DNA of 25,596 nt, from IMG/VR virus record IMGVR_UViG_3300049212_000028, positions 1 to 25,596 of that record; one strand, 5' to 3'. Positions 1 to 25,596 of this stretch are shown piece by piece. The notes beneath the pieces were generated by a model. The model saw only the letters and a list, made by a program, of their open reading frames with translations. It ran no database searches and was not told the origin of the DNA. The DNA is from a virus. The translations under genes were made by a program, and so were the position numbers. Position 1 is the stretch's first letter; every line of letters starts with the position of its first letter.

Positions 1-109
1 CCCATTGGCCATCCGGGTGCTTGTAGTACACCCAGCCATAAGCCCGATTCGCGGGGTCCATCTCGATTGCCCGAGGCTCGCCACGCTCATTAAAACATTC
101 AACGATCAC
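1..109 (-). CDS. Partial small phage protein, C-terminus cut by window edge
   Basis: An open frame starts at a GTG (107-109) and runs off the left edge, giving about 36 residues. The GTG is preceded by GGAGAAAG with good spacing, so the start is well supported. The visible peptide begins VIVECFNERGEP and holds an aromatic stretch (GWVYYKHPDGQW). I do not recognise the family. It is the most distal visible gene of the leftward operon and follows the zinc-finger gene that ends at 131. Confidence 0.6.
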   Translation of the reverse strand, partial: MIVECFNERGEPRAIEMDPANRAYGWVYYKHPDGQW

Positions 110-130
110 AGACTTTCTCCCCGGTCCCAA

Positions 131-397
131 TTAGGTCGCTTTACAATGAAGCGCGTGAACTCCCGCAGCGTGAACTGAGGGGAATGGCGCATCACAGTGC
201 GGGCAGCGAGCCGTTCCCGTTTCCGGAGTGGACTGCCGGTTCCACAGTTCCTGAAAACCGCGTTCGAAGCCAGCTCGAAAGAGCGACCGCTCATCAGCCG
301 TACCAATAAGCCGCGGCCGAGCCGCGAAGTAGAGATCCTCGGCTTCGTTGCGGGCCGACTCCATCTCGGCGTAGTACAACTCGGTGCTATCGCTCAT
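131..397 (-). CDS. Small protein with C-terminal C2H-type zinc-finger motif
   Basis: 88 residues from the ATG at 397; an upstream in-frame start exists, but this ATG has GGAGAGAT upstream at proper distance. The first half is acidic and helical (MSDSTELYYAEMESARNEAE). The C-terminus reads CPHCDAPFPS then VHAAGVHALHC, a CxxC plus His/Cys arrangement resembling a single zinc finger, so nucleic-acid or protein binding is possible. It overlaps the end of the upstream gene by 11 nt, indicating coupled translation. Function unknown. Confidence 0.75.
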   Translation of the reverse strand: MSDSTELYYAEMESARNEAEDLYFAARPRLIGTADERSLFRAGFERGFQELWNRQSTPETGTARCPHCDAPFPSVHAAGVHALHCKAT

Positions 398-737
398 CAG
401 AGATCTCTCCCTGCGATGACGCACGCTGAGTCAGCATCGCTGCAAATGCCTCATCGTGTTTCTTCTTCCAGTACGCCATGGTGTTGTGGAGATCGAGGAA
501 TTCCTGATTGGCCCGGCAGCGTTGCAGCGTGTAGCCGTGCCCGGCCATGAACCACAGGAATGAGTCGATGACGTATATCTGCGCATCGACCCACGACGGC
601 GAGTTGCGGTGACCCTGCTTCTCGTACAGCTCGTACTGGTTGTGGATGGTCTTGAACAGGTCCTTCTGATCGTGGAAGTCCCGCATGAAGCCAGGCAGGT
701 GCTTCCCGTCCTTTCGCCACTTCTGAAGGCCGCTCAT
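387..737 (-). CDS. Hypothetical phage protein, 116 aa
   Basis: Start taken as the ATG at 737, which overlaps the TGA of the upstream gene as ATGA; the longer in-frame extension lies inside that gene. It is rich in aromatic and charged residues (VIDSFLWFMAGHGYTLQRCR, then YWKKKHDEAFAAML) and looks like a soluble helical protein. There is no signal peptide or clear membrane segment. I do not recognise the family. It belongs to the tightly overlapped leftward operon. Confidence 0.75.
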   Translation of the reverse strand: MSGLQKWRKDGKHLPGFMRDFHDQKDLFKTIHNQYELYEKQGHRNSPSWVDAQIYVIDSFLWFMAGHGYTLQRCRANQEFLDLHNTMAYWKKKHDEAFAAMLTQRASSQGEISDER

Positions 738-1384
738 GACTGCTCTCCCGCCTTCGTTGGACGTGACTGTCGCTTCCGGATCAGCTTGACGATCGCGTCC
801 AGCACTCGCGTCACGTCCTGCGACTGAACGTTGCCAGCCTCCAGCCATACCGCATGGCCGTCGAACAGTTCTTCCGGAAGTTCAGGGACTGGCGGTGGGG
901 CTGACTGTGGCGGGTTTGTGATCTGCGGGAGCGCCCAATCGTGGAACTGCTGCAGATCTCGCAGCATTTGAAGAATGGAGTTTGCGCGACCCATAGAGAT
1001 GTCGACGCAACGATCATCCGCATGCGTGCGAATTCGATCCTCCAAGTAGCTCGCCAGCGGCTCAGCTGACTCAAGTTGCTCATCCGGCGGTTCGTGAGCG
1101 GAGTCGGTGACGAACGTCTTGCCGCGTATGATCGATTGCAGGCGCTCGATCTCCGCATCGAACGGTGCTATGTGATCGTAGTAACCATTGCTCTTAGCTA
1201 CGCGGCGAAGCTGAAATAGCAATGGGTTCGATGCCGGCGATCCCGCTTCGTTGGTGGTTCTCGCAGCCAACGCTTCGTCGCAAGCAGCAACGATGACCTC
1301 GGCACCGGACAACTGACCGAGTCGTGCCGCTGCCCACGCCCGCGTATTACGCAGGCGGTCGTCGGAGACTTTCTCTTTTGTCAT
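734..1384 (-). CDS. Hypothetical phage protein, 216 aa
   Basis: ATG at 1384, stop overlapping the next gene as ATGA. The N-terminus (MTKEKVSDDRLRNTRAWAAA) is helical, and the middle contains a run typical of small phage early proteins (LLFQLRRVAKSNGYYDHIAP, then a helix around ERLQSIIRG). A proline-rich linker (PPQSAPPPVPELPEE) separates the C-terminal helix. No catalytic motif is visible. It follows the zinc-ribbon gene by 12 nt. Function unknown. Confidence 0.75.
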   Translation of the reverse strand: MTKEKVSDDRLRNTRAWAAARLGQLSGAEVIVAACDEALAARTTNEAGSPASNPLLFQLRRVAKSNGYYDHIAPFDAEIERLQSIIRGKTFVTDSAHEPPDEQLESAEPLASYLEDRIRTHADDRCVDISMGRANSILQMLRDLQQFHDWALPQITNPPQSAPPPVPELPEELFDGHAVWLEAGNVQSQDVTRVLDAIVKLIRKRQSRPTKAGEQS

Positions 1385-1396
1385 CAGTGCGACACC

Positions 1397-1693
1397 TCAA
1401 AAAATGGTCTGGTACTTGCGAAGGCCGGTCCCGTTGCAGCACTCGCACGGAATCCAGTCGCGGTCGAAGCCATGCCAGAACGGATCATCATTCTCTTGGA
1501 TGCCTTCACCGCCGCACCATGTGCAGTCCAGTTCGTCGTCGTAATCGTAATCGTAGTCGTCGAAGCCCTCATCCTTTCCTTCGCAGTCGGTGCAGATGAT
1601 GCGTGACGGGTCCATGAGGCCGCGTTCGATGATCACCACGCGCTCGCATTCCTCGCAGCGCAACTCTTCTTTGGTGCGAAGCTCTTCGGTCAT
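1397..1693 (-). CDS. Cysteine-rich zinc-ribbon protein with DnaJ-like CxxCxGxG motif
   Basis: 98 residues. Two zinc-binding regions are visible: CEEC...CTDC in the N-terminal half (about residues 13-40), then CTWCGGEG and CECCNGTG at about residues 57-90, which match the CxxCxGxG repeats of the DnaJ zinc finger. An acidic tyrosine/aspartate run (DDYDYDYDDE) lies between. Such modules bind zinc and usually mediate protein contacts. Start ATG 1693 overlaps the upstream stop (ATGA). The exact role is unknown. Confidence 0.8.
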   Translation of the reverse strand: MTEELRTKEELRCEECERVVIIERGLMDPSRIICTDCEGKDEGFDDYDYDYDDELDCTWCGGEGIQENDDPFWHGFDRDWIPCECCNGTGLRKYQTIF

Positions 1694-1890
1694 GGCTTTT
1701 TCACCTGTAATGCCAGCTGCGCATCAGTAGCCAGCTCGCGTAGCTTGGTTCGGTAGTGCTTGCACTCGGCCAAGAGTGCCGCATTCTGTTCTCGCAATTC
1801 CTGAATCAGCTTGGCGGCAGCATCGCGGTGGCATCCAACGGCGCGACACTCCATGCTCATCGTGTCCGAGGGGAGTTGAGGGTCGCTCAT
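1690..1890 (-). CDS. Short coiled-coil protein with MECR/GC motif (left-arm paralogue)
   Basis: 66 residues, ATG at 1890, ATGA overlaps on both sides. The N-terminal half has MECRAVGCHRDAA and the C-terminal half a short coiled coil (IQELREQNAALLAECKHYR). It is clearly related to the 66-aa product of 15319-15519 in the other arm, sharing MECR, a GC pair, an exact 11-residue block IQELREQNAAL and LREL. The function is unknown; the coiled coil suggests self-association or partner binding. Confidence 0.85.
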   Translation of the reverse strand: MSDPQLPSDTMSMECRAVGCHRDAAAKLIQELREQNAALLAECKHYRTKLRELATDAQLALQVKKP

Positions 1891-2114
1891 TGCGAATCCT
1901 TTAGCTCTTGATAGCTACGCAGCATCTCGACAACGTCGCCGCTCACCATCGCTTTGGCTGCACGATCAAGAGCGGCGCGCAGCATGGTCAGGCCGAACGC
2001 GCCAGCAGGGCCGATGGATTGATATGCCGGGATCAGTTCGTCGCGCACGCGAGCCATCTGGCGCGGCAGATCGTCGCCGAGGGTCGTCGGGTCAGCAGGG
2101 ACTTGCTCGCTCAT
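1887..2114 (-). CDS. Hypothetical helical phage protein, 75 aa
   Basis: ATG at 2114 with ATGA overlap to the upstream gene, and stop overlapping the next start. The sequence (VRDELIPAYQSIGPAGAFGL, then LRAALDRAAKAMVSGDVVEM) predicts mainly alpha-helix. This type of short protein with an xLIPxYxxIGxAGxFG segment is frequent among phage early genes, but I know no function for it. It has no cysteines and no membrane segment. Confidence 0.8.
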   Translation of the reverse strand: MSEQVPADPTTLGDDLPRQMARVRDELIPAYQSIGPAGAFGLTMLRAALDRAAKAMVSGDVVEMLRSYQELKDSQ

Positions 2115-2317
2115 AGACCAAGATCCTTTAACGTGCGCAAGGCTTTCCGCTGCTGGTCAGCGCTCAGCAGCAGGTAGTCGGTCTGCACAATCTCTGCGCA
2201 TTTGATCAGCGCGAGCAGCACGTTTGCATCGACGCCATAGCCGACGCGGCTGTGTCCCCAGAACTTCAGGTGTTTCTTGGCGGACTGTTTAAGCTCCGTG
2301 AGCTTCGCGTCGCTCAT
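2111..2317 (-). CDS. Hypothetical phage protein, 68 aa
   Basis: ATG at 2317 overlapping the upstream TGA (ATGA). Lysine-rich N-terminus (MSDAKLTELKQSAKKHLKFW) followed by a hydrophobic helix (ANVLLALIKCAEIVQTDYLL). It looks like a small soluble helical protein. The family is not recognised. It sits in a run of four genes that each overlap by 4 nt, so expression is probably stoichiometrically coupled. Confidence 0.78.
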   Translation of the reverse strand: MSDAKLTELKQSAKKHLKFWGHSRVGYGVDANVLLALIKCAEIVQTDYLLLSADQQRKALRTLKDLGL

Positions 2318-2568
2318 TTGCTTTTCCTCACCATCATGTCTGGGTCATATCCATGGCGCTTGCACACGGCGGCTGCTGACGTGCTTCCGATGCAGAACAC
2401 TTCGGAGACTTTCGACCAAAGCGGGACGCCGTAACGCATCGCTCGGCGCGTGTTTTGGGCATAGATCCAACGGCGCACAAGTTCACTATCAGTGTGCAGC
2501 GGATGATTGTCAGCACCAGAGAGCGGAGAAGTGGTCACCCGCTCGGGTGTGCGGTGAGCCTCACTCAT
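2314..2568 (-). CDS. Hypothetical phage protein with HTH-like C-terminus, 84 aa
   Basis: ATG at 2568, overlapping the upstream gene by 8 nt and the downstream gene by ATGA. The C-terminal half contains WSKVSEVFCIGSTSAAAVCK followed by RHGYDPD, in which the turn and small residues could form a helix-turn-helix, so DNA binding is conceivable but not shown. The N-terminal 30 residues look disordered (RTPERVTTSPLSGADNHPLH). Function unknown. Confidence 0.75.
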   Translation of the reverse strand: MSEAHRTPERVTTSPLSGADNHPLHTDSELVRRWIYAQNTRRAMRYGVPLWSKVSEVFCIGSTSAAAVCKRHGYDPDMMVRKSK

Positions 2569-2758
2569 CGATTCGCTTCCCGTTGATTCCGGCCATCAGC
2601 TTCTCCCGGCGAACGTTGGACACGACGACCATGATTTTCTCCAGGCGATCCGCTTTGGTCTCGGCCCATGGCTTCTGCTGCTTGCGCAGATACGAGATCT
2701 CGCTGCGGATAAAGCCAAGGTGACCGTCCAATTCGTCTAATTCGTATCTGTTGCTCAT
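2561..2758 (-). CDS. Small charged coiled-coil protein, 65 aa
   Basis: Start chosen at ATG 2758 (MSNRYELDELDGHLGFIRSE); the longer frame upstream has no coding character. The protein is rich in Glu, Lys and Arg and predicts two helices. No ribosome binding site of standard strength is visible. It is the first gene downstream of the non-coding stretch that follows the integrase, so it may be read through from the integrase or from its own promoter. Function unknown. Confidence 0.7.
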   Translation of the reverse strand: MSNRYELDELDGHLGFIRSEISYLRKQQKPWAETKADRLEKIMVVVSNVRREKLMAGINGKRIDE

Positions 2759-3053
2759 TGCCAATTCGCTGCGATGATCATCGTAAGAACCAATGCGGCA
2801 CTTTCCCCCGTGCCTATCTATCAGGCTCGGTCCGACTCTTGATCGGATGCAGGTACTCGGTAACTCCCCCGTGAGCTTTCGCTCTGTCGCACAAGTCCGT
2901 TGCGCAACTGCCTCCCGATACACGGGCTGCACGGTCCGGGTCGCAAGTGTTCAGCGTTGCCCGATTCGGTCGCTTTTCTGAGAGGCGGGCACGACCTTTC
3001 GACCCCGCTGACTTTCGTGTCTCGGACGGCCGATTGCTCGGCAAAGAAACTGA
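2759..3053. other. Non-coding gap beside the integrase; candidate attP region
   Basis: About 295 nt with no convincing gene. It follows the 3' end of the integrase, a usual place for a phage attachment site. A 9-bp direct repeat TCCCCCGTG occurs at 2804-2812 and 2865-2873, and a small hairpin GGCAC...GTGCC lies at 2797-2814. These could be integrase arm sites, but that is inference. A weak TTG-initiated frame (2814-3044, minus) lacks a ribosome binding site. No tRNA 3' end is visible. Confidence 0.4.
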
Positions 3054-3881
3054 TTACATCGTCGGCTCGACAGTGCGCTCGCTGCGGTCGTAAACGCGGC
3101 GAGTCATCGAAATATTCTGATGGCCGAGCAACAGCATTGCTTCCTCGACCGACTTGCACTTGGCAGCTGCTCGCGCCCGCAGATCGTGATAGGTGAAGCG
3201 AATGTTCCCAGCCTTCGCCCAGCGTCGTTGATAGCGCTGCCAGATAGCCCGGAACCCGTCGGAGGTATAGCGCTCCCCGTCGCGTCGACGGATCACATGT
3301 TCGCCGGCTGGCGCCATATCCATGCATTCGAGGAGAAGGGCGTCGAGAACCGGCGTAATCCGCACGGCGAGGCGCTTGCCGGTCTTTGCCTGGCGGAAGC
3401 GGATCTTGCCTTCGGCCCGGTCCACCTGGTCCCAACGCAGCGAGAGAATGTCTCCCTGACGCTGGCCAGTGAGCACCGACAACTGCATGGCCAGCCTCAT
3501 CTTGTACGGTACGGTCGCCATAAACCCTGTGAACTCGGCGTCGGTCACCTCGCGATCGCGTGGCCTGGACCGGTGGCGCTTCACGTCCCGGCAGACGTTC
3601 CGATCGATCAGATACCAACTGCCTACCGCCTGAGTGAACGCACAGGACAGAACCGCGAGCTGCTTGTTCCGTTGGATTCGCCCCTTCTTTACATTCATGA
3701 ACTCGGCAAAGTCCCGAGGCTTCATCTCGTCCGCTATGCGGTGCCCAAACCAGCGCCGCAGGTCGCGGACGTGCCGGGCATAATCCCGCTGCGTGCGCGG
3801 CGACAGCTCGTAAGGAACGTACTCCGATTCGAATCGGTCCAGGATGTCGTTGACGGTGACGGCCGGTGCTGCTGTGTTCAT
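3054..3881 (-). CDS. int: Tyrosine-family site-specific integrase
   Basis: 275 residues, ATG at 3881. It catalyses attP/attB recombination for lysogeny. A SAM-like core-binding domain covers about residues 9-100 (NDILDRFESEYVPYELSPRT). The catalytic domain holds the expected set: Arg141 in LTGQRQGD, a beta-hairpin lysine near 166-169 (AKTGK), His232 and Arg235 in HDLRARA, His254 in LLGHQN, and the nucleophile Tyr264 in RRVYDRS. The length suits short phage integrases that lack a large arm-binding domain. A 78-nt gap separates it from the YbcO-like gene, so it may have its own promoter. It lies inside the leftward operon, with phage-type genes on both sides. Confidence 0.96.
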   Translation of the reverse strand: MNTAAPAVTVNDILDRFESEYVPYELSPRTQRDYARHVRDLRRWFGHRIADEMKPRDFAEFMNVKKGRIQRNKQLAVLSCAFTQAVGSWYLIDRNVCRDVKRHRSRPRDREVTDAEFTGFMATVPYKMRLAMQLSVLTGQRQGDILSLRWDQVDRAEGKIRFRQAKTGKRLAVRITPVLDALLLECMDMAPAGEHVIRRRDGERYTSDGFRAIWQRYQRRWAKAGNIRFTYHDLRARAAAKCKSVEEAMLLLGHQNISMTRRVYDRSERTVEPTM

Positions 3882-3959
3882 GTGCGCAATCTAGCGCTGA
3901 GCACGAATCCACAACAGAACACATCTGAGTCCTGGAAGTGCCTAAATTGGTTGTTGACA

Positions 3960-4259
3960 TCACGCGGCCACCAAAATCAGGTACTGCTCACGCCACAGGT
4001 AATCCAGCCATTGCACGTGCGCGCGGAGCATCTCAGCGTCGAGCTGCTCACGCGTGTACTGGTCCTGCTTCTCGCCGTCATAGACCTTGTGGCAGTAGTA
4101 GCAAGCGGGCACGCCATTGATATCAGCCGGCTTCTGGCCACCACCGGCTGTACCACCGCGGCGAATATGAGCGAGCACCACATTCCCCGGCTCTGGCCGG
4201 CAGAAGGGGAATAGCCGTAGAAAGCACGGCTGCCGCTCAGCGAACTTTCGAAGATTCAT
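3960..4259 (-). CDS. YbcO/DUF1364-family putative nuclease
   Basis: 99 residues. It matches the YbcO (DLP12) pattern closely: an LRK start, a CxxxxxxxC-like region (CFLRLFPFCRPEPGNVVLAH), then AHIRRGGTAGGGQKP, then CYYCHKVYDG and a C-terminal helix ending in VQWLDYLW. YbcO-type proteins have an HNH-like zinc-binding fold and are found in lambdoid recombination/nin regions, where they are presumed nucleases. His and Cys residues for metal binding are present. Its ATG (4259) overlaps the stop of the DUF1367 gene as ATGA. Confidence 0.85.
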   Translation of the reverse strand: MNLRKFAERQPCFLRLFPFCRPEPGNVVLAHIRRGGTAGGGQKPADINGVPACYYCHKVYDGEKQDQYTREQLDAEMLRAHVQWLDYLWREQYLILVAA

Positions 4260-4741
4260 GCGGCGAACCTCATCACTTCTTCAGTTGCGCCGCGAAGTTC
4301 GGCTTCTGACCATTTGCGAGCATTCTTGCCGTTGAAAACCATCTTCAACAATACGTTGATTGTCGCGTCATAGAGCTTGGTGAACGTCTCTTCTGACATG
4401 CTCGACCACTTCAAAGACTCAGCCTCGACGCGCATTTCGCCCTTGATATTCCAGGTCGCTTCGTAGAAGCCGGCTAAGATCGTCACGTCCTTGCGGAAGC
4501 GGTCGAAGTTGGGCAGCACGGGCTTACCCTTGTATTCCATGGGCACGCAGGTCTCTGACCAGTAGTCGTACCCAAGTTGCACTAGCGCCCACCACTTTCG
4601 AAAGAACGCGCCGTTACGCATCTGCTTGGCATCTACCCGGAGCAGGGCGCCGATTTTCCATTTGCGGGCAATCTCGCGCGCCTCGTCGTCAGCGGGCGCC
4701 AGCATCCGAGTGTGCGTGCAGATCAAAAGTATTTCGCTCAC
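4256..4741 (-). CDS. DUF1367-family phage protein
   Basis: 161 residues with the DUF1367 layout: an N-terminal segment ending in ILLICTHTRMLAPADDEARE, then KIGALLRVDAKQMRNGAFFRKWWALVQLGYDYW, which corresponds to the conserved 'RNxxFHRRFFALLNLGFxYW' core, and a helical C-terminus. Members occur next to YbcO/NinB-like genes in lambdoid phages; the biochemical role is not known. It is coupled on both sides by ATGA overlaps (start 4741). The pairing with YbcO and Erf suggests a part in recombination or DNA repair, by context only. Confidence 0.85.
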   Translation of the reverse strand: MSEILLICTHTRMLAPADDEAREIARKWKIGALLRVDAKQMRNGAFFRKWWALVQLGYDYWSETCVPMEYKGKPVLPNFDRFRKDVTILAGFYEATWNIKGEMRVEAESLKWSSMSEETFTKLYDATINVLLKMVFNGKNARKWSEAELRGATEEVMRFAA

Positions 4742-5049
4742 GCTCTCTCCTCCAGCGACTTGAACCTGAAGTAGAGGCGGTTAGACCGCCTAACCGATTC
4801 CTTGCCGGCCGGCGTCTTCTTCCATGCTTCCGTATTGGCACGACGATGCGGAAGCCGGTTGCGCTCGCGGTCGTACGCACGGTAATAGTCGGCCTTCGCC
4901 TCGCGGTTCTCATTGATCTCACGACGCGCGCACGGAATGCAGCGCGTGTCATACCCATCAGCGGTAGTGCGCCATCGATAGAAGTTGCGACGGTCGAGAG
5001 TCTTCTCGGCCTGACAAATCCTGCAGACCTTGCGCCGGCGGGTGGTCAC
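4738..5049 (-). CDS. Zinc-binding HNH/endonuclease VII-like small protein
   Basis: 103 residues. CRIC at about residue 9 and CIPC at about 38 form a CxxC...CxxC zinc site with FYRWRTTADGYDTRC between, the signature of the N-terminal knuckle of many phage HNH or endonuclease VII-like proteins. The remainder is basic (YYRAYDRERNRLPHRR), suitable for nucleic-acid contact. I see no clear HNH catalytic His-Asn-His, so catalysis is uncertain. Start 5049 overlaps the Erf stop (ATGA). The 14672-14848 product has the same zinc arrangement. Confidence 0.75.
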   Translation of the reverse strand: MTTRRRKVCRICQAEKTLDRRNFYRWRTTADGYDTRCIPCARREINENREAKADYYRAYDRERNRLPHRRANTEAWKKTPAGKESVRRSNRLYFRFKSLEERA

Positions 5050-5735
5050 GCAGCCTCCCTCGGGCGCTTTGCCATCTCTTCACGGATGAAGTGCTGGATT
5101 GGCTTTGGCAGCAGTACCCACACGGCCGTGGTGAATGCCTCACCACCGGAGCGAACCTCGTCCCATACCTCCAGAACGTCTTTACCCTCGTTCACAGAAT
5201 CCATGATTCGCTTCTGATACTCGGTGCATTTCCTGGTGTCCTGCTTATCCCAGCCATCCGGGCGTGGACTGTGCCGGCTTGCAACCTCATGCGTGGTCGC
5301 GTCAGCGTCGTTGTCGCCCTCGGTCGGGATGCAGAACACCTCCATGCAGGCGTATTTGTATGCGGCCGACATGGCTTTATTGGTCGCCTTGTCGCCGGAG
5401 TCCATCGCCTCGCCGGCAACTCTCACCGTATGGACGCTGCCATCGACACCGGACACGAGGTCGAATTCAACATCGAGGACTACGTAGAAAAGCACGCCAC
5501 CGTTCTTGGTCTCACGCTCGGTGACCGAGCGGCTGAGGACGCGCGGGAGGATCAAAAGCTTCGTCTTCGCCAATAGCGGGGCCAGGGCGTTGTAAACGTC
5601 GTCGATACCGCGAAACTTGTAGTTCTGCTGTGTGTTCTTGTTGTTCTTCCCAATGCCCACCTTCGCCAGTTCCGCCATCACTTCCGCGATGGCCGCATAC
5701 ACTTTCGGGATCTTGCTGTCTTCGGTCGCGTTCAT
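5046..5735 (-). CDS. erf: Erf-type single-strand annealing recombinase
   Basis: 229 residues. The hallmark ERF signature is at residues 109-128 (EAMDSGDKATNKAMSAAYKY), preceded by YKFRGIDDVYNALAPLLAK at about 39-57. Erf proteins form rings and anneal complementary single strands, supporting recombination and circularisation of phage DNA. The C-terminal 80 residues are a variable, more hydrophilic tail, as in P22 Erf. ATG at 5735. It overlaps a possible GTG-initiated frame upstream and couples by ATGA to the zinc protein downstream. No exonuclease partner is recognisable nearby. Confidence 0.93.
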   Translation of the reverse strand: MNATEDSKIPKVYAAIAEVMAELAKVGIGKNNKNTQQNYKFRGIDDVYNALAPLLAKTKLLILPRVLSRSVTERETKNGGVLFYVVLDVEFDLVSGVDGSVHTVRVAGEAMDSGDKATNKAMSAAYKYACMEVFCIPTEGDNDADATTHEVASRHSPRPDGWDKQDTRKCTEYQKRIMDSVNEGKDVLEVWDEVRSGGEAFTTAVWVLLPKPIQHFIREEMAKRPREAA

Positions 5736-5823
5736 CTTCCAATTCCTTCATAAGTTTCCGACCTTCGATTACGTGGCGCTCCATTCGCGCCAGCATGCGT
5801 TCAAGCTGCTCGTCGTCGCGCAC
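5512..5823 (-). CDS. Possible GTG-started helical leader overlapping erf
   Basis: A GTG at 5823 has GGAGA upstream with normal spacing, and the first 31 residues (RDDEQLERMLARMERHVIEG and on) look like a real amphipathic helix. After about residue 30 the frame runs through the erf gene in another register and loses protein-like character (RRQQDPESVCGHRG). It could be a short coupling peptide whose 3' part overlaps erf, or a remnant with a lost stop. It fills the 65-nt gap between the upstream gene and erf. Confidence 0.35.
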   Translation of the reverse strand: MRDDEQLERMLARMERHVIEGRKLMKELEDERDRRQQDPESVCGHRGSDGGTGEGGHWEEQQEHTAELQVSRYRRRLQRPGPAIGEDEAFDPPARPQPLGHRA

Positions 5824-6004
5824 GGTTTAATCTCCACTGCGCCAAGTTGACGGTGTTGTCGGGGTACCGCCGGTGGAACTCGGCCAACGAGCGCTCGGCC
5901 TTCGCTGTCTTCGGGTTCCTGGCCACGCGAGCCCGCCACGTGCGCTCCATCAGCGCGCACCAGTCGAAGAAATGGTGGTTGTTCACCCAGCTAAAGAGCT
6001 TCAT
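5801..6004 (-). CDS. Hypothetical basic phage protein, 67 aa
   Basis: ATG at 6004 overlaps the upstream stop (ATGA). The N-terminus is aromatic (MKLFSWVNNHHFFDWCALME) and the rest strongly basic (TWRARVARNPKTAKAERSLA ... RLNRARRRAA), which would favour nucleic-acid binding. There is no recognisable family and no membrane segment of sufficient length. It lies between the 60-aa helical protein and erf in the leftward operon. Confidence 0.7.
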   Translation of the reverse strand: MKLFSWVNNHHFFDWCALMERTWRARVARNPKTAKAERSLAEFHRRYPDNTVNLAQWRLNRARRRAA

Positions 6005-6183
6005 TCGGCTATCCTCGTAAACAAAGCGGCGTTCTGCTCAAGCAGTGTTCGAATGCCGGGCTCAAGGTCCGGGAACTCGTGGACTCGGCTGCTGTTGGCT
6101 GCCGCCTGTAACAGCGCTTGCAGTCGCAGGCTCGCCGAAAGACTTTTCGGCTCCTCGACGAACATGTCACTGTTGGCGGCCAT
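6001..6183 (-). CDS. Hypothetical helical phage protein, 60 aa
   Basis: The ATG at 6183 (MAANSDMFVEEPKSLSASLR) is preceded by AGGAGAAAGG, a strong ribosome binding site; the longer in-frame extension is a shadow of the neighbouring gene. The body is leucine- and alanine-rich (LQALLQAAANSSRVHEFPDL). Stop overlaps the next start as ATGA. Function not recognised. Confidence 0.75.
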   Translation of the reverse strand: MAANSDMFVEEPKSLSASLRLQALLQAAANSSRVHEFPDLEPGIRTLLEQNAALFTRIAE

Positions 6184-6208
6184 ACTCAGAACCTTTCTCC
6201 TGGGCTGA

Positions 6209-6721
6209 CTAGGCTTCGTCGCTCTCAGCAACTTCGGCGTACTCGCTTTGACGCCTGCGTCGTTCTTCGGCCTCTTCAGCCTCACGCTGAATTTGCTGGG
6301 CAACGAGAATCTTTCCGTGCTCAAGCGCCTCTTCAGGCGTGTTGAAAAGGGTTTCGACGTAGTAGAGCGAGCCGCAGCCGACCCCGCTCTCGATGCACAT
6401 GTATTGCTCGACGTGCTTTTTATGAGGGCGATAGTTGTCGTACTCGCTCCCGGGAACGCCGGGCGTGTCCGTCGATTCGATGCGGATCTGACCAATGGTC
6501 AGTCGATCATAGGAGGGCGTTAGCTCCCAGCGGGACACATACCCGGTTGGCTGCCCATAGCCGCTGTACCTGCAGTGACGACACGCGGCCTTGAAGTCCT
6601 TCCCGACAATATGGAACGCCTTCTCGCCATTGCACTCCGGGCAAACCTCCCGGATCTCGCGGCGGCTAGTCGTCGAGTGAAACACCACGTCGCCGAAGTT
6701 ATACTTGGTCTCGAATTTCAT
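6209..6721 (-). CDS. Zinc-ribbon phage protein, 170 aa
   Basis: ATG at 6721. The N-terminal half has CPECNGEKAFHIVGKDFKAA then CRHC, a four-cysteine zinc ribbon at about residues 27-50, followed by SGYGQPTGYVSRWELTPSYD and a C-terminal charged coiled helix (QREAEEAEERRRRQSEYAEV). The layout, a short beta domain around a zinc ribbon, is common among phage early proteins of unknown role and could bind DNA or RNA. It is separated by 33 nt from the LuxR-type gene upstream. Confidence 0.8.
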   Translation of the reverse strand: MKFETKYNFGDVVFHSTTSRREIREVCPECNGEKAFHIVGKDFKAACRHCRYSGYGQPTGYVSRWELTPSYDRLTIGQIRIESTDTPGVPGSEYDNYRPHKKHVEQYMCIESGVGCGSLYYVETLFNTPEEALEHGKILVAQQIQREAEEAEERRRRQSEYAEVAESDEA

Positions 6722-6754
6722 ATGATGGTCCAGTCCGTTCGTGTCCGGTGAGGG

Positions 6755-6997
6755 TCAGATCAGCCCTTGGCGGCATGCGGCGACGGCGATCTCCGCATTG
6801 CTCTTGAGCCCGGTCTTTTGGACGATGCGCGAGCGATACGTGCTGACGGTCTTCACGCTCAGACCGAGGCGGTTCGCGGTGAGGGCCGGCGACTCGCCCT
6901 TGGCAATCGCAAGCATGACTTCCCACTCGCGATCCGACAGGCCGCGTTCGACGTTTGACTGGTAGGTGGATCGCAGAATCAGTTTCTTGTCCGTCAT
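6755..6997 (-). CDS. Stand-alone LuxR/GerE-type helix-turn-helix regulator
   Basis: 80 residues. Residues about 19-80 form a GerE/LuxR HTH: LSDREWEVMLAIAKGESPAL, then TANRLGLSVKTVSTYRSRIV (the recognition helix region) and LKSNAEIAVAACRQGLI. There is no receiver or ligand-binding domain; only 18 residues precede the HTH. The start at ATG 6997 is preferred because GGAG lies 6 nt upstream, while a further in-frame ATG at 7036 has no site. It would bind DNA as a dimer and regulate phage or host genes. Confidence 0.88.
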   Translation of the reverse strand: MTDKKLILRSTYQSNVERGLSDREWEVMLAIAKGESPALTANRLGLSVKTVSTYRSRIVQKTGLKSNAEIAVAACRQGLI

Positions 6998-7050
6998 TGC
7001 TCGCTCCAAATATTTGTCGAAAACTTTCCAGGTCATCAGGACACTGAGGG

Positions 7051-7242
7051 TTATCGAGTCTCGGCCATCGCGGCACGCAGGGCGGTTGCGCACTGGGCGA
7101 ATCGCTTCGCCTTGAACCGCAGGCTGCGGATCTGCTGTTTGTGCCGGTCGTCTTCGAGGGCGAGCACGATGGAATGTCGCGCCATGTCCTCGCACCACTC
7201 GGCAAGCGTCAGCAGATCCTTGCGGCTTCGTTTCTTGCTCAT
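7051..7242 (-). CDS. Hypothetical basic helical protein, 63 aa
   Basis: ATG at 7242. Highly basic and helical (MSKKRSRKDLLTLAEWCEDM, then LRFKAKRFAQCATALRAAMA). It could be a small nucleic-acid or protein-binding helix bundle. No family recognised. It lies between the LuxR-type regulator and the CxxC protein, 8 nt from the latter. Confidence 0.7.
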   Translation of the reverse strand: MSKKRSRKDLLTLAEWCEDMARHSIVLALEDDRHKQQIRSLRFKAKRFAQCATALRAAMAETR

Positions 7243-7250
7243 CGCGCGCT

Positions 7251-7472
7251 CTACACGCTGAGTAGGCCGTTGTTGATCGCCCGGCGCTTCGCCTCGCCGA
7301 GTGGCTTGTCCAAGTCAGCCAACTCCAAGCCGCTGGCGTATTCATTGCCGTCGTTGCCCCATCTGGAAAGCACGGTCGGCCGGAACCCTCCGTGATCGCA
7401 GAAGTACAGATCGAACTCGCCAAACTCACCGAGTGAGGTGCAGTGCTCGCAGTCGTGTGTGTATCGCGGCAT
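7251..7472 (-). CDS. Small phage protein with HDCEHCTSLG motif, 73 aa
   Basis: ATG at 7472. The start (MPRYTHDCEHCTSLGEFGEF then DLYFCDHGG) has a CxxC plus a later Cys/His that could bind zinc. A segment PTVLSRWGNDGNEYASGLEL follows. This HDCxxCxxLG...DLYxC...PTVxxRxGxDGxxYxSG arrangement recurs in small phage and plasmid proteins of unknown function. No enzymatic motif is known to me. Confidence 0.8.
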   Translation of the reverse strand: MPRYTHDCEHCTSLGEFGEFDLYFCDHGGFRPTVLSRWGNDGNEYASGLELADLDKPLGEAKRRAINNGLLSV

Positions 7473-7500
7473 GTGCGTCAGATCCTGATTTGTGCGCGGA

Positions 7501-7725
7501 CTACGCTGGCGGCTGCAACATGCCGGACGTTTCGCGCGTTACGCCGTCTCGGTCGGGGCGGTAGTTGATCGGCCGCAGAATCAATTCGGTCGGCAGGCTG
7601 TAGTTAGGAACGCTGCACGAGCGCATGTTGAATTCGTAGCCGAAATAGCCGTCGCTTATCTGCACGGTTTCGATGCCGAGGCGCTTCCAGCCTTCCAGCG
7701 CGTCAATCAGTTTTTGAATGTCCAT
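7501..7725 (-). CDS. Hypothetical phage protein, 74 aa
   Basis: Start taken as ATG 7725 because GGGAG lies 6 nt upstream; a TTG two codons earlier is less likely. The N-terminus (MDIQKLIDALEGWKRLGIET) is a helix followed by a beta-rich part (VQISDGYFGYEFNMRSCSVP). This order, a helix with an 'LIxxLExxKxxG' pattern and then strands, is common in small phage proteins without assigned function. Confidence 0.7.
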   Translation of the reverse strand: MDIQKLIDALEGWKRLGIETVQISDGYFGYEFNMRSCSVPNYSLPTELILRPINYRPDRDGVTRETSGMLQPPA

Positions 7726-7740
7726 GCTCAACTCCCGATC

Positions 7741-7953
7741 TCAATGCGTGCGTTGACGCGCGATCAAGCATTCACGGTGGCCGTAAATGCGGACCGCGCA
7801 ACCCGCGTAGGTGTATCGGTCATCGGCCGTCGCTCTCATCTCCGACATCGCAAAGACTTCCGAGACATGCTTGTCACAGCACTCGCACTTGCCGAACTTC
7901 TCGGAAGAGGCGCCAGTGCTTTTCATTCGGTATGCGTACATGGAGCTGCTCAC
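7741..7953 (-). CDS. Small cysteine-containing putative zinc protein, 70 aa
   Basis: GTG at 7953 gives MSSSMYAYRMKSTG; an ATG at 7941 is an alternative, and neither has a strong ribosome binding site. KCECCDKHVSEVF followed by GHREC provides four cysteines and histidines arranged as a likely treble-clef or ribbon site. It begins 10 nt after the stop of the 58-aa gene. Role unknown. Confidence 0.65.
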   Translation of the reverse strand: MSSSMYAYRMKSTGASSEKFGKCECCDKHVSEVFAMSEMRATADDRYTYAGCAVRIYGHRECLIARQRTH

Positions 7954-7963
7954 GATCAGGCGG

Positions 7964-8140
7964 TCAGGTACTCAAAGTGACAATCGCTGAATCCAGCGCC
8001 GCCACCGTGCGCACCGACAGGTCCACAAGGCGCTCCAGAAAGTTATCGGGAGTCGCCGGGCCGTTCTCCAGCAGCGCATCGTGGGCATCGCGCAGCTGGC
8101 GCAAGCTTTTTATGAGCTGTTTCTTTTCTTGAGCGTCCAT
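7964..8140 (-). CDS. Small helical phage protein, 58 aa
   Basis: ATG at 8140 overlaps the TGA of the upstream gene as TGATG, so it is translationally coupled. The product (MDAQEKKQLIKSLRQLRDAH and on) is an amphipathic helix-turn-helix-like hairpin ending in VAALDSAIVTLST. No known motif. Small size and the overlap make it easily missed, but codon phase and coupling support a real gene. Confidence 0.68.
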   Translation of the reverse strand: MDAQEKKQLIKSLRQLRDAHDALLENGPATPDNFLERLVDLSVRTVAALDSAIVTLST

Positions 8141-8454
8141 CACGCCTCCGGCCCGTTGATCGCCAAGTACTCGGTTTCCACGACGTCGAGCGCATCGTCC
8201 ACTCGCCCGGCGCGCAGCAGCTGGCGAAGTTGAGCAACGAACCGCTCGTGCTCGACGTGCTTCCAGCGCAGCGTCATGGTTTGAGAGGCGACGACGCCAG
8301 GACTGCAGGCGTCGTCACAGGGGGAACATTCTTCCGGCAGTTCCTGGGCACCGCTTTGAGCTGACTTACGCCCGTGCTGCCAATCACCGGAAGAATGCGA
8401 GGAACCATTGAGAATTCGGTCGATGCCGAGCATCGTGTGTTCGGCGAGATTCAT
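8140..8454 (-). CDS. Hypothetical phage protein, 104 aa
   Basis: ATG at 8454 overlaps the upstream stop (ATGA). The first two-thirds look poorly structured, with a PEECSPCDDACSPG cysteine group. The C-terminal third (HERFVAQLRQLLRAGRVDDA then LDVVETEYLAI) is helical. No family recognised. It is an early member of the leftward operon, close to the promoter. Confidence 0.7.
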   Translation of the reverse strand: MNLAEHTMLGIDRILNGSSHSSGDWQHGRKSAQSGAQELPEECSPCDDACSPGVVASQTMTLRWKHVEHERFVAQLRQLLRAGRVDDALDVVETEYLAINGPEA

Positions 8455-8636
8455 GCGGCCTCCAAAGTGCGCAGGGCCGCATCGATCTCATCGGCGGACA
8501 TTTTGAAAATGCCACTGAGGTCGATGTCCTTCGCCACACGCGGGCTCGTGATGATCGGGCTGCGAGGGTGAGCCTTGAGTTCACGACGGCTCTGGGCCAT
8601 CAGGTACTCGGCGAGGTCGGCTTCTTGGTTGATCAC
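8451..8636 (-). CDS. Hypothetical phage protein, 61 aa
   Basis: GTG start at 8636 overlapping the upstream TGA as GTGA, and ATGA overlap at its own end. The product (INQEADLAEYLMAQSRRELK then SPRVAKDIDLSGIFKMSADE) ends in IDAALRTLEAA. It is helical and soluble. The overlap arrangement is the main support for the GTG start. Function unknown. Confidence 0.68.
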   Translation of the reverse strand: MINQEADLAEYLMAQSRRELKAHPRSPIITSPRVAKDIDLSGIFKMSADEIDAALRTLEAA

Positions 8637-8815
8637 TTGCCGTTCCTCTTTCCGTTACGGTTCGCCGCGACCGCTGCATCGGCATGCTCACGTGCCTTGC
8701 TCGCGGCCAGCTCCGGGTTGCTTCGGTACTTCGGCGACCTGACGAGCTCGCCGTGCACCGAGGCGGCGACGGCGACTTTCAGGTTCTGGAGCTGGCGGCG
8801 GGTTAGCTGCGACAT
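8633..8815 (-). CDS. First gene of the leftward operon, basic 60-aa protein
   Basis: ATG at 8815. The protein (MSQLTRRQLQNLKVAVAASV then HGELVRSPKYRSNPELAASK) is basic and helical with a Lys/Arg/Asn tail. It occupies the promoter-proximal position where lambda-like phages place an early regulator, but I see no N-like arginine-rich RNA-binding motif at the N-terminus. Only 6 nt separate its start codon from the promoter -10 element, so the message is probably leaderless, and no ribosome binding site is visible. Confidence 0.75.
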   Translation of the reverse strand: MSQLTRRQLQNLKVAVAASVHGELVRSPKYRSNPELAASKAREHADAAVAANRNGKRNGK

Positions 8816-8821
8816 GGGCGA

Positions 8822-8851
8822 ACTATAGGCTCACCTTATGATTGTGGTCAA
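8822..8851 (-). promoter_or_regulatory. Leftward early promoter (PL-like)
   Basis: On the minus strand, -35 TTGACC (8846-8851) and -10 TATAGT (8822-8827) are separated by 18 nt (17 with CTATAG as the -10). The -10 overlaps one 15-bp operator and the -35 touches the second, so repressor binding would block polymerase. The first A of the ATG at 8815 is 7 nt past the -10, where transcription normally begins. Confidence 0.7.
8825..8839. promoter_or_regulatory. Left operator 1
   Basis: ATAGGCTCACCTTAT on the plus strand is the exact reverse complement of the right operator ATAAGGTGAGCCTAT at 10115-10129, 1.3 kb away. The site is an imperfect palindrome and covers the -10 of the leftward promoter. 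Confidence 0.8.
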
Positions 8852-8865
8852 TAGGGTAAACTTAT
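8851..8865. promoter_or_regulatory. Left operator 2
   Basis: ATAGGGTAAACTTAT (reverse complement ATAAGTTTACCCTAT) keeps the outer ATA..TAT arms and the C of CCTAT found in the other three sites. It starts 26 bp from the first left operator and borders the promoter -35. Confidence 0.65.
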
Positions 8866-8922
8866 ATTTTTCAGATATAGTCCTCCCACGGCCATCCCGG
8901 CCGGTCAGATCAGGAGAGGGTT

Positions 8923-9372
8923 ATGTCGATTTCGGGCAAGCCGTCTACGTTCTGCGGCTCGGATGTTGAGTACACCCGCCCAAACCATATGAGGCAACAG
9001 ATGGGAAGCGCCGATCCGCCAAACGATCCAGTAGTCGACCCTAGTCCGGAGATGATTTCTGCTGGCGTGGTTGCGCTTGAGGACTGGCGGGAAGTGGCCT
9101 TCGACGAGATGGTTGTTGCTGAAATTTATAAAGCCATGGTCTCTGCGTCGCCGCCAGCATTTCACGATGGATCTGAGTCACAAGTGCTTATAACTGGGGC
9201 AGGGAACAGCCTCAGTGTAGAACTGAGCCCGAGTTTTTCTCGCCCCGGATTGCCGAGAATGTCTCCTCTACGACGCCTTTTAGCGCGTCTCCTGCTTGGT
9301 ACATGGTGGCGAGAAGTTGAAGCGCATTTTTTGCAGGCCCCTCGAACTGGAAGCGGCACTGAACAAAGTTGA
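8923..9372 (+). CDS. Plus-strand gene next to the left operators, 149 aa
   Basis: ATG at 8923 with GGAG 6 nt upstream. Residues about 43-75 (EMISAGVVALEDWREVAFDE then VAEIYKAMVSA) match a recurring small phage-protein motif, 'M(I/V)xAGxxAL...xxIYxAM'. After about residue 97 the frame is antisense to the end of the 9212-9502 gene and reads less like protein. Transcription would run opposite to the leftward operon from the operator region, so it could be repressor-controlled. Function unknown. Confidence 0.65.
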   Translation: MSISGKPSTFCGSDVEYTRPNHMRQQMGSADPPNDPVVDPSPEMISAGVVALEDWREVAFDEMVVAEIYKAMVSASPPAFHDGSESQVLITGAGNSLSVELSPSFSRPGLPRMSPLRRLLARLLLGTWWREVEAHFLQAPRTGSGTEQS

Positions 9373-9502
9373 GCGATCCAGAAAGATGGACCGGCATCGT
9401 ACCGTCGTATCTGAGAATGCAGTCAGTGAACTCGCAGTCGATGAACGTGCAACCGTCCATCTGAATGGTCATTTTTTCGAACTTTGTTTTTCGTGAGATC
9501 AC
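9212..9502 (-). CDS. Pentapeptide-like beta-repeat protein in rex position
   Basis: 96 residues, GTG at 9502 with AGGGAG upstream at good spacing. The N-terminal half (MDGCTFIDCEFTDCILRYDG, later LNFVQCRFQFEG) has the alternating F/C pattern of pentapeptide-like right-handed beta-helices; the C-terminal half (ALQLLATMYQAGDALKGVVE) is helical. It is the last gene of the repressor transcription unit. By position it could be expressed in the lysogen, as rexA/rexB are in lambda. Its 3' end overlaps the convergent plus-strand gene by 161 nt. Confidence 0.75.
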   Translation of the reverse strand: MISRKTKFEKMTIQMDGCTFIDCEFTDCILRYDGTMPVHLSGSLNFVQCRFQFEGPAKNALQLLATMYQAGDALKGVVEETFSAIRGEKNSGSVLH

Positions 9503-9534
9503 GAGGGGGCTCCCTTTCGTTGTGGTTGTGATCC

Positions 9535-9726
9535 CTAGCTGCTCTTCCAGGCAAGATAGAGAAGCAGCGCGACAGCAATCCAGAGCGCACGCTTTAGGTC
9601 ATCGACTACCTCGCGTAAAGCTGCCAGCTCGGATCGAAATTGCCCTATGGTGTCTTTGATTTCCTCGACTTCGTCAGGCAGTGACCACGGCTCGGCGAAC
9701 GCGTCTTCCCAGTCGTCCGTAGCCAT
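9535..9726 (-). CDS. Small coiled-coil protein with C-terminal membrane anchor
   Basis: 63 residues, ATG 9726, 7 nt after the repressor stop. An acidic N-terminus (MATDDWEDAFAEPWSLPDEV) is followed by a heptad-like helix (EIKDTIGQFRSELAALREVV) and a terminal hydrophobic segment (LWIAVALLLYLAW, residues 48-60). The topology predicts a tail-anchored inner-membrane protein with a cytoplasmic coiled coil. Co-transcription with the repressor and the membrane location suggest superinfection exclusion, by analogy only. Confidence 0.78.
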   Translation of the reverse strand: MATDDWEDAFAEPWSLPDEVEEIKDTIGQFRSELAALREVVDDLKRALWIAVALLLYLAWKSS

Positions 9727-9733
9727 AGCGGCT

Positions 9734-10090
9734 CTACTGTTTGGTGTTCTCGGTCTTGACGAAATCCGCGTATCTGGCGATTTGGCGCCGGAGTTCAGGA
9801 TCAAGCTCGCCCCATCTCTGGAGGAATGGCTCGGTCTCGGGCGTAGCAGCGGGGTGCTTCGGACCGCGCTCTGTGTAGAGCCATTCGACGCACACATTTA
9901 ATTCCTTTGCCAGCTTGAGCACAGATGGATGTTCGGGTGCGCGATTGGGCAGCCCCCACTCATGGACGGCCGGCTGGCTCACTCCGGCCATTTTCGCAAG
10001 CCGGGTTTGGGTCGCCCGCTCTTTGGGATGGCGCTCCTTCAGCGCCTCTAAGGCTCGTTCCAGAAAGGTTCTTTCGCGCGTTTTGGCCAT
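9734..10090 (-). CDS. Short CI-like prophage repressor (XRE-type HTH)
   Basis: 118 residues, start ATG 10090. An XRE helix-turn-helix lies at about residues 27-65 (TRLAKMAGVSQPAVHEW, then HPSVLKLAKELNVCVEWLYT), with the VxxEWLYTxRGPK ending usual in CI-type repressors. The C-terminus (FLQRWGELDPELRRQIARYA) is one short helix. There is no LexA/S24 autoprotease domain, so RecA-driven self-cleavage is not expected. Divergent from the Cro-like gene across two operators. No ribosome binding site is seen. Confidence 0.85.
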   Translation of the reverse strand: MAKTRERTFLERALEALKERHPKERATQTRLAKMAGVSQPAVHEWGLPNRAPEHPSVLKLAKELNVCVEWLYTERGPKHPAATPETEPFLQRWGELDPELRRQIARYADFVKTENTKQ

Positions 10091-10114
10091 AGGCCAATTC
10101 TGCGAGATTGCGCC

Positions 10115-10129
10115 ATAAGGTGAGCCTAT
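10115..10129. promoter_or_regulatory. Right operator 1
   Basis: ATAAGGTGAGCCTAT, identical in inverted orientation to the left operator at 8825-8839. It lies between the repressor start and the rightward promoter -35. Confidence 0.8.
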
Positions 10130-10156
10130 TGCATAATCATAAGGCAATCCTATACT
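10129..10156 (+). promoter_or_regulatory. Rightward early promoter (PR-like)
   Basis: -10 TATACT (10151-10156) with a weak -35 TTGCAT (10129-10134), 16-nt spacer. The -10 overlaps operator 10139-10153. The Cro-like ATG begins 10 nt after the -10, so the transcript would have almost no leader. Confidence 0.65.
10139..10153. promoter_or_regulatory. Right operator 2
   Basis: ATAAGGCAATCCTAT shares ATAAGG and CCTAT with the operator 24 bp upstream. It covers the start of the rightward -10, suiting repression of that promoter. Confidence 0.75.
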
Positions 10157-10165
10157 CTTCGTGCT

Positions 10166-10378
10166 ATGCAAGCGTTGCGCTCCTACCTGGACAGGACGAA
10201 TACGACCCAGTCGGCATTCGCGAAACGAGTTGGCGTGAGTCAGGCGACGGTGGCGAACTGGGTGAACGGGGTTCACTCGGCCTCTGCCGAGCAGCTGAGA
10301 AACATCGCGCGTGAGGCAGGTTGCAGCGTTGACGAACTGTTGGCTGACAGCGCATCCGAGCGCCCGAACGTAGCCTAG
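10166..10378 (+). CDS. Cro-like XRE-family DNA-binding protein
   Basis: 70 residues, ATG 10166. Nearly the whole protein is an XRE helix-turn-helix: MQALRSYLDRTNTTQSAFAK, then RVGVSQATVANWVNGVHSAS and AEQLRNIAREAGCSVDELLA. It is first in the rightward operon and divergent from the CI-like repressor, the position of lambda cro, so it probably binds the same operators and favours lytic growth. No ribosome binding site is present upstream; translation is probably from a leaderless message. Confidence 0.88.
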   Translation: MQALRSYLDRTNTTQSAFAKRVGVSQATVANWVNGVHSASAEQLRNIAREAGCSVDELLADSASERPNVA

Positions 10379-10398
10379 CCGTGCCTGATCTCTCTTCA

Positions 10399-10542
10399 AT
10401 GCCATCTCGAATTTCCCCGCTGAGTTTAGTGCCCAGCGGAGTTTCCACATGGCGACACAGCACGCAACCTGAAGAGTATTCCCCACGGCTCAATTCAGAG
10501 TATCCCTCACGAATTCTTGTGACGGTGGAGTCAAAACCGTGA
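10399..10542 (+). CDS. Possible small gene after cro-like gene, 47 aa
   Basis: ATG 10399 (an in-frame GTG at 10381 would add 6 residues). The product (MPSRISPLSLVPSGVSTWRH and on) has no recognisable motif and no ribosome binding site. Support comes only from its place in the operon and the GTGA overlap with the next frame at 10539. Confidence 0.25.
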   Translation: MPSRISPLSLVPSGVSTWRHSTQPEEYSPRLNSEYPSRILVTVESKP

Positions 10543-10775
10543 CGCACATCGCAAAAATTAGATGCGTAATGGCGCGGTCGTTGACTGTGCTCGCGCAAGC
10601 TGATCTCACATTCGTTGATAAAACAAACGTTTGTCACTTTTTGTGCACTCACGGTGCCGCTCTTCTGCGCATATCCCTTAGAAAATTTCGTGGGGCCATT
10701 TCGCGTTACCCCATAACTGACAGACATTTCATTTTTCATGCGCGCACTTTGCCGGCCGCGAGTTTTTTTGCCTAG
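10539..10775 (+). CDS. Possible small gene, 78 aa, low support
   Basis: GTG 10539 overlaps the stop of the preceding weak frame as GTGA. The sequence (MTHIAKIRCVMARSLTVLAQ and on) is basic with hydrophobic patches and no motif. It covers the ACAAACGTTTGT palindrome, which rather suggests regulatory DNA. No ribosome binding site. Confidence 0.22.
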   Translation: MTHIAKIRCVMARSLTVLAQADLTFVDKTNVCHFLCTHGAALLRISLRKFRGAISRYPITDRHFIFHARTLPAASFFA

Positions 10776-10784
10776 CCGATACAT

Positions 10785-11228
10785 ATGCAAACTAATTCCG
10801 AAGATCGGCAGCAGCTTGCATTTGAGCTGGTGCAGCCTCCACCGGAGCCGCATGTGGAGCCGGTGACGCCGGAGTTGATTCGCATTGTCCGCCGCAAGCC
10901 AACGCTTTTACACGCCTGGAATTTCGCGCAGGAGTTCTCAGGTCTTCAGGACAAACAGATATACGAACCGCTGGCCATCGACAGCTCGCACTGGACAAAG
11001 ATCGGCAAGGGCACAGCATCGCCGCCGGCTGATGGGAGATTCACTAAATACTTTCAGCTCGTGGGTAACGAGTTCCCGCTGATCTGGCTGGCAGAGGCGT
11101 GCGGCTATGACTGGACGACGATCCGCAAGCACCAATCCAACGAGCAGAAGCGCATCGCCGATCTTGAGCGTGAGAACACCGAACTGAAACGCGCGATGAG
11201 TCTTTGGGCGGAGGCGCATCGCAAATGA
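10785..11228 (+). CDS. Phage regulatory protein with HTH-like core and coiled-coil tail
   Basis: 147 residues, ATG 10785, no strong ribosome binding site. The core (about residues 40-105: AWNFAQEFSGLQDKQIYEPL, SSHWTKIGKGTASPPADG, then FQLVGNEFPLIWLAEACGYD) matches a familiar phage DNA-binding type with an XRE-like fold, found just after cro in many proteobacterial phages and often called CII-like. A terminal coiled coil (RIADLERENTELKRAM) should oligomerise it. A role in the lysis/lysogeny decision is inferred. ATGA overlap with the next gene. Confidence 0.75.
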   Translation: MQTNSEDRQQLAFELVQPPPEPHVEPVTPELIRIVRRKPTLLHAWNFAQEFSGLQDKQIYEPLAIDSSHWTKIGKGTASPPADGRFTKYFQLVGNEFPLIWLAEACGYDWTTIRKHQSNEQKRIADLERENTELKRAMSLWAEAHRK

Positions 11229-11509
11229 CCAACACCAGCTCCTTCCGCGGCATCCAAGGTATTCGCGAGATCAAAGCACGGATGACTCAGTTGGTCGCGT
11301 GGTACGCCAAGCACAAGCCCGAGGTGCGCGAGTTGGTGATCGAACGCACGGACTACGACCTCATAGCGCGCTGGCCCAAAGCGGCGAACGTCGAAGGCTT
11401 CGACGTCACCGATAACGGAATTTTCTTCTCAGGCATGCGCCTGACCTACACCACCGGCCAGGGCCGCTATGAGAAGCGGCAGGGCCCAGAACAGGCGCTG
11501 ATCCAATGA
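11225..11509 (+). CDS. Hypothetical phage protein, 94 aa
   Basis: Start chosen at ATG 11225 (MTNTSSFRGIQGIREIKARM) because it overlaps the upstream TGA. A helical first half (TQLVAWYAKHKPEVRELVIE) is followed by beta-rich sequence (DVTDNGIFFSGMRLTYTTGQ). No family recognised. Coupled by ATGA to the 54-aa gene downstream. Confidence 0.75.
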   Translation: MTNTSSFRGIQGIREIKARMTQLVAWYAKHKPEVRELVIERTDYDLIARWPKAANVEGFDVTDNGIFFSGMRLTYTTGQGRYEKRQGPEQALIQ

Positions 11510-11670
11510 GCGATATATCCGAGCTGATGGCGAAGAGCTTCAGTATCGAAGAGCTTGCCAACCGACTTCGCGATCATGGCGAGCCTGCTGTGCGCATCCT
11601 TGCCGAGAAGGTCATCTCCGCTATCGACCGCCAAGAGCTTCGTGAGTCGGAAGATGGCGATGAGTTTTGA
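11506..11670 (+). CDS. Small helical acidic protein, 54 aa
   Basis: ATG 11506 overlaps the upstream stop as ATGA. The product (MSDISELMAKSFSIEELANR then LRDHGEPAVRILAEKVISAI) is amphipathic and ends in an acidic tail (ESEDGDEF). No motif. The overlaps on both sides support translation. Confidence 0.65.
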   Translation: MSDISELMAKSFSIEELANRLRDHGEPAVRILAEKVISAIDRQELRESEDGDEF

Positions 11671-11770
11671 TTTCCTCGAATCCCTGCGCTCTAACCATCC
11701 CCTTGAGCGCGGGAACTCTGCCGCCCGTTGGAAACGACGGGCGGATTTTTCTTCTGAGGTGACGTCATGA
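11660..11770 (+). CDS. Possible 36-aa gene carrying an intrinsic terminator
   Basis: ATG 11660 overlaps the end of the upstream gene by 11 nt, and its TGA overlaps the next ATG as ATGA, both typical of this operon. The peptide begins MSFDFLESLRSNHPLERGNS. Its 3' half encodes a strong terminator hairpin, so ribosome movement through it could affect termination. It may be a leader-type peptide or chance. Confidence 0.4.
   Translation: MSFDFLESLRSNHPLERGNSAARWKRRADFSSEVTS
11721..11750 (+). terminator. Intrinsic terminator inside the rightward early operon
   Basis: Perfect 8-bp stem CCGCCCGT (11721-11728) / ACGGGCGG (11737-11744) with an 8-nt loop, followed by ATTTTT. Genes continue downstream in the same direction, so read-through or antitermination is needed. 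Confidence 0.8.
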
Positions 11771-11991
11771 GCTGCCACGACACCCAAAACGATCGGCTGC
11801 TGGCGGAGTTCAAACGCCGCCGCTATCTCACGATGCGCGACATCTTCGACAAGCTCCACATCAACAACCCTTGGGCTCGCATCTCTGAGCTGCGCAAGCG
11901 CCACCGAATCAAAGATGACTTCGTGAAGACGAAGGGCGGGGCGCGCATCAAGGTCTACTGGCTGGCCGAAGGGCGGAAGCGCGCAGCGTGA
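11767..11991 (+). CDS. Small winged-helix/HTH phage protein, 74 aa
   Basis: ATG 11767, with AGGTGA 5 nt upstream. The sequence (DRLLAEFKRRRYLTMRDIFD, then WARISELRKRHRIKDDFVKT) fits a short winged helix: helix, 'LTxxDI' turn, recognition helix ARISELRKR, then wing strands around IKVYWL. Such proteins are common in early phage operons upstream of replication genes and are assumed to bind DNA. It is the first gene after the internal terminator. GTGA overlap downstream. Confidence 0.75.
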   Translation: MSCHDTQNDRLLAEFKRRRYLTMRDIFDKLHINNPWARISELRKRHRIKDDFVKTKGGARIKVYWLAEGRKRAA

Positions 11992-12164
11992 TCGAGCCGG
12001 CCGAAGTGGATGACATTGAAGACACCTGGCACCACGCCGGGCTGGTTGCCGAGATGGCGGTATGGAACATCGCCAATCGCGCGAAGGACCGTCATGACGA
12101 GCAGATCGACGCCATGCGCGTTCACAACGGAATGACGCTGGATGAATTCCTGGCTGGTCAATGA
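11988..12164 (+). CDS. Small acidic protein, 58 aa
   Basis: GTG 11988 overlaps the upstream TGA as GTGA, and its stop overlaps the replication gene start as ATGA. The product (MIEPAEVDDIEDTWHHAGLV then DRHDEQIDAMRVHNGMTLDE) is acidic and helical. No family recognised. The two-sided coupling is the main evidence. Confidence 0.65.
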   Translation: MIEPAEVDDIEDTWHHAGLVAEMAVWNIANRAKDRHDEQIDAMRVHNGMTLDEFLAGQ

Positions 12165-12838
12165 GCAATGACATCATGAATCGCGCATGGCCAATCCAGC
12201 TTCCTGTTCCAGAAAAGCTGATCCTGATGACGCTCTCGGATTATGCCAACGACGATGGTGAGTGCTTTCCGTCGATTGCTTCTATCGCTGAACGCGCCTG
12301 CATGGACGCGCGTCGCGTGTATCGACTGCTGAAGAATCTGGAGGGCGCCCAACAGATCAGTCGGCGGTCTCGGCCTGGGCACAGCACGGTGTATGTGATC
12401 CATCCAACCCCTGTCACCAGTGCCACCCCTGTCACACAGACCACTGGTCTAGGTGACATTCCACCCCTGTCACCACTGCCACCCACCCCTGTCACCACTG
12501 CCACCCCCATTACATTGAACCCTCAAGGAACCTCAGATTCCCGTAGGGCCGCAAGCGGCGGTCCGAATACTTCAGGCACCCGCGATCCTGCCGGTGAAGA
12601 GGCACTGCCTGAAAGCACACTCGACAAAGCGCTCTTTGCCGAGGCCAGGAAAATCTTCGGGTATTCCATCGGTGGTCAAGTCAATCGCGCGATTCGAGCC
12701 AAGGGCAAACCATGGGTCCATGGCGTGATTGAGGCTTGCCGGGGCAAGGACGAAGAGGCTGCAAGAGCCTACTTTGCCGCTGCTCTGCGTGGCGTTTCCA
12801 AGCCGGACGAAGCACAGCAACGCAAGGCCATCCCATGA
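12161..12838 (+). CDS. O-like replication initiation protein with N-terminal HTH
   Basis: 225 residues. Residues 1-80 form a HTH_36-type winged helix usual for phage replication initiators (PVPEKLILMTLSDYANDDGE then IASIAERACMDARRVYRLLK). Residues about 82-122 are a Pro/Thr/Val linker encoded by DNA repeats, and the C-terminal half (LFAEARKIFGYSIGGQVNRA) is the partner-binding part. It probably binds iterons in its own gene and loads the helicase encoded next (ATGA overlap). In lambda the same arrangement holds for gene O and ori. Confidence 0.85.
   Translation: MSNDIMNRAWPIQLPVPEKLILMTLSDYANDDGECFPSIASIAERACMDARRVYRLLKNLEGAQQISRRSRPGHSTVYVIHPTPVTSATPVTQTTGLGDIPPLSPLPPTPVTTATPITLNPQGTSDSRRAASGGPNTSGTRDPAGEEALPESTLDKALFAEARKIFGYSIGGQVNRAIRAKGKPWVHGVIEACRGKDEEAARAYFAAALRGVSKPDEAQQRKAIP
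12407..12514. repeat. Iteron cluster, candidate replication origin
   Basis: The 12-mer ACCCCTGTCACC occurs at 12407-12418, 12463-12474 and 12485-12496, with ACCCCTGTCACA at 12425-12436 and a degenerate copy ACCCCCATTACA at 12503-12514. An inverted core GGTGACA lies at 12452-12458. Copies extend to CACTGCC in two cases. Spacings are 18, 38, 22 and 18 nt. All lie inside the initiator gene, as lambda ori iterons do in O. Confidence 0.75.
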
Positions 12839-14568
12839 CGAAAACCTTTGCCGATTTCCGTATCGATTTACCCGGCGGCGCTTCTGGCGAAGTCGACGTG
12901 CTTTGCCCGGAATGCTCGCCGACCCGGAAGAAAAAACACGTTCGCTGCCTTGGCGTGAACGTCGAGAAAGGCACGTGGTTGTGTCAGCACTGTGGTTGGG
13001 CTGGCGGTCTCGGAACGGGCGCGCATCGAAACGACCAGCTGCATTGGCGCAAGCCTGTGTACGTTCGGCCGGAGGCGCCTGCGATCCCCGAAGGGCTCGA
13101 CGTGGGCATGGTGCAGTTCTTTGCGACGCGCGGCATTCCTGCCGGGGTCCTGCGTCGGAATCGCATCAGCACGCAACGGGTGTACATGCCGCAGGTGGAG
13201 GATCACGTCAAAGCGATCTGCTTCCCGTACTACCGGGGCGATCAGTACATCAACGCGAAGTATCGGGACCGCGAGAAAAACTTTCGAATGGAGGCTGGCG
13301 CGGAGCGAATCCTCTACGGCCTGAACGACATTGACCCGGCGCGCGTAGTGATCGTGGAAGGCGAGATCGACAAGCTTTCGGTGGAGGTGGCCGGCATCAC
13401 TTCGTGCGTGTCCGTTCCGGATGGCGCGCCAGCGATCAACGCGAAGAACTACGACAGCAAGTTCACGTTCCTTGAAGCTGATGCTGAGCGATTGGAGGCG
13501 GTCAAGGAATGGATCATCGCTGTCGACAACGATCCGCCTGGCACCCGGCTTGAGGAAGAACTGGTGCGCCGTTTCGGCGTTGGGAAGTGCAAGCGCGTGG
13601 TATGGCCGGAGGGCTGCAAGGATGCGAACGACGTGCTTGTCCAGCACGGCTCGGAAGTGCTCGCCGAGTGCATTCGACAGGCTGAGGAGTTCCCGATCCA
13701 AGGCGTTATCTACGGTCACCAGCTCGCGAAAGAAATCGAGTTGCTATACGCGGAAGGCGAGTCGCGCGGTGTATCGACGGGCTGGCCCAGCATGGACACG
13801 TGCTACACGGTCCAGCCCGGCGAGGTGACAGTAATCACTGGCACGCCGGGCTCAGGCAAGAGCAACTGGCTGGACGCGCTATTGGTCAATCTGGCGCGAG
13901 ATCACCGTTGGATTGTCCCCATGTTCTCGCCCGAAAACTCACCACTGAAGCGCCATATGTCGCGCCTGATGGAGAAATACGTCCGCGAACCGTTTCGCCA
14001 TGGACCAAGTCGGCGAATGTCTCCGGAGCGGCGTGAGGAAGCGCTTGAATGGTGCAGCTGGCACTTCCCGATGATCATGCCCGAGGACGAGGAAGACTGG
14101 ACGCTGGAGAACATTTTCAAGATCGCACAGGCGTTGATCCTTCGTCACGGTATCCGCGGGCTGGTCATCGATCCGTGGAACGAGCTTGAGCACATCCGGC
14201 CGGCGCACCTGAGCGAGTCGGAGTACATCGGCCTGAGCTTGAAGAAGGTTCGCCAGTTCGCGCGCCGTACCAAGTTGCACGTCTGGATCGTGGCACATCC
14301 CGCGAAGCTCTATCGGACCAAGGAAGGCACGTACCCAATGCCATCGCTGTACGACATCAGTGGCTCGGCCAATTGGTACAACAAGCCAGACAACGGGCTG
14401 GTGATCTATCGCGACAAGGGAAATCCAGAGGCGCCCGTCGAAGTTTACACACAAAAAATCCGTGAGCGCAGCACCGGCGAGATCGGGCAAACGAACTTCA
14501 AGTACAACAAGGTGCTCGCAGATTATGAGGAGTACGTGGTTCGCGATACATGGGGGTCTGCGTCATGA
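12835..14568 (+). CDS. Bifunctional primase-helicase (T7 gp4 / Twinkle type)
   Basis: 577 residues, ATG 12835 overlapping the initiator stop. An N-terminal zinc knuckle (CPEC at 24-27, CQHC at 50-53) is followed by a TOPRIM primase domain with EGEID at 175-179 and DND at 231-233. The RecA-like helicase domain has Walker A GTPGSGKS (336-343), a Walker B segment LVIDPWNE (443-450) and a VAHP motif near 487. It unwinds the fork and primes synthesis, so the phage supplies both activities. Length matches T7 gp4 (566 aa). No phage DNA polymerase is seen in the window. Confidence 0.95.
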   Translation: MTKTFADFRIDLPGGASGEVDVLCPECSPTRKKKHVRCLGVNVEKGTWLCQHCGWAGGLGTGAHRNDQLHWRKPVYVRPEAPAIPEGLDVGMVQFFATRGIPAGVLRRNRISTQRVYMPQVEDHVKAICFPYYRGDQYINAKYRDREKNFRMEAGAERILYGLNDIDPARVVIVEGEIDKLSVEVAGITSCVSVPDGAPAINAKNYDSKFTFLEADAERLEAVKEWIIAVDNDPPGTRLEEELVRRFGVGKCKRVVWPEGCKDANDVLVQHGSEVLAECIRQAEEFPIQGVIYGHQLAKEIELLYAEGESRGVSTGWPSMDTCYTVQPGEVTVITGTPGSGKSNWLDALLVNLARDHRWIVPMFSPENSPLKRHMSRLMEKYVREPFRHGPSRRMSPERREEALEWCSWHFPMIMPEDEEDWTLENIFKIAQALILRHGIRGLVIDPWNELEHIRPAHLSESEYIGLSLKKVRQFARRTKLHVWIVAHPAKLYRTKEGTYPMPSLYDISGSANWYNKPDNGLVIYRDKGNPEAPVEVYTQKIRERSTGEIGQTNFKYNKVLADYEEYVVRDTWGSAS

Positions 14569-14681
14569 AACCCCGCTGGCGCTGGGACTGGCGACGCAAC
14601 TGGTGGGAGCGGAGCGCTGATGGTTGGGTTGAGAAACGATGGGGTCAGTGGTCGATCAAAGCGAGACGCAAATGCGCATAA
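14565..14681 (+). CDS. Tryptophan-rich basic micro-protein, 38 aa
   Basis: ATG 14565 overlaps the primase stop as ATGA. Eight of 38 residues are tryptophan (MKPRWRWDWRRNWWERSADG then WVEKRWGQWSIKARRKCA), alternating with arginine. Such composition is seen in small phage open frames of unknown role and resembles membrane-active or nucleic-acid-binding peptides. The next gene starts inside it at 14672. Confidence 0.6.
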   Translation: MKPRWRWDWRRNWWERSADGWVEKRWGQWSIKARRKCA

Positions 14682-14848
14682 CCGACATAAAGCACTGCTG
14701 CAAATGTCATTGCCACAAGCCTCGAACCGACTTTAGCGATTCGTGGGCGACGAAGGACGGAAAGCAGTCCTGGTGTAAGCAATGCACGAAGTTATATCGC
14801 GCAGCTAAGAAAGCCTCGAAAGAGATTCACGTGGATCCAATCACATGA
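14672..14848 (+). CDS. Small CxxC/CxxC zinc protein, 58 aa
   Basis: ATG 14672 (MRITDIKHCCKCHCHKPRTD) is preferred to the in-frame ATG at 14639 because it couples to the end of the Trp-rich gene; neither has a strong ribosome binding site. CCKC and, after DGKQSW, CKQC form the same zinc knuckle seen in the left-arm protein at 4738-5049. The tail is basic (KLYRAAKKASKE). Nucleic-acid binding is likely; nuclease activity is not evident at this size. Confidence 0.75.
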   Translation: MRITDIKHCCKCHCHKPRTDFSDSWATKDGKQSWCKQCTKLYRAAKKASKEIHVDPIT

Positions 14849-14931
14849 AACGTCAGCTTACCAAGCTCGAATGTGTGCTCTGTTGCGTCATCGCCTTCGT
14901 GGTCGGTTTCGTAGCAGTGGTGCTGTGGTGA
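14845..14931 (+). CDS. Single-helix membrane micro-protein, 28 aa
   Basis: ATG 14845 overlaps the upstream TGA, and its own TGA overlaps the next GTG. A basic head (MKRQLTK) is followed by one hydrophobic helix (CVLCCVIAFVVGFVAVVLW). It should insert in the inner membrane, N-terminus inside. Far too small for a normal holin and not near lysis genes. Function unknown. Confidence 0.6.
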   Translation: MKRQLTKLECVLCCVIAFVVGFVAVVLW

Positions 14932-15119
14932 AACAGCTTCGCAGCAACCAAGGCGCCTGGGCTAGTAGTGAGCAATCAGCGCGCTTGGCGGTGAGCGCAT
15001 CAGTGGATCGAGACACGTTGATTGCATCCATCGTCGCTGGGATGCGAGCGAAGGAGCGGGCGAAGGCCGGCCGACCCTCGGATTACCAGCGCAAGCGTCA
15101 AAGGCGGAGGGCGCGATGA
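14928..15119 (+). CDS. Small basic protein, 63 aa
   Basis: GTG 14928 overlaps the upstream TGA (GTGA), and the stop overlaps the next ATG. The body (SARLAVSASVDRDTLIASIV) is followed by a strongly basic tail (DYQRKRQRRRAR), suggesting nucleic-acid binding. Family not recognised. Confidence 0.68.
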   Translation: MKQLRSNQGAWASSEQSARLAVSASVDRDTLIASIVAGMRAKERAKAGRPSDYQRKRQRRRAR

Positions 15120-15322
15120 GCAAAAGATGGGCTTTTGTGATTGATGGGACCAAGCAAATCCTGCTGGCGAACTCGGACAGCGGGGTCATGGCGTTCACTC
15201 TGGCTAACCGCTACATCGTGATTTCCTGCGATGGAACTTGGAATTGGCAGAGTGTGGATCTCGTGCACCCAGAGGAGCCAGCGGAACCGGGCGATACCGA
15301 ACGCCAGGAACAAACCACATGA
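15116..15322 (+). CDS. Hypothetical beta-rich protein, 68 aa
   Basis: ATG 15116 with ATGA overlap upstream and downstream. The sequence (AFVIDGTKQILLANSDSGVM then YIVISCDGTWNWQSVDLV) predicts a small beta-sheet domain with a disordered, proline/glutamate-rich tail. No known family. Confidence 0.72.
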   Translation: MSKRWAFVIDGTKQILLANSDSGVMAFTLANRYIVISCDGTWNWQSVDLVHPEEPAEPGDTERQEQTT

Positions 15323-15519
15323 GCGAGCAAGCGCCGACAAAGGATCTGAGCATGGCCATGGAATGCCGAATTCTGGGATGCCAGCGTAGCGCCGCTGTCG
15401 ATCGCATCCAAGAGTTGCGCGAACAGAACGCCGCGCTCATGGCCGAGTGTGCGCACTACCGAGAAAAGCTTCGCGAACTATCCAGCGCCGCCGCTGCTGC
15501 GCTTACGGTGAAGCCATGA
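15319..15519 (+). CDS. Short coiled-coil protein with MECR/GC motif (right-arm paralogue)
   Basis: 66 residues, start ATG 15319 (ATGA overlap with upstream stop). MECRILGCQRSAA is followed by IQELREQNAALMAECAHYRE, closely related to the left-arm 1690-1890 product of the same length. Found in both early operons on opposite strands, so it would be made from both PL and PR. Coiled coil suggests dimerisation. Function unknown. Confidence 0.85.
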   Translation: MSEQAPTKDLSMAMECRILGCQRSAAVDRIQELREQNAALMAECAHYREKLRELSSAAAAALTVKP

Positions 15520-16049
15520 CCGACCCAGTCCCGTCGAAGAAGCGAGACATCGCGGACGACCTGCTGGAAGCGGTCACGGTGCTGGGCGAGCCGTCCCATC
15601 GTGAGGCCGTGGCAGGAACCATTGGCCGCGCTGCCGGCGTGATCAATCGCCTCCGCAGCGATCTGGAGGAACTGCACGACGCGCACGACACGCTAGAGCG
15701 CAAACTCGACAGCTGCGGCGTCGAGTGCTCGGCAACCATGAAGAGCCTGCTGGCAGAGAACGAACGCCTTCGCACCACCCTGACCGGCATCTCCACCTGC
15801 AGCACCTGCGAGGCGTGCCGGGGCGCGGCGCAGAGGGCGTTGGGCGGAGAACCGACGAAGGGGTGCGCGACCAAGTTTGAAGTTGGCGACCGTGTTCAAT
15901 GGACCAACCATCTGAATAACACCTTTCGCGGGATGGTCCGCCATGTGAACCCGGACCCTCACGTCATAGTGCAGTTCGACGACGGAACACTGCGTAGTTT
16001 CACGGAATCCGAACTGCGAGCCGCCCAACCTCCGGGAGATGTCGGTTGA
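15516..16049 (+). CDS. Coiled-coil protein with cysteine cluster and SH3-like end, 177 aa
   Basis: ATG 15516 overlaps the upstream TGA. Residues 30-100 are helical with heptad-like segments (RLRSDLEELHDAHDTLERKL), followed by CSTCEAC, which could bind a metal. The C-terminus (FEVGDRVQWTNHLNNTFRGM then VIVQFDDGTLRSFTESEL) is like a small SH3/KOW-type beta barrel, a fold used for nucleic-acid or protein contact. No catalytic residues are seen. Its stop overlaps the TTG of the nuclease-like gene. Confidence 0.75.
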   Translation: MTDPVPSKKRDIADDLLEAVTVLGEPSHREAVAGTIGRAAGVINRLRSDLEELHDAHDTLERKLDSCGVECSATMKSLLAENERLRTTLTGISTCSTCEACRGAAQRALGGEPTKGCATKFEVGDRVQWTNHLNNTFRGMVRHVNPDPHVIVQFDDGTLRSFTESELRAAQPPGDVG

Positions 16050-16357
16050 GCGAGCTGTCCGACATCCTCAGCATTCAATTGCGCGCCCTGAAGATCGAGC
16101 ACCAGCGCGAAGCCAAGCTCATTCCCGGCCGGCGATTCCGCACGGACATTTTCATCCCTCCCGTGCTGGTCTGCGAATGCGATGGCGCCACCTGGAGCGG
16201 TGGCCGACATACGCGAGGGCAGGGCGTCGAGGACGATTGCGAGAAGCAGAACTTGCTAGTGACGCTGGGCTACCGGCCCATGCGCTTCACCAAGCAGCAA
16301 ATCAAGCTGGGCTGGGCAGCGGCCTGGATTCAAGCGGCTATGAAGGTGACGCAATGA
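16046..16357 (+). CDS. PD-(D/E)XK/VSR-like phage endonuclease domain protein
   Basis: 103 residues, TTG start at 16046 overlapping the upstream stop (TTGA); the residues before MSEL do not extend it. RRFRTDIFIPPVLVCECDGA supplies the D...ExD core, followed by GGRHTRGQGVEDDCEKQNLL and GYRPMRFT, the sequence order of small phage nucleases of the VSR/DUF559 type. In this place, just before the late regulator, lambda-like phages often have a Holliday-junction resolvase; that role is inferred. Confidence 0.75.
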   Translation: MSELSDILSIQLRALKIEHQREAKLIPGRRFRTDIFIPPVLVCECDGATWSGGRHTRGQGVEDDCEKQNLLVTLGYRPMRFTKQQIKLGWAAAWIQAAMKVTQ

Positions 16358-16767
16358 ACGCTGTGGCCATTGTCGACCGTAGCGCCGAACGTTACGAACT
16401 CCAGGGCATCAGGTACGAGCTCAACGTCTGGGGGCGGTGGATCGAAAAGCATATGGACTTCGAAGGTTATCCAGGTATCAGCGCGCTGGAGGCTTGGCGA
16501 GCTGGCCGCGGCGGCGGTTCACCCGGGCACAAGATTCTGTGCTTGGATATGCCGGATATGGTTTACGCGGTGCATGCGCGCTGGCTGCAGGTGTTAACTG
16601 AGTATGAGCGTGAGGCTGTTTGGATCTGGTTCGTGATTCGGGTGAAGCCAGATGGAACACTCTGGCCGATCGATCACAAGTGCAAGAAAGCTGGCATCAC
16701 AGAAGAGGCATTGCGTAAGCGGGTGAGTCGGGCGTGCCGGAGACTTGCCGGGTTACCTGTTGATTGA
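16354..16767 (+). CDS. Q-like late antiterminator / regulator candidate
   Basis: 137 residues, ATG 16354 (ATGA overlap). It is the last gene before the late region. The N-terminal part (YELNVWGRWIEKHMDFEGYP) and the C-terminal HTH-like helix pair (CKKAGITEEALRKRVSRACR) resemble small phage late regulators (Q of lambdoid phages, ArpU-like, sigma region 4-like). It is followed at once by a promoter-terminator pair, the architecture Q proteins act on. The family call is moderate because sequence in this group diverges strongly. Confidence 0.65.
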   Translation: MNAVAIVDRSAERYELQGIRYELNVWGRWIEKHMDFEGYPGISALEAWRAGRGGGSPGHKILCLDMPDMVYAVHARWLQVLTEYEREAVWIWFVIRVKPDGTLWPIDHKCKKAGITEEALRKRVSRACRRLAGLPVD

Positions 16768-16769
16768 TA

Positions 16770-16798
16770 TTGCCTTGCCGTCACAGAAAGGATATATA
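16770..16798 (+). promoter_or_regulatory. Candidate late promoter (PR'-like)
   Basis: -35 TTGCCT (16770-16775) and -10 TATATA (16793-16798) with a 17-nt spacer, starting just after the Q-like gene stop. The expected start near 16805 is only about 25 nt upstream of an intrinsic terminator. Confidence 0.5.
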
Positions 16799-16828
16799 GC
16801 AACTCAGTCTCACAAACTGTCACCAGAA

Positions 16829-16865
16829 CCCTGCCCGGCGAAAAGCTCGGCGGGGTTTTCTTTTT
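16829..16865 (+). terminator. Intrinsic terminator in front of the late genes
   Basis: A GC-rich stem formed by CCCTGCCCG (16829-16837, one wobble and one bulged C) with CGGCGGGG (16848-16855), then TTTTCTTTTT. It sits between the probable late promoter and the first late gene. Confidence 0.8.
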
Positions 16866-16956
16866 GTGGCCCCACCCGCCCGTCACTACGACACACGCTG
16901 CACATTGAGTTGCACGAGGCGGACTTTGGGGCCATCCATTTCTGGAGCCCCACCGC

Positions 16957-17538
16957 ATGCGACCAAACTTCGCTGCCGCCATTGTGGCGGTCGGGCTGTG
17001 CCTGATCGTTACGGGCATCGCAAGAGCGGCCGTGACCAACGCCTATTGGCGCGTCGATCTGAACCAGGGCACGTCCATCATTGCGTACGGGCAGGGCGCC
17101 ACCGAACAGGCTGCATGGGACGACTGCTATCGGCTCCAGGCGATCACCCGGGCGATGACTGCCGCCGAGACGCGGAAGATTGCCGTTGCGGCGGTGAGCA
17201 CGAGCGTAGTGCGTTGGTGCAAAAATCCAATGCGTTACGCGACGGTGAGCCCGGATCCGGTTGCGCCAGTGCCGATCACGGACACCGCGACGCTGAGCTG
17301 GATACCGCCGACACAGAACACAGACGGCAGTGCGCTCAGTAATCTGGCCGGCTACCGAATCCATTATGGATCGAGTGCCGGAGCGCTGACCCAAACGATC
17401 CAAGTCGCTGACCCGGCGATTGTCCGGTACATCATCAGCAACCTCTCGCCCGGCAGCTACTATTTCGCCGTTCGTGCCTACCGATCGGATGGCGTCGAGA
17501 GCGAGCTGTCTCGGGTTGTGACAAAGACGATCCTGTGA
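16957..17538 (+). CDS. Secreted protein with signal peptide and Fn3-like domain, 193 aa
   Basis: ATG 16957. A Sec signal peptide is clear: Arg at 2, hydrophobic 5-19 (FAAAIVAVGLCLIVTG), cleavage after ARA near 24. The middle has two cysteines (WDDCYRLQAI, VVRWCKNP). Residues about 110-193 form a fibronectin III fold (ATLSWIPPTQNTDGSALSNL then YYFAVRAYRSDGVESELSRV). A Sec-exported protein at the start of a phage late operon is unusual; it may act in the periplasm or at the cell surface. It is coupled by GTGA to the next gene. Confidence 0.8.
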   Translation: MRPNFAAAIVAVGLCLIVTGIARAAVTNAYWRVDLNQGTSIIAYGQGATEQAAWDDCYRLQAITRAMTAAETRKIAVAAVSTSVVRWCKNPMRYATVSPDPVAPVPITDTATLSWIPPTQNTDGSALSNLAGYRIHYGSSAGALTQTIQVADPAIVRYIISNLSPGSYYFAVRAYRSDGVESELSRVVTKTIL

Positions 17539-18860
17539 GCACGCTGTCTCGAGTCATTTACGACCTTGACTCGACGCCGCCTACAGCGCCGTTGTCACTG
17601 ACGGCTACAGCGCTATCGCAAACGACGATCCGGATTTCCTGGGGCGCCTCCACTGATACGGGAGGCTCTGGCCTCGCCGGCTATCGGGTGTATCGCTCCA
17701 CTACGAGCGGCGGCACCTATACGCAGGTTGGCAGCGACCTGAGCGTGGCATCGCTGAGCTACGACGACACCGGCCTTAGCGCTGGTCAAACGCGTTTCTA
17801 TCGGGTGGCTGCCCTCGACGGAAATGGAAACGTCGGCTCGCAATCTTCGATTGCAAGCGCCACGACTCAGGCAAGTAGCGGTGGCAGTAGTCTATTCGTT
17901 GCGGATTTCTCAAATCCGAACGCGAATGGCATCACGACCGGATACAACTTTGCTAATCGCCGTGCGTTTTCGAATACCGGCGAACAGCAGGACGGCGTCA
18001 CCAATTTCACTATCACGCATCTGCCAACAGGCGGGCGCTTTGGCGGCCCCGCAGCGCGTATCACCTTCCTCGCCGGTCGCTATCAGTATGTAGCAGGTTG
18101 GGTGTGCCCGACGCTTTCACAAACCTGGAATGCGGGAGACAAGCGATACCTGCGCTTCCGGATGCGTATCGCTGACGATGTGCGATGGACCAGCGATAAC
18201 GCGATCAAGCTGATTGATGACCGAGGCGGTGATAGTGGAGGCGGTGAGCGCACCATCCTCTATTACCGAGGTCCGTACGCGTTATCTGGTGGAGGCGGCG
18301 CCATTGGGTGGCAGGCAAATGTCGACGGTACCGGATACTCGGATACGGGAGTACAGAATACTCGGGTGCTCCCTGCGTATTGGGGCCTGAGTGGCAACCT
18401 CAACTCATGGGGACACGCAGGTATCTATCCGACGTATGAGAACTACGGCGAGTTTGGCTGTCTGACAGCCAACAATCAGATCGGTTTCCGCTGCTGCGAT
18501 CCGGTGCTGGTGAGCTACGGAAACAAAGCGGGATGCCCCGCCAATCCGAATGGCACGTCACAATCGAGTACCGGAGGCTGGCTTGAAGTGCAGCTCGAAC
18601 AAACCTACGCGACAAGCAACATTGTTTATTTCAAGCAATGGATCAATAACAACAATTACGCGACTCCAAGCTCGATCATTCGTGTATTCAACGTTGGGGT
18701 CGAGAATCCAGGATTGAATGGCGCGGGCTGGAACAACGGCGTGAATCTCGCGGCGTACGTCGATGGAGGTAGCGGGACTCACAACGAGCAGAATCATTCG
18801 CTAGATTTCGAGAGTTTCGAGATTTCGCGATCGTTCGACTCGGCGTGGTTTAGAGGCTGA
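17535..18860 (+). CDS. Fn3 plus lectin/lyase-like beta-sandwich protein, 441 aa
   Basis: GTG 17535 overlapping the upstream TGA. Residues 14-110 are an Fn3 domain (TPPTAPLSLTATALSQTTIR, ISWGASTDTGGSGLAGYRVY, ending near ASATTQ). The remaining about 320 residues resemble a concanavalin-like jelly roll, as in polysaccharide lyases or carbohydrate-binding modules (GGRFGGPAARITFLAGRYQY, WLEVQLEQTYATSNIVYFKQ). It could be a virion adhesin or depolymerase acting on surface polysaccharide. No catalytic residues can be assigned by eye. Confidence 0.75.
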   Translation: MSTLSRVIYDLDSTPPTAPLSLTATALSQTTIRISWGASTDTGGSGLAGYRVYRSTTSGGTYTQVGSDLSVASLSYDDTGLSAGQTRFYRVAALDGNGNVGSQSSIASATTQASSGGSSLFVADFSNPNANGITTGYNFANRRAFSNTGEQQDGVTNFTITHLPTGGRFGGPAARITFLAGRYQYVAGWVCPTLSQTWNAGDKRYLRFRMRIADDVRWTSDNAIKLIDDRGGDSGGGERTILYYRGPYALSGGGGAIGWQANVDGTGYSDTGVQNTRVLPAYWGLSGNLNSWGHAGIYPTYENYGEFGCLTANNQIGFRCCDPVLVSYGNKAGCPANPNGTSQSSTGGWLEVQLEQTYATSNIVYFKQWINNNNYATPSSIIRVFNVGVENPGLNGAGWNNGVNLAAYVDGGSGTHNEQNHSLDFESFEISRSFDSAWFRG

Positions 18861-18861
18861 C

Positions 18862-19554
18862 ATGGCTGCCACGGTCGTATCGACGACGCATGTTCCTGGT
18901 GGTTCGGTCCAAACGATCAGCTTTACCGGCATCAATGCAAGCGCCGGCAATGCAGTTGTTGTGTTGTTGAGTATCCGCGACGCAGGCGGCGCGAGCTACT
19001 CCAGTGCAACCTGGAACAGTGGCAGTGTCACTGCAGCGGATACGCAGCTGGACACGCTAACCGATGGCATGCAATTGCATGCGATTGCATTCACCGGTCT
19101 AACCGGCACACAGACCCTTGCTATCACTCTTGATGCATTCAGCGATGACATCGAGGGCTGGGCGGTTGTGATATCCAACGCCAACACGGCCGACGTGTTG
19201 GGCACAGCTGCGTATACCGCAAGCGGTAGTAATGCCTCGCCCGCAGCTGCAACGGTTTCGACAGATGCGAATGCAATCGTTTTGTCTCAGGCCCGTGGTC
19301 GCGCCGACCTTACCGCAACCATGGCAGCCCAGTCCGGGCAAACCAGCATCGATGGCCCGCAACTCTCCGGCAATGGCAACACGATCATGCTCTCCTCTGA
19401 GCCTGGCGCTGCTTCTGTCTCGAGCGGTTACACATTCGATGACTCAGCCTTCCCGTTCGTGCGGGTTGCGGTAGTGCCTGTGAACGGCACGGGTGGCGGT
19501 AGTAGTCAGGCCCCGCGAAGCTCCGCGTTTATGCGGATGTTGATGAACAACTGA
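18862..19554 (+). CDS. Beta-rich structural/adhesin-like protein, 230 aa
   Basis: ATG 18862, one base after the upstream stop. Gly/Ser/Thr/Ala-rich beta-sandwich sequence (VPGGSVQTISFTGINASAGN, later SDDIEGWAVVISNANTADVL and DDSAFPFVRVAVVPVNGTGG), typical of phage tail-fibre or appendage domains. The last residues (SSAFMRMLMNN) are unlike the rest and may be an interaction tail. A terminator follows at 19579. Probably virion surface, by context. Confidence 0.72.
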   Translation: MAATVVSTTHVPGGSVQTISFTGINASAGNAVVVLLSIRDAGGASYSSATWNSGSVTAADTQLDTLTDGMQLHAIAFTGLTGTQTLAITLDAFSDDIEGWAVVISNANTADVLGTAAYTASGSNASPAAATVSTDANAIVLSQARGRADLTATMAAQSGQTSIDGPQLSGNGNTIMLSSEPGAASVSSGYTFDDSAFPFVRVAVVPVNGTGGGSSQAPRSSAFMRMLMNN

Positions 19555-19578
19555 GCGCACATGAAATTCACCCCTGAA

Positions 19579-19599
19579 CCCGCCCCGTGCGGGTTTTTT
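19579..19599 (+). terminator. Intrinsic terminator within the late gene cluster
   Basis: Stem CCCGC (19579-19583) / GCGGG (19589-19593), loop CCCGT, then six T. It separates the Fn3/lectin/adhesin unit from the following structural genes, which lie on the same strand. Confidence 0.8.
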
Positions 19600-19617
19600 C
19601 GTTTCTGAGGCCAGCGC

Positions 19618-20265
19618 ATGCGACTGCTGAAGCAAAGCACGGCAACCACGTTGCTGCTCGGTCCGTTTCTTGATGAGACGGACGGACGGACCGCAGAAAC
19701 GGCGTTGACGCTTTCTCAAGCCGACATCCGGCTATGGAAAGAAGGCGGCACCACTGCAGCCCAGAAGAACGAGAGCACGACCTGTACTCATAGAGAGAAC
19801 GGGTATTACACCTGTCCGGTGAACACGACGGACACCAACACCTTAGGCACGCTTGCGGTATTCGTGAATGAGTCGGGAGCGCTGCCAATTCGCCTCGATT
19901 ATCTGGTGGTGCCGGCGAACGTGTACGACTCATTTACGCTGGGGACCGATCTGCTTGATGTCAGTATCGTCCAGGCGAATGGGTCCGCTACACCCATCAC
20001 CAATTTTGCTGCAGCCTGCTTGGGTTATGTCATCGGCACGTCGGACAACACTGGATTTACGGCGACAAACGCCATCATGGATACGACGATCACCGAGGCG
20101 ACGGCCGATCACTTCAACGGCCGTGCCATCGTGTTCACCTCGGGCGCGTTGCTCGGTCAAGCGACATTGATTACCGACTATGCCCTGACGGGCGGCCGCG
20201 GGCGCTTCACATTCTCGACGCTCACGGAAGTTGTACCTAACGGTACGACATTTACGATCGTCTAA
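19618..20265 (+). CDS. Phage structural protein, 215 aa
   Basis: ATG 19618. The start (MRLLKQSTATTLLLGPFLDE then DGRTAETALTLSQADIRLWK) and the middle (ENGYYTCPVNTTDTNTLGTL then LDYLVVPANVYDSFTLGTDL) match a frequent phage virion protein type with 'LGPFxDxxDGxTxExxLT...DIRLxKxGG', encoded among fibre or baseplate genes. The C-terminal half is a separate beta domain (GRAIVFTSGALLGQATLITD). Its stop overlaps the next start as TAATG. Confidence 0.8.
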   Translation: MRLLKQSTATTLLLGPFLDETDGRTAETALTLSQADIRLWKEGGTTAAQKNESTTCTHRENGYYTCPVNTTDTNTLGTLAVFVNESGALPIRLDYLVVPANVYDSFTLGTDLLDVSIVQANGSATPITNFAAACLGYVIGTSDNTGFTATNAIMDTTITEATADHFNGRAIVFTSGALLGQATLITDYALTGGRGRFTFSTLTEVVPNGTTFTIV

Positions 20266-20975
20266 TGCCGTCCCTTGCTGGCGCAATAACTGTACTGGGC
20301 CTAGGTGGCCTGTCAGTTGGGGCGCCATTCTACGATTCGGAATATCAGACCGTACCGAGGCCATTCACTCAGCAGTTCACACAGCTGGGTCTGGGGGGCC
20401 TGTCGACCTTCCCGCACGCGGACTTCAGCGGGAAGGCCACAGAGACAACGGCACCGTTAACGGTCTCAGACACTGCCAGTCTCTCGGCCACCGAAGAGCC
20501 GATTGATCGCAACGAGATTGCGACCGCAGATACCGCGCGGCTGTCGGCGACGGAAGCGTCGCTGCTGTTCAATCGGATCGATGTCACCGATACCGCCGCG
20601 CTCACGGCCGGCGAGACGATTGCGCTTCTTCAGAGCGGCGTCACGCTCAAGACGGCGAGCGACACGGCCTCGCTCAGCGCCACCGATTCATCCGCAGTAA
20701 ATGTATCGCTAAGCGTATCCGACACCGCAAGCATTACGGTCACCGATACATCTGTGGTCGTTGTCTCGACCGAGACGCTATCGGTCACTGATACGGCCAG
20801 CCTCAGTGCGGATGACGCTCAGCTGCTCGAGATCTTCGCCGGCATCGTTGAGAAGACTGTCTCTGATTCGGCGTTCCTGACTGTCAGCGACTCAGCTGTT
20901 GTGGTCGAGGTGCGCCGTATTCGAAAAATCAAGTTCGAGGCGCGTCTGCCCCGAATGACGTTCGAGGTTGTTTGA
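20265..20975 (+). CDS. Repeat protein with SDTASLSA motif, 236 aa
   Basis: ATG 20265 overlapping the upstream TAA. N-terminus contains a duplicated LGLGGLS (residues 11-17 and 41-47). Residues 65-210 hold seven copies of a [VT]-[ST]-D-[ST]-A-x-[LI]-[ST] repeat, with the Asp at 69, 89, 109, 133, 153, 176 and 201, a spacing of 20-25 residues. Predicted as an extended beta-repeat shaft or ladder. The C-terminus (RRIRKIKFEARLPRMTFEVV) is basic and unlike the repeats. A virion fibre/decoration role is inferred. Confidence 0.8.
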   Translation: MPSLAGAITVLGLGGLSVGAPFYDSEYQTVPRPFTQQFTQLGLGGLSTFPHADFSGKATETTAPLTVSDTASLSATEEPIDRNEIATADTARLSATEASLLFNRIDVTDTAALTAGETIALLQSGVTLKTASDTASLSATDSSAVNVSLSVSDTASITVTDTSVVVVSTETLSVTDTASLSADDAQLLEIFAGIVEKTVSDSAFLTVSDSAVVVEVRRIRKIKFEARLPRMTFEVV

Positions 20976-21238
20976 TGTTTTACGTGGTCCTGAAGCCCGA
21001 CAAGACGCCGATGGAATCTCCGTTCATGACCATGGCGGATGCCCAGAGCGCGGTAGCTCAGGCAGAGCCCGATATCGTGCTTCAAAGCAACTACCGCATT
21101 CACCCGGTGCACAATCTGAGCGACCTCAAGTCGTTGTCGGTCAAGCATCGCGAAACCGTAGTGATTGAGAAATTCGACGGCGAGTACGTCGGCCAGCCAC
21201 CCGTGGAAGTTGTCGAGTTCAAATTCGGAGATATGTGA
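20975..21238 (+). CDS. Small phage structural-region protein, 87 aa
   Basis: ATG 20975 overlapping the upstream stop (TGATG); a TTG one codon earlier is possible. The product (MFYVVLKPDKTPMESPFMTM then ADAQSAVAQAEPDIVLQSNY) is an alpha/beta domain with no known motif, ending VVEFKFGDM. Coupled to the next gene. Function unknown. Confidence 0.72.
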   Translation: MFYVVLKPDKTPMESPFMTMADAQSAVAQAEPDIVLQSNYRIHPVHNLSDLKSLSVKHRETVVIEKFDGEYVGQPPVEVVEFKFGDM

Positions 21239-21618
21239 TGGCATTGACTAATGCGGGCGCGATTCTCGCCGCCCAGTGTCTGATGAACGACAGCGCGACC
21301 TTCCTCAATAGTTCGAACGCACACCTTGGAGTCGGTGACAGCTCGACAGCGTTCGCCGCGGCCCAGACCGACTTGCAGGCGGCATCCAACAAGCTCCGCA
21401 AGGGCATGGAGGCGAGTTACCCGACGCGGTCCTCTGGTGCGATGACGCTGCGAAGCCTATTCGGGACCAGTGAGGCGAACTTTGCCTGGGCAGAATGGGG
21501 CAGCTTCAATGCGAACTCGGGTGGCACGATGTTCACGAGAAAGGTTGAGGCGCTGGGCACGAAAACGAGTGCACAGAGTTGGCAGCTCACTGCGACGATT
21601 ACCCTGGCCGCAGCCTAA
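21238..21618 (+). CDS. Phage structural protein, 126 aa
   Basis: ATG 21238 overlapping the TGA upstream. The sequence (NAGAILAAQCLMNDSATFLN then AHLGVGDSSTAFAAAQTDLQ, later MTLRSLFGTSEANFAWAEWG) fits a recurring phage virion-protein type with 'LGVGDSxTAFxxxQTDL...LxSxFxxxxANFxWxEWG'. Placed among fibre genes; probably part of the tail or appendage. The stop overlaps the next start (TAATG). Confidence 0.8.
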   Translation: MALTNAGAILAAQCLMNDSATFLNSSNAHLGVGDSSTAFAAAQTDLQAASNKLRKGMEASYPTRSSGAMTLRSLFGTSEANFAWAEWGSFNANSGGTMFTRKVEALGTKTSAQSWQLTATITLAAA

Positions 21619-21950
21619 TGCCCACCTACGTGAACGAGTCGAGCACATTGACTGTGCAAACTCGCTTCTACAACCAGTCGAACGATCCAGCGGCTCCAAC
21701 CACCGCGCGCTATCTGATCCGTGACGTGTCGAATGATCGTGTCGTGCGTGACTGGACCAATCTCGCCCCAGCACCGTCGATTGATATCGAGATCGCAGCC
21801 TCAGACAACGACATCTACGAGCATACGCCACGGGGCCGACGTTTCGAGAAGCGCGTGCTCACGGTGCAGACAAACTCGGGTGAGATCACTCAGTACGTCG
21901 ATGAGTTCGAGTATTGGGTCCGTAACCTGGCCGGCATCGACAACGATTAG
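21618..21950 (+). CDS. Hypothetical structural-region protein, 110 aa
   Basis: ATG 21618. A beta-sandwich-like sequence (TLTVQTRFYNQSNDPAAPTT then ARYLIRDVSNDRVVRDWTNL, later GEITQYVDEFEYWVRNLAGI). The pattern resembles small Ig-like virion proteins found beside the preceding family. Function not established. It is the last gene of the fibre-like cluster. Confidence 0.75.
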   Translation: MPTYVNESSTLTVQTRFYNQSNDPAAPTTARYLIRDVSNDRVVRDWTNLAPAPSIDIEIAASDNDIYEHTPRGRRFEKRVLTVQTNSGEITQYVDEFEYWVRNLAGIDND

Positions 21951-21953
21951 AAA

Positions 21954-21965
21954 AATCAATTGATT
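21954..21965. repeat. 12-bp palindrome in AT-rich spacer before terminase genes
   Basis: AATCAATTGATT is a perfect inverted repeat in the short AT-rich gap (21951-21978) between the last fibre-type gene and the small terminase. It could be a protein site or pac-related; no function is shown. Confidence 0.4.
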
Positions 21966-21978
21966 GTAATTGTATTCT

Positions 21979-22278
21979 ATGAGCGGAGCCCCCGTTGGAA
22001 ATCAGAACGCCGCCAAATCAAAGCGGTTGTTCACAGCTGCGCTCAAGCGCCTCTTTGCTCAAGACCCTACTCGCGCGGACAGGCTCGCCGAAAAGCTCAT
22101 CTCGCTAGCTGAGCAGGGCGAGGCTTGGGCGTTCAAGGAACTGTTCGATCGCGTCGACGGCAAGGCGCCTCAGCCGCTGACAGGTGGCGATGACGATGAC
22201 AACCCGATCAAGACGCACAGCGAGATCCTGATTCGAGCCGTAGATGCAGCTAGCGATAGACCTTCCGAGGAAGGCTAG
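21979..22278 (+). CDS. Probable terminase small subunit / DUF5681-like protein
   Basis: 99 residues, ATG 21979; an in-frame TTG three codons upstream is less likely. The start (MSGAPVGNQNAAKSKRLFTA) and the helix set (ALKRLFAQDPTRADRLAEKL then FKELFDRVDGKAPQPLTGGD) match small proteins that directly precede large terminases. The acidic tail (GGDDDDNP) is common there. It would recognise phage DNA and partner TerL. The large subunit starts 35 nt before its stop. Confidence 0.75.
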   Translation: MSGAPVGNQNAAKSKRLFTAALKRLFAQDPTRADRLAEKLISLAEQGEAWAFKELFDRVDGKAPQPLTGGDDDDNPIKTHSEILIRAVDAASDRPSEEG

Positions 22279-23494
22279 CGACACACTGGTTCCGAAAGCA
22301 CGCTTCAAGGTGCTTCACGGCGGACGAGATTCAGCGAAGTCTCATTCGATTGCGCGGATGCTTCTGGCAAGAGGCAGGGCGAGACCAGAGCGCATTCTGT
22401 GCACTCGTGAAATCCAGAAGTCGATTGCAGAGTCAGTCCATCAGCTGCTCAAGGACCTGATCGGTGAGCTTGGTCTGCAGGACTTCTACGAGGTCCAGCA
22501 GAACTACATCCGAGGTGCGAGCGGCACGCAGATCGCGTTTCATGGTCTTTCAGGCCAGACAGCCACATCGATCAAGTCGTTTGAGGGCACGACGATTTGC
22601 TGGGTCGAGGAAGCGCAGACCATCAGCAAGCGCAGCTGGGATCTGCTTGAGCCGACTATCCGAGCGCCAGGCTCTGAGATCTGGGTGAGCTTCAACCCGG
22701 ACATGGACACAGACGAGACGTACAAGCGGTTCGTCGTGAGCCCACCGCCTGATTCCATCGTCACCCAGATGAATTGGGTCGATAACCCTTGGCGATCCAG
22801 GGTGCTGGATGCGGCGCGCGAGAAGATGCGGCAGGAGTCGCCTGACGATTACGCCCATATCTACATGGGCCAGTGCCGGCCAGCTGTCGAAGGCGCGATC
22901 TATTACCAGGAAGTCTCGAAGCTCAAGAGCAGCGGTCGACTGGGCAACGTGCCTTACGACCCGATGCTCAAGGTGCATGTCATATGCGACTTGGGCTTCA
23001 ACGACTTTATGGCATTGCTGTTGGTCCAGCGCTTGGGCTCTGAGATTCGGATCATTCGGTATATCGAGGACCGGATGCGATTCATTCCGAGCTATCACCA
23101 GGAGCTGCAGGACCTGAAGCTCAACTGGGGAAAGCTGTATTTGCCTCATGACGGCAAGGCCAAGCATGTCACCGGCTCAAGTGCGCAAGAGCAATTCGAT
23201 GCGCTCGGCTGGGATGTGGAGATCGTTCCCGACATCGGTATCGAGCAGGGCATTCGAAAGACGCGCGAGGTGTTTCCTCGCTTCTATGTCGACAAGACGC
23301 ATGCGGGCGAGCTGGTGAGTCGTCTGGGTCGGTATCGACGACGAGTGAACGCAGAAGGGCAGGCATCGACGCCGCTTCACGATGACAGTTCGAACGGAGC
23401 TGACGGTACGCGATATCTGGCGATAGTGGCCGATCAGCTGAGCAACGAATCACAAGTGATTGCAGATCCATACGCAGGCTTCCGACGTGGCTGA
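22244..23494 (+). CDS. terL: Terminase large subunit, PBSX/Terminase_3 type
   Basis: 416 residues, ATG 22244. ATPase: Walker A-like GGRDSAKS (26-33), Walker B TICWVEEAQ (117-125), and SFNPDM (149-154), the coupling motif of this family. Nuclease domain acidic residues: Asp249 (VICDLGFND), Asp303 (LPHDGKAKH) and HDDSSNGADG (379-388). It packages and cuts concatemeric DNA at the portal. Walker A carries Asp in place of the usual Gly (GGRGSGKS). Overlaps the small subunit by 35 nt and the portal by 8 nt. Confidence 0.93.
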   Translation: MQLAIDLPRKASDTLVPKARFKVLHGGRDSAKSHSIARMLLARGRARPERILCTREIQKSIAESVHQLLKDLIGELGLQDFYEVQQNYIRGASGTQIAFHGLSGQTATSIKSFEGTTICWVEEAQTISKRSWDLLEPTIRAPGSEIWVSFNPDMDTDETYKRFVVSPPPDSIVTQMNWVDNPWRSRVLDAAREKMRQESPDDYAHIYMGQCRPAVEGAIYYQEVSKLKSSGRLGNVPYDPMLKVHVICDLGFNDFMALLLVQRLGSEIRIIRYIEDRMRFIPSYHQELQDLKLNWGKLYLPHDGKAKHVTGSSAQEQFDALGWDVEIVPDIGIEQGIRKTREVFPRFYVDKTHAGELVSRLGRYRRRVNAEGQASTPLHDDSSNGADGTRYLAIVADQLSNESQVIADPYAGFRRG

Positions 23495-25596
23495 ACCAAA
23501 AGCGGACAAAACTACGAGCAAGGCCGAAGAGCTGCTTGTTCGAGTCCGCAAGCATTACAAGATCGCTGAGGAGGCGGACCGCGACAATCGAGAGGAAGCA
23601 CTCAAGGACCTGAAGTTCCTTCACAAGCCCGGCGAGCAATGGGACGAGTGGACGCGCCAGAAACGTGGTGCAGAGCGTCCCATGTACGAGTTCAACAAGA
23701 CTCGTATCACGGTGAAACGCGTCGTCAATGACATGCGCGCCAATCGCCCTCAGGGCAAGGTGCGTGCGGTCGAGGATGGCGACAAGCCCACATCGAACGT
23801 GATGGAAGGCTTGATCCGCAACATCTGGAATACGGCCGATGGCGACACAGTCATCGATACGGCCGCTGAGTACCAGGTCGGTGCTGGCATGGGCGCCTGG
23901 CGTGTCACGGTCGATTATGCGGACGATGAAGCATTTGAGCAGAAGATCGGTGTTGATCCGATTCGCAACCCATTCTGCCTGTTTGCAGATCCTTCGGCTC
24001 AGGACTCGCTAAAGCGAGACGCGAAGTACTGGATCCTGACGGACAAGGTCAGCAAAGAGACCTATGAGTCGCGCTGGCCGAACAAGGAAGTGTGTTCGTT
24101 CGAGGCTGACCAATTCGATGACGATCATGACTGGCAGTCTGAGGAGAAGGTTCGCATCTGCGAGTACTGGTGGAAGGAGCCAGTAGCCAAAACGCTCTGC
24201 CTTCTCGGCAACGGCATGACAATCGACAAGTCGGACCCGAATGCCACGCCTGAATTGATCGAACAAGCGGGTGGTGTCGTCAAAGAGCGGCCTGTTAAGT
24301 CGCACAAAATCATGATGTGCATCGTCGGTGGTGGCGATGCGATCCTTGATGGGCCTGTTGAGTGGGTTGGCAAAGAGTTCCCCTTCGTGATGATCTACGG
24401 CGAGTACGTCGTGATCGAAGGGAAAACTTACTGGTTCGGTCTGACGCGCTTCGCCAAGGATGCCCAGCGCTCATATAACGTGTCGCGCACCAATGCGATT
24501 GAATCCGTCGCGCTGACTCCACAAGCGAAGTTTTGGGCGACGGCTGAGCAGGCGCTGGGACATACGGCGGCTTGGGCGGAAGCGAACACCAAGAACTTCC
24601 CGTTCATGCTCTACAACGCCGACGCCAAAACGGGTGGCGCACCTCCGCAACGGATGGGCTCGGCAGATGTTCCAGTTGCGCTGATTCAAGAAATGCAAAT
24701 CAGCTCCGAGGACATCAAGGCTGTCACGGGCATTTATGACGCGTCCCTCGGCGCGCAGGGCAATGAGACCAGCGGCAAGGCGATCAATGCACGCCAGCGA
24801 CAAGGCGAGATCGCTACGTTCAACTACATGGACAACATGGCGAAGGGCATTCGTCGCACCTGGGAAATCCTGATCGATCTGGTGCCCAGGATCTACGACA
24901 CCGAACGTAGCGTTCGCATTCTTGGCATCGATGGCGCTGAGGATTACGCCAAGGTCAACACCGTTGATCCGAAGACTGGCAAAGCGCTCAACGATCTATC
25001 CCGTGGCAAGTACGACGTAACTGTGACGGTGGGCCCAAGCTTCGCGACATTGCGTCAGGAAGCTGCAGAAGCCTACGGGGAGATCGCTTCGCGCGATCCG
25101 AATGTGATGGCCGCCGCGGGCGACCTGATCTTCAAGGCGATGGACCTGCCGTACTCGGAGCAAATCGCCGAGCGCATCAAGGCGATGTTGCCGCCGCCGA
25201 TTCAGCAACTCATCAGCAAGGGCAAGGAGCTTCCGCCCGAAGTGGCCTCGGCTATGGCTCAGGTCAATCAGGCGATGCAGATGGTCGATGAGAAAGGGAA
25301 GCTCGTGACCGCGGCTGAGCAGGAACTGAAAGAGCTGCAGGCCCAAGCGAAAGGCGATGCTGCTTCAGCGAAGCTCGCACAGGCCAATCTCAAGACTGCC
25401 GAAGTACAGCTTGAGCAGCGATTCAATGAACTGCAGTCCGCGCAGGACAAGCTGACCACCGAGAAAGCGCTGTTCGATGCCCACGTCGAGAACGCGATGC
25501 TCAAGATCAAATTGGCCAAGGCTGAGGCGACGCACGCTGTCACCGAGAGCATTCATCACCACGAGAACACGCAGCGTGACGTTGCCGACGCGGTGA
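23487..25596 (+). CDS. P22-type portal protein, incomplete at window end
   Basis: GTG 23487, open to the window edge (703 codons, last one partial), close to P22 portal length (725 aa). The start (KAEELLVRVRKHYKIAEEAD then LKDLKFLHKPGEQWDEWTRQ) and EFNKTRITVKRVVNDMRANR match the P22-portal family, and YDASLGAQGNETSGKAINAR is the conserved core. The last about 120 residues form a long helical/coiled-coil barrel region. The portal is the DNA gate at the capsid vertex. The family suggests podovirus-like or related architecture. Overlaps terL by 8 nt. Confidence 0.92.
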   Translation, partial: MAEPKADKTTSKAEELLVRVRKHYKIAEEADRDNREEALKDLKFLHKPGEQWDEWTRQKRGAERPMYEFNKTRITVKRVVNDMRANRPQGKVRAVEDGDKPTSNVMEGLIRNIWNTADGDTVIDTAAEYQVGAGMGAWRVTVDYADDEAFEQKIGVDPIRNPFCLFADPSAQDSLKRDAKYWILTDKVSKETYESRWPNKEVCSFEADQFDDDHDWQSEEKVRICEYWWKEPVAKTLCLLGNGMTIDKSDPNATPELIEQAGGVVKERPVKSHKIMMCIVGGGDAILDGPVEWVGKEFPFVMIYGEYVVIEGKTYWFGLTRFAKDAQRSYNVSRTNAIESVALTPQAKFWATAEQALGHTAAWAEANTKNFPFMLYNADAKTGGAPPQRMGSADVPVALIQEMQISSEDIKAVTGIYDASLGAQGNETSGKAINARQRQGEIATFNYMDNMAKGIRRTWEILIDLVPRIYDTERSVRILGIDGAEDYAKVNTVDPKTGKALNDLSRGKYDVTVTVGPSFATLRQEAAEAYGEIASRDPNVMAAAGDLIFKAMDLPYSEQIAERIKAMLPPPIQQLISKGKELPPEVASAMAQVNQAMQMVDEKGKLVTAAEQELKELQAQAKGDAASAKLAQANLKTAEVQLEQRFNELQSAQDKLTTEKALFDAHVENAMLKIKLAKAEATHAVTESIHHHENTQRDVADAV

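Follow-up and report, generated by a model that had tools for sequence, protein, structure and literature searches.

Two short genes lie directly behind the CI-like repressor gene of a virus record and on the same strand, which raises the question of what they do there and whether they could guard the lysogen in the manner of lambda rexA and rexB. The window analysed here is an IMG/VR virus record of 25,596 bases, which very probably comes from a temperate tailed phage, as it encodes a tyrosine integrase, an ERF recombinase, a DnaB-like primase-helicase and a terminase. The features of the locus are listed in Table 1.

Table 1. Predicted genes and regulatory elements of the immunity region
Feature	Coordinates	Strand	Evidence
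CI-like repressor, 118 aa	9734..10090	-	Phage_CI_repr, DicA/RstR and phage repressor profile matches; 72-73% identical relatives in L039/L040
63-aa acidic helical protein with predicted C-terminal hydrophobic anchor (residues 47-61)	9535..9726	-	translation, codon score, AlphaFold2
96-aa protein, predicted mini pentapeptide-repeat β-helix (1-54) and C-terminal helical hairpin (55-90), phrog_26297	9212..9502	-	PHROGs profile, AlphaFold2, structure alignment
149-aa ORF, convergent and overlapping with the 96-aa gene	8923..9372	+	strong RBS AGGAGAGG
Cro-like HTH protein, 70 aa, gene divergent from that of the repressor	10166..10378	+	HTH_3, E 8.5e-12; phage repressor families
Right operator ATAAGGTGAGCCTAT, between repressor and cro	10115..10129	+	operator scan
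Right operator ATAAGGCAATCCTAT	10139..10153	+	operator scan; conserved in L039, one change in L040
Left operator ATAAGGTGAGCCTAT, same sequence as right operator 10115	8825..8839	-	operator scan
Left operator ATAAGTTTACCCTAT	8851..8865	-	operator scan; conserved with one change in L039 and L040
PL-like promoter TTGACC-18-TATAGT, overlapping the left operators	8822..8851	-	L039 and L040 share TTGAC and TATAGT

Two accessory genes in the rex position

The CI-like repressor gene is the first gene of a putative PRM transcript. Its ATG (10090) lacks a clear Shine-Dalgarno sequence, as would be the case for a leaderless PRM transcript like the one in lambda. A scan for the 15-base operator gave four matches with at most three mismatches, compared to 0.28 expected by chance, and four matches were reached in no shuffle. 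The operators are arranged as two pairs, one between repressor and cro and the other at the left, on the PL-like promoter region (8822-8865). This promoter, the only sigma-70-like one found in the region, would fire leftwards, like lambda PL. Given the matching operators on both sides and the leftward promoter at the left pair, the 63-aa and 96-aa genes sit between the repressor and the left operator, just as rexA and rexB do in lambda.

Two relatives of the repressor, encoded by the IMG/VR loci L039 and L040 (73% and 72% identity, respectively), are accompanied by the same two-sided operator arrangement. The distance from the repressor stop codon to the left operators is 63 bases in L039 and 45 bases in L040, compared to 868 bases in the window. 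Since the relatives have only 45-63 bases there, the 63-aa gene, the 96-aa gene and the ORF on the opposite strand (8923-9372) are extra in the window. By this comparison the two genes are taken to be accessory cargo of an immunity region of the lambda type, and across the three loci compared a gain in the window would be simpler than a loss in L039 and L040. A search for the operator pattern in viral contigs matched only these two loci, both already known. The more distant relative L041, which has a similar helicase, carries a different gene behind its repressor-like gene, encoding a 242-aa protein. In L039, which lacks the insert, a Dcm-like methyltransferase gene (L039:4646-5434) lies behind the PL-like promoter.

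The preliminary description had placed two frames directly behind the repressor on its strand, and both are indeed open on the minus strand there; its comparison of their place to that of rexAB is strongly supported by the flanking operators and by the relatives without the insert.

The opposite-strand ORF starts just inside the left operators, and its far end is antisense to the 96-aa gene. It has a codon score of 0.05 in the N-terminal part and -0.31 in the overlapping C-terminal part. This ORF is likely a third cargo gene, with a doubtful far end; as the overlapping C-terminal third scores poorly on codons, the true end may be nearer 9200.

Predicted structures of the two proteins

The 63-aa gene starts 7 nt past the repressor stop codon and lacks a strong Shine-Dalgarno sequence, and for these reasons its translation is likely coupled to that of the repressor. 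An alternative start in the same frame, at 9897, would lengthen the gene into that of the repressor. AlphaFold2 modelling without an alignment gave a continuous helix over residues 18-62, with a mean pLDDT of 86. The protein is acidic, and the helix ends in its only hydrophobic stretch, ALWIAVALLLYLAWK (residues 47-61). Among ORFs of comparable length in the compared loci, ~5% end in a hydrophobic stretch of this type, or ~1% when few helix breakers are also required before it, a filter that the 63-aa protein narrowly fails. Such a stretch alone is weak evidence for the gene, to which gene order, spacing and codon score add. The frame has the best codon score among the six frames across its own stretch, and the reality of the gene rests on this score, its position and its features. 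No relatives were found in the Pfam, PHROGs, NCBIfam and PADLOC profiles, in phages and viral contigs, or by phmmer across 11,332 ORFs of the compared loci, which is not proof of novelty.

The 96-aa gene begins with a GTG codon at 9502 behind a good ribosome site, AAAGGGAG, 32 nt past the stop codon of the 63-aa gene, and its frame likewise scores best of the six across its own stretch. The product matches phrog_26297, a PHROGs family without an assigned function, with an E-value of 9.5e-19 (residues 6-88 to profile positions 7-89 of 93), and shares 30-38% identity with phage proteins; judged from these sequence matches, the gene is certainly real. The AlphaFold2 model, built on a seven-sequence alignment (mean pLDDT 89.3), has nine short strands within residues 1-54, followed by two helices within residues 55-90. 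The strands are in register, and the model points to a right-handed four-sided β-helix, as a fold class only. This predicted fold is common to the pentapeptide-repeat proteins MfpA, Qnr and AlbG, from which the 96-aa protein differs in having under three coils plus a helical hairpin, and in scoring below the Pfam cut-offs (18.3 bits for Pentapeptide_3, with a cut-off of 27). Residues 1-54 could be aligned with the MfpA and Qnr structures, for MfpA with a Z-score of 5.8 and an RMSD of 2.1 Å over 52 residues, a level that indicates a shared, common arrangement only.

Structural similarity search using Foldseek against the PDB yielded nothing with an E-value of 0.001 or below, and therefore the fold gives no function for this protein. 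A profile search of PDB sequences returned generic pentapeptide and SV2C-type matches only. In BFVD, two small viral proteins, both unnamed, were good matches. The family also has a weak profile similarity to the Hailong effector HalA (NCBIfam NF051894), at about positions 73-149. Membership was rejected, with 11.1 bits for the 96-aa protein and 24.8 bits for its best relative against a cut-off of 250, and ordinary pentapeptide proteins reach up to 43.9 bits on the same profile, above the 96-aa family. Of 395 Bacteroidota genomes, 203 contain matches to HalA; many of these score better, and they look like ordinary pentapeptide proteins. At the level of sequence, the resemblance is thus one of generic pentapeptide repeat character rather than membership.

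As predictions, the coiled coil with a C-terminal anchor and the β-repeat protein that had been read from the sequence by eye both agree with the models. The label "unrecognised" still applies to their function, but it no longer fits the family of the 96-aa protein.

A recurrent pair among relatives of the 96-aa protein

Elizabethkingia phage EKP1, several IMG/VR contigs, E. coli prophages and Salinibacter-like chromosomes, whose kinship to Salinibacter is read from their proteins, all encode relatives of the 96-aa protein; the family also occurs far from repressors. With phrog_26297, which has a member in EKP1, the 96-aa protein shares its length, repeat pattern and C-terminal region. Two further candidates were rejected: L002, the only match in a single-sequence scan of genome contigs, is an ordinary pentapeptide protein, and L013, a Paracoccus plasmid, gave a partial match only.

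In five separate phage or prophage lineages (EKP1, the E. coli prophages, and the IMG/VR lineages L011/L015/L016, L017 and L018/L019), the relative directly follows the gene of a two-span membrane protein of ~100 aa that matches phrog_26238, and in all of them the two genes overlap in their stop and start codons. The E. coli pair (NZ_CP189514.1, 1940736-1941307) is present in 35 of 5426 complete genomes with at least 99% identity, where it follows the genes of holin and lysozyme and precedes the terminase; in the EKP1-like, E. coli and L011/L017 loci alike, the pair sits between the lysis genes and the terminase, a typical site for morons. Most phrog_26297 members found are located near lysis genes behind a phrog_26238-type protein, whereas the window member lies behind the repressor and a one-span protein. 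This 63-aa protein is unrelated to the two-span protein but takes the same place in the gene order, separated by 32 nt instead of overlapping, and no phrog_26238-type gene was detected in the window. Hence the order "membrane protein gene, then 96-aa-type gene" recurs, with an unrelated membrane partner in the window.

The phrog_26238-type partner is usual among the phrog_26297 members found, not a defining trait of the family. The overlapping upstream gene in L064 looks soluble, and no membrane partner was seen in L012 and the Salinibacter-like genomes. In L064, the 96-aa-family gene (L064:9038-9349) lies directly behind a related primase-helicase and overlaps this 84-aa soluble-looking gene. 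At L018:1687-2787, the pair, consisting of a two-span and a 91-aa protein, is divergent from a Dcm-like DNA methyltransferase gene.

Pseudomonas phages F116 and H66, Rhizobium phage RHEph21 and two plasmids encode fusions in which a longer C-terminal region follows the two-span domain. Fusions are seen at L022:2983-3894, L023:2977-3894, L024:2998-3873 and L025:2983-3807, some with a D...VEVK pattern that could mark a PD-(D/E)xK nuclease; this putative domain has no match among PDB sequences. In E. coli NZ_CP134663 (L026:2977-3747), the two-span domain is joined to the receiver domain of a response regulator, and the fusion is missing from the gene table of the record. Given these varied fusions, the two-span protein is taken to be a membrane module with changeable partners, one of them the 96-aa-type protein. 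PADLOC gave no match to the phrog_26238/26297 pair, and no description of it was found in the literature searched.

A candidate exclusion module and its alternatives

We tentatively propose, by analogy and with a probability somewhat short of even, that the two genes form a membrane-linked superinfection-exclusion module, which would work like RexAB but not be RexAB. From their position and strand, both genes would share the PRM transcript of the repressor in the lysogen. The 63-aa protein would place its C-terminal helix in the inner membrane and its coiled coil in the cytoplasm, and the 96-aa mini pentapeptide-solenoid may bind it as a soluble partner. The latter might sense or relay a signal of infection and the former act as membrane effector or platform, although the direction could be different, and together they would keep other phages from superinfecting the lysogen.

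This reading is favoured because a membrane protein paired with a soluble one beside the repressor is the design of RexAB. Lambda RexAB likewise comprises two genes on the repressor strand between CI repressor and left operator, one with a membrane product and the other with a soluble one, but it has a four-span RexB compared to one span here, and a RexA-type DNA-binding protein compared to a pentapeptide solenoid; the window proteins have 63 and 96 residues. Neither protein matches the RexA/RexB families in Pfam, PHROGs, NCBIfam and PADLOC up to an E-value of 1, and neither matches Pfam exclusion families or PADLOC defence models, in keeping with the preliminary statement that they resemble no known exclusion factor. 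The same membrane-plus-soluble design, without a sequence match, is found in the lysogen-expressed exclusion pairs Sbash gp30/gp31 and CarolAnn gp43/gp44 (PMC7542560), and in the RexAB exclusion pair of P. putida, located behind a CI-like repressor (PMC12894663). Against exclusion stand the lack of matches to exclusion families and defence libraries, the relatives without a membrane partner, the one-span orphan in place of a four-span RexB, and the 32-nt gap in place of overlapping genes.

A broader proposal, which we consider doubtful, is that the 96-aa protein belongs to a class of two-component exclusion systems of prophages that is as yet undescribed and that combines a conserved mini pentapeptide-solenoid with interchangeable small membrane proteins. 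Within this class, the partner would be a phrog_26238-type two-span protein in the Enterobacteria and Elizabethkingia phages, and a one-span tail-anchored helix in the window.

The main rival of the exclusion module is that the pair is a general moron, expressed in the lysogen but serving host fitness or surface and envelope physiology. The varied accessory sites of the 96-aa relatives (following lysis genes or the helicase, close to tail genes, and in Salinibacter-like chromosomes) are consistent with such a role, whereas the rex position and the membrane-plus-soluble design, neither of them specific, favour exclusion; overall we regard it as rather unlikely.

One or both products might instead stabilise lysogeny by modulating the repressor or prophage induction, like Hex of phage 434, a small protein made from the PRM transcript with the repressor that blocks RecA-mediated repressor autocleavage (PMC3564112). 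The window genes match Hex in operon position, but the hex gene overlaps the repressor gene and its product guards the repressor against RecA, whereas the repressor of the window, at 118 aa, appears too short for a LexA-type cleavage domain, which makes a Hex-like role unlikely. As two relatives with nearly the same repressor also do without the genes, we consider this improbable.

Toxin-antitoxin pairs are common in prophages, and a likely operon in which the gene of a small soluble protein comes after that of a small membrane protein would suit one, with an anchored 63-aa protein toxic to the membrane and a neutralising 96-aa protein. The probability of an addiction pair is nevertheless low, given no match to a toxin or antitoxin family in Pfam, PHROGs, NCBIfam and PADLOC, and the pairing of the wider 96-aa family with an unrelated two-span protein.

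A lysis accessory, with the 63-aa protein tuning lysis as an XhlA- or antiholin-like factor, appears more improbable still: the coiled coil with a C-terminal anchor resembles XhlA in outline and 96-aa relatives follow the lysis genes of EKP1 and E. coli, but Pfam gives no XhlA match up to an E-value of 1, and the pair is co-directional with the repressor, away from the late genes. That the 96-aa protein is a Qnr/MfpA-like DNA mimic, binding gyrase or another DNA-binding protein, is very unlikely despite the alignment of its first 54 residues in fold, as it has fewer than three coils, a near-neutral charge (10 K+R, 11 D+E) instead of a long acidic solenoid, and a Z-score of only 5.8, reflecting a common arrangement.

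Genes expressed beside the repressor are among the best places for finding new exclusion systems, and in this immunity region the relatives with and without the insert delimit the cargo sharply. Through the 96-aa family, the cargo of the window is tied to a recurrent, unstudied two-gene module that 35 complete E. coli genomes carry in prophages, an occurrence that makes the module directly testable in laboratory E. coli.
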